DNA from: Betaproteobacteria bacterium
GTDB taxonomy: Bacteria; Pseudomonadota; Gammaproteobacteria; Burkholderiales; Rhodocyclaceae
NCBI GenBank assembly: GCA_020621405.1
Contig: JAHRYN010000006.1
Span: 94,868-158,867 of the forward strand
Direction of reading: 5' to 3'
Length of the DNA: 64,000 nt
Position numbers and translations under genes: made by a program. This document shows, in pieces, positions 1-64,000 of this stretch. The notes under the pieces were generated by a model, which was not told the DNA's origin, did not search any database, and worked only from the letters and a program-made list of their open reading frames with translations. Position 1 is the first letter of the stretch. Each line of letters begins with the position of its first letter.

Positions 1-89
1 GCAGGAGCGAGCCATGCTCGCGATTCCCCTCCTCAATCCCGCGCCCGCCGCCGAGCCACGATCGCATCGCGGCCATGGCTCGCTCCTGC
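1..89. repeat. REP-like palindromic repeat pair
   Basis: Positions 1-16 and 74-89 form a perfect 16-bp inverted repeat. The left copy also folds on itself: GCGAGC (7-12), CAT loop, GCTCGC (16-21). The organisation resembles a REP/BIME unit, that is, two head-to-head palindromes in non-coding DNA. A further partial copy may continue to about 115 (GCCTCGCGATCGCG). The element touches the window edge, so it may be longer. No second copy was noticed elsewhere in the window. Confidence 0.55.
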
Positions 90-146
90 AGAAAGAGCCT
101 CGCGATCGCGTCCGGATTTGTGACTGCAACCGACTTTTGCCGGCGT

Positions 147-371
147 TCAGCGCTTCTTTTTGCCCAGTTCGTTGCCGAGCGCACCACCGGCGATGGCGCC
201 GCCGACCGTACCCAGCGTACTGCCGCCGGTCAGCACCGAACCCGCCACGCCGCCTGCCGCAGCACCGATCATCGCGTTGCTTTCACTCTTGGACATTCCG
301 GCACAGGCGGTCAGTCCGACCACCATGCCAACCGTCGCCACGCATTTGAGAAGATCAACAGGCTTCAACAT
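147..371 (-). CDS. small glycine-zipper lipoprotein
   Basis: This 74-residue protein has a signal peptide ending in a lipobox (G-L-T-A-C, Cys23), so it is probably a lipidated envelope protein. The mature part is a glycine zipper of alternating G/A/S residues (about 35-68) with a basic tail ending KKKR, as in the SlyB/Pcp/YmgG-like small lipoproteins, where such stretches pack against membranes. I chose ATG 371 because GGAG lies 7 nt upstream and the signal peptide starts there; the frame stays open further upstream but that part lacks signal-peptide character. The gene stands alone. The exact role is unknown. Confidence 0.8.
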   Translation of the reverse strand: MLKPVDLLKCVATVGMVVGLTACAGMSKSESNAMIGAAAGGVAGSVLTGGSTLGTVGGAIAGGALGNELGKKKR

Positions 372-739
372 GAGTTCGCTCCATAGTCCGAAAACAGATC
401 GCGCGGCGCACACACGATGTGCGCGCATCGCTTGCAGCAAGTCTAGGTCGCGGTCCGGGACGCCCTCGTCAGCCGCATGGATGGCGTCACGTCAGACATG
501 ACTGACGTCGGGCGACAGCGACGAACTGTCGACGCATCGGCGGACACCCTCGAACCAGTGCGCAAACGGACACTCGACGAACCGGTGCGGCAACATGCGA
601 AACAGCCTCGTCTCGCGCGATGACGGCGTTTCGGCCACACCGGTCACCACCGACGCCGCGAACTCGCTGTAGGATCACCTCAGAAATCACCGCAGAATAT
701 TGATCGCCCATCGTCAGCCCTTTTTCGGGAGCGAACACC
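372..739. other. intergenic region between divergent genes
   Basis: These 368 bases separate the minus-strand lipoprotein gene from the plus-strand hybrid kinase and should hold both promoters. The only structure I see is an inverted repeat at 489-508 (listed separately). No coding frame with plausible composition is visible. Confidence 0.5.
489..508. promoter_or_regulatory. inverted repeat, possible operator
   Basis: ACGTCAG (489-495) and CTGACGT (502-508) are perfect 7-bp arms around a 6-nt spacer. The repeat lies between two divergently transcribed genes, 118 bp from the lipoprotein start and 232 bp from the kinase start. A dimeric regulator site is possible but unproven. Confidence 0.3.
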
Positions 740-3700
740 TTGATCAGACTGGCAACGGCATGCCGCATCGTTCTGCTGATGTTGCTCACCGGCCTCGCCG
801 GCAGTGCATTTGCGGCAGACGCGCATGCGGGGCCGTTGCCCCGGAAGATCACGGTTGTCCTCGACGACAACTTTCCGCCCTACACCCTGCGCGATGCGTC
901 CGGACAACTGCAGGGCCTGGTCAGGGATCGCTGGCGGCAGTGGCAGGAACAGACCGGCATCGAGGTCGAACTGCGCGGCATGGAGTGGGCACAGGCCCAG
1001 CAGGTCATGCGCGACGGGGGCGCCGACGTGATCGACACCATTTCGCGCACACCGGCGCGCGAGCCGCTTTACGACTTTTCCGCGCCCTATGCCGACCTCG
1101 ACGTCATGCTGTACTTCCGCACCGAGCTGTCGGGCATCGTCGACGCCGCATCGAGCCGCAACTTCATCGTCGGCGTCAAGGACGGCGACCGCTGCGTCGA
1201 ACAGCTGGCCGGGGCAGGATCGACCAACCTCGCACGTTTCCCGACCTACGCGCTGCTGGTAGCGGCAGCGGCGCACAGGGAGGTCGACGTTTTCTGCATG
1301 AACCAGCGGCCGGCGGAATACTTTCTCGCGAAAGCAGGCATCCGCCAAGCATTCCGCCATACCCAAACGATGTACACCAGTCAGTTCCACTGGGCCGTCA
1401 GAAAGGGCGATGCGCCGCTGTTGCGCATCATCAGCGACGGATTCGCACGCATCCCGCCTGAAGCCAGCCGCGAGCTGGAGGAAAAATGGTTCGGCTCCGC
1501 GGTCGAGGGCGTGTTGGCGCCCTATCTGCGCTACGGCGGCTACGGACTGCTCGCCTTGCTGGCGACCCTGCTCGTCATGGCTGCCTGGATCTATTCGATG
1601 CGAACCGCGGTCCGGCACAAGACCGCTGCGCTGGAAGAGGAGCGCGCACGTTTCAAGACCTTGTTCCAGACCTTGCCCGATCCGGCATGGCTCAAGAACC
1701 CGGATGGCGTGGTACTGGCCTGCAACGCGGCCTACGAGCACCTGCTCGGCAAGCCCGAGAGCGCGCTCATCGGCCAGCGGGATGAAGCGCTCATGGAACG
1801 GCAGCTGGCCGATGGCTTTCGGGAAAGCGACCGGCAGGCCATGGCCGCCGATGCGCCAATACGCTACGAGGAATGGCTGGACCTGCCGACGCTCGAACAT
1901 CCGCGTCTGTTCCAGACAACCAAGACGAGAATGCATGACGCCGCCGGGCACCTGCTCGGCATACTCGGCGTGGCACGCGACATCACCGACCTGCACTCGA
2001 TGCAGACCGCGCTCGGAGAGCGCATCCGGGAGCAGAAATGTCTGTATGCGATATTCCGTGCCAGCGACGACCTGCACCGGCCGCTGCCCGACATGCTGCA
2101 GGAGGTGACGTCACTTCTGCCCTCAGGCTGGCGCCATCCGCAGATCGCGGCGGCCTGCATCGACTGGTCGGGACAGCACTACGCCACGGCAGACCTGGAC
2201 AGCGCGGTCATCCGCCTGAGCACCGATATCCGGATCGGGCCGCGGACGCTGGGACATATCACCGTCGCCTATCTGCAGCCGCTGCCCGACCACAATGGCG
2301 GCGATCCCTTCGTCGACGAGGAACGCGATCTGATCGAAGCGGTGGCCGAGCGGCTGGCCAGCGTGCATCAGCGCCGGGTGGCCGAAGATCACCTGAGCGA
2401 AAGCGAGGAGCGTTTCCGCAAGCTGTTCGAGGACACCCGTCAGGCCATCACGCTGGTCGAGGACGGCCGCTTCGTCGCCGCCAACAAGGCGTCGCTGGCC
2501 ATGCTGCGCATCGATAGCGCCGGGGAGTTCCTCGGACGCACGCCGATCGACATTTCGCCGGTACAGCAACCCGATGGCCGGCTGTCGTCGGAAAAGGTGT
2601 TGGAGGTCATCCGCATCGCGCTGGAAAAGGGGTCGCACGAATTCGAGTGGGAGCACATCCGCGCCGATGGCGAACACTTCATCGCCCACGTGCTGCTGAC
2701 TGCAATACGCCAGGGCAGCAAGAACCTGCTGCATGTCGTCTGGAACGACATCAGCGAACAGAAAAGGGCCGCAACCGAGCTGGACGCATACCGCCAGGAA
2801 CTCGAGCAGCGTGTTGCGGCACGAACGGCGGAACTGCTGGCCATCAACGAAGAGCAGCAGGCGCTGTTCGACGCGGCAACCCTGGGCATCGTGCTGCTCA
2901 AGGACCGCACCGCGAGCCGCTGCAACCGGCGCATGCACGAAATGCTCGGTTGGCCGGACGGCGAACTGACGGGCCGGTCGACACGGGCCTGGTACGTCGA
3001 TGACGCTGCCTTCAATGAAGTCTTCGACAAGGCCTACGAGGACATCCGGCAGGGCCTGACACATCATCGCGAACAGATGATGGTGCGGCGCGACGGCACC
3101 CGACTCTGGACGCGCATGACCGGTCGAGCGGTCGCGCCGGGCGATCCGGGCCGGGGCTCGGTATGGATCATCGACGACATCACGGCCGAGCGTGCCGCAG
3201 CCGAAGCGGTGCGTCTGGCCAACGAAGAACAGCAGGCGATCTTCGATGCCGCGACGGTCGGCATCGCGCTGACACGCGACCGTACGATCCAGCGCTGCAA
3301 CCGCACGATGGAACGGATGTTCGGCTACGGCGCCGACGAAATGCGGGGGCTGAACATGCGCGCGGTGTACCCGGACGACACGACGTTCTCCGAAATCGAC
3401 CAGCGGATCGCGGCCGATCTGGCACAGAAGGGGGCCTATCGGGAAGAACATGAAATGCTGCGCAAGGACGGCAGCCGCTTCTGGTGCCGCATGATGGTGC
3501 TGGCGATCGACCACAAGGATATGGGCAAGGGATTTGCCGGCACCTTCGAGGACATCACCGCCGAGCGGGCGGCCAACGCGGAGCTGGCGCAGACACGCCT
3601 GCTGGCGGAAGCCGGCGCCAGGGCGAAAAGCGACTTCCTGGCCAATATGAGCCACGAAATCCGGACGCCGATGAACGCGGTCATCGGCCTGACCCACCTT

Positions 3701-5836
3701 GCACTGAAGACCGGGCCGACAGCGCGACAGCGCGACTATTTGCTGAAGATCCAGCGATCGGGTCAGCATCTGCTGGGCATCATCAACGACATTCTCGATT
3801 TTTCGAAGATCGACGCCGGCAAGATGGCGGTCGAGCACGTCGAATTCGAACTGGAGCGGATACTCGACAATGTCGCCGGACTGGTCGCGGAAAAGGCTTC
3901 GGACAAGGGGCTGGAGCTGATCGTCGAGGTCGAGGACGACGTGCCCAACGATCTGATCGGGGACCCGCTGCGCATCAGTCAGGTATTGATCAACTACACC
4001 AACAACGCCGTGAAATTCACCACCCGCGGCGAAATCGGCATACATGTGCGCGTTGCCGAACGGATGGCGGACGACGTGCAGCTGCATTTCTCGGTACGCG
4101 ACACCGGCATCGGCATCGACGAAGCGCAGCGTCAGACGCTGTTCCAGAGTTTCCAGCAGGCCGATACCTCGACCACACGCCGCTATGGCGGGACCGGGCT
4201 GGGCCTGGTCATCGCCAAGCGACTGGCCGAACTGATGGGTGGCGAGGTCGGTGTCGACAGCACGCCCGGCCAGGGGGCAACCTTCTGGTTCACCGCGCGC
4301 ATGGGCCGGGGCCGCGACACGCGCGAACGCTTTCTGCCCAAGCCCGATCTGCGCGCACGCCGGATGCTGGTCGTCGACGACAACGAGCACGCGCGCAACG
4401 CGCTCGGCGACATGCTGCGCAGCATGACCTTCGTGGTGGGCAGCGCCGGATCCGGCCAGGCAGCCCTGGACGAGCTGGCGCGTGCCGCGTCGGCCGGCGA
4501 ACCGTACGAAATCGTGTTTCTCGACTGGCAGATGCCCGGGATGGATGGCCTGGCCACTGCCCGGAAAATCAGCGAACTGCAGCTGCACACACCTCCCGTC
4601 GTACTGATGATCACCGCATACGGCCGGGACGAGCTGACGAGCGCCGCCGCACAGGCCGGAATCGAGGAAGTCCTGACCAAGCCGGTAAACCCGTCGCTGT
4701 TGTTCGACACCGTGATGCGGGTGTTCGGCGCTGCAGCCGACCTGCCGCAACGCACGCAACCGGACAGAACAGCCCCTGCGCCCGACATCACCGCCATCGC
4801 CGGAGCACGGATCCTGCTGGTCGAAGACAACGATCTGAACCAGGAGGTGGCAACCGAACTGCTGCACGAAGCCGGACTTCTGGTCGATCTGGCGCCCGAT
4901 GGCTCGGTTGCGCTGGAGAAGGTCCAGCACAACAGCTACGACATCGTGCTGATGGACATGCAGATGCCGGTGATGGACGGACTCGCTGCCACACGCGAAA
5001 TCCGCCGGCTTCCCGGCCAGAGGGATCTGCCCATCGTGGCGATGACCGCCAATGCCATGGCAGGTGACCGCGAGCGCTGCATCGACGCGGGCATGAACGA
5101 CCACATCGCCAAACCGATCGACCCGGTGAATCTGATGGCCAAGTTGCTGCAGTGGATCAGGCCGCAGCATCTGAAGGCGCGCAACGGCAGCGGCGGAACC
5201 AGGGTCGGGCGCCCGGCGCCATCGGCCAGCATCCTGGAAGGCATCCCCGGACTGGACGTCGCCACTGGTCTGCGCCAGTCGATGGGGCGCGATGCGCTCT
5301 ACCTGTCGCTGCTGTCCAGATTCGTCTCCGGGCAGGCGGATGCACCGTCACACATCGCCCGGCTGATTGGCGAATCGGACTGGCCGTCCGCGGAACTGGT
5401 CGCACATACGCTCAAGGGCGTCGCCGCCCAGATCGGCGCCGACGGCATTCGCATCATTGCCGAGCGGCTCGAACACGCGATCCGTCACCGCGAACCGGCA
5501 CTGGCGCTGGATGAGATTCAGGCCGACCTCGCGGTCTCGTTGCCGGCACTGATCGCATCGATCAGAAGCCGCCTCCAGCCGCCTGACGCCACACCTGAGG
5601 CCGCGGCAGTCGATCAGGCGCAGTTGCGCCGGATCTGCGCGGCGCTGGCCGACAGGCTTAAAGACGACGATTTTTCCAGCCGGCAACTGCTGGATGCCAA
5701 TGAGGCAATGTTGAGGATGGGATTGGGAGAACACTTCCCGCACATCGCCGAGGCCATTCGTGACTGCGATTTCGGTACCGCGCTCGAACGGCTCCGCGCG
5801 GCGCTGCCGTCGGGTTTGCCCGAAACGCCGCCCTGA
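740..5836 (+). CDS. hybrid histidine kinase with periplasmic binding-protein sensor domain
   Basis: This 1,698-residue inner-membrane phosphorelay kinase has the following order: signal peptide (about 1-28), type 3 solute-binding domain (about 35-255, periplasmic), one membrane helix (about 270-290), PAS (300-425), a GAF-like region (430-540), three further PAS domains (about 555-945), HisKA with the SHEIRTP box (H972), HATPase, receiver 1 (D1262), receiver 2 (D1406) and an HPt domain (H1556). The architecture is that of BvgS/EvgS-like kinases with an extra receiver: ligand binding outside would drive a His-Asp-His relay inside. The start is TTG at 740, with GGGAG just upstream and the signal peptide beginning there. 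No response regulator gene adjoins it, so the target lies elsewhere. All phosphoacceptor residues are present. Confidence 0.93.
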   Translation: MIRLATACRIVLLMLLTGLAGSAFAADAHAGPLPRKITVVLDDNFPPYTLRDASGQLQGLVRDRWRQWQEQTGIEVELRGMEWAQAQQVMRDGGADVIDTISRTPAREPLYDFSAPYADLDVMLYFRTELSGIVDAASSRNFIVGVKDGDRCVEQLAGAGSTNLARFPTYALLVAAAAHREVDVFCMNQRPAEYFLAKAGIRQAFRHTQTMYTSQFHWAVRKGDAPLLRIISDGFARIPPEASRELEEKWFGSAVEGVLAPYLRYGGYGLLALLATLLVMAAWIYSMRTAVRHKTAALEEERARFKTLFQTLPDPAWLKNPDGVVLACNAAYEHLLGKPESALIGQRDEALMERQLADGFRESDRQAMAADAPIRYEEWLDLPTLEHPRLFQTTKTRMHDAAGHLLGILGVARDITDLHSMQTALGERIREQKCLYAIFRASDDLHRPLPDMLQEVTSLLPSGWRHPQIAAACIDWSGQHYATADLDSAVIRLSTDIRIGPRTLGHITVAYLQPLPDHNGGDPFVDEERDLIEAVAERLASVHQRRVAEDHLSESEERFRKLFEDTRQAITLVEDGRFVAANKASLAMLRIDSAGEFLGRTPIDISPVQQPDGRLSSEKVLEVIRIALEKGSHEFEWEHIRADGEHFIAHVLLTAIRQGSKNLLHVVWNDISEQKRAATELDAYRQELEQRVAARTAELLAINEEQQALFDAATLGIVLLKDRTASRCNRRMHEMLGWPDGELTGRSTRAWYVDDAAFNEVFDKAYEDIRQGLTHHREQMMVRRDGTRLWTRMTGRAVAPGDPGRGSVWIIDDITAERAAAEAVRLANEEQQAIFDAATVGIALTRDRTIQRCNRTMERMFGYGADEMRGLNMRAVYPDDTTFSEIDQRIAADLAQKGAYREEHEMLRKDGSRFWCRMMVLAIDHKDMGKGFAGTFEDITAERAANAELAQTRLLAEAGARAKSDFLANMSHEIRTPMNAVIGLTHLALKTGPTARQRDYLLKIQRSGQHLLGIINDILDFSKIDAGKMAVEHVEFELERILDNVAGLVAEKASDKGLELIVEVEDDVPNDLIGDPLRISQVLINYTNNAVKFTTRGEIGIHVRVAERMADDVQLHFSVRDTGIGIDEAQRQTLFQSFQQADTSTTRRYGGTGLGLVIAKRLAELMGGEVGVDSTPGQGATFWFTARMGRGRDTRERFLPKPDLRARRMLVVDDNEHARNALGDMLRSMTFVVGSAGSGQAALDELARAASAGEPYEIVFLDWQMPGMDGLATARKISELQLHTPPVVLMITAYGRDELTSAAAQAGIEEVLTKPVNPSLLFDTVMRVFGAAADLPQRTQPDRTAPAPDITAIAGARILLVEDNDLNQEVATELLHEAGLLVDLAPDGSVALEKVQHNSYDIVLMDMQMPVMDGLAATREIRRLPGQRDLPIVAMTANAMAGDRERCIDAGMNDHIAKPIDPVNLMAKLLQWIRPQHLKARNGSGGTRVGRPAPSASILEGIPGLDVATGLRQSMGRDALYLSLLSRFVSGQADAPSHIARLIGESDWPSAELVAHTLKGVAAQIGADGIRIIAERLEHAIRHREPALALDEIQADLAVSLPALIASIRSRLQPPDATPEAAAVDQAQLRRICAALADRLKDDDFSSRQLLDANEAMLRMGLGEHFPHIAEAIRDCDFGTALERLRAALPSGLPETPP

Positions 5837-5875
5837 TCCGGGCCGTCCGCACCCACACGCCGCGAATGACGTGCA

Positions 5876-5892
5876 AGTGCGCACGGCGCACT
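5876..5892 (+). other. hairpin just upstream of tRNA-Leu
   Basis: AGTGCGC-ACG-GCGCACT is a perfect 7-bp stem with a 3-nt loop, 40 bp after the kinase stop. It has no following T-run, so it is at best a weak terminator. It directly abuts the -10-like TAAAAT (5895-5900) of the tRNA gene and occupies the promoter spacer. Confidence 0.4.
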
Positions 5893-5894
5893 GT

Positions 5895-5900
5895 TAAAAT
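5895..5900 (+). promoter_or_regulatory. -10 element of tRNA-Leu promoter
   Basis: TAAAAT ends 9 nt before the mature tRNA 5' end, the right place for a -10 box giving a short leader. The best -35 candidate (GTGCAA, 5871-5876) is poor. Confidence 0.4.
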
Positions 5901-5909
5901 GCGCCCGCT

Positions 5910-6206
5910 GCCCGGGTGGTGAAATTGGTAGACACAAGGGACTTAAAGATTGAGCACCGGGCTGCGAAAGTACCCGCGTGAATCCCCTCAAATTCGGCGA
6001 ACCCCCTGGCCACGGGCCGAGGCAACGCCGAGCCAAGCCCGGCGACGGGAAGGTGTAGAGACTAGACGGGGGGCACCTACAGCGCGTCGCGCCAGGGTGA
6101 AGGCATAGTCCAGCGCACGAACGGCGCAAGCCGGCGGTGAAAACCGTGGTGTGACGAAAATCCCTCGGCGCAAGCTGTACGGGTTCGACCCCCGTCCCGG
6201 GCACCA
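5910..6206 (+). tRNA. tRNA-Leu(UAA), interrupted by a group I intron
   Basis: The 5' exon is 5910-5944 and the 3' exon 6157-6206; joined they make an 85-nt leucine tRNA with encoded CCA. Acceptor strands GCCCGGG (5910-5916) and CCCGGGC (6196-6202) pair perfectly. The anticodon arm rebuilds as AGGGA-CTTAAAA-TCCCT with anticodon TAA, followed by the long variable arm typical of class II tRNAs. The intron lies between U34 and A35, inside the anticodon, the same site as in cyanobacterial and plastid tRNA-Leu(UAA) genes. Without splicing the tRNA could not work, so the intron must be active if this is the only UAA-leucine tRNA. Confidence 0.96.
5945..6156 (+). ncRNA. group I self-splicing intron (IC3-like) in tRNA-Leu(UAA)
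   Basis: The 212-nt intron has no ORF. The 5' exon ends in U34, which can form the P1 G.U pair with the guide GAG about 7 nt into the intron, and the last intron base is G6156. Core helices are visible: P3 CCCC (5984-5987) with the G-run after 6068; P4 CGGCG (5995-5999)/CGCCG (6026-6030); P6 CCCG-GCGA-CGGG (6038-6049); P7 GACTA (6060-6064)/TAGTC (6106-6110), the guanosine-binding helix; P8 CACC (6074-6077)/GGTG (6096-6099). 3' hairpins carry GCAA (6123-6132) and GAAA (6135-6146) tetraloops. The strings GGCAACGCCGAGCCAAGC and GTAGAGACTAGAC closely resemble, from memory, the Azoarcus tRNA-Ile ribozyme. Confidence 0.95.
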
Positions 6207-6413
6207 GATCAGAAGAAGTCCTCGAAACGGACCTGCCTGCGAGTCGCGCCCACTCCAAGTCCGGTGGATGCCGGAATTCGCGGGTGCTGCGGGAAACGAC
6301 GGCGCACGGGCGACATCCGTCGGTCCTGCAGATCGTCGCTCACCGCTGGAATCGTATCCAGACCGCGCCGTCGGCAATTGCCCCGAACCGGCACCATCTC
6401 CACCGCATCTGAT

Positions 6414-7526
6414 TCACTTTACTTTGACGTAGCGCCCTTGGCGTATTTCCGTGAAATACACCTGTCGCGTCGTGTCACCGTTGGCGTCAAAGGCAATCTG
6501 CTGCTGCAGGCCCTGATACGGGCCATTACGAAGCATGGAGGCCTTCATAGTTTCACCCGGACGCCGGCCGCTGAGCGCCTTCAGCACGACCGTCGCGGCA
6601 TCGTAGGCGGATACGGAGCTGTAGCCGGGAGCACGCTGAAAATGTTTGAAATAGGCCTCGTCGAACTCGGAAAAACGGGCCGAGGTGTCATCCCGGTCAA
6701 AATTCTGGGCGATCAGCAGCCCCTCGACCACCGATCCGCCAAGATCGACCAAGTGCTCGGTCGCGGCCCACTCGGCAGCTCCGATCGGCAGTGCCGGCGC
6801 CTGCTTGCGGGCTTCCTGGGCCAGACGCGCCACGTCAAGGGCACCGGAAATGAAGAACAGGCTGTCGGGTCCGTCAGCCAGCATGGCTCTTATCACAGGT
6901 GCGAAATCGCGGTCCGGTACGGATTCGTACGGCACCGTCGACACCACCCCGGCACCCATCGACTCAGTGGCACTCCGGAACTCCGCCAGCCAGGATTCCG
7001 TGAAATTCCGGTTGCGCAGGTCATAGGCGACGGCAAATTTCCGCTGTCCTCTGTCGACCATGACCTTGGCGTAGTCCCGTGCGTTGTCGCGCGTTGTCCG
7101 GTTGATCCGGAACAGATTGTCGTCCTTGCCGTAGAAGGTCATGGACGTGATGGTCGGGCTGACCTGCAGGATCCCGGCTGCACCGGTGACCGGCAGCGTG
7201 GCCTCCGCCATGGAACTGGTAAACGGGCCGATGATCGCGGACACCCCGGCCGCCACCAGATCACGGGCGGCCCGGGCGGCCGTTTCCGGGTTCTGGGCAT
7301 CGTCACGCGCAACCACTTCGACAATGCGCCCATCCAGGCCGCCGGCCCGGTTGAACTGTTCAACGGCCAGCGTAACGCCGCGCAACCCTGCCTGACCATT
7401 GTCCGAATTGGAGTCGGTCAGGCCGCCGATGAATCCTATGCGCACCGGTTCGTCGTTTCCGCACGCAACCAGCAGGCAACAGACCAAGCAGAGGAAAATC
7501 CTCTTGTGAGGCGTTGTTACGTCCAT
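6414..7526 (-). CDS. branched-chain amino acid-type substrate-binding lipoprotein
   Basis: A 370-residue periplasmic binding protein of the LivJ/Peripla_BP_6 family. The signal peptide ends in a lipobox (L-V-A-C, Cys22), so it is anchored to the membrane. The mature N-terminus (V-R-I-G-F-I-G-G-L-T-D-S) is the family's first strand and ligand loop, and the two-lobed Rossmann-like pattern continues to the end. No ABC permease or ATPase gene is near, so it may deliver ligand to a distant transporter or act as a sensor subunit. It is transcribed divergently from the diguanylate cyclase next to it, which suggests a shared signal. Start: ATG 7526; a TTG two codons upstream is possible. Neither has a clear ribosome site. 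Confidence 0.85.
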   Translation of the reverse strand: MDVTTPHKRIFLCLVCCLLVACGNDEPVRIGFIGGLTDSNSDNGQAGLRGVTLAVEQFNRAGGLDGRIVEVVARDDAQNPETAARAARDLVAAGVSAIIGPFTSSMAEATLPVTGAAGILQVSPTITSMTFYGKDDNLFRINRTTRDNARDYAKVMVDRGQRKFAVAYDLRNRNFTESWLAEFRSATESMGAGVVSTVPYESVPDRDFAPVIRAMLADGPDSLFFISGALDVARLAQEARKQAPALPIGAAEWAATEHLVDLGGSVVEGLLIAQNFDRDDTSARFSEFDEAYFKHFQRAPGYSSVSAYDAATVVLKALSGRRPGETMKASMLRNGPYQGLQQQIAFDANGDTTRQVYFTEIRQGRYVKVK

Positions 7527-7659
7527 ATCCAATTTAACAATGCGAGCAGACGCTTGATGAGATCATTTTTTCAGTAAACGGCATGAACCCACATCAAATA
7601 AGTACAACAAGGCGATGTGGAGTGTGAGCTTCGCGTCGAATCAATAAAACGTCCAGTAC

Positions 7660-10611
7660 ATGATTGCAAAACTGTTGAAACTCGGCTGGCATTCCTGGCA
7701 GGAATCACTTGCCTTCCGGCTTTCCGCCCTGGCCTTGGTGCCTTTGCTGCTGGCCCTGCCTGTCGTCGTTCTGGCGATCGCCCTGATCGGCACCTGGATC
7801 TCGGACACCCAAATCGCCGACACGCTCCGCGGCAATCTGACCGGCAGCGAAAACTACCTCGCGCAGTTGCGGGAACGTACGCGGCAGCAGATCGCCCAGT
7901 ATGCAAAGTCCGAAAAGCTGGCGGAAATGCTTGATCGGCAGGCGAGCCAGCGGGATTTCGAGTCCTTACTGGATGGAAAGGTCAAGGAGTGGGGACTGAG
8001 CTATCTGATACTTGCCCAGCCTGATGGCAGGGTCATCGCATCCGGCTCGGGACTGAAGCCCGGCGGCCGGCTGCCCGATTCATTCGTGCTGCGACAGGCG
8101 CGCATCGGTATCTCAAATGCCGCAATCGAACGTTTCGAATCGGACCAGCTGAACCTGTTCATTCCGCCGTCAGCGACCAGCGCCACTGCGCTGAAATCCG
8201 TTCCCGGTGAAGAGCTGCGGGCAAGCTCCGCAACCACCTTGGTGATCAACGCCGCAGCCCACACCCCGCTGGCAGTCGACCGACCGGAGGCCATCCTGAT
8301 CGGCGGAGTGACACTCAACGGCAACACGGCTCTCGTGGAGCACGTCAGGGAGATCATCTTTCCGGTGGTCTCGCACATGGCGGAAAGCGGCATGATCGCA
8401 ATCCACTCGGGCGACATGATCGTCGCCCGAACGAGAAGACACTCCGAGTCAAGGCCCGTGCTGGGCTTCATACAACCGCAGGAAATCGCGCAGGCCGTAC
8501 TGGAGCGGGGTCAGGTCTGGGCGGGCCGGATAGTCAGGGATGACGCGTCCTATACAGCGGCATTCAGCCCGATTCTGGATGGCGAAGGTCAGCGTGTCGG
8601 AATGCTGGGCGTGGCGCTGCCGGATCAGGCCTACCGCAACAACCGCCTGGTCCTGATTGCCTCGGTGATCGGTCTGTCGTCCCTCGCGATGCTCGCCATT
8701 TCGCTCGTCTTTCTTCGGGCAGGCAGGGGGCTCACCGGACGCATCCAGACCCTGAACACGGTAATGAGTTCGTTTCGTGACGGCGCCAGTCATGTCCGCG
8801 TAGGGCCGCTGCCTCCCGCGGACGAACTGGGCAGGCTTGCACTGAGTTTTGATCAGCTGCTCGAGACCATCAACGACCAGGAAACCCGATTGCGGGTTCG
8901 CAACGACGAACTGGTTCAGATGGGACAGGCATTGCATGCGCAGCATTCACGGCTGAATCAGGTTGTCGCGGGCACTCGAGCGGGCACCTGGGCGTGGAAT
9001 GTCCGGACGGGGGAAACGCAGTTCAACGAACGCTGGGCTGAAATCCTCGGCTATACGCTGGACGAATTGCAGCCGGTGTCGATCAGAACGTGGGAAGGCT
9101 TGACCCACCCGGAAGATCTTGAACGATCCCGCGAAGCGTTGCAGCGTCACTTCAGCCACGAAAGCTCTCACTACGACCTGGAAGTCCGGATGCGGCACAA
9201 GGACGGACACTGGGTATGGGTGCATGACCGGGGCGCCGTGTCCGAATGGACCACGGACGGACGGCCGCTGTGGATGTACGGCACCCACCTGGATGTTTCC
9301 GAGAGGCACGAGGCAGAAGCGGAGCGAAACGCGCTGCTGTCCCGCCTGCAGCACTTGTCCTCCAACGTGCCCGGCTGCCTCTATCAATACACCATGCGCC
9401 CCGATGGCAGCGCCTTCTTCTCCCATGTGAGCCAGGGCATCGTGGATGTTTACGGCTGTACGCCGGAGGACGTGAGCGAAGACGCTGCCAAGGTGTTCGA
9501 CCTGATCCATCCGGACGACCTGGAGGCCACGCGCGCCAGCATCATGCTTTCGGCGAAGCACCTGACGCCCTGGCGCGCAGTGTATCGGGTACGGCATCCG
9601 GTCAAGGGCGAGCGCTGGATCGAAGGCAGCGCATCGCCGGAGCGCAGCGATGACGCTGGCGTCACCTGGCACGGTTACCTGCGCGACGTGACCGAGCAAC
9701 AGCAGGTCAGAGAGCAACTCAAGCTGGCGGCCAGTGTTTATGCGGCCAGCCACGAAGGCATCATCATCGCCGATGACCGGCAGCGGATCATCGACGTAAA
9801 TCCGGCGTGCCTGCGCATCACCGGATACGGGCGTGAGGAATTGCTGGGTCAGACAACGGCCTTGCTGGACGTTGGACGACATTCGCCGGAGCTGTATCGG
9901 GAACAGGCAGCGGCACTTCTGCAGAACGGGAACTGGAAAGGCGAAGTCTCCATTCGAAACAAGAGCGGCGAGTGCGTGCCACAGCTCTGGTCCATTTCCG
10001 CCGTACTCGACGAGGCCGGTCACCTCAGTCACAGCGTCACGGTTCTGACCGACATCCGTCAATTGAAAGCCCAACAGGACGAACTTGACCGGATTGCAAA
10101 CTATGATGCCCTGACCGGCATTCCGAATCGTCGACTTCTGAGGGACAGGCTGGCAAAAGCCATGGCCTATTCACGCCGCCACGGCACGCCTCTTGCAATC
10201 TGCATGATGGACCTCGACGGATTCAAACCGGTCAACGATACGTACGGGCACGGCGCCGGAGACCTGCTGCTGATAGAGATTGCGAACCGGCTGACGAAAG
10301 TGCTGCGCACCGATGACACCATTGCACGACTGGGCGGTGACGAGTTCGTACTGATCTTTAACGCCCCGGTCAGCACGGCGGTATTCGACCGCGTGCTGGA
10401 GACGGTCCGTGCGCCGGTGGACGTCGATGACGCGGTCGTTCACGTATCGGCGAGCATGGGCGTCGCATACTTCCACAAGGACCTCGACGACGGCGACCTG
10501 CTGCTCCGGGAAGCAGACCAGGCCCTGTATCAATCGAAGGAACGGGGGCGAAACCGCTACACGATATTCGTCAGGCCGGACGCCGTGACCGATGCAGAGG
10601 CAGCGAAATGA
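7660..10611 (+). CDS. membrane diguanylate cyclase with PAS sensors
   Basis: This 983-residue enzyme should make cyclic di-GMP from GTP. Visible order: membrane helix (about 21-47), periplasmic sensor region of about 280 residues (Cache-like), second helix (about 330-355), HAMP (about 355-405), three PAS/PAC repeats (about 432-805) and a GGDEF domain (about 815-970). The active-site GGDEF is at 892-896, preceded by an RxxD product-inhibition site (R883-D886), so it looks catalytically competent and feedback-regulated. No EAL domain follows. The ATG start lies 133 bp from the divergent binding-protein gene, and the two may sense one ligand. The output is probably the switch between motility and a surface-attached state. 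Confidence 0.93.
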   Translation: MIAKLLKLGWHSWQESLAFRLSALALVPLLLALPVVVLAIALIGTWISDTQIADTLRGNLTGSENYLAQLRERTRQQIAQYAKSEKLAEMLDRQASQRDFESLLDGKVKEWGLSYLILAQPDGRVIASGSGLKPGGRLPDSFVLRQARIGISNAAIERFESDQLNLFIPPSATSATALKSVPGEELRASSATTLVINAAAHTPLAVDRPEAILIGGVTLNGNTALVEHVREIIFPVVSHMAESGMIAIHSGDMIVARTRRHSESRPVLGFIQPQEIAQAVLERGQVWAGRIVRDDASYTAAFSPILDGEGQRVGMLGVALPDQAYRNNRLVLIASVIGLSSLAMLAISLVFLRAGRGLTGRIQTLNTVMSSFRDGASHVRVGPLPPADELGRLALSFDQLLETINDQETRLRVRNDELVQMGQALHAQHSRLNQVVAGTRAGTWAWNVRTGETQFNERWAEILGYTLDELQPVSIRTWEGLTHPEDLERSREALQRHFSHESSHYDLEVRMRHKDGHWVWVHDRGAVSEWTTDGRPLWMYGTHLDVSERHEAEAERNALLSRLQHLSSNVPGCLYQYTMRPDGSAFFSHVSQGIVDVYGCTPEDVSEDAAKVFDLIHPDDLEATRASIMLSAKHLTPWRAVYRVRHPVKGERWIEGSASPERSDDAGVTWHGYLRDVTEQQQVREQLKLAASVYAASHEGIIIADDRQRIIDVNPACLRITGYGREELLGQTTALLDVGRHSPELYREQAAALLQNGNWKGEVSIRNKSGECVPQLWSISAVLDEAGHLSHSVTVLTDIRQLKAQQDELDRIANYDALTGIPNRRLLRDRLAKAMAYSRRHGTPLAICMMDLDGFKPVNDTYGHGAGDLLLIEIANRLTKVLRTDDTIARLGGDEFVLIFNAPVSTAVFDRVLETVRAPVDVDDAVVHVSASMGVAYFHKDLDDGDLLLREADQALYQSKERGRNRYTIFVRPDAVTDAEAAK

Positions 10612-10696
10612 GCCGCCCCCTGCCTGCCGGCCATCGCGGTCCCGGGCACCTGACCCGGACAGCATCCTGACCAGTCAACTATTCGGACACGGACAC

Positions 10697-11155
10697 ATGA
10701 TGGATACACGCTACCTTGATGATCTGATGGAAGGCGATACTTTCAAGACCGGCGGGGTCACGCTCACCGAAGCCGAAATCATCGACTTCGCCTGGCGCTA
10801 CGACCCGCAGCCCTTCCATCTGGACGTCGGTGCGGCTGAAAAATCACCCTATGGCGGCCTGATAGCGAGTGGCTTCCAGTCGCTGGCCATCTGCTTCCGC
10901 CTGTTCATCCAGAGCGGCGTCTTCATGCAGTCCAGTCTCGGCGGCCCCGGCATCGACGACCTGCGCTGGCATGCGCCGGTGCGCCCCAACGACACGCTGC
11001 GCTGCGAGGTCGAGGTGCTTGAAGTGCGTCCTTCAAGCTCGAAGCCTGACCGCGGCATCGCGCGACTGCGCTATGAAGCAAAAAACCAGCGCGACGAGAC
11101 GGTGCTGTCCTTCGTCATCATTCATCTGCTGCGCCGACGACTGCTAGGCAGCTAA
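10697..11155 (+). CDS. MaoC-family hotdog-fold dehydratase
   Basis: A 152-residue single-hotdog protein of the MaoC/(R)-enoyl-CoA hydratase group. The residues F-A-x-x-Y-D-P-Q-P-F-H-x-D (about 32-44) correspond to the catalytic Asp/His loop, and A-S-G-F-Q-S-L-A is the usual second helix. It probably hydrates or dehydrates an acyl-CoA; the substrate is not readable. The start is ATG 10697 (a second ATG follows at once), preceded by a GGACACGG stretch. Its 3' end overlaps the convergent mini-thioredoxin gene by 12 bp. Confidence 0.85.
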   Translation: MMDTRYLDDLMEGDTFKTGGVTLTEAEIIDFAWRYDPQPFHLDVGAAEKSPYGGLIASGFQSLAICFRLFIQSGVFMQSSLGGPGIDDLRWHAPVRPNDTLRCEVEVLEVRPSSSKPDRGIARLRYEAKNQRDETVLSFVIIHLLRRRLLGS

Positions 11156-11380
11156 CCACGTCTGCACCTCCGCCACCGTAGGAATGCGACCACTGCTGAC
11201 AACCTTTTCATTGATGACCAGCGAGGGCGAAGACATCACCTCGTAGGCAAGGATGTCCTTCATGTCGGTTACCTTGACGAACTCAGCCTCGATGCAGGCC
11301 TTGTCGGCGGCCTCGCGAGCCACGGCTTCGAGCTTCTTGCAGTTGGCGCAACCGGAACCGAGGATCTTGACGGTCAACAT
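11144..11380 (-). CDS. small thioredoxin-fold redox disulfide protein
   Basis: This 78-residue protein has a C-A-N-C active site near its N-terminus (G-S-G-C-A-N-C-K-K, Cys11 and Cys14) and a cis-proline-type segment S-S-P-S-L-V-I. This is the TM0996/MTH895-like 'small redox-active disulfide protein 2' family. Such genes are often found next to ArsP/YraQ-type permeases, and here the permease is 34 bp upstream in the same direction. It may deliver electrons or thiols to the permease or to arsenic metabolism. AAGGAG lies 7 nt before the ATG. It is the last gene of the putative arsenic operon. Confidence 0.88.
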   Translation of the reverse strand: MLTVKILGSGCANCKKLEAVAREAADKACIEAEFVKVTDMKDILAYEVMSSPSLVINEKVVSSGRIPTVAEVQTWLAA

Positions 11381-11414
11381 GGCATTTCTCCTTCATAACG
11401 GGTGATCAGACAAT

Positions 11415-12860
11415 TCAGGTGGCAGCGATAGCGTGCCGGCGGTGACGCAGCCAAGCCAGTGCAGCGGCAATTACTGCAACGAACAGTCCGAGCGCAATCG
11501 CCAACGATCCCCAGTCCAGCCCATCCACCCATGCGCCGTACAGAAGTCCGGCGCAGACACTGAACACGGAAACCAGCCCCACATAGGCGGCAGTCTTGCC
11601 GCGCCCGATGATGGCGGACACCATCAGCATGCTCTGAAGACTCAGTTCGGGATCTGCCATCAGATAAGCCAGCAGCGGACCGGGGTGCATGCCGAGGTCC
11701 AGGAACATGCGAGCGACCGGCACTTCGACCAGTGTCGGAAAGTACATGAACACACCAAACCCGACCGCCACTGCGTTGGCCTGCAGCGTGTTGTCCCCGG
11801 CGACGGCTTCGATCCACTCCGGACGAATGATCTGGCGCACCATGCCCACCACGAAAACGCCCGCCACCAGCAGTACGAATATCTGCTTCACGAAACGCCA
11901 GGCTTCCCACAGCCATGAACGCCAGTCGTCAGCAGCAAGCTGGCGGGCGAAATGCCATACCGCCCACAATGTCAGCGCCACGGCGACCGCACGACCGGTC
12001 AATGCGACATCCAGACCGTTCGCCTGCGGGGTCAGACGCAATGCCGCGACCAGCAGCGTGGTTCCGGTCAGCCCCAAGGCCAGCCAGGTCCAGCGATTGG
12101 CGCCCTCGACGATGTCCTCCAGCCCTCTCCATGCGGTCACCGCGATCAACAGCAGCAGCACAATCAGCATCGAACCCTGAAAGCTCACACCTTCCTCGCC
12201 TTTGGCGGCATCGAAGGGTACCCACTGAAAAAGGGTGGTCTGCCATGCCTGCGCCCACGTCAGTGGCACATCAAGGGTCACCAGCGTGGCAGTGAGCGGC
12301 CACAGCTTCAGGGTACCCGCAATCAGCAGCGCGACAAGCGACAGCAGTACGCCCAGCGCGGCCGGCGCAATCGTCGCCTTGTCTGCAAAAAGGGTGTCGG
12401 TCTGCGCGTCGTGGCTGGCGTCGTCACGCCAGAAGATCATGGCCATCAGCATGCCGATACCGATGCCGAACAGCAGGCACAGCACGAAGCGCGCGATGGC
12501 AAATTCAGGCCCGAGGATGCTGCCAGTGTAGGCGAGCGCCATGATATTGCCGGCCGGGGCAAAGAACAGGAATGTGACTGCGGGGCCGATGCCGGCACCT
12601 TTGCGATAGATGCCGGCGAACAGCGGCACGATGGTGCATGAACAAACCGCAATCAAAGAACCTGCGACCGCAGCGGCAGGGTAAGACACATGCGCCGGTG
12701 TGTTGCGCCCGAGCCAGCGCGTGATGCTGGCTTTCGGTATCAGCGCGGCCATCGCACCGGCGATGAAGAATGCAGGCAGCAGACAGAGCAGCACATGCGC
12801 TGCCAGATACGAAGCAAGACTGCCGGCACCGCCATTGATCAGATTCAGTGCGAAATCCAT
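11415..12860 (-). CDS. ArsP/YraQ-like permease
   Basis: This 481-residue polytopic membrane protein of the DUF318 permease family has at least ten hydrophobic segments. The hallmark A-V-C-S-C-T-I-V-P-L (about 72-81) followed by G-x-G-x-G-P-A-V-T-F-L-F-F-A-P-A-x-N (about 89-106) is present. Family members include ArsP, which exports trivalent organoarsenicals, and uncharacterised YraQ proteins; the C-S-C cysteines could bind thiophilic substrates. A long inserted region (about 200-320, with extra helices and a charged loop) makes it longer than ArsP (about 310 residues), so the substrate is uncertain. It lies between the P-type ATPase and the mini-thioredoxin on one strand, inside the ars block. 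Confidence 0.83.
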   Translation of the reverse strand: MDFALNLINGGAGSLASYLAAHVLLCLLPAFFIAGAMAALIPKASITRWLGRNTPAHVSYPAAAVAGSLIAVCSCTIVPLFAGIYRKGAGIGPAVTFLFFAPAGNIMALAYTGSILGPEFAIARFVLCLLFGIGIGMLMAMIFWRDDASHDAQTDTLFADKATIAPAALGVLLSLVALLIAGTLKLWPLTATLVTLDVPLTWAQAWQTTLFQWVPFDAAKGEEGVSFQGSMLIVLLLLIAVTAWRGLEDIVEGANRWTWLALGLTGTTLLVAALRLTPQANGLDVALTGRAVAVALTLWAVWHFARQLAADDWRSWLWEAWRFVKQIFVLLVAGVFVVGMVRQIIRPEWIEAVAGDNTLQANAVAVGFGVFMYFPTLVEVPVARMFLDLGMHPGPLLAYLMADPELSLQSMLMVSAIIGRGKTAAYVGLVSVFSVCAGLLYGAWVDGLDWGSLAIALGLFVAVIAAALAWLRHRRHAIAAT

Positions 12861-12920
12861 GCGGCGTATATCCTCGAAAGCGGATCATCCATGTCCGGTT
12901 GACCGAAACAGTTACAGATT

Positions 12921-15764
12921 TCAGTGCATGTCAGCCAGCAGACTGCGGCGCAGGAAAAATTTGCGCAGTTCGCTGAACCACATGACCAGGCTGCTCATGG
13001 CAAGGCACAGCGCCCACTGATCGATGGCGAGCGGCACCGTACCGAAAGCCCCGTTCAGGAACGGCAACTGCACGACGGTGACCTGCAATATCAGCCCGGC
13101 CACGACTGCCAGCCACAGCCAGTGGTTTTCGAACATGTTGCGGAACGCACTGGCCGATTCTGAACGCGCGTTGAAGGCGTTGAAGAGTTGGGTCAGCACC
13201 AGCACCGTGAAGGCTGCAGTGCGTGCGGTATCCAGGCTTTGATCTCCAACAATAAAGCCGCCGGGCAACAGCATGTCCAGCGTCAGTAAAGTGGCCAGAG
13301 CGATGACCAGGCCAGTCTGGATCACGTCGGTCCACATCCGGCGATCGATGATGCGGTCATCCGGGCTGCGCGGACGTCGCGCCATCACGTCCTCGCTGTG
13401 CTCGTCAACGCCCATGGCAAGCGCCGGGCCGGAATCGGTAATGAGATTGATCCAGAGTATCTGGGTGGCCAGAAGCGGCACCACCACAGCGCCGTTGCTG
13501 TCGATCAGGCCTATGGCACGGGCGGCGACCACGCCGAGAAATACCGTCAGCACCTCACCCATATTGGACGACAGCAGATAGCGCAGAAACTTGCGGATGT
13601 TGTCCAATATGCCTCGCCCTTCGCGTACCGCGGCAACGATGGTGGCGAAGTTGTCGTCGGCCAGAATCATCTTACCGGCCTCCTTGGTGACTTCGGCACC
13701 GGTGATACCCATTGCCACACCGATGTCGGCTGACTTGAGCGCAGGAGCATCGTTGACGCCATCACCTGTCATGGCAACCACATGCCCCTGGGCTTGCAGC
13801 GCATCGACGATGCGCAATTTGTGTACCGGTGCCACGCGCGCGTAAACCGAGGTGGTACGCACCGCCTCGCCAAGTGCAGCATCATCCAGCCGGTCAAGCT
13901 GAGCCCCGGTCAGCGCGGTCGCACCGGCTTCGATGATGCCGAGGTCGGAAGCAATACGGGCCGCCGTACGCGGGTGGTCGCCGGTGATCATGATGACGCG
14001 GATACCGGCGCCGTGCGCCTCCCGAATGGCCTGCGCGGCTTCGGCACGGGGAGGATCGATGATACCGGCGGTACCGACGAAAATCAGGTTCTGCTCCAGC
14101 GCCTCCCCGTCCAGCAGGCTCTCATCCGGATTCAGCGGCCGATAGGCCACCGACAAGGTGCGCAGTGCCTGATCCGACAAGGTATTGACGTCGGCCAGCG
14201 CGCGGGCACGGGCGGCGGCCGTCATCGGCAGAACATCCAGCCCCACCCGCACTTGGATGCAGCGCTCCAGCAACACCTCCGGGGCACCCTTGGTAATGAT
14301 CAGGCGCTCGTCGACGCGCTCGTGGTCGATGGCCAGTACGGACATCATCTTGCGGTCGGAAGTGAACGGGATGTCGCCGATACGTTCAAAACGCTGGCTG
14401 CGCCGCACATGGGCGCCCAGTTTGCGCTCGGCCACCAGGAATGCCGCTTCCGTCGGATCACCCTGGATCACCCAGGTGCCGTCAGGCGCCTGACGCAGAT
14501 CAGCGTTGCCCGCCAGGCTGCCGCCACTGAGTATCACCACGACTTCGCTGTGCAGCGGACCGGCTTCCAACGGCTGGCCCTCGTGCCGCACCAACCCGTC
14601 AGGCGCGTACCCGACGCCCTCGGGACAACTGCAGCCGGAAGCGGTCAATATCCGCTCGATTGTCATCTCGGACCGGGTCAGCGTTCCGGTCTTGTCGGAA
14701 CAGATGACCGAGGCCGAGCCCAGTGTCTCCACTGACGCCAGCTTCTTGACGATAGCCTTGTGTTTTGCCATGCGCTGCACGCCGATGGCGAGAACAAGGG
14801 ACAGGATGGCGGGCAGCCCCTCGGGCACGGCTGCCACCGCCAGCGACACACCCAAAAACAGTACAGCGACGATATCGGCCGTGCCACGAAACTCTGTGGT
14901 GAGGAGTAGCGTCGTCACCACCACGACAGTGATCAGCAGGGCGGCCAGTCCCAGCATGCGCCCGATTTGCCGCACCTCTTTCTGCAACGGTGTGGATTGT
15001 TCGGGCGTGGTGTTGAGCAGTCGGGCGATTCCCCCAATTTCCGTCCCCATTCCCGTCGCCAGGACCAGCGCCGAACCGCTGCCTTGCACGACGGCCGTAC
15101 CCTTGAACACCATATTGCAGCACTCCGCCAGCGACGGCGCCTCGGTAAGCGTTGCAGCACTTTTCAGTACTGACTCGCTCTCTCCCGTGAGCGACGCCTC
15201 CTGCACGCGCAAACCACTCACCCGCAGCAAACGCGCATCGGCACCGACGCTGTCGCCCTCCGACAGCATCAGCAGATCGCCGCAAACGAGTTCGGATACG
15301 GGTACCCTCACTGGCACACCATCGCGCATCACGGCCGCTGTCGTCACTGTCAGACGCGCCAGTACCGCCGCTGCTTGTTGAGAACGGTTTTCCTGCACGA
15401 ATCCGAGCATGGCATTCAGCACCACGATAACCGTGATGACCAGGGCATCGACCGGCCAGCCAATCCAGCCCTCCAGCCCCCACGTGATCAGTGTGACGGC
15501 GACCGCCAGCAGCAGCAGGTAGACCAGAGGATCCCGGAATTGCGCTGCAAAGTGCCGCCAGGCAGACATCGGAGGCTCAGTGACAAGCTCATTGCGGCCA
15601 TCCCGAGCCAGTCGTCGGACCGCTTCGGCGGTGGAAAGACCTCGCGTGACATCCGTGTCAAGTCTTTGGGCGACAACTTGCGCATCGAGTTGCCAGGGGC
15701 TCGAAACTATTGCGTCGGCCTTGGTCAAGATCGGCGATGGATCAGATGGAAGTCTGGCTGACAC
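12921..15764 (-). CDS. P2-type cation-transporting ATPase
   Basis: A membrane ion pump of about 947 residues. The phosphorylated aspartate is in D-K-T-G-T-L-T (D357 with this start). The helix-4 motif P-E-G-L-P-A and helix-6 [11 protein letters not shown] match P2A/Ca2+-type pumps rather than heavy-metal P1B pumps, which would show CPC. An N-terminal cation-ATPase domain and a C-terminal ATPase domain (N-A-F-N-A-R-S-E) are present. The ion is probably Ca2+ or Mn2+. The start is unsettled: an ATG at 15833 would overlap arsH by 92 bp, GTG 15764 by 23 bp, and TTG 15728 not at all; none has a good ribosome site. Its place inside an ars operon is unusual. Confidence 0.88.
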
Positions 15765-16512
15765 GCCGCATGAGGTCTTCGGCACTTTCCCTCCGCTCGC
15801 TGTAGCGATCGACGAGATAAGGCGCCACGTCACGGGTCAGCAGCGTGAACTTGACCAGTTCCTCCATCACATCCACCACCCGGTCGTAGTAGCTCGACTG
15901 CTTCATGCGATCGTTGTCGTCGAACTCCTGAAATGCCTTGGCAACCGAGGATTGGTTGGGAATAGTGATCATGCGCATCCAGCGTCCGAGCACCCGCATC
16001 TGGTTTACGGCGTTGAACGACTGCGAGCCACCGCACACCTGCATCACTGCCAGCGTCTTTCCCTGAGTCGGACGGATTGCGCCAATGCTCAACGGAATCC
16101 AGTCGATCTGCGCCTTCATGATGCCGGTCATCGCTCCGTGGCGCTCCGGTGAGCACCAGACCATGCCCTCGGCCCACGGGCACATTTCTCGCAATTCGGT
16201 CACCTTGGGGTGAGTTTCGGGCGCGTCGTCCGGCAAGGGCAAACCGCTGGGATTGAATATCCTGACCTCGCCCCCCATGGCTTGCAGCAGGCGCGCAGCC
16301 TCTTCCACCAGCAACCGGCTGAAGGCACGCAGGCGCAGCGACCCGTAGAGCAGCAGAAAGCGCGGAGCGTGGGTGGCAGGCGCAACCGGATGAAGCATTG
16401 CCGGATCAGGAACACGAAAGTGCGCTTGGGCAAGCTGAGGGAGATCAGCCAATGGCTTACTTGCTGCGTCAGACACGGCGGCGTCCCTCCGCATCGATGA
16501 CGACTTCGCCAT
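15742..16512 (-). CDS. arsH: arsenical resistance protein ArsH
   Basis: A 256-residue flavoprotein of the NADPH-dependent FMN reductase superfamily. The FMN phosphate loop G-S-L-R-x-R-A-F-S (about 58-66), [13 protein letters not shown] (about 121-133) and [12 protein letters not shown] (about 158-169) are diagnostic of ArsH. The family oxidises trivalent organoarsenicals or reduces quinones and metals, giving resistance to methylarsenite-type compounds. It overlaps the end of arsC by up to 44 bp and the next gene's start, so the genes are likely translationally coupled. ATG 16494 is an alternative start. Confidence 0.94.
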
Positions 16513-16894
16513 CTTCCTTGGCGAAAGGTGTCTGCTGCGGGTCGGGCAGGATGTCGAGCACCACTTCGGACGGCCGGCACAGGCGCACGCCGAGCGGCGT
16601 GACCACGATGGGCCGGTTGAGCAGAACCGGATGCTGTCCGATGAAGCCCAGCAGTTGTTCGTCGGTCCACTTCAGGTTGCCCAGATCGAGTTCTTCATAG
16701 GGCGTGCCCTTCTGGCGCAGCACGTCGCGCACCGTCGCTCCCATGCGCGACAGCAGCGACTTCAGCTCGTCCCGGTCCGGCGACGTCTTCAGATATTCGA
16801 CAATCCTCGGTTCGGCACCGCTGTTGCGGATCAGCGCCAGCGTGTTGCGGGACGTGCCGCACGCCGGGTTGTGATAGATGACGATATCGGTCAT
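16469..16894 (-). CDS. arsC: arsenate reductase (glutaredoxin type)
   Basis: A 141-residue ArsC that reduces arsenate to arsenite with glutathione/glutaredoxin. The catalytic Cys12 sits in N-P-A-C-G-T-S-R-N, exactly as in the plasmid R773 enzyme, and the arginines that stabilise the thiol-arsenate adduct can be found downstream (R-P-I-V-V near 94). The length is standard. The start is ATG 16894 with AAGGA 8 nt upstream; the frame stays open upstream but inside acr3, which is spurious. It lies 23 bp after acr3 and overlaps arsH, consistent with one transcript: the arsenite made here would be exported by Acr3. Confidence 0.95.
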
Positions 16895-16917
16895 GCAGGT
16901 TTCCTTTCCGTCTCGAA

Positions 16918-17973
16918 TCAGGCGGGTTCCGTGTTGCCGAAGTACCGGCGCCTGAACCACAGCGACACATTGACCAGGCCGATCATGATCGGCACCTCGA
17001 CCAGCGGCCCGATCACGGCAGCGAAAGCCGCGCCGGAGTCGATCCCGTAGACCGCGATCGCCACGGCGATGGCCAGTTCGAAGTTGTTGCTTGCCGCCGT
17101 GAATGAACAGGTCGCGCACTTCCGGTAGCCCGCCCCGATCCGTTTGGCCAGGAGGAAGGTCAGCAGGAACATGAGCAAGAAGTAGATCAGCAGCGGAATG
17201 GCGATCCTGACCACGTCCATCGGGATGGTGACGATCAGCTTTCCCTTCAGGCTGAACATCACGACGATGGTGAACAGCAGCGCAACCAGCGTGACTGGTC
17301 CGATCTTCGGCACGAAGCGCTCGTGGTACCACTGCTTCGACACGAATCTGAGCATGACGAAGCGCGTCAGCAGGCCGGCGACACACGGCACCCCCAGATA
17401 CATCAGCACGGTGCGCGCGATCTGCCCGATCGAGATGTCGATGACCGAGCCGGAGAGTCCGAACAGCGGCGGCAGTACCGTGATGAAGAACCAGGCATAC
17501 ACGCTGTAGAACAGCACCTGGAAGATGGAATTGAAGGCCACCAGACCGGCCGCGTATTCGGTCGAACCCCGGGCGAGGTCGTTCCACACGATGACCATGG
17601 CGATGCAGGGTGCGATGCCGACGAGGATGAGGCCGACCATGTAGTCGGGGTGATCCGGCATGAAGATCACGGCCAGCGCGAACATGAGCGCAGGCCCGAT
17701 CACCCAGCTCTGGAAGAAGGACAGTCCGAGCACCCGGAAATCGCGAAAGACGTCGGGCAGCTCCTCGTAGCGGACCTTGGCGAAAGGCGGATACATCATC
17801 AGGATCAGGCCGACGGCGATCGGGATGTTGGTGGTGCCGGTCTGGAAGCGATTGATGAAGTCACCGACGCCCGGCACGAAGAATCCCAGCCCGACGCCGA
17901 GCGCCATCGCGGCGAAAATCCAGAGCGTCAGATAGCGGTCCAGGAACGACAGTTTTTTCGTTATGTCAGTCAC
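16918..17973 (-). CDS. acr3: arsenite efflux transporter Acr3
   Basis: This 351-residue inner-membrane protein has about ten helices and belongs to the Acr3 (bile/arsenite/riboflavin) family, which extrudes As(OH)3/arsenite. The conserved helix-4 cysteine is present in G-I-A-P-C-I-A-M-V (Cys123), and a conserved acidic residue lies in P-L-V-E-V-P-I-M-I near the end. It starts about 130 bp after arsR on the same strand and is followed at 23 bp by arsC. Expression should be arsenite-induced through ArsR. Confidence 0.95.
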
Positions 17974-18105
17974 GGCTCACCTCGTTGGAATCAGGTTCTG
18001 CTGCCCTGCCGCGCTACACGTCGGCAGATTGCTGCCGATGGCCGGAAATCGCATCGGCAAAGAGAAGACGGTGCGGGTCGCCAGTACGAAGGAAGAGGTT
18101 TGCAC

Positions 18106-18477
18106 TCAGGACTTGTCCGTCTTCGGCGCAATGGCCTTGACCACCTCGGTGGAACAGGACGACGCGGCGAGCAGATCGATACAACTGGCAGGATTGCCGG
18201 CACAGCATTCCTCTGTCAGATAGGCAATCAGCTCGAGCATCAGAGGAATGTTGGCCCGGTAGCGCTGAAATCGTCCCTCCTGCTCGACCGTCACCATGCC
18301 GGCATGCGCCAGCGCCTTGAGGTGAAAGGACAGGCTTGACGGGGCGAGATCGAGTGCGGACGCGATGTCGCCGGCCACCATGCCGTCCGGGCCTTGCCTT
18401 ACCAGCAGCCGGAAGGCTTCGAGGCGCCAGCCGGACGAGAGGGATTCGAAAATCGAGGTCGCGGTTCTGGTTTCCAT
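18106..18477 (-). CDS. arsR: ArsR-family arsenite-responsive repressor
   Basis: A 123-residue winged-helix repressor. The recognition helix region D-L-A-P-S-S-L-S-F-H-L-K-A-L (about 43-56) is typical ArsR/SmtB. It lacks the helix-3 C-V-C site of plasmid ArsRs but has a C-terminal pair and a third cysteine (Cys91, Cys92, Cys99; also Cys108). This resembles the three-cysteine As(III) site of the Acidithiobacillus ferrooxidans ArsR type. It is the first gene of the minus-strand ars operon, and the palindrome at 18495-18512, 18 bp upstream of its start, is the likely autoregulatory operator. Confidence 0.93.
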   Translation of the reverse strand: METRTATSIFESLSSGWRLEAFRLLVRQGPDGMVAGDIASALDLAPSSLSFHLKALAHAGMVTVEQEGRFQRYRANIPLMLELIAYLTEECCAGNPASCIDLLAASSCSTEVVKAIAPKTDKS

Positions 18478-18488
18478 GCCCGAACCTT

Positions 18489-18512
18489 ACAATATTTCAA
18501 CGAACATTGAAA
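18489..18512 (-). promoter_or_regulatory. ars operon promoter/ArsR operator
   Basis: TTTCAA (18495-18500), 6-nt spacer, TTGAAA (18507-18512) is a perfect inverted repeat of the size bound by ArsR dimers. A -10-like TATTGT (18494-18489, minus strand) adjoins it, so a bound repressor would cover the promoter. No strong -35 was found. Confidence 0.65.
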
Positions 18513-18593
18513 CGATGACCGCTACTTGAGAAGCATCAGGCGGGCAGTCAGGGATCGACCGTCGTCCCTTCGTCAGTACTTGCCCCAACGGCG

Positions 18594-18627
18594 CATTCCG
18601 CCCACGGTACGTACCGCGGGCGGAATG
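18594..18627. terminator. long palindrome downstream of cysN
   Basis: CATTCCGCCC (18594-18603) pairs with GGGCGGAATG (18618-18627), and the enclosed CGGTACGTACCG is itself a palindrome, with one A/C mismatch between the two parts. It lies 14 bp beyond the cysN stop and upstream of the arsR promoter. There is no T-run, so intrinsic termination is doubtful; it may still insulate the two operons. Confidence 0.4.
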
Positions 18628-18640
18628 ACACCCACCGTCG

Positions 18641-20377
18641 TCAGGCCACGCGGCCAGCGCGGCGCAGGGTTTCGACGATCTGTTCGGTCTGGTCTGCCTG
18701 CGCGCCGGCGGGCACCGTGAGGATGCTGCCGGTCGCATCGAGCGCAACGCCGGTCGCGTCGGTAGCGACGCTCAGTTCGACCCGGTCGGCCGCCGGCAGT
18801 CCCGCCGCCACGCTCGCGGGCTGGGCCGAATCCGCATCGACGATCACGATCAGGCCGGCATCGAGCAGGATGCCGGCGATGCGCAGGAAATCGGCCGTCG
18901 CCGCCGGCAGCGTGATGGTGTGTCGGCCGATCGACATCAGCTTCTGTTCCAGACGACGCGCGTCCACACCTTCACCTGCCCACAGCACCAGCGGCGTCTG
19001 CTGCAGCGAGGCGGCACGCGCCTCGCGGTCTGTCGCACGCTGTGTCCAGTCGGGATCGGCGGTCTGCGAACGGCGCAGGGCGCCATGCAGCATGCCGGCG
19101 CCGACCGTGTTGTTGCTCAGGCGGTCGATCAGGATGAAGCTGCCGGTGTCGTGCACCGTTTCGTAGGGATCGAACGCGATCAGCCGGTCGGTCACCAGCG
19201 CGACGCGGGCGATCTCGTTCAATGCCAGCGAGGCGGTCGCGCTGCGCTCCAGCGTATTGACGTTGACGCGGTACTCGATCGCCCGGACCGTCGCACCGAC
19301 GGTGCGCGCCCCGCTCTTCATCAGGTAGCTGCGGCCGGTGGACAGTGCGTCGTCGCTCATCCAGACCAGCGTCGCGTCGAAGGCGTCGCCGGCGCCGGCC
19401 GGCTGCGCTGCAGCGACGATCACGTCGCCACGGCTGCAGTCGATCTCGTCGGTCAGCGTCAGCGTGACCGACTGGCCGGCCACCGCTTCGGCCAGATCGC
19501 CGCCGGCAGTGACGATGCGTTCCACCGTGCTGTCACGCCCCGAGGGCTGCACGCGGATGCGGTCGCCCGGACGCACGGTGCCCGAGGCGATCATGCCGGA
19601 GAAACCGCGGAAATCCAGGTTCGGGCGGTTTACCCACTGCACCGGCAGACGGAACGGACCACTCTGCAGATCGTCCTCGATCTGCACGGTTTCCAGGTGC
19701 TCCATCAGCGCCGGGCCGGCATACCAGGGTGTGCGCTCGCTCTTGTCGGTGATGTTGTCGCCACGCAGCGCCGACATCGGAATGCACAGGATGTCCTCGA
19801 GACCGATCTGCGCCGCGAATTCGCGGTACTCGCGCTCGATGCGGTCGAACACGTCCTTCGAGAAGTCGACCAGGTCCATCTTGTTGATGGCGACGACCAC
19901 GCGCTTGATGCCGATCAGTGACACCAGGAAGCTGTGGCGGCGGGTCTGGGTCTGCACGCCGTAGCGGGCGTCGACCAGAATGATGGCCAGGTCGGCAGTC
20001 GAGGCGCCGGTGACCATGTTGCGCGTGTACTGCTCGTGACCCGGCGTGTCGGCGACGATGAACTTGCGACGGTCGGTCGAGAAGAAGCGGTAGGCCACGT
20101 CGATCGTGATGCCCTGTTCGCGCTCGGCGGCCAGGCCGTCGACCAGCAATGCGAAGTCGAGGTCGCCGCCCTGGGTGCCGACCTTCTTCGAGTCGGCTTC
20201 GAGCGCGGCCAGCTGGTCCTCGAACAGCATTTTCGATTCGTACAGCAGGCGGCCGATCAGCGTGCTCTTGCCGTCGTCGACGCTGCCGCAGGTGATGAAG
20301 CGCAGCAGGCTCTTGTGCTCGTGCTGCTTGAGGTAGGCGCCGATGTCTTCGGCGATGAGGTCGGAAACGTGTGCCAT
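18641..20377 (-). CDS. cysN: sulfate adenylyltransferase subunit 1, with degenerate APS-kinase-like tail
   Basis: A 578-residue EF-Tu-like GTPase that drives ATP sulfurylase (sulfate + ATP to APS). Visible: P-loop G-S-V-D-D-G-K-S-T (31-39), D-T-P-G-H-E-Q-Y, N-K-M-D-L-V, then the beta-barrel domains to about 445. E. coli CysN is 475 residues. The extra tail (about 455-578) aligns by eye with APS kinase: P-L-V-L-W at its start and D-A-G-L-I-V-I-V (about 504-511) match the kinase core. The P-loop is replaced by A-G-E-G-V-D-A and the D-G-D-N-V-R loop is gone, so it cannot bind ATP. TGATG couples it to cysD. It is probably a decayed CysNC fusion. Confidence 0.93.
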   Translation of the reverse strand: MAHVSDLIAEDIGAYLKQHEHKSLLRFITCGSVDDGKSTLIGRLLYESKMLFEDQLAALEADSKKVGTQGGDLDFALLVDGLAAEREQGITIDVAYRFFSTDRRKFIVADTPGHEQYTRNMVTGASTADLAIILVDARYGVQTQTRRHSFLVSLIGIKRVVVAINKMDLVDFSKDVFDRIEREYREFAAQIGLEDILCIPMSALRGDNITDKSERTPWYAGPALMEHLETVQIEDDLQSGPFRLPVQWVNRPNLDFRGFSGMIASGTVRPGDRIRVQPSGRDSTVERIVTAGGDLAEAVAGQSVTLTLTDEIDCSRGDVIVAAAQPAGAGDAFDATLVWMSDDALSTGRSYLMKSGARTVGATVRAIEYRVNVNTLERSATASLALNEIARVALVTDRLIAFDPYETVHDTGSFILIDRLSNNTVGAGMLHGALRRSQTADPDWTQRATDREARAASLQQTPLVLWAGEGVDARRLEQKLMSIGRHTITLPAATADFLRIAGILLDAGLIVIVDADSAQPASVAAGLPAADRVELSVATDATGVALDATGSILTVPAGAQADQTEQIVETLRRAGRVA

Positions 20378-21279
20378 CAGAAATACCCTTCCTGCTTCTT
20401 CTTTTCCATCGATCCGGTGGAATCGTGGTCGATCACGCGGCCCTGACGTTCCGATGTCGTGGTCAGCAGCATTTCCTGGATGATTTCGGTCAGCGTCGAC
20501 GCAGTCGATTCGACCGCACCGGTCAGCGGATAGCAGCCCAGCGTACGAAAGCGCACGCTCTTCATCTGCGGCACCTCGCCCGGACGCAGGCGCATGCGCT
20601 CGTCGTCGACCATGATCAGCGTGCCGTCACGCTCAACCACCGGCCGTTCGGCCGCAAAGTACAGCGGCACGATGGGAATGTTTTCGAGATGGATGTACTG
20701 CCAGATGTCGAGCTCGGTCCAGTTCGAGATCGGGAACACGCGGATCGATTCACCCGGGTGCTTGCGCGCGTTGTACAGCTTCCACAGCTCCGGGCGCTGG
20801 CTCTTCGGGTCCCAGCGGTGCTGGGCGTTGCGGAACGAGAAGATGCGTTCCTTGGCACGCGACTTCTCCTCGTCGCGGCGGGCGCCCCCGAAGGCGGCAT
20901 CGAACTTGTACTTGTCCAGCGCCTGCTTCAGGCCCTCGGTCTTCCACATGTCGGTGTGCAGCGCCGAACCGTGGTCGAACGGATTGATGTCGCGCGCCTT
21001 GGCTTCCGGATTGATGTGCACCAGCAGGTCCATGCCGAGCTTGCGCGCCATCGCGTCGCGGAACTCGTACATCGCCTTGAACTTCCAGGTGGTGTCGACA
21101 TGCAGCAGCGGAAACGGCGGTACCGACGGATAGAAGGCCTTGGCCGCCAGGTGCAGCATGACGGCACTGTCCTTGCCGACCGAGTAGAGCATGACCGGGT
21201 TCTCGGCCTCGGCCGCCACCTCGCGCATGATGTGGATGCTCTCGGCTTCCAGCCGTTGCAGGTGGGTCAATGTAGTCAT
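20377..21279 (-). CDS. cysD: sulfate adenylyltransferase subunit 2
   Basis: A 300-residue PP-loop enzyme that forms adenosine 5'-phosphosulfate with CysN. The PP-loop S-V-G-K-D-S-A (about 33-39) and the length match E. coli CysD (302). The chosen start M-T-T-L-T-H-L (21279) is the family N-terminus; the open frame upstream is not homologous-looking. It overlaps cysN in a TGATG. The product can feed sulfur assimilation or, after phosphorylation to PAPS, the sulfotransferases encoded about 7-12 kb away. Confidence 0.95.
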
Positions 21280-21494
21280 CGTGATGGGAAACCGGAAAGC
21301 AGGGGTTACGCGCCGGACGGCACGGGCAGACCGCGCAGGCGAAAGGAGCAGGATTTTACAGTGCCCGGGCCTCTGCGTGGCCGTCGTCGGCACACCTTGC
21401 CTGCCCGGATCGGCGCAAAACACGAGGTTTTCCGGTCAGCCGTCGCCACTGAAGCCTTGCGGCTGCTCCGGCGGCCGACCGGAACAGGGCCGTA

Positions 21495-21977
21495 TCAGTC
21501 TTTGTGCGGCCGTTTTGCAGCGTCGCGGGCGGCTCTGACAAGCGCGACCATGCCACGACGGTCGGGGAAATTGATCACCACCGAAGCGGTGCGCCGGTCG
21601 ACGAAGGCCGCGTTGCCACCGGCGATCACCTGGGCGACGACCGGACCCTGCGCCGCGATGGCATCGCAGACCAGTCCGGCCATGTCGTTGTGCATCTGCG
21701 AAATGATCTCGCACGACTGACGGGCGTGACCGGCGACCTGCCCGAACAGCGCACGGTAAAACCCGGGCAGCTGCCACATCGACGCCATCGCATCGCTTGC
21801 GCTCATCGGCACTTCGAGCAGACGTATCTGGTCGTTCAACACCGAGGCGACCATGTCGTTCTGCAGCTTGAGCAGCCGCTCGGTACTTTGCGCCATGATT
21901 TCCGCAAGACGGCGGGTGGGGTCGTCGCCGGACGAAAGGCGCGATCGGGCTGCATCTGAAGGAAGTACGTTTGACAT
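21495..21977 (-). CDS. phasin-like protein
   Basis: A 160-residue, mostly helical, amphipathic protein resembling the phasin family: low in cysteine, with a long helix-forming stretch (about 20-110) such as L-L-K-L-Q-N-D-M-V-A-S-V-L-N-D-Q. Phasins coat polyhydroxyalkanoate granules in the cytoplasm. The start is ATG 21977 with GGGAG 9 nt upstream; 27 codons of open frame before it lack phasin character. No PHA synthase lies nearby, so the function is inferred from composition only. Confidence 0.65.
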   Translation of the reverse strand: MSNVLPSDAARSRLSSGDDPTRRLAEIMAQSTERLLKLQNDMVASVLNDQIRLLEVPMSASDAMASMWQLPGFYRALFGQVAGHARQSCEIISQMHNDMAGLVCDAIAAQGPVVAQVIAGGNAAFVDRRTASVVINFPDRRGMVALVRAARDAAKRPHKD

Positions 21978-22107
21978 GACATGATCTCCCGCTGCTCTGG
22001 ATCGACGAGGAAATGAGCGCGCCTTCAACGGTCGCCGGCGCGCCAGGCCTTCCATCATAGGCGCCGATGGCCCGGCAGGCAGCGATTCCTTTCCCGGACG
22101 CGGCGCC

Positions 22108-23946
22108 TCAGGCCGACTCCGCCGGATCTGTCCCGGTGTCGAGCGCCACCTGATCCAGTGCAGTGCCGATCGCGCGGATCAGCACGTCGGCGGCCACCGG
22201 CTTGTACAACACTTCCAGTCCGCTGCGACGCGCCTGCAGCAGGCGGTCGGGTGCGGTATCGCCGGTGATCAGCAGCGCCGGTACCTCCCGCCCCAATGCG
22301 TCACGCAGCGCGCGCACCACCTCGACCCCGTCCTCGTCGTTGCGCAGGCGGAAATCGCAGACCACGGCGTCGATGCGTGCGCCCTCCTCCGGCTCCAGCC
22401 GGGTGGCAATGTCCAGCGCGGCAGCGCGGCCATCCGCCAGATGGACCTCGACCCCTTCGGCGCGCAGCACGGCAGCGCTGGACATGCGCACGCCTTCCTC
22501 GTCGTCGATGATCAGCACGCGGGCAGACTGCAGCACCGGGGCTCCGGCATCCTCGATCACGCGAACCGGCACCGGACCGGCTACCGGAACGGCCGCCGGC
22601 GCCAGCAGCCGGAACACGGTGCCATGGCCGGCGCGCGACGCGACGCTGACCGACAGCCCCATCAGCCCGGCCAGCCGGCGCACGATCGCCAGCCCCATGC
22701 CCAGCCCCTGTGCGCGATCGCGTTCGCGATTGCCGACCTGATAGAACTCCTCGAAGATGCGCGGCAATTCGTCATCGGCGATGCCGGCGCCGCTGTCCCA
22801 CACCTCGATGCTCACCCGCGCACCCCGACGGCGCGCCGCCACCAGCACGCCGCCACGGACGGTGAACTTCAGTGCGTTATGCACCAGATTGCCAAGCAGG
22901 CGCTCAAGCAGCTGTGGATCGACGTGGATCCAGTGTCCGCCGGGTCGTACCGTCAGGGTCAGACCGCGCTCCTCGGCCTGGCCGGCGAAGGTCGCCTCGA
23001 GCGCACGGAACACATCGCTCACCGGCGTCGGCCTCATGCGTGCCTGCACGACGCCGGCGTCAAGCCTGGACACGTCGAGCATTTCGTTGAACGACGCTTC
23101 CAGCGCATTGACGCAGGCCATCAGGTTCTGCGCCAGCGGTTCTTCGGCACGGCCACGCAGGCGGGACGCCAGCGCACTGCCGAACAGGCCGAGCGAGTGC
23201 AGCGGCTGCCGCAGGTCGTGGCTGGCCGACGCGAAGAAGCGCGTGCGCTCGGCACTCGCGCGCTCGGCGATGTCGATCTGCACGCGCAGCTGCCGGGCCA
23301 GTTCTTCCTTCTCGTAACGGCTGCGCAGCGCTTCGGTCAGCAGACGGTGCTGCTGCAGGCCGAAATCGAGATTGACGTAAAGATAGACGAGCGCCGCCAC
23401 ACCCATGAACACATGCAGGATGTCGCCCTGCCACAGCATGGCGCTGGACAGGCCCAGCATGACCGGAATCGGAAAGCTGAGCAGCGCGCGGCGATGCGGC
23501 GCGAGCGAGGCGATCGATCCGGTGCTCATGCCCATCATGACCAGCATCATCAGTGCGGTCATCAGCACGTTGTCGTCCGGGAAGAACAGCCAGGGCGCAA
23601 GCCCCCAGATGGTGGCGTTGATCAGCAGCGCGTTGCTGTACCAGAGGCCGGCACGCGCGTGATCACGTGCATCGGGTGCGGTCTTCAGATAGCGGCGGCA
23701 GCCCAGATAGCGCCAGAGCTGGCAGCTGTGCAGCATGACCGCCCAGACCAGCGCACCCCGGTCGCCGGTATGGAACCAGGCGACCGACCAGAAGCCGAAA
23801 CCGACCAGCAGTGCGCTGATGGCACCGCTCCAGCTGGTGCGCATCATGGAATCGACCTGTTCGCACAGGATGCGCTGCGCGATCCCTTCCGGGCCAGCGT
23901 ATTCCCTGGCCTCGCCGGAGGCTGGCGACGTGAGTGTGTGCATCAT
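22108..23946 (-). CDS. membrane hybrid histidine kinase/response regulator
   Basis: A 612-residue protein with an N-terminal block of about six membrane helices (about 35-200), a short coiled coil, HisKA with S-H-D-L-R-Q-P-L-H (H243), an HATPase domain (N-box L-V-H-N-A-L-K near 340, G-x-G-x-G-L-A later) and a C-terminal receiver with phosphoacceptor D531 in V-V-C-D-F-R-L. This order, MASE-like sensor-HK-REC, is frequent in betaproteobacteria. No partner regulator adjoins it. Tandem ATGs at 23946 and 23943 begin the family-like part. The signal is unknown. Confidence 0.9.
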   Translation of the reverse strand: MMHTLTSPASGEAREYAGPEGIAQRILCEQVDSMMRTSWSGAISALLVGFGFWSVAWFHTGDRGALVWAVMLHSCQLWRYLGCRRYLKTAPDARDHARAGLWYSNALLINATIWGLAPWLFFPDDNVLMTALMMLVMMGMSTGSIASLAPHRRALLSFPIPVMLGLSSAMLWQGDILHVFMGVAALVYLYVNLDFGLQQHRLLTEALRSRYEKEELARQLRVQIDIAERASAERTRFFASASHDLRQPLHSLGLFGSALASRLRGRAEEPLAQNLMACVNALEASFNEMLDVSRLDAGVVQARMRPTPVSDVFRALEATFAGQAEERGLTLTVRPGGHWIHVDPQLLERLLGNLVHNALKFTVRGGVLVAARRRGARVSIEVWDSGAGIADDELPRIFEEFYQVGNRERDRAQGLGMGLAIVRRLAGLMGLSVSVASRAGHGTVFRLLAPAAVPVAGPVPVRVIEDAGAPVLQSARVLIIDDEEGVRMSSAAVLRAEGVEVHLADGRAAALDIATRLEPEEGARIDAVVCDFRLRNDEDGVEVVRALRDALGREVPALLITGDTAPDRLLQARRSGLEVLYKPVAADVLIRAIGTALDQVALDTGTDPAESA

Positions 23947-24221
23947 GTCCCGGTGCCGTTGGGCGCACCCGGGCACCGGGCGTACCCATTTCGAGAGCGG
24001 CAAGCCGCGGTTTTCGAATGCTCGACGGCCGGAGAGGTCACGAAGGAGGCGAAGTGGTCGCCGGAAAAACAGGGGGAACGCAGTATCAGTGCCCCATCAT
24101 GCGTCGTCAATGAAGGAATTCACCATCTGAATCATGAAGATAGAGACGTTATTTGACACAACTTCACGATCCTGGCGTAACGGCGGCCGGCGCTGCAGTC
24201 AAGAAGTCCGCCGTCCCCTCG

Positions 24222-25100
24222 TCACGGCAGATCCTGCGGCTGAAGCCGGAATGGCCGGGGTGCGAAGGCAAGATCGGCCGACGCGGCGGAATGATCGAAC
24301 ACCAGATCGGCGTTCATGCGCTCTGCCATGCCGGCACTGAACTGGCGCCGGCGCAGCCCGACCCTGAGGATGGCCACGGCGACGCGGAACAGCCACAGCG
24401 GAATGGTCGGCGTCCTCGGATGACGACCGCAGGCGGCACATATCCGCCGGACCATTTCGCGGTAGCCGAGCGTCTCGCCGCCGGACAGGTTGTAGGCACG
24501 GTTGGCGGCAGCCGGCGAACGCAGCGCAGCGAAGCAGGCGGCGGCAAGATCGTCCGCATGCAGCGGCTGGCGCAGGCCGGCCGCTGCACCGAGCACCGGA
24601 AAGAAGCCGAACCGGCGGACGAAGCGCGCCACGGCCGAAACGTTCCGGTCGCGCCCCAGGCCGTAGATCAGCGTCGGCCGCAGGATCACCCACTCGATGC
24701 CGCGGCTTTCGGCCCATTCCTGCAGGCAGCGCTCGCCGTCGACCAGGCGCTGCACGGTGGCGCGCTCGGCCGCATCGGACGACGTCGACTTGGTGAAACG
24801 GCTGGTCGAGGACAGCGCCACCACGCGACGCACACCGCTGGCTTCGAGCGCCGGAAAGTAGTCGGACAGGCACCACACCGGCGCAAGGCAGAGCCAAAGC
24901 GGCACGCCGGCGGGCGGCGCGGCGATGACGGTCGCCGTGCGGGCCCACCGCACGCCACCCTGCTCACCCTCTTCAGCACCGCGTGATAGCGCCAGCACCC
25001 GGCAGCCGGCAGCAACGCAACGCTCCAGCACGAAGCTGCCGGTCACGCTGGTCGCGCCCAGCACGCCGATCCATCCTTCCGGCACGCGCTCAGGCGTCAC
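24222..25100 (-). CDS. NAD(P)-dependent epimerase/dehydratase-like (extended SDR)
   Basis: A 292-residue Rossmann protein starting with the nucleotide loop G-V-L-G-A-T-S-V-T-G-S (about 9-19). It has S-S-T-S-R-F (about 99-104) and a conserved W-V-I-L-R-P-T-L-I-Y-G-L-G segment typical of extended SDRs (NAD-dependent epimerase family, UDP-glucose 4-epimerase-like). The classic Y-x-x-x-K is not obvious (S-R-F-T-K-S appears instead), so activity may be altered or the protein may be reductase-like. GTG 25100, with a GGATGG-like site upstream, overlaps the previous gene's stop and implies coupling. It is the last gene of the glycan cluster. Confidence 0.75.
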   Translation of the reverse strand: MTPERVPEGWIGVLGATSVTGSFVLERCVAAGCRVLALSRGAEEGEQGGVRWARTATVIAAPPAGVPLWLCLAPVWCLSDYFPALEASGVRRVVALSSTSRFTKSTSSDAAERATVQRLVDGERCLQEWAESRGIEWVILRPTLIYGLGRDRNVSAVARFVRRFGFFPVLGAAAGLRQPLHADDLAAACFAALRSPAAANRAYNLSGGETLGYREMVRRICAACGRHPRTPTIPLWLFRVAVAILRVGLRRRQFSAGMAERMNADLVFDHSAASADLAFAPRPFRLQPQDLP

Positions 25101-26049
25101 GGCCACCCATCCGGAACAGGCTGAAGGTGCGACGCGCCAGATGGTATGCGGATACCAGTCCGAACCTGAACCAGACACCGAAGGCGACGAGCCACATCAG
25201 GAAACCCGGATACTGGTGGCGGAAGAACTTGCGGTAGAACCGCATCATGCCGCGATGCTTGTGCCATTCGACGAAGAAGGGCCGGGTCCGGCTGCAGGCA
25301 CCCAGCGCATGTTCGATGCGCGCCGACGGTACGAACATGATCTTCCATTCGCGCCGGCGAAAGCGCATGCACCAGTCCAGATCCTCGCAGTGCAGGAAAT
25401 AGGCTTCGTCCCACAGACCGACGTCGGCCACCGCCTCCCGTCGAACCAGCATGCATGCGCCGGAAATCGCCTCGACTTCGATGGCCCGGTCAGGCAGCGG
25501 CTGCTTGTGCAGGTGGAAGTCGAAGAACAGCTTGGGCCAGCGCGCGGCAAAACGGCTCAGGCCGAAGGCGCGCACGAAGGAGCGCCACGGCGTCGGCACT
25601 GCCCGCCGCCCGCCCCCCTGTTCGGTGCCGTCGGCATTGAGCAGCAGCCCGCCAACCATGCCCGCCCGCGGGTCGCCGAGCAAGGCGGCCAGCAGTTCGG
25701 TGACGCCACCGGCCTCGATCCGACAGTCCGGATTCAGGAACAGCACGTACTCGCAACTCGCCTCGCCGAAGCCGATGTTGCAGGCCGCGGCAAAGCCGAG
25801 ATTGCACGCATTGCGAACGACCCGCAGCGCCGGATTGCCGGCAAAAACCTGCTCGCACTCGGCCACGCTCGTGTCGGCCGACGCGTTGTCCACGACGACC
25901 ACTTCGCGGACCTGGCGCAACGCGGCCTGCACACAATCGGTCAGCAGCCGACCGGCGTTGTAATTGACGACAATGACCGATACACAAGGCTTCGATGCGG
26001 ACACGCCTTCAGGCTCTCTTTCGACATTCAGTTCCATCGGGAAGGTCAT
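25090..26049 (-). CDS. family 2 glycosyltransferase (rhamnosyltransferase-like)
   Basis: A 319-residue GT-A enzyme. V-S-V-I-V-V-N-Y-N-A-G (about 23-33), V-V-V-D-N-A-S-A-D (about 52-60) and L-F-L-N-P-D-C-R (about 103-110, the metal-binding N-P-D) are standard for the GT2 rhamnosyltransferase group (RfbF/WcaA-like). A C-terminal hydrophobic stretch near 275-295 suggests membrane association. It overlaps the preceding GT2 gene by 4 bp (ATGA). It likely adds one sugar in the assembly of the surface glycan; donor and acceptor are not readable. Confidence 0.92.
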   Translation of the reverse strand: MTFPMELNVEREPEGVSASKPCVSVIVVNYNAGRLLTDCVQAALRQVREVVVVDNASADTSVAECEQVFAGNPALRVVRNACNLGFAAACNIGFGEASCEYVLFLNPDCRIEAGGVTELLAALLGDPRAGMVGGLLLNADGTEQGGGRRAVPTPWRSFVRAFGLSRFAARWPKLFFDFHLHKQPLPDRAIEVEAISGACMLVRREAVADVGLWDEAYFLHCEDLDWCMRFRRREWKIMFVPSARIEHALGACSRTRPFFVEWHKHRGMMRFYRKFFRHQYPGFLMWLVAFGVWFRFGLVSAYHLARRTFSLFRMGGRDA

Positions 26050-27038
26050 GATGCCTTACCCGTCCGGCGCGCACGCAGCGGTCCCATCAGAATGCGGCGG
26101 TCCAGCACCGCCCAGACGTCCGCCGCCGACGCGACCCGCGTGCGCTGAATCGACCGGCGCTGCCGCCACAGCATCGGCAGCGCGCGCAAGGCGTCGAACT
26201 TGGCGCGCCAGACATCGCCACCATGGCCCGCCAGCAGCGCACCGGCGAGGTAGGCGACATTCATCGTCACATGCAGCGGCAGCAGCAGCCAGAACAGCGG
26301 ACCGGGCATGTTCTTGACGTAATTGAAAATCATGTTTCGCTGGCCGTGATACAGCGCAAAGGCGCTGCGCCGGCCGGTCAGCGCCGAACCGATGTGCAGC
26401 ACCACCGCGTCCGGCACGTAACGGCAGCCGTGTCCGGCCAGGCGCAGCCGGAAGCCCAGATCGACGTCCTCGATGTAGCAGAAGAAGCCTTCGTCGAAAC
26501 CGCCGCAACGCGTCAGCGCTTCGCGGCGATACATCGCCGCCGCCGCGCAGGGCGCGAACACCTCTTCCGGTGCCAGGAAACATCCGGCCGCCCTCCCGCC
26601 ATGGCCGCGCCGTGCCGGCTTGCCGGCAATCGTCAGCGCGTCTCCGGCACCATCAAGCCGTTCCGGATCGGTGTGATCGAGCAGGCGGCTGGCGAAACTC
26701 GCGGCTGCCGGCCAGGCATGCGCGGCCGCCACCAGTGCGGCCAGCCAGCCAGCCGACGGATACGCATCGGGATTGAGCAGTGCGATGAACTCGACGTCCG
26801 CGCAGCGGGCGATGCCGACGTTGTTGGCTGCCGCGAAGCCCCGGTTGCTGTCGAGTTTCAGCAGTTCGCACCCGGCATGCGCGGCCACGATGGCATCCAG
26901 CCGCCCGGCGTCGGCACTGCCGTTGTCGACGATCAGCACGCGCCGGGGCCGCAGCGTCTGGCGGTCGAGCGCCGACAGCACGCCATCGAGCAGCGCCGCG
27001 GCATTCCACGTGACGATGATGACGGCGACGCCGGCCAT
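26046..27038 (-). CDS. family 2 glycosyltransferase
   Basis: A 330-residue GT2 enzyme with V-A-V-I-I-V-T-W-N (4-12), V-L-I-V-D-N-G-S-A-D (about 34-43), L-L-N-P-D-A (about 87-92) and the later acceptor-side motif E-D-V-D-L-G-F-R (about 188-195). It resembles its downstream neighbour but is clearly diverged, so the pair probably forms successive linkages. The start codon immediately follows the stop of the preceding GT8-like gene (TGAATG), and its own stop overlaps the next gene, so all three are one transcript. Confidence 0.92.
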   Translation of the reverse strand: MAGVAVIIVTWNAAALLDGVLSALDRQTLRPRRVLIVDNGSADAGRLDAIVAAHAGCELLKLDSNRGFAAANNVGIARCADVEFIALLNPDAYPSAGWLAALVAAAHAWPAAASFASRLLDHTDPERLDGAGDALTIAGKPARRGHGGRAAGCFLAPEEVFAPCAAAAMYRREALTRCGGFDEGFFCYIEDVDLGFRLRLAGHGCRYVPDAVVLHIGSALTGRRSAFALYHGQRNMIFNYVKNMPGPLFWLLLPLHVTMNVAYLAGALLAGHGGDVWRAKFDALRALPMLWRQRRSIQRTRVASAADVWAVLDRRILMGPLRARRTGKAS

Positions 27039-27959
27039 TCAGCGGCGCCCGAACAGGTGAGCGAGCGGCGAACTGAAATAGCAGCGCCGCGCAAACGCGC
27101 GCAGCGCCGCCAGCGGCGATGTCCACGGGCTGCTCCTGCCGGTGTGCAGGCGCCGGTAGGGTGCGACGAACCGGCTGTCGGAAGCCCTCTGCCGACGCGA
27201 CAGTGCGAGCGTGTCGTCGATGCCGGCATCGATCTGCTGCAGCAGCGAAGGACGTACGTGTCCGTCGCGCACCTCCCGTTCCAGTTCGTCGCGCGTGATG
27301 AATCCGGCCGCCAGCGCACGGCGCAGACAGGACACCCACAGGTGGCCCAGCGGATTGATGGCCGATATCCACGGCTGGGTGTTCATGTCGGTGTAGTGCA
27401 GCAGGCAGGTCTGCCCGGCTGCGAAATGTTCCAGCGAATTCCATTCCGGCGGAACGTCGAATCCGACCCGTGAGGCGACGCGCATCTCGTACATCAGGCC
27501 GGCGTAGTCCAGGCGTCCGGCATCCAGTTCGGCGACGATGTCGTCCACGTTCCAGCGCAGCGCTGCGCAGTCGAGCAGCATGACGCTGAACTGGCCGCGC
27601 CGGCCACGCTCGCCTTCACGGACCGTCTGCAGCGCACAGCCGTTGAAGTCCTGCTGCCACAGGCGCCCGATATCGACGAACACCTGCATGTCGGCGTCGA
27701 GATAGATCGCACGCCCGGCAAAGCCGCACAACTCGGGAATCAGGAAGCGCTGGAACGAAAACGGCGTGCGCGGGCGATTCGCCAGCAGCGCCGGCATCGG
27801 GATGGCGCGGTTGAAGGTGTGGATGGCGGCGAACTGCACCGGCAGGCCGCTCGTTTCCCGGATCGAGAATTCGAGCACCCGCATCGGCAGCCATTCGGCC
27901 CTGGTGCCGGCGACGAAGACCCTGACCGGGGCCGCATTCTGCTCGATATCCGGCTGCAT
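27039..27959 (-). CDS. GT8-like glycosyltransferase
   Basis: A 306-residue GT-A protein. The donor-metal motif D-A-D lies in A-I-Y-L-D-A-D-M-Q (D88, D90). Later, V-M-L-L-D-C-A-A-L, G-R-L-D-Y, P-E-W-N-S and C-L-L-H-Y-T-D-M-N-T-Q-P-W are shared nearly in order with the protein at 43447-44400, so the two are paralogues. AAGGGAG lies just before ATG 27959; an ATG five codons upstream is less likely. It probably acts in the cytoplasm on the growing glycan. Confidence 0.82.
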   Translation of the reverse strand: MQPDIEQNAAPVRVFVAGTRAEWLPMRVLEFSIRETSGLPVQFAAIHTFNRAIPMPALLANRPRTPFSFQRFLIPELCGFAGRAIYLDADMQVFVDIGRLWQQDFNGCALQTVREGERGRRGQFSVMLLDCAALRWNVDDIVAELDAGRLDYAGLMYEMRVASRVGFDVPPEWNSLEHFAAGQTCLLHYTDMNTQPWISAINPLGHLWVSCLRRALAAGFITRDELEREVRDGHVRPSLLQQIDAGIDDTLALSRRQRASDSRFVAPYRRLHTGRSSPWTSPLAALRAFARRCYFSSPLAHLFGRR

Positions 27960-27970
27960 GCAGTCTCCCT

Positions 27971-28798
27971 TCAATCAAACAGGCTCTTCATCGCCGCCAC
28001 GACATGCGGCAGTTCGCCGCCTGCGTTCCGGTAACGTTCGACATAGCGGCGAACCACCGGATGGCCGGCAATGCGCCGCACCAGATCGGCGCTCAGCTGC
28101 GAGCGGTCGAAATGCAGCGCCGGATCATCGACCAGCACGCGGCCGTAGCTGAATCCGGCGCCCAGAAAACGGTTGATCGCCGCTACGCTGCGATCGAAAC
28201 CGAACACCAGTTCTTCGTAGTGCAGGTGCATCACGTCGGTGCGGGCTTCGACCGCCTCGATGGCGACGAAGGCCTCGGCCCAAGCCTCGACCATGGCATC
28301 GAAATCGGTGATCGACTTCCACCAGTCGCGCCCCTGGCGAGCCGCCTCCAGCCGGCGCAGCATCGAATTGACGACGTCGAGCGGATTGCGGGTGATGTGC
28401 AGGTAGCGCACGCCCGGCAACGCCATGACGGCATCGAGTTCGCGCGCATAGCCGGGCACCTTGTCGCCCCAGATTTCCAGCGGCACGCCCGGATGCAGGG
28501 CGGCATGATGATGCTCGTAGATGAAGCGCAGGGTCGGCCATACGGCGCTGCGATCAAAGTTGTGGCTGTGGATGTTGTCCAGCGTCAGCGTCTCGCGCGG
28601 CGACAGTTCGCGCATGCCGTTCTGCAGCGCCTTGGCCCGACGCGAGCGGGTGTCGAGCAGCTTTTCCAGCGACTGTACGGCCTTGATCAGGTTCTCTTCC
28701 GACGAGATGAATACGCCCGGACTCGAATTGAGCATCTGCAGCAGCGCAGTCGTACCGCTGCGCGGGCTGCCGCCGATGAGCAGGGGACCGACGTTCAT
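27971..28798 (-). CDS. sulfotransferase
   Basis: A 275-residue PAPS-dependent sulfotransferase. The 5'-phosphosulfate loop G-G-S-P-R-S-G-T-T-A-L-L (9-20) is at the N-terminus, and R-Y-L-H-I-T-R-N-P-L-D-V-V-N-S (about 131-145) is the 3'-phosphate-binding segment. Cytoplasmic enzymes of this kind sulfate glycans or lipids. The next gene begins 12 bp downstream. It needs PAPS; cysDN lies upstream in the window, but no working APS kinase was seen. Confidence 0.9.
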   Translation of the reverse strand: MNVGPLLIGGSPRSGTTALLQMLNSSPGVFISSEENLIKAVQSLEKLLDTRSRRAKALQNGMRELSPRETLTLDNIHSHNFDRSAVWPTLRFIYEHHHAALHPGVPLEIWGDKVPGYARELDAVMALPGVRYLHITRNPLDVVNSMLRRLEAARQGRDWWKSITDFDAMVEAWAEAFVAIEAVEARTDVMHLHYEELVFGFDRSVAAINRFLGAGFSYGRVLVDDPALHFDRSQLSADLVRRIAGHPVVRRYVERYRNAGGELPHVVAAMKSLFD

Positions 28799-29227
28799 GA
28801 CGCCGTCCGTGCAACTGGATTTTTCGTCATCGCGGGTATGCTCTGGCCTGCTTCACGCAGTACGCGGACGAGACCGCCGGACAACCGCAGCCGAGCTTTG
28901 CGGCTCGGTGCGAGGCATGACGCGGTGGCCACCACGTCGTCCAGGCCAAGGTGGTACGGGACACCGCCACGCGCATCGCTCCGCATGCCCTGAAGGCACC
29001 ACATCCTGGCTGAAGCGGGCCGGCGGAAGGACGCATGGCTGCTGCAAAGCCGGATCGTGTGCATGAAAAACAATCCAATCCAATGATTACGAATCATATC
29101 GAGCATGAAGCATTCAGATGACACGGATGGCAGCCGCAGAACCGATGCCGACAGCAATCCGCCTGGAAGCCGGAAAAGCGGGAAATGATCCGGGAAATCG
29201 ATTTTCCGTACCCTTCGGAGAAAGCTT
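28799..29227. other. non-coding stretch inside the glycan cluster
   Basis: These 429 bases separate a minus-strand sulfotransferase from a plus-strand hydrolase, so divergent promoters are expected. A short hairpin CCGAGC-N6-GCTCGG (28891-28908) is present without a T-run. An open minus frame here has a composition unlike the neighbouring proteins and I do not call it. The segment could be a dispersed intergenic repeat, but I saw no second copy. Confidence 0.4.
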
Positions 29228-29905
29228 TTGAACGTCAGTGAAATTTCGGATCACATCACGCTGTACAAACCGGACGACCGGGATATTCCGCCCTCCGGGC
29301 ATGCCGTCATCGCCTTCGGCGGCATAAACCAGGGGCTGGGAATTCCGGTCTTCGAGTTCTTCAATACGCTTACATCCATAGGCGCGGATACCCTGTTCAT
29401 CAGGGACCCGAGTCAAAGCTGGTATCAAAACGCCATCCCCGGCCTCGGCGACAACTGCATCGACACCGCAGAGACGATCCGGACCCAGTCGAACACACTG
29501 TTTCCAGACCGGAAGATAGTCACCCTCGGAAATTCCATGGGAGGCTACGCAGCCATGCTCTTTTCCTACCTGTGCGGATTCGGGAAGGCGCTGGCCTTTG
29601 CCCCGCAGACCTTCATCACACCGGCGTTGCGGGAACAATACGGCGACCTCCGATGGAAGAAACAGCTGGAGGAAATCAAGCACATTGCGGATGGCGATCT
29701 TGAATTCCTGACAAAGGCGCCCCACCCGCCCGAAATCAGGATTTACGCCGGCCGGGAAGAAGAACTGGACGCGCTTCACGCCAGGCGCCTTGCCGGAACG
29801 AGAAACATCGCCATCAATCTGATCGAAGGCAGCGGGCACAATATCTCCAGGTTTCTTCGCGAAAGCGGACAGCTCGAGGCGATCATCAAGGAAAGCCTCG
29901 CCTGA
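29228..29905 (+). CDS. small alpha/beta hydrolase
   Basis: A 225-residue alpha/beta hydrolase fold. The nucleophile elbow is G-N-S-M-G-G (Ser103), with a late Asp (D181) and His204 in G-S-G-H-N-I completing a plausible triad. The start is TTG 29228 with GGAG 7 nt before it. It has no signal peptide, so it is cytoplasmic. It is the only plus-strand gene inside a 22-kb minus-strand cluster, so it has its own promoter. It could be an esterase acting on acyl groups or a polysaccharide-associated hydrolase; the substrate is unknown. Confidence 0.8.
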   Translation: MNVSEISDHITLYKPDDRDIPPSGHAVIAFGGINQGLGIPVFEFFNTLTSIGADTLFIRDPSQSWYQNAIPGLGDNCIDTAETIRTQSNTLFPDRKIVTLGNSMGGYAAMLFSYLCGFGKALAFAPQTFITPALREQYGDLRWKKQLEEIKHIADGDLEFLTKAPHPPEIRIYAGREEELDALHARRLAGTRNIAINLIEGSGHNISRFLRESGQLEAIIKESLA

Positions 29906-30001
29906 TCTTCTTGCAGCGCCTTGCCCGGGATGGAGCACGGACACCGGCACAGCGCTTTGCGCAGAAAACCCGGACCGGTTCGCAGTCTCACGTGACGCCG
30001 C

Positions 30002-30652
30002 TCATTCGCCCGAATTGACAATGAAGGCCCGCCCGGCCCAGCTGTAGGTGAAGTAGTCGGAAACATGCAGGGCACTGCCGGCGCACCATTCATCGAAGGC
30101 CTTGTGCACGCCGCGATCCGGGCGTCCGCGATAGCAGAACCAGTCGTCGAACAGCAGCACCGCACCATCGGCCAGTCGTCCGTCGAGGAAATCCAGACAC
30201 TCCTTCGCAGAGCTGTAGAGATCGCAGTCGATGTGGGCGATCGCGACACGCGCGCCGGACAGCTGGCGCAGCGTGGCATCGGCGACCAGCGATGCGGAAA
30301 AGAACCCCGGAATCAGCACCACATTGTCGACCGGCATGCCTTCACGCGCGATCTCGGCACGGACCTTCTGCGGATCGGTGTCGCCAAACTGGCCGGGCTG
30401 GAATACGCCATAACCGTCGAGATGGTCACCCTGCTCGAAGCTGGGCAGCCCTTCGAACGAATCGAAACCGACAAAGCGGCCGACATGACTGCGCCCGGTC
30501 TTCTTCTTCCATGCCAGATCCGACCGTATGGCTCGTGCCATGGACACGCCCTGGAAGACACCGAATTCGAAGTAATCGCCGTCGGTTTCCGACTTGTAGA
30601 TGAATTCAAAAGCCTTATCGAGCGCCCCGGGTCTGTCAATTCCGCCAGCCAT
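30002..30652 (-). CDS. TylF/MycF-family O-methyltransferase
   Basis: A 216-residue SAM-dependent methyltransferase of the macrocin O-methyltransferase (TylF) family. Y-F-E-F-G-V-F-Q-G-V-S (about 27-37) is the SAM loop, and H-I-D-C-D-L-Y-S-S with L-L-F-D-D-W carry the metal-binding aspartates. TylF and MycF methylate sugar hydroxyls, and in glycan clusters these proteins methylate sugars of the polymer. It lies 45 bp after the next methyltransferase gene on the same strand. Confidence 0.9.
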   Translation of the reverse strand: MAGGIDRPGALDKAFEFIYKSETDGDYFEFGVFQGVSMARAIRSDLAWKKKTGRSHVGRFVGFDSFEGLPSFEQGDHLDGYGVFQPGQFGDTDPQKVRAEIAREGMPVDNVVLIPGFFSASLVADATLRQLSGARVAIAHIDCDLYSSAKECLDFLDGRLADGAVLLFDDWFCYRGRPDRGVHKAFDEWCAGSALHVSDYFTYSWAGRAFIVNSGE

Positions 30653-30697
30653 GCCTTGTCCCCGAAATATGTGTCTGCAAAACGACCTGCATTGATG

Positions 30698-31402
30698 TCA
30701 TCGTCCGTTCTTCCTGCCGACCCACATGGCGTGCCAGTGCTCGCGCCAGCCGCCGAGCTGGTCGACCGGCGGAACATCGAGCTGATCGGGCAAGGTGCCG
30801 CCACGCTGATCCTTGCGGCGCGCCCGTGTGTCATAACCGGACAGCAGCGTGCTGACCTGTCCGGTTCGCTCGAACAGCAGCTTGAGCCCGGAGTGCGAGA
30901 AGCGCCAGTAATCCTCCGGAAACGGGTGGTAGCGCCACGCGAACGGCGCCAGATGCACCAGCAGTCCACCCGGCCGCGCAATGCGGACCATCTCACTGGC
31001 CGCGGCCCAGGGGTCTGCGACGTGTTCGAGCAGGTTCATCGAGAACACCACGTCGTAGCTGTCGCTTGGCACCTGCGGGCAGCCACAGATATCGCCGGCT
31101 ATCGTCGCCTCACCCTCCGGCTCAAGGTCGAGGATGCAGTAGTCAAACCCGTCGGCGAGCGTCTGGCGCTCACCTTTGCGGCCGCCGACATCGAGGAAGG
31201 ATTTCCCCGGGCCGGCTTCCGCCCTGATCAGCGCAAACGCGTCTTCGCGGTCGATCATGTTCAGATGCGGCGAATAAGCGCCTTCGTTCTGGACACGGAA
31301 AGCCTTGGCATTCGCCGGAATGGTCAGGGTGGGCTCGGTCGGCGCCGCGGACGCGGGGCGTTCCGGCGGCGGGGTCCTGCGGAAGAACGAGCGAAACTTC
31401 AT
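30698..31402 (-). CDS. SAM-dependent methyltransferase (class I)
   Basis: A 234-residue class I methyltransferase. S-F-L-D-V-G-G-R-K-G-E-R (about 67-78) is motif I (slightly unusual, G-G-R-K-G), L-D-L-E-P-E-G is motif II, and V-V-F-S-M-N-L-L-E-H-V (about 116-126) is typical Methyltransf_11. A proline-rich basic N-terminus precedes it. The start is ATG 31402: a GGGGTGAG site lies 7 nt upstream and the gene then begins 7 nt after the FkbM stop. The target is probably a glycan sugar or phosphate. Confidence 0.82.
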   Translation of the reverse strand: MKFRSFFRRTPPPERPASAAPTEPTLTIPANAKAFRVQNEGAYSPHLNMIDREDAFALIRAEAGPGKSFLDVGGRKGERQTLADGFDYCILDLEPEGEATIAGDICGCPQVPSDSYDVVFSMNLLEHVADPWAAASEMVRIARPGGLLVHLAPFAWRYHPFPEDYWRFSHSGLKLLFERTGQVSTLLSGYDTRARRKDQRGGTLPDQLDVPPVDQLGGWREHWHAMWVGRKNGR

Positions 31403-31409
31403 CGGCAAC

Positions 31410-32204
31410 TCACCCCAGTAGCGACGCATCATTGGCAAAAACGAAATTCGGTGGCTGATTCCGGTACGGCTCCTCAACCGGCGCATCGGCCTCGACCAGG
31501 CGGATGGTCCCTGTCGCCTTGTCGTAGTCGACACGGCGCACGCAAGAAAAATACGGCTTCAGCGCGTCGAGATATTCCCGGCGGAATTCCGGCTTGATCT
31601 CGAGAATCAATACGCGGGGCGGACGGCGGCTCAGCAGTTCGTGCGCCCCGCGGACGAAGTCGAGTTCGCCGCCTTCGATATCGACCTTCACATAGTCGAA
31701 TCGGGCGTCCGGGAACAGTTCGTCGATCGCACGGATATCGACCTTCACCGACACAGGCTGGGCACCGAACACCTTGGGACGGATGCCGACCACCTCCGGA
31801 TAGAGCGTCGACCCCTGGTGATGCGACACCGAAAGTATCAATCCGCCCTCACCCGATTTCTCGCCGATGGCGTACGGATAACAGTGCAGGTTCGGCGCCC
31901 GCAGCGCCTTCAGCCGATCGAAGATGACCGGGTTGGGTTCGAACGCATGCACTTCCCGCGCGCCGAGCGCAAGCAGATGCAGCGATACGAAGCCGATATT
32001 GGCTCCCAGATCGAGTGCCACGTCGCCCGGCCGCAGCAGGCGCTGTGCGATCGCGACATCGACATCGACATCGGCGATACCGTCGCGGGATTTCTCGAAA
32101 TAGGAAATTTCGTGCTTGTTGTCGAGATGCAGGTCCAGCCTGTATCTGCCGATCGGAATGCGCGGCTGCCGCCGGTTTCCGAAAAGCCGGTTCCATATAT
32201 TCAT
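31410..32204 (-). CDS. FkbM-family methyltransferase
   Basis: A 264-residue methyltransferase of the FkbM family, which O-methylates sugars and polyketides. A-L-D-L-G-A-N-I-G-F-V-S-L-H (about 63-76) binds SAM, and Y-V-K-V-D-I-E-G-G-E-L (about 155-165) is the family signature. ATG 32204 follows a CGGGAC stretch; a GTG five codons upstream is the alternative. It is the third of three consecutive methyltransferase genes, followed upstream by a sulfotransferase and the ABC exporter, suggesting serial decoration of one polymer. Confidence 0.9.
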   Translation of the reverse strand: MNIWNRLFGNRRQPRIPIGRYRLDLHLDNKHEISYFEKSRDGIADVDVDVAIAQRLLRPGDVALDLGANIGFVSLHLLALGAREVHAFEPNPVIFDRLKALRAPNLHCYPYAIGEKSGEGGLILSVSHHQGSTLYPEVVGIRPKVFGAQPVSVKVDIRAIDELFPDARFDYVKVDIEGGELDFVRGAHELLSRRPPRVLILEIKPEFRREYLDALKPYFSCVRRVDYDKATGTIRLVEADAPVEEPYRNQPPNFVFANDASLLG

Positions 32205-32258
32205 ATTTGTCCCGAGCACCGGAAAGCGGGGCCCGACAGCCTGCCGGGAAAGTTCATT

Positions 32259-32921
32259 TCAGAATTCATAGCCACCCGCTTCGATGTCGGCAGCGAAGTA
32301 TTTGCCGACGAATCCGATCGCCTCGTCGTCATAGTATTTCCGGTAATCACCGGCAGTGCGGAGGCGGTTCAGTTCCGGAATTTCGTCCGCACCGAGCCGC
32401 CTGAGGTATTCCATGTCCAGCCGTTCGAGCTTGAGCAGCCTGGTCACCCGCGAAACGCCGGCCGCGTCGCAACACCAGCTCATCTGTGATTTCCGGGTCG
32501 CCGGAACACCGTAGCGTTCCTCGTGCAGCCGGCTTTCCCTGAGCCAGCGGCTGAAGCCGAGGCCCTGCAATTCGTCAACGATCTGCCTGTCCTGCTCGTC
32601 GGAGATGCCCGCCTTCACGAATTCGCCCCGGGCGCGCTTCTCGATTCTCTGCCGCGCCACCGCCAGACGGAAATTGTATAGGGAGACCAGTCTGTCCCAG
32701 GGATTCCTGATGACCGCAATGATTTCGGCTCCGCCCATCCAGTGCTCGCCCATGAAACCTGCGAGATCGGCAACGCCTGCGTGGCTGTGCAGGTCGTGCG
32801 CCTTCGGGAGCCATCCATTCGTCTTGCCGGCGCGAGCCAGCGCAGTCCCGATCGACGTACCCGCCGACTTCGGGATATGGATGAACGCCAGCGGCGGTTC
32901 GGAAAAAAGAATCAGACCCAA
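32259..32921 (-). CDS. sulfotransferase family 2-like protein
   Basis: A 220-residue protein with F-I-H-I-P-K-S-A-G-T-S-I (13-24), the PAPS-binding loop with its lysine (K18), and A-V-I-R-N-P-W-D-R-L-V-S-L-Y (about 68-81), the 3'-phosphate site. This is the Sulfotransfer_2 (heparan/chondroitin sulfotransferase-like) group, unlike the PAPS loop type of the other sulfotransferase at 27971-28798. It probably sulfates a carbohydrate. It lies directly downstream of the Wzt-like ATPase gene (24-bp gap). Confidence 0.88.
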   Translation of the reverse strand: MGLILFSEPPLAFIHIPKSAGTSIGTALARAGKTNGWLPKAHDLHSHAGVADLAGFMGEHWMGGAEIIAVIRNPWDRLVSLYNFRLAVARQRIEKRARGEFVKAGISDEQDRQIVDELQGLGFSRWLRESRLHEERYGVPATRKSQMSWCCDAAGVSRVTRLLKLERLDMEYLRRLGADEIPELNRLRTAGDYRKYYDDEAIGFVGKYFAADIEAGGYEF

Positions 32922-32945
32922 TGCAGTGCTCCGATGCCGACCCGG

Positions 32946-34130
32946 TCAGTCGATGAAAATCCAGTTGGCCTGCTTCTGCACCGCTGAGGCGTAGTACAGC
33001 TCTCCGGTCACCCGGAAGGTCAGCGCATCCGAAATGCACAGGTGTTCCCGGCCGTCCTCGCTCGAAACCAGAATCGACAGCGCGTACGCCCCCGGATTCA
33101 GTTCGGCCCGACCCAGTTCCGCTCGCAGCATTGCCGGTGAAGCCGGCCAGTGCAGTTCGCTGCGCACCGAGCTCCAGTCCATCAGCAACCCGCTGCTGGC
33201 ATCCTTCAGCATGATGCGCAGCTGCGCGTTCCGGGGAATCTTCGACACATCCAGTTCGAGATCGATCGATTCGCCATATGCGATCCGGCAGCCAGGTTCC
33301 GTCTTTTCACCTGCGACCAGAAGCGTCATCCGGACCAGCTCCGGATTCAGTACATGCCGCCTGGCCTTGTCGTTGTTGTCGCCGAGTTTTTCCTGATACA
33401 GCGCAATCGCGTTCTGTATCTCGCCGTCGTACAGGACACGGCCCTTTTCCATGTACAGGCCACGGTTGCACATGCGCGCCACCTGACCGAGCGAATGGGA
33501 GACGAACAGCACTGCCGCATTGCGCGCCATGTCGTTGATGCGCTCGTAGCACTTGAGCCGGAAGCTCAGGTCGCCGACGGCAAGCACTTCGTCGATGATG
33601 AGTACGTCGGGCCGCATGACCGAGGACGCCGCGAAACCCAGCCGGGCACGCATGCCCGAACTGTAGAACTGCACCGGCGAATCGAAGAATTCGTCCAGTT
33701 CGGCGAATTCGGCGACGTCGCCCACATAGGTGTCGAGCGTCTTGCCGGTCATGTTCATCAGGCGGCCGCGCAGATGCACGTTTTCCCGTCCGGTCAGAGT
33801 GGGTTCGAAGCCGGCGCTCATTTCGAGCAGATGCCCGATCTGCCCACCGATGACGACCGATCCGGCATCCAGCTTGAGCTTGCCGGAAATGCATTTGAGC
33901 AGCGTGCTTTTGCCGGCGCCGTTCTGGCCGAGAATCCCCAGTATTTCGCCGCGACGCAATCTGAAGGAGACGTCCCGGACCGCCCAGAATTCCTGTGAAT
34001 CGAGCCTGGTGCTGGCCGGTTCGCCTCCAATGTAGGAGCGGATCAGGCTGCGCGTACCGGAACGCAGCGACGCCTTGAGGTCCCTCGAGTACTTCTTTCC
34101 GACGCCGTCGACTGTCAGCAGGTAGTCCAT
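32946..34130 (-). CDS. wzt: ABC transporter ATP-binding protein for polysaccharide export (Wzt-like)
   Basis: A 394-residue ATPase of the polysaccharide ABC-2 exporters. The Walker A is G-Q-N-G-A-G-K-S-T (68-76), the signature Y-S-S-G-M-R-A-R (about 162-169), and Walker B V-L-I-I-D-E-V-L-A-V-G-D. An extra C-terminal beta-rich domain (about 245-394) is the Wzt_C type, which in E. coli O9a/O8 recognises the modified non-reducing end of the O chain and couples chain termination to export. Having it here fits a capped (methylated or sulfated) polymer. Its start overlaps the permease stop (TGATG). Confidence 0.94.
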   Translation of the reverse strand: MDYLLTVDGVGKKYSRDLKASLRSGTRSLIRSYIGGEPASTRLDSQEFWAVRDVSFRLRRGEILGILGQNGAGKSTLLKCISGKLKLDAGSVVIGGQIGHLLEMSAGFEPTLTGRENVHLRGRLMNMTGKTLDTYVGDVAEFAELDEFFDSPVQFYSSGMRARLGFAASSVMRPDVLIIDEVLAVGDLSFRLKCYERINDMARNAAVLFVSHSLGQVARMCNRGLYMEKGRVLYDGEIQNAIALYQEKLGDNNDKARRHVLNPELVRMTLLVAGEKTEPGCRIAYGESIDLELDVSKIPRNAQLRIMLKDASSGLLMDWSSVRSELHWPASPAMLRAELGRAELNPGAYALSILVSSEDGREHLCISDALTFRVTGELYYASAVQKQANWIFID

Positions 34131-34930
34131 CAGGCACCCAGCCTCTCAAGCAGGATGGGAACCTGGACCCTGAGCTGGCGCGCCGAGAACACGAGGATCG
34201 CAACACTGAGCACGGTCCAGACACACAGAGCGGGTGCATAGGTCGGCCACGCACCGGTCGCCGCATCCATCAGCGTCGCCAGCACCGGTGCCACCGGATT
34301 GACGCAGTTGATCCAGTACAGCAGCGAATCAGTCTGCTGCGTGGCCGGATAGAAGACCGGCGACAGCAGCACCAGCGGCAGATTGAGTGAGCCTATCGCC
34401 TTGCCGACGTCGGGATACAGAGCCGCCCACGGCGCCAGCAGCAGCCCCAGCGCCGCCGCACTGAGCAGCAGGCCGAACAGGCTCAGCAGGGTCCACGCCC
34501 AGGAAGCGGCATCCGGCGGAAAGCCCAGCCCGAGAAAAAGTATCGCCAGCAGCACGGTGACGAAGCGGATCGACAGGCCGAACGCCGCTTCGAAGATGAC
34601 CGCCAGCACCAGCGGCTGCTCCGAAATGTTCAGCCCGCGCAGCAGCGACTTGCGCTTGCGGATCAGGTCCGACATTTCCTGCAGCAACTGGAACCAGCAC
34701 TGCAGCAGGGTGACCCCCATGAAGGTGCGCAGCACCGCGAGCAGGTGGTGATCATCGGACGGGGAATTGCCCAGGACGCCTCGCCTGACCACCAGATAGC
34801 AGATTGCATACAGCACCGGAGTCAGGATTTCCCAGCTATATCCCAACAGGTGCTTGCGGGTCTGCAGGCGGATGTCCGAAGCAGCGATGGCCCAGGCCGT
34901 AAGAATGGAAGTTCTCAGCGATTTCGTCAT
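34130..34930 (-). CDS. wzm: ABC-2 permease for polysaccharide export (Wzm-like)
   Basis: A 266-residue inner-membrane permease with six hydrophobic helices and the ABC-2 pattern (long helix near 30-55, V-L-L-S-P-V-F-Y-P-A near 185-195). It partners the Wzt-like ATPase whose gene overlaps its stop. Its own ATG overlaps the stop of the preceding bifunctional glycosyltransferase by 4 bp, so synthesis and export are translationally coupled. Lipid-linked polymer finished in the cytoplasm would be moved across the inner membrane. Confidence 0.93.
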   Translation of the reverse strand: MTKSLRTSILTAWAIAASDIRLQTRKHLLGYSWEILTPVLYAICYLVVRRGVLGNSPSDDHHLLAVLRTFMGVTLLQCWFQLLQEMSDLIRKRKSLLRGLNISEQPLVLAVIFEAAFGLSIRFVTVLLAILFLGLGFPPDAASWAWTLLSLFGLLLSAAALGLLLAPWAALYPDVGKAIGSLNLPLVLLSPVFYPATQQTDSLLYWINCVNPVAPVLATLMDAATGAWPTYAPALCVWTVLSVAILVFSARQLRVQVPILLERLGA

Positions 34931-36834
34931 GCACCCAGTTCCACGGCAACCGCCTGGGCAATGGCTTCAAGGCGTTCCATTGCCACCTCCTGATTCGACA
35001 GGTCGATCGCGTAGTCGCCCAGGAACCAGTCAACAAACGAACGGTAACGGAGTTCGAGCGCCTGCCTCTGGCCGGACGCGGCCTGACAGGCGGACCATGC
35101 GATATCGATATCCTCGGGAGTCGCGTGAATGCTCACTGCATCATATTCGGCACGGCCGAACGTAACCACCGGTTTGACATGCAGCAGAGCTTCAAAGCCA
35201 ACTCCGCTGTTGATGGTAAAGACGGCCCTTGCCCCCGCAATGAGGTCGTGTACGTTGGCAGTACTCCAGTATCCGCCCTGCGCCTTCACTTTTTCGGAAA
35301 ACGGTTTCATCAGTTTCTGGCTGACCGGATGAGGCTTGAATACGATCGGCACCCCGGAGCGGTTCGCCCACGCCAGGACTGCATCCACCACGTCAGCTTC
35401 CTCGAAATCGGAGAAATAACGGATCGACTGATCATGCGGTATCTGCAACGGGAAAAACACGTAATCACCACCAGGCAAATCGCCCGAGGACCGCAGGCGC
35501 CGATAGGAAAGAGAAGCCGGTTGCCCAAACTTGCTTTGCAGCAGTCCTGTCTGCAATTTCGACCGGTAGTCGTCGAATGCCCCCTTGCGGGCATCGGCGA
35601 AAACGGACTGATCGATCGGATAGGCCGAAGAAGAGGCACTCCACCCCTGATGGTTAACCACGAATACCCAGCGGAAATACTCCTGCATGTAGAACAGGAT
35701 CTTTCTGTTTCCGACCTCGAAATCAAGGTGGCACCGATGGGGAATGAACGCGAGTTCGCAACCGATCCTGTCGATAAGGCCAGGCTGGATTTCCCCGGCG
35801 GGAATCTCATGCACGGCAACCCGAATTCCCTTGCGTTCGAGGGTATTTGCCAGAAGTATCGCGAAATGCTTCCAGCGCAGGCGGAGGTCAACCACATCCT
35901 CTTTGGAGACGGGAATAACGCTGTTCTCGTTGATTGCTTTCCAGGGCAGATCAAACCGCGGCTGGAATATCGCAACCCGGGGCCTTGACCATGGTGACCG
36001 TAGCGGCAGCACGCCCCCTTCCGCCAGCGATGACAGTTCTTCGGGGCGACGGTCTGACAGCATCTCCTTCATGAACTGGAACCGGGCGTCCTCCTTGCGG
36101 TCACCCTTGGCCGTCCAGACGATGCTCGAGCCGTGGAATTCCCAGTCCAGATATTCCTTCCGGATATGACCGACCTTGATTTGCCGATGTCTGCTGTTGA
36201 GTGCGTGCGAGAAAACTTCCTGATCGAGGTACCACGCTCCCGTCCCCTGCGCGAAACGCTCTGCAAGCATGTTTCGAACATCCTCGAGAAGATTCCGCAC
36301 CTCCGCCGATGGACGGACAACTATGGCTCCATTCTTGATCTTTCTCTTCGGAGCGACTTCGTCTCTCAAGTGCTCGCTAAACAGCACCACATCCGCTTCC
36401 CCCTGCTCACTGAAACGGCAGTCGATGGGGTTCACGAAAAGACTGTCGGCATCCAGACACAGTATCGGCAATGATGTTGCAGCGATCAGATCCGGAAGCA
36501 TCATGAAGCGCGCGCAGGCATAGTAGGTCCGGCGCAGATCTTCGGAAGGGAACTTAAAGTCGACCTCCTCGACTGTCGCGGCAAGTCGCGTGGAGAGCAG
36601 ACGGCGCCCCAGATCTTCGACACGAGCAATGTCGTCGGAACCGGAATTGACCAGATGCAGGACAAACTGGTAGCCCGGCGAGAAGACATCAAGACTTCTG
36701 ATCAGGGAAATTGCATAGTCAAGGTAGCCGGAATCACAGGCGCACGAGACGATCAGATTATCCGACTCCATGGGTTCGAGGCATCGAACCCATCGAGCTG
36801 AACGTCCAACCAGAAAATTATTCGCGTTCAACAT
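34927..36834 (-). CDS. fusion of GT8-like domain and capsule-polysaccharide (KpsC/KpsS-like) domain
   Basis: A 635-residue two-domain protein. The N-terminal part (about 25-270) is GT8-like, with L-C-L-D-A-D-S-L (D128, D130) and a middle region that resembles the other two GT8-like proteins in the cluster. The C-terminal part (about 290-635) has F-K-P-H-P-V-S (about 500) and I-N-S-G-V-G-F-E-A-L-L-H (about 540), the phosphate-binding and nucleotide-binding signatures of the Capsule_synth family. KpsC/KpsS members of that family make the Kdo linker of group 2 capsules. The protein may therefore both start and extend, or cap, a chain. ATG 36771 is an alternative start. It is coupled to wzm by ATGA. 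Confidence 0.85.
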   Translation of the reverse strand: MLNANNFLVGRSARWVRCLEPMESDNLIVSCACDSGYLDYAISLIRSLDVFSPGYQFVLHLVNSGSDDIARVEDLGRRLLSTRLAATVEEVDFKFPSEDLRRTYYACARFMMLPDLIAATSLPILCLDADSLFVNPIDCRFSEQGEADVVLFSEHLRDEVAPKRKIKNGAIVVRPSAEVRNLLEDVRNMLAERFAQGTGAWYLDQEVFSHALNSRHRQIKVGHIRKEYLDWEFHGSSIVWTAKGDRKEDARFQFMKEMLSDRRPEELSSLAEGGVLPLRSPWSRPRVAIFQPRFDLPWKAINENSVIPVSKEDVVDLRLRWKHFAILLANTLERKGIRVAVHEIPAGEIQPGLIDRIGCELAFIPHRCHLDFEVGNRKILFYMQEYFRWVFVVNHQGWSASSSAYPIDQSVFADARKGAFDDYRSKLQTGLLQSKFGQPASLSYRRLRSSGDLPGGDYVFFPLQIPHDQSIRYFSDFEEADVVDAVLAWANRSGVPIVFKPHPVSQKLMKPFSEKVKAQGGYWSTANVHDLIAGARAVFTINSGVGFEALLHVKPVVTFGRAEYDAVSIHATPEDIDIAWSACQAASGQRQALELRYRSFVDWFLGDYAIDLSNQEVAMERLEAIAQAVAVELGA

Positions 36835-36861
36835 ATATCTATCGAAACCGTTCCCGCGGGC

Positions 36862-37842
36862 TCAGAGGTCATCACGCCGAAAATGCTCCCGGGATATTCC
36901 GTCCGCAGCCGTCCAGGCAATTACTGTCGTCGCATTGGAAAGCAGATGCGACGTGAAATATTTCTTCACGGAAAATATGCGGATACGCCCTTCGCTCTCG
37001 TATCGGCGCAGCAAACCGTAGAGATTCGAGTTCTGGTTCCGCTTTTCGGCAAACCGTCTGTTTTCCGCATCGACACGATCCATGAGATCTTTCCCGGCTG
37101 GTTCATCAAGCCATTTGTCGGATGCGAACTGAAAGCCGACGGGCTCCATGTGCACGCACACGCGGAAACCAGGAATTGCAAGAATCCGGTCAATCAGCGT
37201 GTCTGGCAGGACCGGAATCTGCTCGATACTGTGATGCGTGAAAACGCATGTCTCGGCATCGCCCTCCAGGCCGGAAAAATCGGCTTCGTAGTAATCGAAA
37301 GGGGATGAACGGATAGTCATTTCTGGCGCACAGGTCGCGCCAACCCGTTCCATGAGTTCACGCCCCGTCCTTGTCAGTTCAAAGCCCCAGTATTCCGCCG
37401 CCAGAGGCGCTCCGAACTTGTACAGGTTAAAGAGATTCTTGCCCCAACCCGATCCGAGCTCGATGATGCGGCGGCTTCCCGCTCCGAATATCGAGATCAA
37501 TTCACGCATCTTCACGGAATCCGTCAGCAGCGTGACGACACGGGGATCGAGTTCGGACACCCTGATCAGTTGCCGATCAAGAAGATAACCGGTCTCGACC
37601 ATCTTGCGTTCGTGCTGGGCGTACTTCTCGCGCAACATCTCATCTTCGAAATCAGGGCCAAAATTACGCCGCATGAACAGGTGTACGCGACTGAGATCGG
37701 TTTCCCCCTGCGCAAGCACACGGTCGAGCTTGTCGCTTACCCCTTGCCAGAGATGCTCGTACTGCCCCTCCACAAAGGAACGTCTAATTCCGGTATCCGC
37801 GGAGAACGAGGCATTGTCTTCCTGTACTCGTACGTCTGTCAT
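36862..37842 (-). CDS. SAM-dependent methyltransferase-like protein
   Basis: A 326-residue protein with a helical N-terminal half and a SAM loop I-I-E-L-G-S-G-W-G-K-N-L-F-N-L-Y (about 125-140), followed by E-Y-W-G-F-E-L-T. T-H-H-S-I-E-Q-I (about 200-207) takes the place of motif IV. It is methyltransferase-like, but the target is unknown. AAGG lies 8 nt before the ATG. It precedes the bifunctional glycosyltransferase by 27 bp. Base composition here is more AT-rich than in the flanking housekeeping genes. Confidence 0.75.
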   Translation of the reverse strand: MTDVRVQEDNASFSADTGIRRSFVEGQYEHLWQGVSDKLDRVLAQGETDLSRVHLFMRRNFGPDFEDEMLREKYAQHERKMVETGYLLDRQLIRVSELDPRVVTLLTDSVKMRELISIFGAGSRRIIELGSGWGKNLFNLYKFGAPLAAEYWGFELTRTGRELMERVGATCAPEMTIRSSPFDYYEADFSGLEGDAETCVFTHHSIEQIPVLPDTLIDRILAIPGFRVCVHMEPVGFQFASDKWLDEPAGKDLMDRVDAENRRFAEKRNQNSNLYGLLRRYESEGRIRIFSVKKYFTSHLLSNATTVIAWTAADGISREHFRRDDL

Positions 37843-38167
37843 TGTCGTGACCTTAAATGACTGATGCCTGAAAAAACCCAGGGATATGATTTTCCCGAAC
37901 AGCCTGCAGGAAATGAAAAACGCGCACGCATCGATTCTTCAGTTGATTCCATTTTCCCGACTTCTTGCAAGCCGCAATGACTGCTCGCCAAGGAATCTCA
38001 CGGGGTCTTCCTGGACAAAAAACAGCCCAATAGGTTCTCTACCATCTTCTCCTGAATCCAACGCCCATGCCTGCCCCGGGAGCAACCTCGATATCCGTTC
38101 AGTGAACGACAATCCGGCCCGAAAATCCGGTTTTCAGCGTGCCGACGGCGCGGATCACCAGGCAAGG
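37843..38167. other. AT-richer gap in the glycan cluster
   Basis: These 325 bases lie between two minus-strand genes. The upstream part should carry the promoter or leader of the methyltransferase gene. A short minus-strand open frame (37939-38112) within it has protein-like composition and is listed separately as a possible remnant. Nothing else is recognisable. Confidence 0.4.
37939..38112 (-). pseudogene. possible gene remnant
   Basis: A 57-codon minus frame with only a TTG as possible start reads like a normal protein end (for example E-P-I-G-L-F-F-V-Q-E-D-P-V-R-F-L-G-E). It is bounded upstream by a stop and has no ribosome site. I do not recognise the family. It may be the 3' stub of a lost gene, or chance. 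Confidence 0.2.
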
Positions 38168-38965
38168 TCAATGCAATCCGAGCATCTTTCGAAAAACGGA
38201 AGCAACAGAACTTTTTTGAGGAAAGCCATTTGAAAACGATTCCCCCGGCCGCTCGCGATATATTGTCGTGTGCTTGCCCCTGGGCTCGGCTGCAACCAAT
38301 GAATCCTGAGCATTGGTATAGTAATACATCGCAATGCTCCTCCGGAAAACATTGTCCGGCAGAACCATCGGATCCGGGTGGCCATGAAAGGTATCCGAAT
38401 CGGTTGAGAAGATAACCATCCGGTTGAATACCGGATCAAAACCCTTCACCTTCTTCAGCATATCCTTGGACCAGAGTTCGATCTGACCACCCCACTCCGG
38501 GCGCCATCCCTCATTCAGGTAAACAAGAACATTTATCCTTCTTCTCAACTTGAGTTTTTTATGGTAATTGAAGTCCGCATGGACTTTTAGGAATCCGCCC
38601 GAACCGGTGCAGTGAAGCCCTCCCCCGTACAGATAGGGGTCGGGAATCAAGCCATCGATTCCAGTCAACTCTTCCAGTGCAAGAAGGAAACCCGGGGAAT
38701 TCAGGGCCAGAATGAACTCCCTGGTCACTTGGCCCATTTTCCCGATATCGGACTCATGCCCTTTGTAGCGGACCGTCTGCGCGCCGTTCTTTACGCTCAG
38801 TTCCCCGAGCGTTGGAAATTCATTCAGGACTTCATGCAGGACTGCCGGGTCAAACACATCATCAAAGCAAATGGAAGGAAAAGGCTCTGCGCTTCCATAC
38901 GCCGCGGAATTCGACTTGCAAAGATCCAGAAAACCATCATCCGAAAACCGATTAAATATTTTCAT
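38168..38965 (-). CDS. 2-oxoglutarate/Fe(II)-dependent oxygenase-like protein
   Basis: A 265-residue double-stranded beta-helix oxygenase of the prolyl-4-hydroxylase-like superfamily. Iron ligands are visible as H129-A-D131 and H194 (in T-F-H-G-H), with R209 in F-R-R-S-I positioned for 2-oxoglutarate. L-N-E-G-W-x-x-E-W-G-G-x-I-E-L-W (about 150-165) is the standard core strand. GGGTGGGAT precedes the ATG. In glycan clusters such enzymes are reported as sugar or lipid hydroxylases; the substrate is not known here. Confidence 0.85.
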   Translation of the reverse strand: MKIFNRFSDDGFLDLCKSNSAAYGSAEPFPSICFDDVFDPAVLHEVLNEFPTLGELSVKNGAQTVRYKGHESDIGKMGQVTREFILALNSPGFLLALEELTGIDGLIPDPYLYGGGLHCTGSGGFLKVHADFNYHKKLKLRRRINVLVYLNEGWRPEWGGQIELWSKDMLKKVKGFDPVFNRMVIFSTDSDTFHGHPDPMVLPDNVFRRSIAMYYYTNAQDSLVAAEPRGKHTTIYRERPGESFSNGFPQKSSVASVFRKMLGLH

Positions 38966-39132
38966 ATCCCACCCGACTGGAAAAATTCAATTCCGACCAG
39001 AACAGCAGAACTGTTCGGATAAAATCAGCCCAAAGAACGAGCCTGACAAAAAAACGTCTCATCAATCTGCAGGGCGAACCGGCAGAAGCGCCATTGCAAC
39101 GAAGAAAGACTCCCTAACCCCCACTCCGTGAA

Positions 39133-41157
39133 TCAGAGGAGTGACTCGAGCTTTTTCTCTTCGAATATTATGTTCCCCATGTACAGCGCACCAGCCCTGA
39201 GCAGATGGCCGTAGTCCCATATGAACAAGTCACCATCATCCGAAAGCAACTTGCAAGACTCGAAGGAATGACAGAACAGCCCCGTCCTATCCAGATAATG
39301 AACATTGTTCCTTGCGGAAAAATCCCGCATCTTGAAATTAAGAAGAAGCTTGTCCCGATTAACATACTTACGGGTGAGCGTAGTAACATCATCCTCGGGC
39401 GATCTCCTTGAAATGAACTTGTTCACATCTTCCTTGAACTCCACCGGAGGCCCCACGAGAATTACCTTACGCCCCCCACCCTTGATCTCATCGATTTCCG
39501 ACTGGATGTCATCAAAATCACCGGACCAATGGCCCGCCAGAATTACCGCATCCACCGGATTCCGGACACCGAATTTTATCCCGTAATCAATCAGCTTCAG
39601 ACAGCCTGCATCCGGGTCCTTGTATGACTTTCTGATCGGATTGCAACCTGCGCCGGTAACTTGCAGGAAGTTGATATCCTTGTGCGTCTCGCTCAGGGCG
39701 AAATACAAATCCGCCGCATGGCTATCGCCGACGATAAGAACATTTTTCTTACCCTCCTTGAAGGCCAGGCATGGCCCCATGCCCTGCTCGTACTCCTCGA
39801 ACGACTGGCCACGTTTTTTATAGTAGCAGTAAGGAGAGCGAACGAACCTCATCCTGTCATCCCCCTGTTCTCTGCCATAATTTGGATTGGCCGATATTTT
39901 CTTGTCGTAAAGAGCAAGACTGGAAGATTGCGCCCCCACGATCTTCTGCATGGAATGAAAATAGTCTGTCTTGTACGTGGCAAAACCGATTGCCCCGACA
40001 AACACCATGAAAAACAACAGCACGAGTGATGAAAAACCCGGCGTCTTTCGACGATACCTGACAGGTTTTTCAATATATTCATAAGTGGCCCACGCAAGGA
40101 AAACGGAAGCCAGAACAAGAACAATCCTCACGCTTGCGCTGGGCGGATCTGTTTTGACTATTCTCGCAAATGACAGCAATGGCCAGTGCCACAGATACAG
40201 CGGGAAGCTGATCAAGCCCAGCCAGACGACCAGCCGATTCGACAGGAGTTTCTTGTTCAGCCATGCCGCCGGCCCGGCTGAAATTATCAGCACTGCTCCG
40301 ATGACAGGAAGCAGAGCCAGGGCACCTGGAAAATCGGAATCGCTGGAAATACCGCCAACACTGCAGATGATCAGCAAGAAACCGGTCAGGGACTTCAGGT
40401 TTCCGGATACCGTACCACCGGCCCGGAAAGTCTCCTGCTTGCCCACCCTGGAGAACCAGACACCGAATCTTTCATTCAAAGCCGACAAGAACCCATTCCC
40501 GCGGAAATTCACCCATGCGAGAAAAGCACCACAGAGCAACTCCCAAAACCGCGTCTGGGGTGAATAGAACGTTGCAACGGCATTCTTCCCGACGCCCTTC
40601 ATGTTCAGATAGAAAGATACGGCCAGAACACAGACCATGGACAGCACGACAACATTCCGCTTCATCGCTAGCCAGACGAGGACTGGCCATAGAATATAGA
40701 ACTGCTCTTCTATCCCCAAGCTCCACAAATGCAGAAGGGGCTTTGTGTCTGCCGCATTATCGAAATAACCGGCTTCGCCCCAGAGAACAAAATTGGCCAC
40801 AAATCCGGCACCACCAGCAATATGTTTTCCGAGTTGCCGGTATTCATCGGACAGAAGCACAAACCAGCCGAAACAATAACAACAGAACAAAACCAGAAGG
40901 AGTGCCGGGAAAATACGGGCGATCCGCCTGGCATAGAACTCATCCAGCCGGAAAACACCCGCCTGGATATTCTCGAACAGGATGGTGGAAATCAGGAACC
41001 CGGATATGACGAAAAAGACATCAACACCGACAAACCCCCCTCTGAACACATCAGGGAAGGCATGAAACGCGACAACGGAAAAAATTGACACTGCGCGCAG
41101 CCCATCGATATCACTTCGATACTGGGGATGCAGCAGATGTGTAGAACCATTTTTCAT
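39133..41157 (-). CDS. OafA/YrhL-type O-acyltransferase with C-terminal SGNH domain
   Basis: A 674-residue membrane acyltransferase. The acyltransferase-3 domain (about 12-400, about ten helices) has the catalytic-type histidine H32 in V-V-A-F-H-A-F, then F-V-G-V-D-V-F-F-V-I-S-G-F-L. The periplasmic SGNH domain (about 440-674) shows G-D-S-H-A-A-D-L (Ser479) and a late D-Y-G-H-L with the Asp/His pair. Such proteins move acetyl groups across the inner membrane onto O-antigen or other glycans (OafA/OafB). It is separated by short AT-rich gaps from both neighbours. It likely O-acetylates the cluster's polymer in the periplasm. Confidence 0.93.
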   Translation of the reverse strand: MKNGSTHLLHPQYRSDIDGLRAVSIFSVVAFHAFPDVFRGGFVGVDVFFVISGFLISTILFENIQAGVFRLDEFYARRIARIFPALLLVLFCCYCFGWFVLLSDEYRQLGKHIAGGAGFVANFVLWGEAGYFDNAADTKPLLHLWSLGIEEQFYILWPVLVWLAMKRNVVVLSMVCVLAVSFYLNMKGVGKNAVATFYSPQTRFWELLCGAFLAWVNFRGNGFLSALNERFGVWFSRVGKQETFRAGGTVSGNLKSLTGFLLIICSVGGISSDSDFPGALALLPVIGAVLIISAGPAAWLNKKLLSNRLVVWLGLISFPLYLWHWPLLSFARIVKTDPPSASVRIVLVLASVFLAWATYEYIEKPVRYRRKTPGFSSLVLLFFMVFVGAIGFATYKTDYFHSMQKIVGAQSSSLALYDKKISANPNYGREQGDDRMRFVRSPYCYYKKRGQSFEEYEQGMGPCLAFKEGKKNVLIVGDSHAADLYFALSETHKDINFLQVTGAGCNPIRKSYKDPDAGCLKLIDYGIKFGVRNPVDAVILAGHWSGDFDDIQSEIDEIKGGGRKVILVGPPVEFKEDVNKFISRRSPEDDVTTLTRKYVNRDKLLLNFKMRDFSARNNVHYLDRTGLFCHSFESCKLLSDDGDLFIWDYGHLLRAGALYMGNIIFEEKKLESLL

Positions 41158-41603
41158 GCCGGCACAGTAAATAAATTTAGACAGAAAATAACAGGCAAGC
41201 TCTTTTCTGAACGCCCTCGAAACGCATTCGTCTCATCTGCGCCATGAGAACATGCGGACCGAGTACAACCTGACACACTTGCGACGAAACGCCGCACTCT
41301 GATTGCCAACACGCTCGACAGAAGCCACACCTTTCGCCACCCGAATACGTGGAAGAACAAAAACATCGCGATTGGATCTTCCGTCCCCACTCGCCGCCAA
41401 TACTGCAATTCAATCTTCCAGATCCTGCCTCGCGAGAGAAACCAGGAAAAAACGGATGCGCCATCGGGGAGGACTTACTGTCGCGACGTTTTTGAAACCA
41501 GAACGATAGGGACACAATCAGCGTCTTTCGGACATTCTGCTTTTAACCTCGTGATTTCGCGCCATTCTCACGCGGATTTACGGCTTCAGTCGATGGCTGT
41601 TAT
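41158..41603. other. AT-richer non-coding gap
   Basis: These 446 bases contain no convincing gene on either strand; the open frames present are cysteine/arginine-rich and unlike real proteins. It is upstream of the acyltransferase and downstream of a methyltransferase, so it presumably holds the acyltransferase promoter. No clear hairpin or repeat was seen. Confidence 0.45.
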
Positions 41604-42587
41604 TCATTTCCGCGCGACGATATGGTAGCGGTCCGCCTGTCCAGTTTTATCCATCTTCAGACGGAAGCGCAGCGCGAACAGGCAACTCAGCAGACCGTCG
41701 CCTGCAAGACCTTCCACGCACTCGTTCGACAGTGCGCCACGATCAACCCGCGTATAGGCCCAGCTTCGAACAAAGTCCTTGACCACAGGCTCCTGCATCA
41801 CTTCGATGGACGTGAAACCGATTGATTCAAGCAGCTTCACCAGCTGTGCCGGCGGAATGAGGACAATATGCCTCGGACATTCCAGGCCCCACCAGGCTGA
41901 GCCGTAGCTGCCAGAAGATGGACCGTCCGGATTGGGAGTCGATATGTGGATGACACCTTGCGGCTCCAGCGCATCATAAACACGTGAAAGCGTCTCGCGA
42001 GGCCGATAAAGGTGTTCGACAACGTGATTGAGGCGGGCAAAACCGAACCGGCGCCCGGCAAGCAAACTCCAGGATGCTTCGCTCACGTCCAGGGTTTCAT
42101 GTCCCCGACGAGCCGCCTCAGCCAGGGCTTGTCCTGAAAAATCCATGCCAAGCGTACTGCAGCCGAGCTTGCGCGCGCGATCCAGATACTTGCCCGATCC
42201 GCAGCCAAAATCCAGAATATTGCCGGCTGCCACCAGTTTCTTCTCGACCGATTTCATCCACTTCGAAAATGCGTCCATGCGGACGATACGACGTGACAGC
42301 CTGTCCAGCATGGCGTTGATCGATGCCGGCAAATGCGACAGCGTACGAGCGGCATGCTTGGACGCGTGAGGACCGTAAGCCGACGTATAGCATCTGTAGA
42401 CGTCGGATTCGAGCGGACGCAACGATTGGAAAAGAGATCCGCAGTCGGTGCAGCGGCTATATTCGAACTCCTGATCAGTGGAGCGATATAGACGATCTCT
42501 TGCGGTTGCCCAGAGCTGGTTCCGATGATCGCCGCATGCAGGACATTCGCTTGTGCGTTCCGTGCCGATGGCTGAATTTTCACTCAT
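41604..42587 (-). CDS. zinc-ribbon SAM-dependent methyltransferase
   Basis: A 327-residue class I methyltransferase with an N-terminal zinc-ribbon-like element (Cys15, Cys18, Cys46, Cys49: C-P-A-C and C-T-D-C). The SAM loop is N-I-L-D-F-G-C-G-S-G-K-Y-L (about 123-135), and L-N-H-V-V-E-H-L (about 187-194) is the Methyltransf_23 signature. Zinc-ribbon methyltransferases of this shape act on dTDP-sugars (C-methyltransferases) or lipid-linked glycans. GGAG precedes the ATG by 9 nt. The next gene upstream ends 15 bp away. Confidence 0.88.
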   Translation of the reverse strand: MSENSAIGTERTSECPACGDHRNQLWATARDRLYRSTDQEFEYSRCTDCGSLFQSLRPLESDVYRCYTSAYGPHASKHAARTLSHLPASINAMLDRLSRRIVRMDAFSKWMKSVEKKLVAAGNILDFGCGSGKYLDRARKLGCSTLGMDFSGQALAEAARRGHETLDVSEASWSLLAGRRFGFARLNHVVEHLYRPRETLSRVYDALEPQGVIHISTPNPDGPSSGSYGSAWWGLECPRHIVLIPPAQLVKLLESIGFTSIEVMQEPVVKDFVRSWAYTRVDRGALSNECVEGLAGDGLLSCLFALRFRLKMDKTGQADRYHIVARK

Positions 42588-42602
42588 TGAAAATGCTCCG
42601 CA

Positions 42603-43442
42603 TTATTTCAAGCCGAGCTTTTTCCCGAAAAAACGCAGATTTTTTTCGAGAATGTAACGTGTGAGCTTCAGATAGCGGACGTTGTCCTGCATCAGCGAAA
42701 ACCCCCTTGGAAGATCCTTGTTCTCGATGAATGTGGCAGCTCCAGTTTCAAGACAAAGCCGTTCAAAATCGAGCGAAGGGGCATCCAGTTTCACGAAGGG
42801 GTTCATCGTCACCACGTTCACACCCCTTTTCCTCAGGGCAGCCCGCACTTCGACGACACCTTCGTAATACTGCATGTATCGCACATCCGGGGACTCTCCC
42901 TTCCACTGGGTGTGCTGGTCGTGCGCGTGGTGGTTTTCGCCTATCGCTCCGTTGTCGCAGCCCACGAGGATGATGTTCTTCGCTCCCATGTTGGCAGCAA
43001 GATTCATCGCACTCTGCGAGATCGAGGTCCAGAGGTAGAGTTTATTTGGATGAGGCTTGAGCACCCAATCAAGCACGCGTCCGGCTTCGCTCGGCTCGTC
43101 CAGCCCTGAGATACTCGCGCGGCCGTCATTCTCGAAACCGAAGAAATGCCCCTCGCCATAATCGATTTCCTTGGCAGTGCATTGAGCCCTGATCTTTGAA
43201 GGCTTCGTGACCCACGTGATATTCGGCCTCGAAGCTTCCCCTTCCATGAATTCAGGGATGTTGAGCTTCGGCATCATGGTGATCGCGTATTTCGGTTCGA
43301 ACACCTTCCATGCCTGATTCAGGCCGATTGTGATCTTGTCGCGCAGCAATTCAAGCGGAAACACCCGCAGGCTGGTTCCCGTTCCGACAATGTAAATGTC
43401 GCTACCGGCATGTCTGCCATACAACTCTTCTATTGATTTCAT
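42603..43442 (-). CDS. DUF115-like/MptE-like Rossmann protein of unknown function
   Basis: A 279-residue protein beginning with I-Y-I-V-G-T-G-T-S-L-R-V-F (about 16-28), an N-terminal Rossmann-type loop, then I-T-I-G-L-N-Q-A-W. Later, N-I-I-L-V-G-C-D-N-G-A (about 155-165) ends a second strand. The pattern recalls the DUF115/MptE-like proteins found in flagellin-glycosylation and surface-glycan loci (Maf, sialyltransferase-like GT42 relatives). ATG 43442 is preferred; a GTG 21 bp upstream is possible. The role in the cluster is unassigned. Confidence 0.65.
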   Translation of the reverse strand: MKSIEELYGRHAGSDIYIVGTGTSLRVFPLELLRDKITIGLNQAWKVFEPKYAITMMPKLNIPEFMEGEASRPNITWVTKPSKIRAQCTAKEIDYGEGHFFGFENDGRASISGLDEPSEAGRVLDWVLKPHPNKLYLWTSISQSAMNLAANMGAKNIILVGCDNGAIGENHHAHDQHTQWKGESPDVRYMQYYEGVVEVRAALRKRGVNVVTMNPFVKLDAPSLDFERLCLETGAATFIENKDLPRGFSLMQDNVRYLKLTRYILEKNLRFFGKKLGLK

Positions 43443-43446
43443 TTCT

Positions 43447-44400
43447 TCAGCATTCCATCTCACATTTCTTTGTCATGGCAGCAACAATCTGCAATGCGTC
43501 CTGCCGCACATCTTTTTCCCGGATGCGCTGTTCGAGCAGTTTCGGATCGAGATACCCGCTGTCCAGCGCGCCCTTCAGCAGTTCGAAAAAGAACGCTTCC
43601 TGGGCGGGATCGGGGTGGGGTTGATACCGCCCTGCCGTATCGTTTCCTGACTGTGCCGGACGAGAGGAAAATCCGAGACGACGCAGCGCACGGGCAAGCA
43701 GCGTGCCCTTCTCTTCTTCCTTCACGTGCGCAGCCTTCGTTGTCAGATCGAAATCGATCGGGAGGCCGGTCTTCCAGGGCTGGGTCAACCTTTCGGTCGT
43801 ATGAAGCAGGCGGGTCTCTGGCATGAGCAGATCGAAGGAGTTCCACACCTCCCCGATTTCACCGATTGTCTCCGGGTCTTCATCCTTCAGTCCGATCCAC
43901 GGACCGTAATCGAGCTTGCCCTCGAACATGCGCTCTATCTCGTCATTCCATCGCCAGTGCTTCAGTCGACTGCAGTCAAGCAGCATGACGCTGCTGGCAT
44001 AGAAGGCATTCCCGTTGCCCTTGTACCCGTCCGATATGTTGCGGCAAAGAATCGCCTTGCCGCCCATGTCGGCCGTCAGAAGTTCATGAATGTCGCCGAC
44101 CGCAAAGACATCCGGGTCGGTCACCAGAGCCCGTCCCTCGAACCCCATCAATTGAGGCACCATGCGGCGCAGCGGACTGAAGGACTGAAGATCTTCGTTA
44201 AGCCAGACCGCGTTCTTTCCCTTGCGCAGATAGGGCTGCCCCTGGCGTCTGTGCAGATGCGGCGTCTCTTCCAGCCGGATGAGCTTCACGTCGAACGCAT
44301 CCGGATTGCGGGATGCCTTCTTCATCGAATACATGCCCACCAGGGCACCGACTATCTGCTTGTCGTTGGTGTGGATGAAAACCGTGGGTTTCTGGCTCAT
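43447..44400 (-). CDS. GT8-like glycosyltransferase
   Basis: A 317-residue protein with a GT-A D-x-D in A-L-V-T-D-P-D-V-F-A (D95, D97). Shared elements with the protein at 27039-27959 are V-M-L-L-D-C-S-R-L, G-K-L-D-Y, V-W-N-S and L-L-H-T-T-E-R-L-T-Q-P-W, so both derive from one ancestor. It has an added C-terminal tail (about 240-317). GAGG lies 8 nt upstream of ATG 44400, 10 bp after the stop of the large glycosyltransferase. It probably transfers a hexose or related sugar. Confidence 0.82.
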   Translation of the reverse strand: MSQKPTVFIHTNDKQIVGALVGMYSMKKASRNPDAFDVKLIRLEETPHLHRRQGQPYLRKGKNAVWLNEDLQSFSPLRRMVPQLMGFEGRALVTDPDVFAVGDIHELLTADMGGKAILCRNISDGYKGNGNAFYASSVMLLDCSRLKHWRWNDEIERMFEGKLDYGPWIGLKDEDPETIGEIGEVWNSFDLLMPETRLLHTTERLTQPWKTGLPIDFDLTTKAAHVKEEEKGTLLARALRRLGFSSRPAQSGNDTAGRYQPHPDPAQEAFFFELLKGALDSGYLDPKLLEQRIREKDVRQDALQIVAAMTKKCEMEC

Positions 44401-44410
44401 GAGTGGGTCC

Positions 44411-46765
44411 TCACATATTCCTGAAAAGATCGTCGACGATCCGTACAACCGAATCTGCCGGGTGAAGCGCGGCGGCGACAAAGCGCCCTGACTTCTGCTG
44501 CAGTGTTTGCCGCTCGGCATCGTCCCGCAGCATGTTCACGAAACGGAACCAGTCCTGTTCGACCGCGATGTCGAACAGTGGCGCATAGCGTGCGGTATCG
44601 ACACCCGCCGAGACAAGTCCGACCGGCAGCCCGCGCTGCGCCGCATGTACGACCACGGAGGACGGTGTACTGATGATGCCGTCCAGGCCGGCAAGTATCC
44701 GGGCCAGCGATTCACCGGTTGCGGCATCACCATCCGGATCCACGAGGACGAGGTTGTCGATGCCGGCAAGCTCCCTGCTCTCACGGCTGGTCAGCCAGCG
44801 CCCGGCCGGATGCGTATGGACGACGAATCTGACATCGGTAAAGCGCTGCGCCAGCGCCGCCACGCCCGCCATGAAGAAGGCACGGTAGCTTTCAGGATAC
44901 CGATGCCAGTGCAGGTTCTCGAAAATGCCGATGACCGGTTGCCGGGGCGTACCGGGATGCAACGCGGGGATTGCAGCCCGGGGCAGAGGCGGACCGCCCA
45001 CCGGCAGACACTTGGCCGCAGTGGCCCGAGGCACCGTCGAACACAGGGTAGACATGTCTCCCCACAGGTAGACCCGCTTCGAAGCGAACCGGATCTTTCG
45101 TGCCGAATGCAGCCAGTCGTGATAGGTGAGGCCCGGCGCCTCGTAACCGTGCTGCATGGTTGCCGTGAACAAGCCAGCCGCCGCCCCCTTTCTCGCGAGC
45201 CGATGGGCGAAGCGGTGCGGCACAAGACTCGACTCGGACGCAAAGAGCAGAGCCTTGAGTGACGCCGGAAGCATGATCGTGTCGACATGCTCCGAACGTA
45301 CCGGCAACAACCCCGCCCCCATGCCCGTCAGCTTGGCGCAGATATCCGCCGGATCCCCCGGGAGATCGAGGTTCACGATCCCGAGCACGCTGGTGCCGCG
45401 GGCCAGCGCCTCTTCGACCACAGGCCTGAGCAGAAGCCAGTCGAGAGGCATCTGGATGACGATGGCCAGCCGGTATTTACCCGGATCGCGGGGTGCGGCA
45501 ACGCGTGCCGAATCGATCACTTCCTGCCAGCGATCGCCGATGATCCGTCCGCCGTAAAGCGAGTCGATGAACGCGCGTACCTTTTCCCTATCCACCAGTG
45601 CTTCAGGAGAACTCCCAAGACAGGTCCGGAGCCCCTCACGGAAATCACCGGGCGTCAGACAGGCATCCAGTTCCTGCAGCGCAGGCGTGCGCGTCGCAAC
45701 CACCGGCACTCCGCTGAGCAGCGACAGAACGGCGCGGTTCGCCGATTTGCAGAGACTGAACGCATCGAGACTGTTCGGGATGATGGTCACCGCGGCGCGA
45801 CGAAGTTCGGTCTGCACTGCATCGCTGGACCACTCGACGTAGCGGGACGGGATGGCCATGGGACGGACAAGCTGTTCATACTTGGCCGGGCTGTTGGTTA
45901 CCACCACCAGTTCAACGTCGAATTCCGCGGCAATCGCTTCCAGATCCGCCTGAACGGTCAGCAGATCGACCACACCGAATCGTGCATAGCTGGCCCCGTG
46001 ATGTCCGAACCAGAGTATCCGCTTCACCGGCAGGGTAACGATATTGGCTGCCTGACCGGTCGCAGCGGGTGCAGGAAGCCGCTGCGCCACGCGGCTATCA
46101 GGGTTCGGCCGCGATGCGAGCCGGCGCAGCAGTTGCTGCCGGCGCGATCGCAGGGCCAGACCTATTGCATTCAGCAGATAGGGGCCCAGCTCGGCCGTCC
46201 GCAGAATCCCCATCCGGCGTCTGAGCGATGTGAAGCGCCTTGCAGAGCGGGCGGAAATGCCTTCGCGTTCCCGATGCGCCGCCGCCCGCAGCTTGACGAC
46301 CATCCTGGCGAGCAGCCGTTCGTCCTCGATGCCGTCCGGGATGACGAACACGCGGCATCCGTCGCCAAGCCGGCTCCGTACGACATCAGCCAGCGGTGCC
46401 GTCGTGACGACCACGGCCGATGCCAGAGCGGCCATCTGGTCGAAATGCAGCGCCGGCAGTGACGAACGCACGCCCGCTTTCTTGCCGTATCCCTCGATGA
46501 ATATGTTGTCGCAGAGATCGATGACGACAGGAATACCGCGCTTGTGCGCCGCGCAGACGAGAAAAAAGTCATCCGGCGTAAAGCTCTTGACGATGACCAG
46601 GCAGTCCAGCCCCTGCAGATTGTCCGGCGAGGCATGAGAGAAGATGCGAGCATCCATTCCCCGCCCTTCCAGCTCGAGCACGGGGAGCATCGCACGATAC
46701 CGAATGGACGCGACATCGGCCGACAGTTTCGCGACCTTCCAGCCAACCAGCTTGCGTTCAGGCAT
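44411..46765 (-). CDS. large two-part GT-B glycosyltransferase-like protein
   Basis: A 784-residue protein. The N-terminal half (about 1-370) reads like a GT4-type GT-B fold: S-I-R-Y-R-A-M near the start, I-L-W-F-G-H-H-G-A-S near 220, then I-P-N-S-L-D-A-F and L-L-S-G-V-P-V-V-A-T (about 340). The C-terminal half (about 420-784) has M-Q-H-G-Y, V-H-T-H-P-A-G and I-S-T-P-S-S-V-V-V-H-A-A-Q-R-G-L-P-V, the pattern of polysaccharide or CDP-glycerol-type transferases. Two activities in one chain are likely. ATG 46765 begins the family-like sequence. It is the first gene of the minus-strand cluster. Confidence 0.8.
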   Translation of the reverse strand: MPERKLVGWKVAKLSADVASIRYRAMLPVLELEGRGMDARIFSHASPDNLQGLDCLVIVKSFTPDDFFLVCAAHKRGIPVVIDLCDNIFIEGYGKKAGVRSSLPALHFDQMAALASAVVVTTAPLADVVRSRLGDGCRVFVIPDGIEDERLLARMVVKLRAAAHREREGISARSARRFTSLRRRMGILRTAELGPYLLNAIGLALRSRRQQLLRRLASRPNPDSRVAQRLPAPAATGQAANIVTLPVKRILWFGHHGASYARFGVVDLLTVQADLEAIAAEFDVELVVVTNSPAKYEQLVRPMAIPSRYVEWSSDAVQTELRRAAVTIIPNSLDAFSLCKSANRAVLSLLSGVPVVATRTPALQELDACLTPGDFREGLRTCLGSSPEALVDREKVRAFIDSLYGGRIIGDRWQEVIDSARVAAPRDPGKYRLAIVIQMPLDWLLLRPVVEEALARGTSVLGIVNLDLPGDPADICAKLTGMGAGLLPVRSEHVDTIMLPASLKALLFASESSLVPHRFAHRLARKGAAAGLFTATMQHGYEAPGLTYHDWLHSARKIRFASKRVYLWGDMSTLCSTVPRATAAKCLPVGGPPLPRAAIPALHPGTPRQPVIGIFENLHWHRYPESYRAFFMAGVAALAQRFTDVRFVVHTHPAGRWLTSRESRELAGIDNLVLVDPDGDAATGESLARILAGLDGIISTPSSVVVHAAQRGLPVGLVSAGVDTARYAPLFDIAVEQDWFRFVNMLRDDAERQTLQQKSGRFVAAALHPADSVVRIVDDLFRNM

Positions 46766-47035
46766 CACAGGCCCCGTTCGGCGAGGCAAAAATCCGTTCC
46801 TGCATTGGAATGAGCAATATGGAAATCCGAAAGGATAGCAGCCGGAATGAGGATGCCATCCGAATCGCGAAATGGTCATCCGGCGAACCGGCCTTCCGTG
46901 ATCTGACGCCATTGCCTGTGTGCTGCGGCAACGTTGCCACGGCAGACAGATTATTGGGTACCCGATCCACCCGGTTGACCTGCGTCATCGATTCGATCCG
47001 GAAGCCGCAGTCGGAGCGGCCGAAGGCAACCCGGT
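46766..47035. other. leader/promoter region of the glycan cluster
   Basis: This region separates the first glycan gene from the terminator of the tRNA-Ala gene. It must hold the cluster's leading promoter, but I cannot pick a convincing -35/-10. Open frames here lack ribosome sites and are probably chance. Confidence 0.4.
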
Positions 47036-47071
47036 CAAAATAAAAGGCCGGCTGCTGACGCAGCCGGCCTT
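47036..47071 (-). terminator. intrinsic terminator after tRNA-Ala
   Basis: A 12-bp perfect stem (47044-47055 with 47060-47071, TGAC loop) is followed on the minus strand by TTTTATTTTG. It lies 6 bp after the tRNA 3' end. Confidence 0.9.
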
Positions 47072-47077
47072 AGTGTC

Positions 47078-47153
<76 letters not shown>

Positions 47154-47164
47154 GACGAGCGCGG

Positions 47165-47193
47165 ATTATAGAGCGCAGATGATCACTTGTGAA
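47165..47193 (-). promoter_or_regulatory. sigma-70 promoter of tRNA-Ala
   Basis: On the minus strand TTCACA (47193-47188), a 17-bp spacer, then a perfect TATAAT (47170-47165), 11 nt before the tRNA. This is the best promoter match in the window. Confidence 0.85.
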
Positions 47194-47254
47194 GGAACAC
47201 GCACTGCCTGATCATGGTCGCAGGCACCTTACTTCCGACATCCGCGACACTCTC

Positions 47255-48001
47255 ATGGATCCAGACAACACCTATCAGGATGACCGGCGCGCCTTTCTGC
47301 GCAAGGGTGCCGTGCTCGCCGTTGCGACGACACCAGCTCATTTCCTGCTGTCGGCGTGCACAACGCCCGGCCACTTCGACGCAGACGATGGCCGTATCGC
47401 TGCGACGATCCGCACAGGTGATGCCTGGGATTACGACGAACTGAACGGCTACAACCGCGAGCGTGTCGCGCAGATCCGCTATGTCGCCGAACGGGGTGAT
47501 CCGCCCGCGCTGCGTGTCGAGGTGAAGGGCCGGCCTCTGAGCGGGCTGCGCAGCGGACAGGTCGAAGACCATGCCGCCCCTTGGGTGGTGAAGCAGGATG
47601 CGGTGTACGACTTCGAGAACCGCTATGACCCGCCACTGCCTCTGCTGCCGGCCCGGCTCGAGCCGGGCGCCAGCGAGACCTGGCAATCCATGGTGAAGCA
47701 CGACGAGAAGGACCGCGCGCTGCGCTGGCACGTACAGATCGAGGCTCTCGGCATCGAACGCGTCAACGTGCCGGCCGGATCGTTCGATGCGCTGCCCGTG
47801 CGCAGAACCATCCGCTTCGAGCATCCCGATTTCTTCCGCACACTGTCGGAAAGAACGGAGACGCTGTGGTTCGTACCTGAAGTCAGGCGCTGGGTAAAGC
47901 GGGAATGGCGGGGTCAGTACCTGCAGAAGATGCGGCCCGACGCCCCGACGCTGCGCGAGGACTGGATCGTGTGGGAATTGACGCGCTTTACTGCGGCGTG
48001 A
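47255..48001 (+). CDS. putative lipoprotein with Tat-like signal
   Basis: A 248-residue envelope protein. Its N-terminus has a twin arginine (R-R-A-F-L-R-K, 11-17), a hydrophobic stretch and a lipobox L-L-S-A-C (Cys35), so it is probably exported folded and lipidated. The rest is beta-rich with no domain I recognise. ATG 47255 is chosen because the signal peptide begins there; a GTG at 47189 lies inside the opposing tRNA promoter. Its 3' end overlaps the convergent tsaC gene by 14 bp. Function unknown. Confidence 0.75.
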   Translation: MDPDNTYQDDRRAFLRKGAVLAVATTPAHFLLSACTTPGHFDADDGRIAATIRTGDAWDYDELNGYNRERVAQIRYVAERGDPPALRVEVKGRPLSGLRSGQVEDHAAPWVVKQDAVYDFENRYDPPLPLLPARLEPGASETWQSMVKHDEKDRALRWHVQIEALGIERVNVPAGSFDALPVRRTIRFEHPDFFRTLSERTETLWFVPEVRRWVKREWRGQYLQKMRPDAPTLREDWIVWELTRFTAA

Positions 48002-48977
48002 TGCCGGCGCCCGCGAGCGCCCTGCCCAGCCGGTCATTGACAGCCGACCAGGCGCCGTCGTCCGGCGTCGCCTCGATGACAATCATCGCGGCGCCGCTGG
48101 CGTCCGCTTCGCGCATCGCCGCGTACAGGCCACGCGCATAGCCGGCCGGATCTGCCGGCAGCATGATCCACGGATGCGGACAGTCGGCGAGAGGCGGCTG
48201 GCTGTGGGCGATCACCGCGCAGCAACGCCCGCTGTGCCGGAAGGCATTCAGAAAGTCACGCAGGCGGGCTGCAGGAACCTTCTTCATCGCGGTGCGCGGG
48301 GCGTAGTGGGCGGCCAGTGAACCGGAAACGCGCGGAACGCTGCCTCCGGGCTGCGATGAACCCGGCACGGTCGGCATGCGCCCGATGACGGCCGCGATCT
48401 GTTCAGCGGAAATGGCACCGGGCCTCAGGATGCGCGGTACCTCGCCTGACAGGTCGAGGATGGTCGATTCGATGCCGACGTCGCAGGCGCCGCCGTCTAG
48501 CACGCAGACCGCGTCGCCGAATTCGTCCCGGACGTGAGCGGCGGTCGTCGGACTGATGCGTCCGAACCGGTTCGCCGACGGCGCTGCAACGCCGCCGCCG
48601 AACACCTTGAGCAGCTGCAGCGCAACCGGATGGGCCGGCACGCGCAGGCCTATCGTGTCCTGACCACCGGTCACCTCTGGCGGCACGTCGTCGTCGCGCT
48701 TCAGTATCAGCGTCAGAGGCCCCGGCCAGAAAGCGTGCGCCAACGCGATGGCCTCGCGCGGAATGTCGCGCGCCCAGTCCAGCATGCGTTCGGCATCCGG
48801 CAGATGGACGATCAGCGGATGGTCGGCCGGACGTCCCTTCGCCTCGAAGATGCGACGGACCGCCACCGGATTGCGTGCATCGGCCCCCAGTCCATAGACG
48901 GTTTCGGTCGGAAACGCGACCAGTTCGCCGGCACGCAGGCGCCGCGCCGCATCAGCGATTTCGTCGGCCGCCGGCAT
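47988..48977 (-). CDS. tsaC: threonylcarbamoyl-AMP synthase (Sua5 type)
   Basis: A 329-residue Sua5/YrdC enzyme that makes threonylcarbamoyl-AMP from threonine, bicarbonate and ATP for the t6A37 tRNA modification. The YrdC domain (about 1-195) shows F-P-T-E-T-V-Y-G-L (17-25), K-G-R-P-A-D-H-P-L (44-52) and A-P-S-A-N-R-F-G (about 140-147). The C-terminal Sua5 domain (about 225-329) marks the long form. ATG 48977 lies 9 bp beyond the purK stop; an adjacent GTG is an alternative. The purE-purK-sua5 order is common in betaproteobacteria. Confidence 0.95.
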   Translation of the reverse strand: MPAADEIADAARRLRAGELVAFPTETVYGLGADARNPVAVRRIFEAKGRPADHPLIVHLPDAERMLDWARDIPREAIALAHAFWPGPLTLILKRDDDVPPEVTGGQDTIGLRVPAHPVALQLLKVFGGGVAAPSANRFGRISPTTAAHVRDEFGDAVCVLDGGACDVGIESTILDLSGEVPRILRPGAISAEQIAAVIGRMPTVPGSSQPGGSVPRVSGSLAAHYAPRTAMKKVPAARLRDFLNAFRHSGRCCAVIAHSQPPLADCPHPWIMLPADPAGYARGLYAAMREADASGAAMIVIEATPDDGAWSAVNDRLGRALAGAGITPQ

Positions 48978-48985
48978 CACGACAT

Positions 48986-50131
48986 TCAATCGACGATGCC
49001 GATGGCAGTGCGCGCATTCATGGCCAGATCGATCACCGGTTCGCCCAGTCCGCCCAGCACCGTGAAATGCCCCATTTTGCGGCCCGGCCGCGCGTGGTGC
49101 TTGCGGTAGAGGTGCAGCTTGAGCCCGGGCACGCGCAGCAGCCGCGACCACTCGGGCTCGTGCGAGTGATTGGCGTCCTTCCGGTACCAAAGGTCGCCCA
49201 GCAGATTGACCATGACCGCGCGCGAATGCTGACGCGCATCGCCAAGCGGCAGTCCGCACAGGATGCGCACCTGCTGCTCGAACTGACTGGTGACGCAGGC
49301 GTCTATCGTGTAGTGGCCGCTGTTGTGCGGCCGCGGTGCGATCTCGTTGACCAGCAACCGGCCTCCCGAAAGAAACAGCTCGACGCCCAGGATGCCGACA
49401 TAGCCCAGCTCCGCCGCGATGCCGATCGCCATTTCGGTCGCCTCGGCCGCCAGCGCGCCGTCGATGCGGGCGGGGGCGATGCTGACATCGAGGATGCCGC
49501 CGGTATGGCTGTTCTCGGCCACCGGGAAAGGGGCGACGCGGCCCGCAGAATCACGCGCAAGTACGCACGATACTTCCATGTCCAGCGCCAGCATCTTTTC
49601 CAGCACGCAGGGCTCGCGCTTGAAGCCGTCGAAGGCGGCCTTGGCTTCGGCGACATTGGCCACGCGCGCCTGCCCCTTGCCGTCGTAACCGAAGCGCGCA
49701 ACCTTCAGCACGGCCGGAAACAGCGCCGGGTCGGCAGCCTCGAGGTCAGTCATGGCGATGATGGTGGCGAACGGTCCGACCGCGAAGCCGCGATCAGACA
49801 GGAAGGTCTTTTCCGCGATGCGGTTCTGCGCGACCGCCACGCATTCGGCGTTCGGCCGGGTCGGGATGAACTTGGCCAGATGGTCCAGCGTATCAGCCGG
49901 CACATTCTCGAATTCGGTCGTGACCGCGGCGCAGGTCTGCGCCAGCCGCTCCAGCGCCTCGACATCGTCAAACGCGGCGCACAGGTGCTCGTCGGCCGCA
50001 CGGCCAGCCGGGCTGTTGCGGTCGGGATCGAGCACTACCACGCGGTAGCCCATTTCATGCGCGGCGAGCACGAAGAAGCGGCCTAGCTGACCACCGCCAA
50101 GCATGCCCAGTGTCGCGGGAGGAAGGATCAT
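48986..50131 (-). CDS. purK: 5-(carboxyamino)imidazole ribonucleotide synthase
   Basis: A 381-residue ATP-grasp enzyme that carboxylates AIR to N5-CAIR in de novo purine synthesis. G-M-L-G-G-G-Q-L-G-R (9-18) at the start, K-V-A-R-F-G-Y-D-G-K-G-Q (ATP-binding loop) and N-E-I-A-P-R-P-H-N-S-G-H-Y-T (about 269-282) are the family signatures. Length is normal. PurE, which consumes the product, is encoded just upstream (156-bp gap). Confidence 0.97.
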   Translation of the reverse strand: MILPPATLGMLGGGQLGRFFVLAAHEMGYRVVVLDPDRNSPAGRAADEHLCAAFDDVEALERLAQTCAAVTTEFENVPADTLDHLAKFIPTRPNAECVAVAQNRIAEKTFLSDRGFAVGPFATIIAMTDLEAADPALFPAVLKVARFGYDGKGQARVANVAEAKAAFDGFKREPCVLEKMLALDMEVSCVLARDSAGRVAPFPVAENSHTGGILDVSIAPARIDGALAAEATEMAIGIAAELGYVGILGVELFLSGGRLLVNEIAPRPHNSGHYTIDACVTSQFEQQVRILCGLPLGDARQHSRAVMVNLLGDLWYRKDANHSHEPEWSRLLRVPGLKLHLYRKHHARPGRKMGHFTVLGGLGEPVIDLAMNARTAIGIVD

Positions 50132-50287
50132 GTGTAGCGACTCCGACAGATCCGGCTCACGCCGTCATCGGCCACCCATCGGGACCGAAACGGCGAATGA
50201 ACGCGGATGAAATTCGAAATGCCGGGCACGGGACCGGAAGGTGATCCGCGGAACTCGGCCTGCATGCCGTCATCCGCAGCGGAGATC

Positions 50288-50794
50288 TCAGCCTTCGAGC
50301 GTCATGTCCAGCACGGTCTGCGTCTGCTTCGCGCGGAAGGCATCCAGCGCTTGCGCCAGATGCGCATCTTCCCCCGCCAGCAACGCAATCGCAAACAGTG
50401 CCGCGTTGGCGGCGCCCGCTTCGCCGATCGCGAATGTGGCGACCGGAACACCCTTGGGCATCTGGACGATGGACAGCAGCGAATCCATGCCATTGAGCGC
50501 GCGCGACTGCACCGGCACGCCCAGCACCGGAACCGCGGTCTTCGCCGCCAGCATCCCTGGCAGGTGCGCCGCCCCGCCGGCACCGGCGATGATGGCGCGC
50601 AGGCCGCGCTCTCGCGCAGTCTCGGCGTACGAAAACAACAAGTCAGGCGTGCGGTGTGCCGACACCACGCGGGCTTCAAACGGGACGCCGAACTGATCGA
50701 GCAGCACCGTCGCGGCGCGCAAGGTTTCCCAGTCGGAATTCGACCCCATCACCACACCGACCAGCGGCGGGCGGGCTGTTTCAGAAGAGCTCAT
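50288..50794 (-). CDS. purE: N5-CAIR mutase (PurE)
   Basis: A 168-residue class I PurE that turns N5-CAIR into [15 protein letters not shown] (about 12-22) and V-S-A-H-R-T-P (about 44-50, active-site His) are present, with [10 protein letters not shown] later. The start is ATG 50794, because GGAGG lies 9 nt upstream; an ATG at 50803 touches that GGAGG and is therefore unlikely. It pairs with purK downstream. Confidence 0.97.
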
Positions 50795-50861
50795 CGAGAA
50801 CATCCTCCGGCGGCCGGTTCCGCCCGGAAAAAGGCGCGGATTCTACACCCGCGGCGCCCTT

Positions 50862-50906
50862 AAATGAAAAAAGCGAAGGGGCACCGGTCACCCGGCACCC
50901 CTTCGC
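50862..50906 (-). terminator. intrinsic terminator after the RNA helicase gene
   Basis: A 9-bp GC-rich stem (GCGAAGGGG/CCCCTTCGC, 50873-50881 with 50898-50906), a 2x2 internal loop and a further 4 bp are followed on the minus strand by TTTTTTCATTT. It lies 24 bp past the helicase stop. Confidence 0.88.
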
Positions 50907-50929
50907 CTGCATGCTGTATGCGTTAAAGC

Positions 50930-52246
50930 TTAGTCGGCACGACGTGCGCGATCGCCACGACCGGCGCTGTGACCGCGATAACCGCCCTCACCGCGCGGAG
51001 CACCCGGACCGCTGCGACGCGGTGCGCCAGCCGGCTTGTTGCCCCAGCCGCCCGGACGTGCGCTCGAACCCGGACGCGCGCTGCGCGGTGCCGAAGTACG
51101 CGGTTGCACGCGCGGTTCCAGACCCGGAATCGTGTGCACCGGAATGGTGTGACGGATGAAACGTTCGATCGTCTTGACACGACGCACGTCATCGCCGGAC
51201 GCCAGACTCACGGCGATGCCGCTGCGGCCGGCACGGCCGGTACGGCCGATGCGGTGAACATAGTCTTCCGCCGACTTCGGCAGGTCGAAATTGATCACGT
51301 GGCTGATGCCGGCAACGTCGATGCCGCGTGCGGCAACGTCGGTCGCCACCAGGATGCGCAACGCACCACGACGCAGATGACCCAGCGTGCGGTTACGTTC
51401 GCCCTGATGCATGTCGCCATGCAGCGCCGCAGCCAGGAAACCGTTTTCGCCCAGCGTTTCGGCGATCTGGTCGGCGTCGCGCTTGGTTGCGGTGAATACG
51501 ATGGCCTGTTCGACGTCTTCACCACGCAGCAGGTGATCAAGCAGGCGCTGCTTGTGGCCCATGCCGTCGGCGAACAGCAGGCGCTGTTCGATCTTTTCAT
51601 GCTGGGCAGCCGTCGCGACGATTTCGATGCGCTGCGCGTCGCGGGTCAGGCGCTCGGCCAGACGACAGACACGCGGCTCGAAGGTCGCCGAGAACAACAG
51701 CGTCTGACGGTTCTGCGGCAGGCGGTCGACGATGGCTTCGATGTCTTCGATGAAGCCCATGTCGAGCATGCGGTCAGCTTCGTCGAGCACCAGCATCTCG
51801 AGACGACCGAAATCGATGCGGCCGCTGTCCATCTGGTCGATCAGGCGACCCGGCGTGGCGACCAGCACTTCATACGGCTGGGCCAGCAGCTTGTTCTGCA
51901 TGATGTACGACGTACCGCCGACGACGCTGACAGCCTTCGCGTAACGCAGGCCCTTGCCGTACTTGCGGCAGGCGTCCGTAACCTGGATCGCCAGTTCGCG
52001 CGTCGGAGTCAATACCAGAACGCGCGGTCCGCGGGCCTTGACCGACGATTCCTGCATCAGGCGATTGAGCGCCGGCCACATGAAGGCAGCGGTCTTGCCC
52101 GAACCGGTCTGCGAGGACACCATCAGGTCATGACCGGCCAGCGCAGCCGGAACAGCCTTTTGTTGCACCGCAGTAGGATTGGGGTAACCGGCCTCGACGA
52201 TCGCGCCAAGAAGGGTTTCGTTAAGGCCCAGTTCTGAGAATTCCAT
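50930..52246 (-). CDS. DEAD-box RNA helicase (RhlE-like)
   Basis: A 438-residue ATP-dependent RNA helicase. Motifs in order: Q motif (P-T-A-V-Q), A/S-Q-T-G-S-G-K-T (motif I), P-T-R-E-L-A, T-P-G-R, D-E-A-D (motif II), S-A-T (III), then A-T-D-V-A-A-R-G-I-D and H-R-I-G-R-T-G-R (V, VI). The tail (about 385-438) is rich in R, G, P and S, as in RhlE, and likely binds RNA. Roles are ribosome assembly and mRNA unwinding, often in the cold. ATG 52246 begins the family sequence. An unusually long gene-free region lies upstream. Confidence 0.95.
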   Translation of the reverse strand: MEFSELGLNETLLGAIVEAGYPNPTAVQQKAVPAALAGHDLMVSSQTGSGKTAAFMWPALNRLMQESSVKARGPRVLVLTPTRELAIQVTDACRKYGKGLRYAKAVSVVGGTSYIMQNKLLAQPYEVLVATPGRLIDQMDSGRIDFGRLEMLVLDEADRMLDMGFIEDIEAIVDRLPQNRQTLLFSATFEPRVCRLAERLTRDAQRIEIVATAAQHEKIEQRLLFADGMGHKQRLLDHLLRGEDVEQAIVFTATKRDADQIAETLGENGFLAAALHGDMHQGERNRTLGHLRRGALRILVATDVAARGIDVAGISHVINFDLPKSAEDYVHRIGRTGRAGRSGIAVSLASGDDVRRVKTIERFIRHTIPVHTIPGLEPRVQPRTSAPRSARPGSSARPGGWGNKPAGAPRRSGPGAPRGEGGYRGHSAGRGDRARRAD

Positions 52247-52492
52247 GAATTTTTTCCACACAATGGCTACCCGCCACGCTGCTGGATGCAGTATGGAAGG
52301 AGCGGGTTGGTCGGGCGAAATCCCGACGTTCTATCGGCACTAACCGATCAACCACGCTTGACCAAACAGGCGGGAGAAAAAGACAGGCCAGGGACGATAA
52401 CTTTGTGCCAGATGCACCGGTTGCCCGGAAGACCCACGAAGCGTGGGCACGCACTGCACGAGGACCCGAACCTTACAGACAGGCGCGTATGT

Positions 52493-52517
52493 TTGCAAGC
52501 GTTTTTTCGCATTGCAA
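52493..52517. promoter_or_regulatory. inverted repeat in helicase leader region
   Basis: TTGCAAGCG, T6, CGC-A-TTGCAA form a nearly perfect inverted repeat (one bulged A), about 250 bp upstream of the helicase ATG. It could be an operator or an RNA stem in the leader. Confidence 0.35.
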
Positions 52518-52875
52518 CATTTTCTGCCATCAACCGGGATCAGTTCTCTTGCATCGCTGTCTGGAATAGCCCTGGCGCTCGCTCCAACCCGCGCACATTC
52601 CTCGCGACGATTGCCTGCCGGAGAACATGCCCCGGCCAGCTCATCAGGCCTTGGACCAAAGGGTTCCACAGAATGGGGGCGCCTGATCCGCTACACCGTC
52701 CTTGCGACAAAGCGGCATCGACAGGCCGGGCCTCGCCGCTCCTGTATCCGAGAGACAGGCCCGGCCCTGACTCGTCTCATTGCATCGCGGTTGAATTCAT
52801 CAGGAGAGCCGGCCAGAGGACGGCGATGGAAACCACCGAGGCGCCGACAGCAGGGATGAAAGGCGTATCGGAGTC

Positions 52876-52902
52876 ATCCGGCGCGCAATTCCTGCGCCGG
52901 AT
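52876..52902 (-). terminator. hairpin after the sigma-54 activator gene
   Basis: ATCCGGCGC (52876-52884) pairs perfectly with GCGCCGGAT (52894-52902) around a 9-nt loop, 14 bp past the stop codon. There is no T-run, so it may be a transcript-end stabilising stem rather than a true intrinsic terminator. Confidence 0.45.
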
Positions 52903-52915
52903 ACCCCGAGTGCGG

Positions 52916-54964
52916 TCAGTGTCCCTTGGCGTGTACTTCCCGCGCACGCTCCACCAGCGCATCCAATCCGAACTTCTTCAGTTTCAGATAAAGCGTGCTC
53001 TTGGCTATGCCCAGCGAGCGCGCGGCGAGCGCCATATTGCCCCGGCTGCCATCGATGGCGCCGAGAATCGCCTCACGTTCGGCTTCTTCCAGTCGCCGAC
53101 TGTCTCCACGGGGTTCACCACCGTTGAACATCGAGTGTTCGGCCGTCGGCGGCGTATCGAAGATGCGGATTCCGCGGGTCGGTTCGGGTGCGATCAGCGC
53201 ACGCGGCCGCTCTCCGGTCAGCAACATTGATTCGAGCACATTACGCAATTCACGCACATTGCCCGGCCAGGAGTACGACGACAGATCGGCGATTTCCGAG
53301 GCAGACAGCTGCGGCACCGGCACACCGTGGTGAAGTGCAAGCTTTTCGAGCAGCGCTCGAGACAGTACGGGAATGTCGGTCAGGCGATCGCGCAACGGCG
53401 GAATCCGTATGCTGGTGACTGCGACGCGATAATAAAGGTCCATCCGGAAGCGCCCATCGGTCACTTCCTTCCGCAGATCGCGATTGGTTGCCGTAATCAG
53501 CCGGAATTTCACCTTGCGAGGCGCGTTTTCTCCAAGGCGATATATTTCGCCCTCTTCCAGCACGCGCAACAGATGCGGCTGCATGTCGAGCGGCATTTCG
53601 CCCAACTCGTCGAGGAACAGCGTGCCACCGTTGGCGGCCTCGATCTTTCCCATCATTCCGCCCCGGCGGGCACCGGTGAAAGAACCTTCCGCATAGCCGA
53701 ACAGTTCGGTCGCCAGCAGTTCACGGGACAGGCCACCGCAGTTCACAACGACAAACGGCGCCGATTTTGCGCTGCCGCAATCGTGGATACCCTTCGCGAA
53801 CACTTCCTTGCCAACACCCGTTTCACCCAGCAGCAGCACGGGAACGTTGGACTTGGACAACTGGCGCGCACGCTCGACCGACTCGACCAGCACCGGATCC
53901 TTGCCCACCACGCAATCCAGCTTGCTGGCTTCATGCGGCATGCTATCCGTCGCGAACGCTGCTGCATTGCTGTGCAGCGGACGAGGCTTGAAGATCGGAA
54001 TGGTCAGCAAGGTGCCGATGCGTTGTCCGTTGTCGAATACGGGCTCAAGCCATTCGGGGGCGATCCAGCCCTGAAGCCCGGCCGGCAGGCCATCGTCGGT
54101 GGCGTGACCAAGGGAGATCGAGGCAATGTCGAGCTTGCGCGAACCAATGCGTCCGCTGGCAAGCTGGTTCAGCGCCTCTTCCGCTCGCTCGTTGGCCTTG
54201 ACCGGATTGCCGCGACGATCAAAAACGATGACACCATCCGAACTCGAATGCGTAAGCCGGTGCATGCATCGCTCCAGCAGGCGGAAACGGATGCTCATCT
54301 CGTGCTTCGCCAGCCGTCCTTCAATCTTGCTGGCCGTGGCAACAACCAGAGCCAGGCTGTGCCTGTTGTAGGTCTGCTGTAGCCCCGAAACGTCGATAGC
54401 ACCCAGCACGCTGCTGTCGTAAGGATCGAGAATGACCGTTGAGGAGCAGGTCCAGCGCTTGATGCCGGCGCAATAGTGTTCTGCGGAGTGAATCTGAACC
54501 GGATGACGCACCGCAATCGCCGTACCGATGGCATTCGTGCCACAGGCCGTTTCGCTCCAGCTCGCACCTGGCGTCATGTTCATCGTCGCCCCCTCGTCAC
54601 GAGTGGCGGGATCGCCTTCCAGACTCAGGATCGTTCCGCTGTGGTCGGTAAGCACCATGATAGTGCCGGTTTCCGCCAGAAAATCGCGCGCCATCGCCAT
54701 TACGGGCGTACTCGCGCTGAGCAGGTCACCGTGCTTTTGCTGCAGCGAATAGAGCGAGTTTTCACTCAGCGGAGGCGGGGCTTGGTATTTCGCCGGATCA
54801 ACGTGCGCGTTGAGGCAGCGACGCCAGGAATCGTCGATCAGCCTTCTGAGCGCATCTGAGCTGGATTCTTCCCCATTCAAGACTCGCTCCCAGTGTGTCA
54901 TTACATCCTGATCACGTTCTGGCCGGGAAAACATCTGGCTTTGATCGTCGTCCCTCATTTCCAT
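52916..54964 (-). CDS. AcoR-family sigma-54-dependent transcriptional activator
   Basis: A 682-residue enhancer-binding protein. An N-terminal sensor (GAF, about 70-225) is followed by a PAS-like segment (about 235-330), the AAA+ domain (Walker A G-E-T-G-V-G-K-E, 380-387; the sigma-54 contact loop reads G-S-F-T-G-A, 427-432) and a C-terminal Fis-type helix-turn-helix (about 640-675). This is the AcoR architecture, whose members respond to small metabolites such as acetoin and other carbon sources. ATG 54964 has an AGGAGG 5 nt upstream. It probably activates the neighbouring thiolase, CoA-ligase and exporter genes; I could not find a clear -24/-12 promoter by eye. Confidence 0.93.
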
Positions 54965-55204
54965 GGCCACCTCCTTTTTTGACTCGGAGGCAAACGGAAA
55001 CCTGTTGCATCGCAACCGACAGTCGCAATGCAGCGATTTCCGACTCCTCCAGGACCAGCGTAGCGACGTACTTCGAGGTACACCGTCTCGCAGGCTTGTT
55101 TAAAAAATTTGCCACGCCGGCCTGAGAAGCCAGTCGAGTGAAACAGAAACCAGACCAACAAAAATCTGATTTCATTACTGCAAATCATAAGCTTAGTGCA
55201 CAGC

Positions 55205-56410
55205 TTACTCCTGCCACAACTCCAGCGCCACCGCGGTCGCCTCACCGCCGCCGATGCAAAGACTCGCAACGCCACGGCGGCCACCGGAACGACGCAATGC
55301 ACCGATCAGGGTCACCAGCAGACGCGCTCCGGTAGCTCCGATCGGGTGTCCGAGCGCACAAGCACCGCCATTCGGATTCACCTTCTCCGAATCGAGGTTC
55401 AGATCACGAATGGCCGCCAGGGTGACTACCGCAAACGCCTCGTTGATCTCGAAAAGGTCCACATCATCGGTCTTCCAGCCGCTGCGCTCCAGCACGGTAC
55501 GAATGGAAAACGCAGGCGCCATCGGGAAACGGCGCGGTTCACCGGCATGGCTGGCATGCGCAACAAGCGTCGCCAGCGGCTTCAGACCGAGCGTTGCAGC
55601 ACGGGAAGCGCGCATCAGCACCACTGCCGCCGCTCCGTCGGATATCGAACTCGAATTTGCCGCGGTAACCGTGCCGTCCGGACGGAAAGCGGGCTTCAAG
55701 GTCGGGATCTTTTCCGGTTTGGCAGATGACGATTGTTCGTCGCGGGCGACACTAACACGCTCGCCACGCACCTTTCCCGGAACACTTACGGGCGCAATTT
55801 CCCACTCGAACGCCCCGGACTGTTCAGCTTCGCGGGCACGCAGCAACGAGCGCAGAGCCCAGGCATCCTGATCTTCGCGGGAGAACTTATATTCTTCGGC
55901 ACACTGTTCGGCAAAGATGCCCATCAGTGCGCCACGATCTTCGTATGCATCCTCGAGCCCGTCGAGGAACATGTGATCGATGACCCGATCATGGCCCAGG
56001 CGATAACCTGCGCGTGCCCGCGACAGGAGATAAGGCGCGTTGCTCATTGACTCCATGCCACCGGCGACGACGATTCCTGCCGACCCCGCGAGCAGTGAGT
56101 CATGCGCAAGCATTACGGCTTTCATGCCCGAGCCGCAAACCTTGCTTATCGTTGTGCAGGCCGACGAGTACGGCAGGCCGGCACCCAGCGCCGCCTGCCT
56201 CGCAGGGGCCTGTCCAAGCCCTGCAGGCAGCACGCAGCCCATGTACGCCTCATCAACATCGGCGGGCTGAACTCCGGCGCGCTGCACTGCAGACGTTATT
56301 GCGACCGCGCCAAGCTGCGGAGCACTCATCGCCGAAAGTGCCCCCTGGAATCCTCCCAGCGGGGTACGACTGACCGACACGATAACCACTGGATCATTAA
56401 TCGTCTTCAA
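55205..56410 (-). CDS. acetyl-CoA C-acyltransferase (thiolase)
   Basis: A 401-residue thiolase that cleaves 3-ketoacyl-CoA, or condenses two acetyl-CoA. The nucleophile is Cys92 in K-V-C-G-S-G-M-K-A. N-E-A-F-A-V, G-H-P-I-G-A-T-G and the second cysteine in L-C-I-G-G-G-E-A complete the active site. The start is TTG 56410 with GAGG 8 nt upstream; the nearby ATG (56429) is out of frame. It is followed by the AcoR-type gene on the same strand. Next to an acyl/acetoacetyl-CoA synthetase it would complete a short route from a ketoacid to acetyl-CoA. Confidence 0.94.
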   Translation of the reverse strand: MKTINDPVVIVSVSRTPLGGFQGALSAMSAPQLGAVAITSAVQRAGVQPADVDEAYMGCVLPAGLGQAPARQAALGAGLPYSSACTTISKVCGSGMKAVMLAHDSLLAGSAGIVVAGGMESMSNAPYLLSRARAGYRLGHDRVIDHMFLDGLEDAYEDRGALMGIFAEQCAEEYKFSREDQDAWALRSLLRAREAEQSGAFEWEIAPVSVPGKVRGERVSVARDEQSSSAKPEKIPTLKPAFRPDGTVTAANSSSISDGAAAVVLMRASRAATLGLKPLATLVAHASHAGEPRRFPMAPAFSIRTVLERSGWKTDDVDLFEINEAFAVVTLAAIRDLNLDSEKVNPNGGACALGHPIGATGARLLVTLIGALRRSGGRRGVASLCIGGGEATAVALELWQE

Positions 56411-56639
56411 CTTCGCGTCCTCGCTTCATGACACCGGAAAGCACTCGATACGTCGTGCACTCATTTCGGAGTTTCGACTGCTCCCAGGCCGACACAAACT
56501 TGCCGTCAGCCAGTTGCATCGGCCGGAAGTCTTCCATCTTCTGTCGAATGTTCACGTTGCAAACACCACGATCAAGACCGAAAAACGGACGGACCGAACA
56601 AACTCCTGTCCGATTTTACAACGTTCTGGTTTCGGACGC

Positions 56640-58604
56640 TCAAGCCCTTACTGTTCGGAGATTGACCACTTCGTCGATCGAGCGGGGATTTTCCATCGAA
56701 GACAGATCACCCATAGGTCTTCCTATGTAGGCGTTTCGCACGATTCGTCGTAGTACCTTACCGTTGCGGGTCTTCGGTATCTGCGCCAGCGCGTGGATGC
56801 GCGATGGCCGCAATGGTTTGCCGAGCAATCGGGCAACATGATCGGACAATTCGGCTTCCCATACGCTCCAGCCGGTATCCGGGCCACTGCGCATGTCGTG
56901 AAGCGTGACGAAGCACACCACCGCTTCGCCCTTGACCGCGTCGGGGACCCCGACTGCAACGGCCTCGGCAACCAGCGGATGGGAAACGAGCGCCGATTCG
57001 AATTCCGTCGGCCCGAGACGTTTGCCACCTATCTTTATCGTGTCGTCGCTCCGGCCATGTACGAACCAGTATCCGTCGCTATCAACGCTTGCCCAGTCGC
57101 CGTGTACCCACACCCCGGGAATCGACGACCAGTAACTTTCTTCGTAGCGTTCGTTGTCGTTCCAGAAGCCGTGGGTCATCCCAGGCCACGGCTGACGCAG
57201 TATGAGTTCACCGACACTGCCGCGTATGGGGCGTGCATCCGCATCGACCACATCGGCTGCCATGCCGGGAATCGGTCCGTTGAAACCACACGCCGTCTGC
57301 GGCAGGCCAGGAAAGCTGGCGAGAATGCCACCGCCGATTTCGGTACCACCGGAGTAATTGACTATAGGGCGACGGCTTTTGCCTATCGTTTCGAAAAGCC
57401 AAAGCCACGGGGTTTCATTCCAGGCTTCGCCGGTAGATCCGAATACTTTCAATGTGTCGATTGCACCCGGCGCCGGCAGCGCTTCGTGGCTCCCCATCAA
57501 CAGGCGTACCAAGGTTGGCGAAAGCCCCAGATGCGTCACGCCATGACGCTGAACCGTACGCCACAAGCGCCCCGAATCGGGGTAATCGGGTGTGCCCTCG
57601 CACAACACAATTGTTCCACCGAGCAATAGAGTACCGAACACCATCCATGGGCCCATCAACCAGCCCATATCGGTTACCCACATCAATGTGTCGTCTTCGT
57701 CGAAGTCAAAGGCCATCGCGATGTCCTGCGCAGCCTTTACCGGGAGACCGGCATGCGTATGCACAACTCCTTTGGGTTTCCCTGTCGTACCCGACGTATA
57801 GATCAGCATGAGCGCCTGATCAGCCGGATAGGCCGCCTGGCCACGGTCATCAGGCGAGCGGTCGGTCAACGTGCGGTAATCGAGCACCCCGTAAGGACGC
57901 ATTCCGGGGCGACGCACGTCGAGTCCCATCTTCAGTCGATCGACCACAACCACATGACGGACGGATTCACTTGCTTCGGCTGCCGCAAGCGCATCGCCCA
58001 GCATCCGGACCGGCCTTCCACGCCTGTGATATCCACTCGCGCATGCCAGTACGCAGGCTCCGGCGTCCCTAACACGCTGAGCTACCGAATCAGCCGAATA
58101 GCCTGAAAACATCGGTACGGAAATGATGCCCAAACGGGCCGCCGCAAGCATCATTACCGCGGCTTCCGGAATCATCGGCATGTAGATCGCCAGACGATCC
58201 CCTTTTTTCATCCCGAGTCCGCGCAGACCTGCGCAGACCCTCAATACCTCGTCGTCGAGTTCGCTATAAGAAATGCACCGTTCTTCACCGGCATCGCTTT
58301 CCCAGCGAATGGCGATTTTCCCCGGAGTGCGCCGGGCATGTTTTCCACAAATATTGTCAATCAGGTCCAGCCGGCCTCCGACGAACCACTCGGGCCACAT
58401 GATGCCGGCAGACATATCAAGCGTCTTTTCATACGGTACGACCCAGTCAAGTCCGATTTCCTGGGTAACACGATCCCAGAAAGTCGTCATGTCGCTTTCC
58501 GCATCTTCCTGAAGCTGATCTAGCGAACCATAGCCATAACGTTCGATGAAACGGGCAAGCCGCGTACCCTTCCATTCGTAATCCGATGGCGTGAATACCT
58601 TCAT
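56640..58604 (-). CDS. acetoacetate-CoA ligase/acyl-CoA synthetase-like enzyme
   Basis: A 654-residue adenylate-forming enzyme. The AMP-binding motif Y-T-S-G-T-T-G-K-P-K-G-V (about 270), N-Y-S-G-G-T-E-I-G-G (about 390), and a C-terminal domain with D-D-T-I-K-I-G-G-K-R-L-G-P and the catalytic lysine in K-T-R-N-G-K-V-L-R-R are present. The N-terminal ACAS-type cap and the length place it in the acetyl/propionyl/acetoacetyl-CoA synthetase group. It would activate a carboxylic acid to its CoA ester. ATG 58604 has AGGA 9 nt upstream. The downstream thiolase suggests acetoacetate or another 3-ketoacid as substrate. Confidence 0.9.
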   Translation of the reverse strand: MKVFTPSDYEWKGTRLARFIERYGYGSLDQLQEDAESDMTTFWDRVTQEIGLDWVVPYEKTLDMSAGIMWPEWFVGGRLDLIDNICGKHARRTPGKIAIRWESDAGEERCISYSELDDEVLRVCAGLRGLGMKKGDRLAIYMPMIPEAAVMMLAAARLGIISVPMFSGYSADSVAQRVRDAGACVLACASGYHRRGRPVRMLGDALAAAEASESVRHVVVVDRLKMGLDVRRPGMRPYGVLDYRTLTDRSPDDRGQAAYPADQALMLIYTSGTTGKPKGVVHTHAGLPVKAAQDIAMAFDFDEDDTLMWVTDMGWLMGPWMVFGTLLLGGTIVLCEGTPDYPDSGRLWRTVQRHGVTHLGLSPTLVRLLMGSHEALPAPGAIDTLKVFGSTGEAWNETPWLWLFETIGKSRRPIVNYSGGTEIGGGILASFPGLPQTACGFNGPIPGMAADVVDADARPIRGSVGELILRQPWPGMTHGFWNDNERYEESYWSSIPGVWVHGDWASVDSDGYWFVHGRSDDTIKIGGKRLGPTEFESALVSHPLVAEAVAVGVPDAVKGEAVVCFVTLHDMRSGPDTGWSVWEAELSDHVARLLGKPLRPSRIHALAQIPKTRNGKVLRRIVRNAYIGRPMGDLSSMENPRSIDEVVNLRTVRA

Positions 58605-58678
58605 GATCAGATCCTGTTCCTCGACAACCGGAAGAATCCGGTGACGCACTGGCCTCCCAGCCTGGGACAAACAGGGTT

Positions 58679-58713
58679 AAAAAAGCCCGCCCCCGCTGAT
58701 TGCGGGAGCGGGC
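58679..58713 (-). terminator. intrinsic terminator after the DUF1329 gene
   Basis: GCCCGC-CCCCGC (58685-58696) pairs with GCGGGAGCGGGC (58702-58713) with one mismatch around a 5-nt loop, followed on the minus strand by TTTTTT. It ends the exporter operon 47 bp past the stop of the DUF1329 gene and separates it from the CoA-ligase gene. Confidence 0.92.
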
Positions 58714-58759
58714 GAACATGCCGGGAGGAGGTACCAGCAATACTTTGAACTGCTGTTGC

Positions 58760-60079
58760 TTACTTGCCGGTAGCGACTTCTTCCAGCACGTTCAGCGACA
58801 CGTCGGTTTCCTTGACACCCTTCGGGTTGGACTTCATGTTCGACGACCAGTTGGTGGCATGGCCACGCTTGACGTCGATGATGTGTCCGATGACAGGCAT
58901 GACCGCCTTGTAGCCGTCGTCGCCGGTGTCAGGACGGTTCTGGAATATGAACATCTTCCAGAATTCGCCCTTGCGGTCGAGCGCGTAGCCCAGGTAGGGA
59001 CGCGGGAAGTCGACTTCCATGTACACCACCTTCTTGCTGTACGGGTGTTCCGGCGGGCAGACGCCTTCGACCACGAACACTTCGCGCGGCTCCCAGCCCA
59101 CGTCCGGCGCGGGGTTGAAGTGCGGCGGAATGTTGATGCCGATGCGCGGGAAGCGCTTGACCGGATCGTCAAACGACTGCTTGACGTCGACGCTCATTTC
59201 CGGGCTGTGCGCGATGGCCAGAATCCAGCGACGCTCGATCAGCTTGTTCGACAGGTACTTGGTCGGTGCTGCGTCCCAGATATCCCAGTCGTCGTACAGC
59301 TGGTCGGTACCGCCGATCGGGTCCATCCAGGCACCACCGGACAGACGGCGCACGCGGCGAACCGACTTCAGGTAGGCGTAGGAGTCGTCCGGCTTCTTCG
59401 AGTCAGGCTGGTTGTAACGCACCGAGAACAGGCCCAGACCGCGGATGTCCTGCGGGTAGGTCGCCACGAAGTAGGTCTTCTGCGAGATCGTGCCGTCGCC
59501 CACGGTGATCGGACCGCCGTCCAGACGGCCTTCCATGTAGTAACGACGGGACTGGAAGGCCTGAACGCGCTCGTAGCCCTTCTTTGCATCCAGGAAGGCC
59601 CAGGCGATGTCGCGCAGGTCCATCGTGGCGCCGTAGGTGGCTGCACGCAGATTCCAGATGATCTTGTCGCCGGCGTTCGGATCCTTCGGATCGATGGTGT
59701 CTGGCGGGAACAGCATGCCGGCCTGCCAGCCCGAGACCGTGCGGTCAGCCGGGTTGAACTTGACCACGCCGACGTTCTTCTTGGACCACTCCATGTACTT
59801 CGGGTCCATTTCGATCTTCTTCGAGTGCGCGAGCTTGATGGTCGTGTTGTAGTTCTTGATCATCCACTCGAGCTTTTCCGGAACCATGCTGGCGATGGTC
59901 TTGTTCTCGAAAGTCTCGTTCTTGATGCTGTCGAAGTTGTCCTTGTTGATGACGAAGCCTTCGTCAAGCTCCTTGGCCATCGTCTGGGCTGCGAACAGAC
60001 CGAGCGCCAGCGCCACCGCACCCGCAACTCCGGTGCGAACAGCGTTGCGACGGGCTACTGCGTTGTTGATACTTTTCAT
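58760..60079 (-). CDS. DUF1329-family periplasmic/outer-membrane-associated protein
   Basis: A 439-residue exported protein with a classical signal peptide cut after A-Q-T-M-A (about 35). The mature part has the DUF1329 pattern: W-N-L-R-A-A-T-Y-G-A near 145-155, R-R-V-R-R-L (about 242-247), and E-V-F-V-V-E-G-V with repeated R-Y-Y-M-type strands, consistent with the LolA-like all-beta fold reported for the family. DUF1329 genes usually travel with a DUF1302 gene and an RND exporter, as they do here. The protein may shuttle a hydrophobic molecule across the periplasm. Substrate unknown. Confidence 0.9.
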   Translation of the reverse strand: MKSINNAVARRNAVRTGVAGAVALALGLFAAQTMAKELDEGFVINKDNFDSIKNETFENKTIASMVPEKLEWMIKNYNTTIKLAHSKKIEMDPKYMEWSKKNVGVVKFNPADRTVSGWQAGMLFPPDTIDPKDPNAGDKIIWNLRAATYGATMDLRDIAWAFLDAKKGYERVQAFQSRRYYMEGRLDGGPITVGDGTISQKTYFVATYPQDIRGLGLFSVRYNQPDSKKPDDSYAYLKSVRRVRRLSGGAWMDPIGGTDQLYDDWDIWDAAPTKYLSNKLIERRWILAIAHSPEMSVDVKQSFDDPVKRFPRIGINIPPHFNPAPDVGWEPREVFVVEGVCPPEHPYSKKVVYMEVDFPRPYLGYALDRKGEFWKMFIFQNRPDTGDDGYKAVMPVIGHIIDVKRGHATNWSSNMKSNPKGVKETDVSLNVLEEVATGK

Positions 60080-60097
60080 CCTATCTGTCTCCTATGA

Positions 60098-61723
60098 TCA
60101 GAACTGACGCGTAACACGCATCACGAGCTGGCTCGCATTGTCGAAGTAGCCGAACAGTTGCGAAGTACCGTTGGTGAACTGGCCCTTGTTGCTGTCGCGA
60201 GCCCAGAAAATATCTGCTTCGATCTTGGCGTTCCAGTTGGCATTCAGCACCAGGGAAACGGCCGGAATCGCGAAGCCACCACCGTTCGACAGGTCAAAAC
60301 CGACAGCAAAGCTCGGATTGATTTCGTCGTTCTTGTAGTTAAGAACCGTGAATGCGGTCAGGATAGTGCTGTGCTCTTGCAGCTTCGTGCCAAATGCAAA
60401 CAGACGGGCCAGATCTTCCTTGCCGCTGTAGTCGATGACCATCGTGTCGAACAGCTGAATCGACGACAACGAAGGACGCGAGGTATGCAGAATGTCCTCG
60501 AGCTTCAGGTTCTTGTCGATGCGCAGCATCGTCGTGAGCGTATCCTTGGTCTTAACGCCATCAAGACCAACACCTACGTTGCCCGGAATATTCGGAACAC
60601 CGACGCCCGCCAAACCACCGCGACCGACGTTGTACGGCTGGTCGAACGTGTAAGCCACTTCGGCACTCAGAACTGCATCGAGCATTGCGCTGTAGCCGCT
60701 CACTGTCGCACCGACCACATCGATTTGCGGGTGGATCAGGTCGAAGAAACTGGCGTTGTCCGTACCGTTCGCCTTGACCGGGACACCCTTGTACGGATTG
60801 AACCTCGAGTTCGCAACCGGATCAGCCGAGAACGTCGTCAAGTAGGCAATCGAGTAATTCACATCGAAAGCCTCACCCTGCCAACGGATACCCCAAGTCA
60901 CATCCCTCATGTCGCCTTCTTTGTGGCGGCAGTTGTTGCCAGTCACCTGGCTCAGGTCGTAACCACGGTACGGCTGGAAGAACCAGCGGCCACCCTTGAT
61001 GTCATAGGTATTGCCGATGTCTTCGCAACGGTCCCAGCCCGGACGGATGTAAGCGGCGATAAGGCCGTTAGCTTCCGGAATACGGATCTTGGTCGACAAC
61101 AGGATAAGGGGCTTGCGCCACTCTTCGTTCTCGTCTTCGAAGAACAGGCGCCAGCTCAGGTCGTAGCCGTGAATCAGGTCCATCGCGTGGAAGAAGTCCG
61201 ACTCACCCCACACCAGTTGCTGCTTACCGAACTTGACAGTGATGCGGTCGCCGATCGGTGCTTCAACCCACAACTCGCGCATGTCCGCATTGTTGTAGTT
61301 TTCGGTGATGCTGTTGCCGCCATCCGTCGGAACGACAGAGCTGTGCTTGCGAAGATTTTCAAGGTCATTCAGGTAATTGGTCTTGAGTTCGCGATCAACG
61401 CGACCAATCGCCTTCCACTTCAGAGGACCAGTCCTCAGGTCGGCGTCCAGCAGCACGGAGCCGCGAACCATCGACAATTTACCGGCGCTGTCGTGACGCT
61501 GGTTTTTTGGAACATTGGCTGCCTTGAGTTCCGGCTGGTTTTCGAGGTTCATCGAAACCCAACCACGGGCATAACCGGACAGCGTGAAATCGATATCGCT
61601 GCCCAGCCAGTTGGTCTTGGACGCTTCCTCCGCGCCATGTGCGACGGGCATGCCCATCACTGCGAGCGCTGCTGCAACAGCCAGACCCGGTGCGGTCCGC
61701 CTGAAGATTCTGCTTCTTCTCAT
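60098..61723 (-). CDS. DUF1302-family outer-membrane protein
   Basis: A 541-residue beta-barrel-like protein. It has a signal peptide (to about 30, P-V-A-H-G-A), many alternating amphipathic strands, K-F-G-K-Q-Q-L-V-W-G-E-S-D-F-F (about 162-176, the family core) and a terminal phenylalanine as in outer-membrane barrels. ATG 61723 follows a GGAGGG site. It sits between the RND gene (upstream) and the DUF1329 gene (18 bp downstream). It may be a channel or adhesin that works with the RND exporter. Confidence 0.9.
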   Translation of the reverse strand: MRRSRIFRRTAPGLAVAAALAVMGMPVAHGAEEASKTNWLGSDIDFTLSGYARGWVSMNLENQPELKAANVPKNQRHDSAGKLSMVRGSVLLDADLRTGPLKWKAIGRVDRELKTNYLNDLENLRKHSSVVPTDGGNSITENYNNADMRELWVEAPIGDRITVKFGKQQLVWGESDFFHAMDLIHGYDLSWRLFFEDENEEWRKPLILLSTKIRIPEANGLIAAYIRPGWDRCEDIGNTYDIKGGRWFFQPYRGYDLSQVTGNNCRHKEGDMRDVTWGIRWQGEAFDVNYSIAYLTTFSADPVANSRFNPYKGVPVKANGTDNASFFDLIHPQIDVVGATVSGYSAMLDAVLSAEVAYTFDQPYNVGRGGLAGVGVPNIPGNVGVGLDGVKTKDTLTTMLRIDKNLKLEDILHTSRPSLSSIQLFDTMVIDYSGKEDLARLFAFGTKLQEHSTILTAFTVLNYKNDEINPSFAVGFDLSNGGGFAIPAVSLVLNANWNAKIEADIFWARDSNKGQFTNGTSQLFGYFDNASQLVMRVTRQF

Positions 61724-61815
61724 GTCTCCATTCCCTCCGTTTTGGCACTTCCAATGAGTCATCTGCTCACGCCAGGTGTGATCCTGAGATCAACACCCGG
61801 CGTGGCAAGCGACCC

Positions 61816-64000
61816 TCACACAACTACTGCAGCTTCCGCGGCGCGCTCAATCGGGCGCTCCTTGCTTCCGACGACGAACACCGGGCGGAACACATAAACG
61901 ATAGCCGGCATGATGAACAACGCGCTGAAGGCAGAGATGAACAACCACAGTGCAATCAGCAGACCCATATCGGCTTGAAGTCTCAGCGAGGAGAAGCTCC
62001 ACACACCCACACTGGTAATCAGCGTAAGAGCGGTCAGCAACACACCGCGACCTTGACTCTTCAGGCAGTGCAGAATTGCCTGTTCAACGTTGTCATGCAG
62101 GTGCAACTCTTCACGAATACCGTCGACGATGTAGAACGTGTAATCAACACCCAGACCAATACCCAACGCAACAACAGGAAGAGTATTGATGTTCATGCCG
62201 ATTCCGTTGTACGCCATGTAGCTGAAGGTGATTGTATTCGACAGCATCACCGGAATCATGAAAAACACGCCGGCAACCATCGAACGGAAGCACACAGTGC
62301 AGCAAACAACCAACACCAGCAGTGCCAAGGCAATCGCTTCGATCTGGCCTGCGAGAATGATTTCATTGACGGCGGCAAGCACGCCAACGAGACCACCGGC
62401 AAGCAGGTAATCAGCCTTTTCGATCGGATTCTGCTTCACGTAGTCCTGCACACGAGCCACGGCGGTACGGATCGTTTCGCCCTGGTGGTCACGGAAGAAC
62501 AAAGTGACCGCGCCGTTGAGCGCATCGCTGTCTGCGTAGCGAGCCATGTCACCCGGGTCGGAACCCGAAACGAACATATACGTCAGCTCGCCATTTTCGC
62601 CGGCATCGACACCAAGCTCACCATACATCGGGTTGCCTTCACGAAGAACACGACGCACCTGCGGGAGAATGTCTGCCAACGAAATGCTGCCGCCAACTTC
62701 CGGCTGCGACTCCATGTAGCGCTGGAAGTGCGCCATGCTCTCCAGAACTTCAGGCTCACGCATCGCGCCCTTTTCTTTGCCGGCAACCACGACGAACATC
62801 CGGTCCGAACCCTGGAACTGACGGTTGATGTCCGTTGCGTCACGGTTGTACTGCGAGTCCGGCCAAAGAATCGGCGAACCCGGATTCGCGTCACCCACCT
62901 TCAGGTTGAACGAATACCAGAGGGATACGCCGAAAACAACCAGAGCCAGACCAAGCACGACAAAACGAGCCGGCGTGACAACGATCTTGGCGCAAAGACT
63001 AAGAATGCCCACCAGAATCGGCTGGATATTGATCGGATGGACAAACTTGTGACCCAAAGAACCGTCGGCATTCTTGTGCGGCGTGAACCAGGACAGAAGA
63101 ACCGGCGTCATGACCAGCGCACTGATCAGGATCGAGAAGATCCAGACGGTACCGATGTATGAAATCTTCTCAAGCATCGGAATCGGCGTCAGCGCAACCA
63201 CAAGCACGCAACCTGCATCCGCCACGATAGCCAGCAAGCTGGGCTTGAACAGATGCTGGGCGCTGGAAATGGCCGCTGCCTGAGCGGTCGGAACCCCTTG
63301 CCCGATCATGTCATCGAAGCGCGAGATCAGCTGAACCGAGTTCGAAATTGCCTGAGCAGTAATCAGGAACGCGACCACGATGACGAGAGGGTCAAGATGG
63401 AAGCCCATGATCTTTGCAGAACCCAGAGCCCAGCATGCGCTGATGAGTGCAGCGATCAGAGGAACGAAGGTACCGTGCCAAGTTCTTGTGATCAGCAGAA
63501 GGATGAGCACCAGTGAAGCGATGGCGGTAAAGAAGATGCGGATCGTTTCGTCAAGATAGAAATTCACCCAACCGTACAGAACCGGCTCACCGACAACACG
63601 AACCTCAACGCCATCAATTTTTGATTCCTTGACCAAACCCATTACCTGTTCGAAGACCTTGCTGTAGTTGATTTCCGTATCAAGGAAGTCAGCCGTGATC
63701 AGCGTAGCCTTCAAATCCATGGACACGTAAGGTCCATAGATCAGCGGGTTGTTCAGCACCGACTCCCGCAGCAGCACCATTTCGGCATCGTCCTTCGGAA
63801 GCGACGGCCACATGATCGGCCGCGAAGCAACACCTTCCGTTGATGCACGAACTTCCTTGGTCTTCTTCGACGCGATGGAAACGATTTGGAAGGTATCGAC
63901 CGCATCGACCTGCTGGAGGCCGACGGTAATTTTCTGCACCTTCTCAAGAACGTCCTTGCGGAAAATATCCCCATCCTTGACCTCGACCATGATGCTGATC
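61816..64000 (-). CDS. RND/MMPL-family exporter, N-terminus beyond the window
   Basis: At least 727 residues of a proton-driven RND-type exporter of the MMPL/'predicted exporter' family. About eleven helices are visible in two SSD-like blocks, with a large periplasmic domain after the first (about 380-540 of the visible part). Signature loops such as G-I-G-L-G-V-D-Y-T-F-Y-I (about 626-637), containing the proton-relay aspartate, are present. The frame is open to the window edge (the first visible ATG is at 63990) and about 60-80 residues are missing. It leads the operon with DUF1302 and DUF1329 and probably moves a hydrophobic compound out of, or between, membranes. Confidence 0.93.
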   Translation of the reverse strand, partial: ISIMVEVKDGDIFRKDVLEKVQKITVGLQQVDAVDTFQIVSIASKKTKEVRASTEGVASRPIMWPSLPKDDAEMVLLRESVLNNPLIYGPYVSMDLKATLITADFLDTEINYSKVFEQVMGLVKESKIDGVEVRVVGEPVLYGWVNFYLDETIRIFFTAIASLVLILLLITRTWHGTFVPLIAALISACWALGSAKIMGFHLDPLVIVVAFLITAQAISNSVQLISRFDDMIGQGVPTAQAAAISSAQHLFKPSLLAIVADAGCVLVVALTPIPMLEKISYIGTVWIFSILISALVMTPVLLSWFTPHKNADGSLGHKFVHPINIQPILVGILSLCAKIVVTPARFVVLGLALVVFGVSLWYSFNLKVGDANPGSPILWPDSQYNRDATDINRQFQGSDRMFVVVAGKEKGAMREPEVLESMAHFQRYMESQPEVGGSISLADILPQVRRVLREGNPMYGELGVDAGENGELTYMFVSGSDPGDMARYADSDALNGAVTLFFRDHQGETIRTAVARVQDYVKQNPIEKADYLLAGGLVGVLAAVNEIILAGQIEAIALALLVLVVCCTVCFRSMVAGVFFMIPVMLSNTITFSYMAYNGIGMNINTLPVVALGIGLGVDYTFYIVDGIREELHLHDNVEQAILHCLKSQGRGVLLTALTLITSVGVWSFSSLRLQADMGLLIALWLFISAFSALFIMPAIVYVFRPVFVVGSKERPIERAAEAAVVV

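Follow-up and report, generated by a model that had tools for sequence, protein, structure and literature searches.

The closest described relatives of the intron reported here occur in the tRNA-Leu(UAA) of cyanobacteria and plastids, in the tRNA-Ile(CAU) of Azoarcus, and in the tRNA-Leu(UAA) of proteobacteria, where Vepritskiy and colleagues reportedly described, in J Bacteriol in 2002, a group I intron in a Pseudomonas isolate. As hosts of tRNA introns, reviews name, in their accessible text, cyanobacteria together with a small number of alpha- and betaproteobacteria (PMC4033280). The group I intron of Azoarcus tRNA-Ile(CAU) is structurally solved (accessible text of PMC3984707). In the available part of its description, tRNAscan-SE 2.0 is said to be not designed for detecting such introns, and Acidovorax and Burkholderia are mentioned as having introns in tRNA-Ile2 (PMC8450103).

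The window, that is, the whole stretch of 64,000 nt of betaproteobacterial DNA analyzed here, contains a tRNA-Leu(UAA) gene that is the sole one found in its genome. Our reading, given with high confidence, is that this gene is split by a predicted self-splicing intron and was most likely imported from another betaproteobacterium, replacing the native gene. With introns allowed, ARAGORN finds exactly one tRNA between 5701 and 6400, a tRNA-Leu(taa) at 5910–6206 with a 212-nt intron (the gene and all intron elements given below are on the plus strand). The 5′ exon (5910–5944) ends in C32, U33, and U34; the group I intron (5945–6156; Rfam, ARAGORN, covariation, and ORF scan) ends in a terminal G at 6156; the 3′ exon (6157–6206) begins with A35 and A36 and encodes the CCA end. 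The intron splits the anticodon between U34 and A35 (in the DNA, gactt–intron–aaaat), and the mature tRNA is a full cloverleaf. A split of 212 nt at this site had been proposed in an earlier note, written from the letters of the sequence, and is correct to the base. The gene is missed by default ARAGORN (introns off) and, given also the design of tRNAscan-SE 2.0, some tRNA inventories may wrongly lack tRNA-Leu(UAA).

The search with the Rfam group I model suggested in the earlier note gave a match at 5934–6113 with E 8.3e-7, and no other part of the 3.8 Mb genome matches RF00028 (Intron_gpI) at E 0.001; the score of this match, 33.7 bits, stays under the gathering score of 50, which is a curation threshold and not a structural feature. 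The Ser intron of a congener (37.0) and a BH72-like Ile intron (49.1) also score below it. As the note had said, no ORF lies wholly within the intron (the longest plus-strand frame has 53 codons), and with no ORF of its own the 212-nt intron encodes no homing endonuclease. One minus-strand frame runs stop-free across it and is read as chance in GC-rich DNA. Consensus scans of 5820–6420 found neither a sigma-70-type promoter nor an intrinsic terminator. The left neighbor (740–5836, plus strand) is a hybrid sensor histidine kinase (Pfam; in NCBIfam the equivalog cut-offs are not reached) and the right neighbor (6414–7532, minus strand) a periplasmic ligand-binding protein (Pfam).

The internal guide sequence UUGAG lies at 5950–5954. 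Its GAG pairs with C32-U33-U34 to form P1, with a U·G pair at the splice site, and its UU can pair with A35-A36 (P10). P2 is a hairpin with a GAAA cap (5955–5980), paired in 687 of 819 cells over the 82 Leu introns aligned. The 5′ strand of P3 (5984–5989) pairs with 6068–6073 in 491/492 cells and that of P7 (6060–6064) with 6106–6110 in 408/410 cells. Between these strands the covariation alignment places P4-P5-P5a (5994–6031), P6-P6a with a GCGA tetraloop (6032–6054), and P8-P8a (6074–6099), and after them P9 (6114–6153) with the hairpins P9a (GCAA, 6122–6133) and P9b (GAAA, 6135–6146), whose tetraloops are read directly in the sequence. The P3, P4, P6, P7, and P8 helices, the two P9-side tetraloop hairpins, and the terminal G listed in the earlier note are thus all present.

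Thirteen helices were named in total (P2, P3, P4, P5, P5a, P6, P6a, P7, P8, P8a, P9, P9a, and P9b), and in the window intron their 61 pairs are all standard. The alignment holds 82 tRNA-Leu introns (8 from the family, 71 named, and 3 from plasmids, near-copies removed), 71 of which were found by a pattern fixing some letters of P1, P3, P6, and P7. Across these introns, 92% of the cells (4506 of 4921) are paired, against about 70% when the 3′ letters are shuffled and 33–43% in slid controls, the latter a comparison that tilts toward the proposed structure because the helices were drawn on the window intron itself. Cells changed on both sides number 1009 (290–340 in three shuffles). Counting instead the pairs in which any such change occurs (50/61, with 43–47 in shuffled and 32–35 in slid controls) does not discriminate from the shuffles. 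P3 and P7 cross as a pseudoknot and have 130 and 97 two-sided-change cells, respectively; pairing is weakest in P5a (73%), P8a (82%), P9a (83%), and P2 and P9 (84% each). The structure rests on this covariation, since the folding energy is ordinary (z −0.70, with 45 of 200 shuffles folding equally well) and the nested minimum-energy fold is without P7. With the covarying P3/P7 pseudoknot, the U·G pair of P1 at the 5′ splice site, and the 3′-terminal G, the window intron has the sequence features of a genuine group I intron and is very probably functional.

Another intact tRNA-Leu(UAA) gene, which for the earlier note would have spoken against its reading, was looked for in the genome and none was found. 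The 36 tRNA matches that pass the Rfam cut-off are read as other isotypes (ARAGORN on the loci), and a pattern for the intact gene, with up to two mismatches, occurs nowhere in the window genome and once in each of 12 congeners, in 11 of which ARAGORN confirms an intronless tRNA-Leu(UAA). The assembly is in 12 contigs and expected tRNAs (e.g., Asn, Glu, and Ile(GAU)) are absent from the 36, so that a gap might hide another tRNA-Leu(UAA).

In the congeners, the upstream DNA of the intronless gene is homologous in nine of the 10 loci compared (G002 and G003 were left out), the tenth (G007) matching weakly; at one of them, L040, the gene upstream is selD. The window genome has a selD, 60% identical to that of L040, and ARAGORN finds no tRNA in the surrounding 4059-base locus. 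The right neighbor of the split gene has a close ortholog (81%) in only one of the 12 congeners, G006, where ARAGORN finds no adjoining tRNA and the following gene is read as encoding a sulfate-binding-type protein. The window exons are 95.4% identical to those of L117 and 92.9% to those of L116 and L101, which are intron-bearing genes of other genera, and 84.7–89.4% identical to the genes of 10 congeners. A location unlike that in the congeners, together with exons like those of intron-bearing genes in other genera, points to import and loss of the native gene: in the simplest reading, the whole gene probably came from another betaproteobacterium, and the native intronless gene beside selD was lost. 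With its selD only 60% identical to that of L040, the species may be an early branch in which tRNA-Leu always lay elsewhere, and the location may then be an old difference within the genus.

The earlier note had also proposed a tree of the catalytic core. In a small tree of 51 rows, the window intron falls in a clade of seven Leu introns (support 100/97), with the family loci L116, L117, L101, and L090 as nearest kin, followed, depending on the tree used, by rows of Polaromonas, Comamonadaceae, or Rhodoferax; the deep branches are poorly resolved. Eight of the 395 genomes of the family, in seven genera, are read with Leu(UAA) introns, which would agree with an intron gene old in the lineage, the intronless congeners having lost the intron or acquired other genes; group I introns are regarded as easily lost. 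Such vertical inheritance is nonetheless unlikely: the window gene is located differently from that of the congeners, Comamonadaceae introns (Rhodoferax, Polaromonas) lie within the window clade, and the Leu introns of the family occupy three places in the tree (the window clade, L107, and L088/L111). 

In the split gene, splicing would follow the established steps of group I introns, from which its occurrence in vivo is also deduced. In the precursor, the GAG of the intron would pair with C32-U33-U34, so that a U·G pair marks the 5′ splice site; P7, the guanosine-binding helix of group I introns, would supply the guanosine that attacks after U34; and the freed U34, with A35-A36 aligned on the UU of the guide, would attack after the terminal G6156, joining the U34-A35-A36 anticodon. 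UUA is rare, with one use among the 3726 codons of five neighboring ORFs, so weak splicing might be tolerated and the intron could have decayed into a silent one; that splicing has been lost is very unlikely, however, with every named pair standard, P1, P10, and the terminal G in place, and a full cloverleaf for the mature form of the only gene found for UUA.

In the core, the window intron is closer to the Azoarcus-type tRNA-Ile introns (median identity 0.70, maximum 0.75, nine rows) than to the cyanobacterial tRNA-Leu introns (median 0.63, maximum 0.67, eight rows), in agreement with the earlier description of an Azoarcus-like core at the cyanobacterial position, and closest to the other named Leu introns (median 0.73, maximum 0.88). 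Its resemblance to the Azoarcus core would make subgroup IC3 a candidate assignment. Reverse splicing as RNA into tRNA-Leu from an Azoarcus-type tRNA-Ile(CAU) of the same family, where introns in that tRNA make up most of the loci read (35 of 50) and are nearer in the core than the cyanobacterial Leu introns, is highly improbable, as the nearest kin are all Leu(UAA) introns, the Ile introns stand far off on the tree (path at least 1.39), and the exons also resemble other intron-bearing Leu genes. Movement of introns between tRNA genes, the wider idea of the note, is suggested by the larger set of introns described below, whereas a recent move from Ile to Leu is unsupported at this locus. A large tree (197 rows, thinned from 268 by removing near-copies; 121 columns) requires 33 host changes, is poorly resolved, and carries a long-branch warning; its Thr rows cluster no more than shuffled labels. 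The small tree requires six host changes, and neither the grouping of all Leu introns (p-AU 0.07), and with it a single origin of them all, nor that of Leu, Ser, and Thr introns (p-AU 0.23) is rejected. With trees so poorly resolved and constraints not rejected, we claim no number of host jumps.

In the family survey (395 genomes, with filters that lose weak matches), RF00028 matched 46 genomes, and the 50 matches listed were all read by ARAGORN and at the junction. The hosts are tRNA-Ile(CAU) in 35, tRNA-Leu(UAA) in eight (the window included), tRNA-Ser(UGA) in three, and tRNA-Thr(UGU) in two, the remaining two (L070, and L091 near a contig end) having no tRNA call. The insertion point is between U34 and N35 in every Leu, Ser, and Thr intron, and the Ile(CAU) introns follow CAU or split U33 from C34. 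Two genomes of the family carry introns identical to those of Niveibacterium sp. 24ML and an uncultured Sterolibacterium, in indirect support of the betaproteobacterial placement given in the note. ARAGORN names of Arg(acg), Ser(aga), and, at L104 and L115, Leu(taa) were set aside, the junction reading giving tRNA-Ile(CAU) in each. Several loci of the survey have features of their own. The match without a tRNA call at L070 (G310) is the best-scoring group I match of the survey. In genus g18, the Ile(CAU) introns, frequent there and seen at L104, L095, and further loci, lie at U33/C34, three bases upstream of the Azoarcus site, and combine a short P8 with long extensions on the 5′ side. Besides an intronless tRNA-Leu(UAA) and an intact tRNA-Ser(UGA), the congener G005 carries an additional, intron-bearing tRNA-Ser(UGA) (L033/L069) on a contig (G005:C22) with a Cas3-like gene; what reads as a tRNA-like 3′ fragment lies about 80 bases downstream.

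A pattern for compact Leu(UAA) introns, run over genome contigs, gave at least 120 stretches. All of the 80 loci listed are intron-bearing tRNAs, 77 of them Leu(taa) and three differing by the boundary that ARAGORN chose. By their titles, 64 of these 80 belong to Pseudomonadota, eight to Cyanobacteria, four to Acidobacteria, three to Eremiobacterota, and one to Clostridia, so that the earlier note's view of Leu(UAA) introns as unusual outside cyanobacteria finds no support. In a sample of the class, RF00028 matched 59/369 genomes and, of 70 loci read, 14 are Leu(UAA) and 37 lack an intron-bearing tRNA; in a sample across phyla, it matched 37/398 genomes and, of 37 loci, 14 are Leu(UAA) and seven lack an intron-bearing tRNA. 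A looser reading of both samples gives 30 Leu introns and one Arg intron after C32-U33-U34; other host readings in them are uncertain (e.g., His(AUG), Leu(AAG), and Ile(AAU)) and were left out.

The match between guide and host anticodon was compared over introns that follow C32-U33-U34. The guide was taken as the first GAG before C or T, or else the first GAG, and was thus located without P10. Rows with another junction, unclear viral rows, near-copies, one overlong row, and one without GAG were left out. Among 83 introns from searches that do not fix the guide (the RF00028 surveys, with class and phylum rows not thinned for near-copies, the plasmid blastn, and a core-only viral scan), 68 pair with both first bases of the 3′ exon of their own host; 2000 shuffles of the host labels, which ignore relatedness, average 48.5 and reach at most 56. 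Outside Leu, 14 of 15 pair with their own host (shuffles, mean 4.1, maximum 11); among the Leu introns, 54 of 68 pair at both bases and 14 do not. The RF00028 rows alone give 36/44 (mean 28.4, maximum 33), and the full set without the 71 pattern-found Leu rows gives 72/82 (mean 37.8, maximum 50). A first count of 143/153 (mean 103, maximum 114; outside Leu 25/27, mean 8.5, maximum 16) was rejected as inflated, because those 71 Leu rows came from a pattern containing TTGAGC. G·U pairs blur the hosts in these counts, Lys with Arg, and Leu guides also pair with Ser. The constancy of the GAG is partly a matter of definition, because the choice of loop split in viral tRNAs preferred C-U-U followed by a GAG guide. 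Judged from these sequences, P10 tends to track the host anticodon.

Related genes are carried by plasmids. A blastn search of the gene against plasmids matched 1317 records, 1264 of them with at least 80% of the gene covered and 1284 with a best identity of 60–80%; of 5426 complete E. coli genomes, 625 match the gene at E 1e-10. In the three records opened (L357, L358, and L359), plasmids of Klebsiella, Acinetobacter, and Aeromonas from clinical isolates, an intron-bearing tRNA-Leu(UAA)-like gene lies near aac(3)-II-type resistance genes. The guide of these three departs from the P10 rule of most relatives, and the missing annotation there means little, as the gene table lists no RNA genes. 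Further plasmid cases occur in Bradyrhizobium and Mycetohabitans.

In viral contigs, four pattern scans gave 239 loci that were read (30 more were left out), with at least 177 intron-bearing tRNAs called and 66 core hits without a tRNA. The counts are lower bounds, and those by host reflect the search patterns used: the clear readings comprise at least 82 Leu(UAA), at least nine Lys(UUU), at least nine Arg(UCU) after U34, at least five Thr(UGU), and at least three Ser(UGA). Other viral introns sit at other positions of the loop, and uncertain readings of the loop split (e.g., His(AUG), Leu(AAG), and Ile(AAU)) were left out. A PHROGs scan of ten proteins from seven intron-bearing contigs gave clear phage functions in four, namely RIIA in L252 and L271, a tape measure protein in L308, and a tail fiber J in L314; L317 had weak matches, and L452 and L286 none. 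The viral contig L261 has an intron in a tRNA with the anticodon UCA, which could read UGA, and its P10 bases match the anticodon. In the isolated Gordonia phage Daredevil (L363), a match to the group I core lies between annotated genes, near an integrase. A review of 2014 states, in its accessible text, that the phage introns then known were all in protein genes (PMC3984707), and the accessible parts of two further papers describe introns in phage protein genes and none in tRNA genes (PMC7824862, PMC7886860). Our literature search, in which subscription papers were mostly beyond reach, returned in the accessible text no report of group I introns in tRNA-Ser(UGA), tRNA-Thr(UGU), tRNA-Lys(UUU), or tRNA-Arg(UCU) of bacteria or phages, which is weak evidence of novelty.

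From this wider set we tentatively put forward, as a possibility that falls short of even chances, a mobile family of introns of about 200 nt, in which an unchanging GAG guide would direct the intron to tRNAs with C32-U33-U34 and two P10 bases would be re-tuned to the second and third anticodon bases of the host. Such a family would have occupied Leu(UAA), Ser(UGA), Thr(UGU), Lys(UUU), Arg(UCU), and further tRNAs, and phages and plasmids may spread it within complete tRNA genes. If true, the tRNA genes of phages and plasmids would be the missing vehicle of introns that have no endonuclease. The window locus, ordinary by itself, adds to a set large enough for testing the spread of ORF-less group I introns; the interest lies in the match of guide and anticodon across hosts and in the presence on phages and plasmids.

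In comparison with the known systems, the intron of cyanobacterial and plastid tRNA-Leu(UAA) shares with the window intron the tRNA and the site. The GAG guide is common to the window and to the eight cyanobacterial loci among the matches listed, the guide having been part of the search pattern. In the small tree, two of the three cyanobacterial rows split off at 100/99 and the third is loosely placed. The Azoarcus intron in tRNA-Ile(CAU) has the same core words, a similar length (205 nt in L081, which we take to be the Azoarcus BH72 intron), and GAAA loops in the P2 and P9 regions; unlike the window intron, it sits after the anticodon CAU, has the guide GUG instead of GAG, and is without the bases of P9a. 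Introns of the Azoarcus type reach at most 0.75 core identity (nine rows) and fall outside the window clade. The proteobacterial tRNA-Leu(UAA) introns, found among the matches listed in Pseudomonas, Stutzerimonas, Achromobacter, Polaromonas, and Niveibacterium, are like the window intron in gene, U34/A35 site, and compact form; in the loci compared here, only sequence details and the host differ. Introns of tRNA-Leu(UAA) are widespread in Pseudomonadota, and the window intron is an ordinary member of them.
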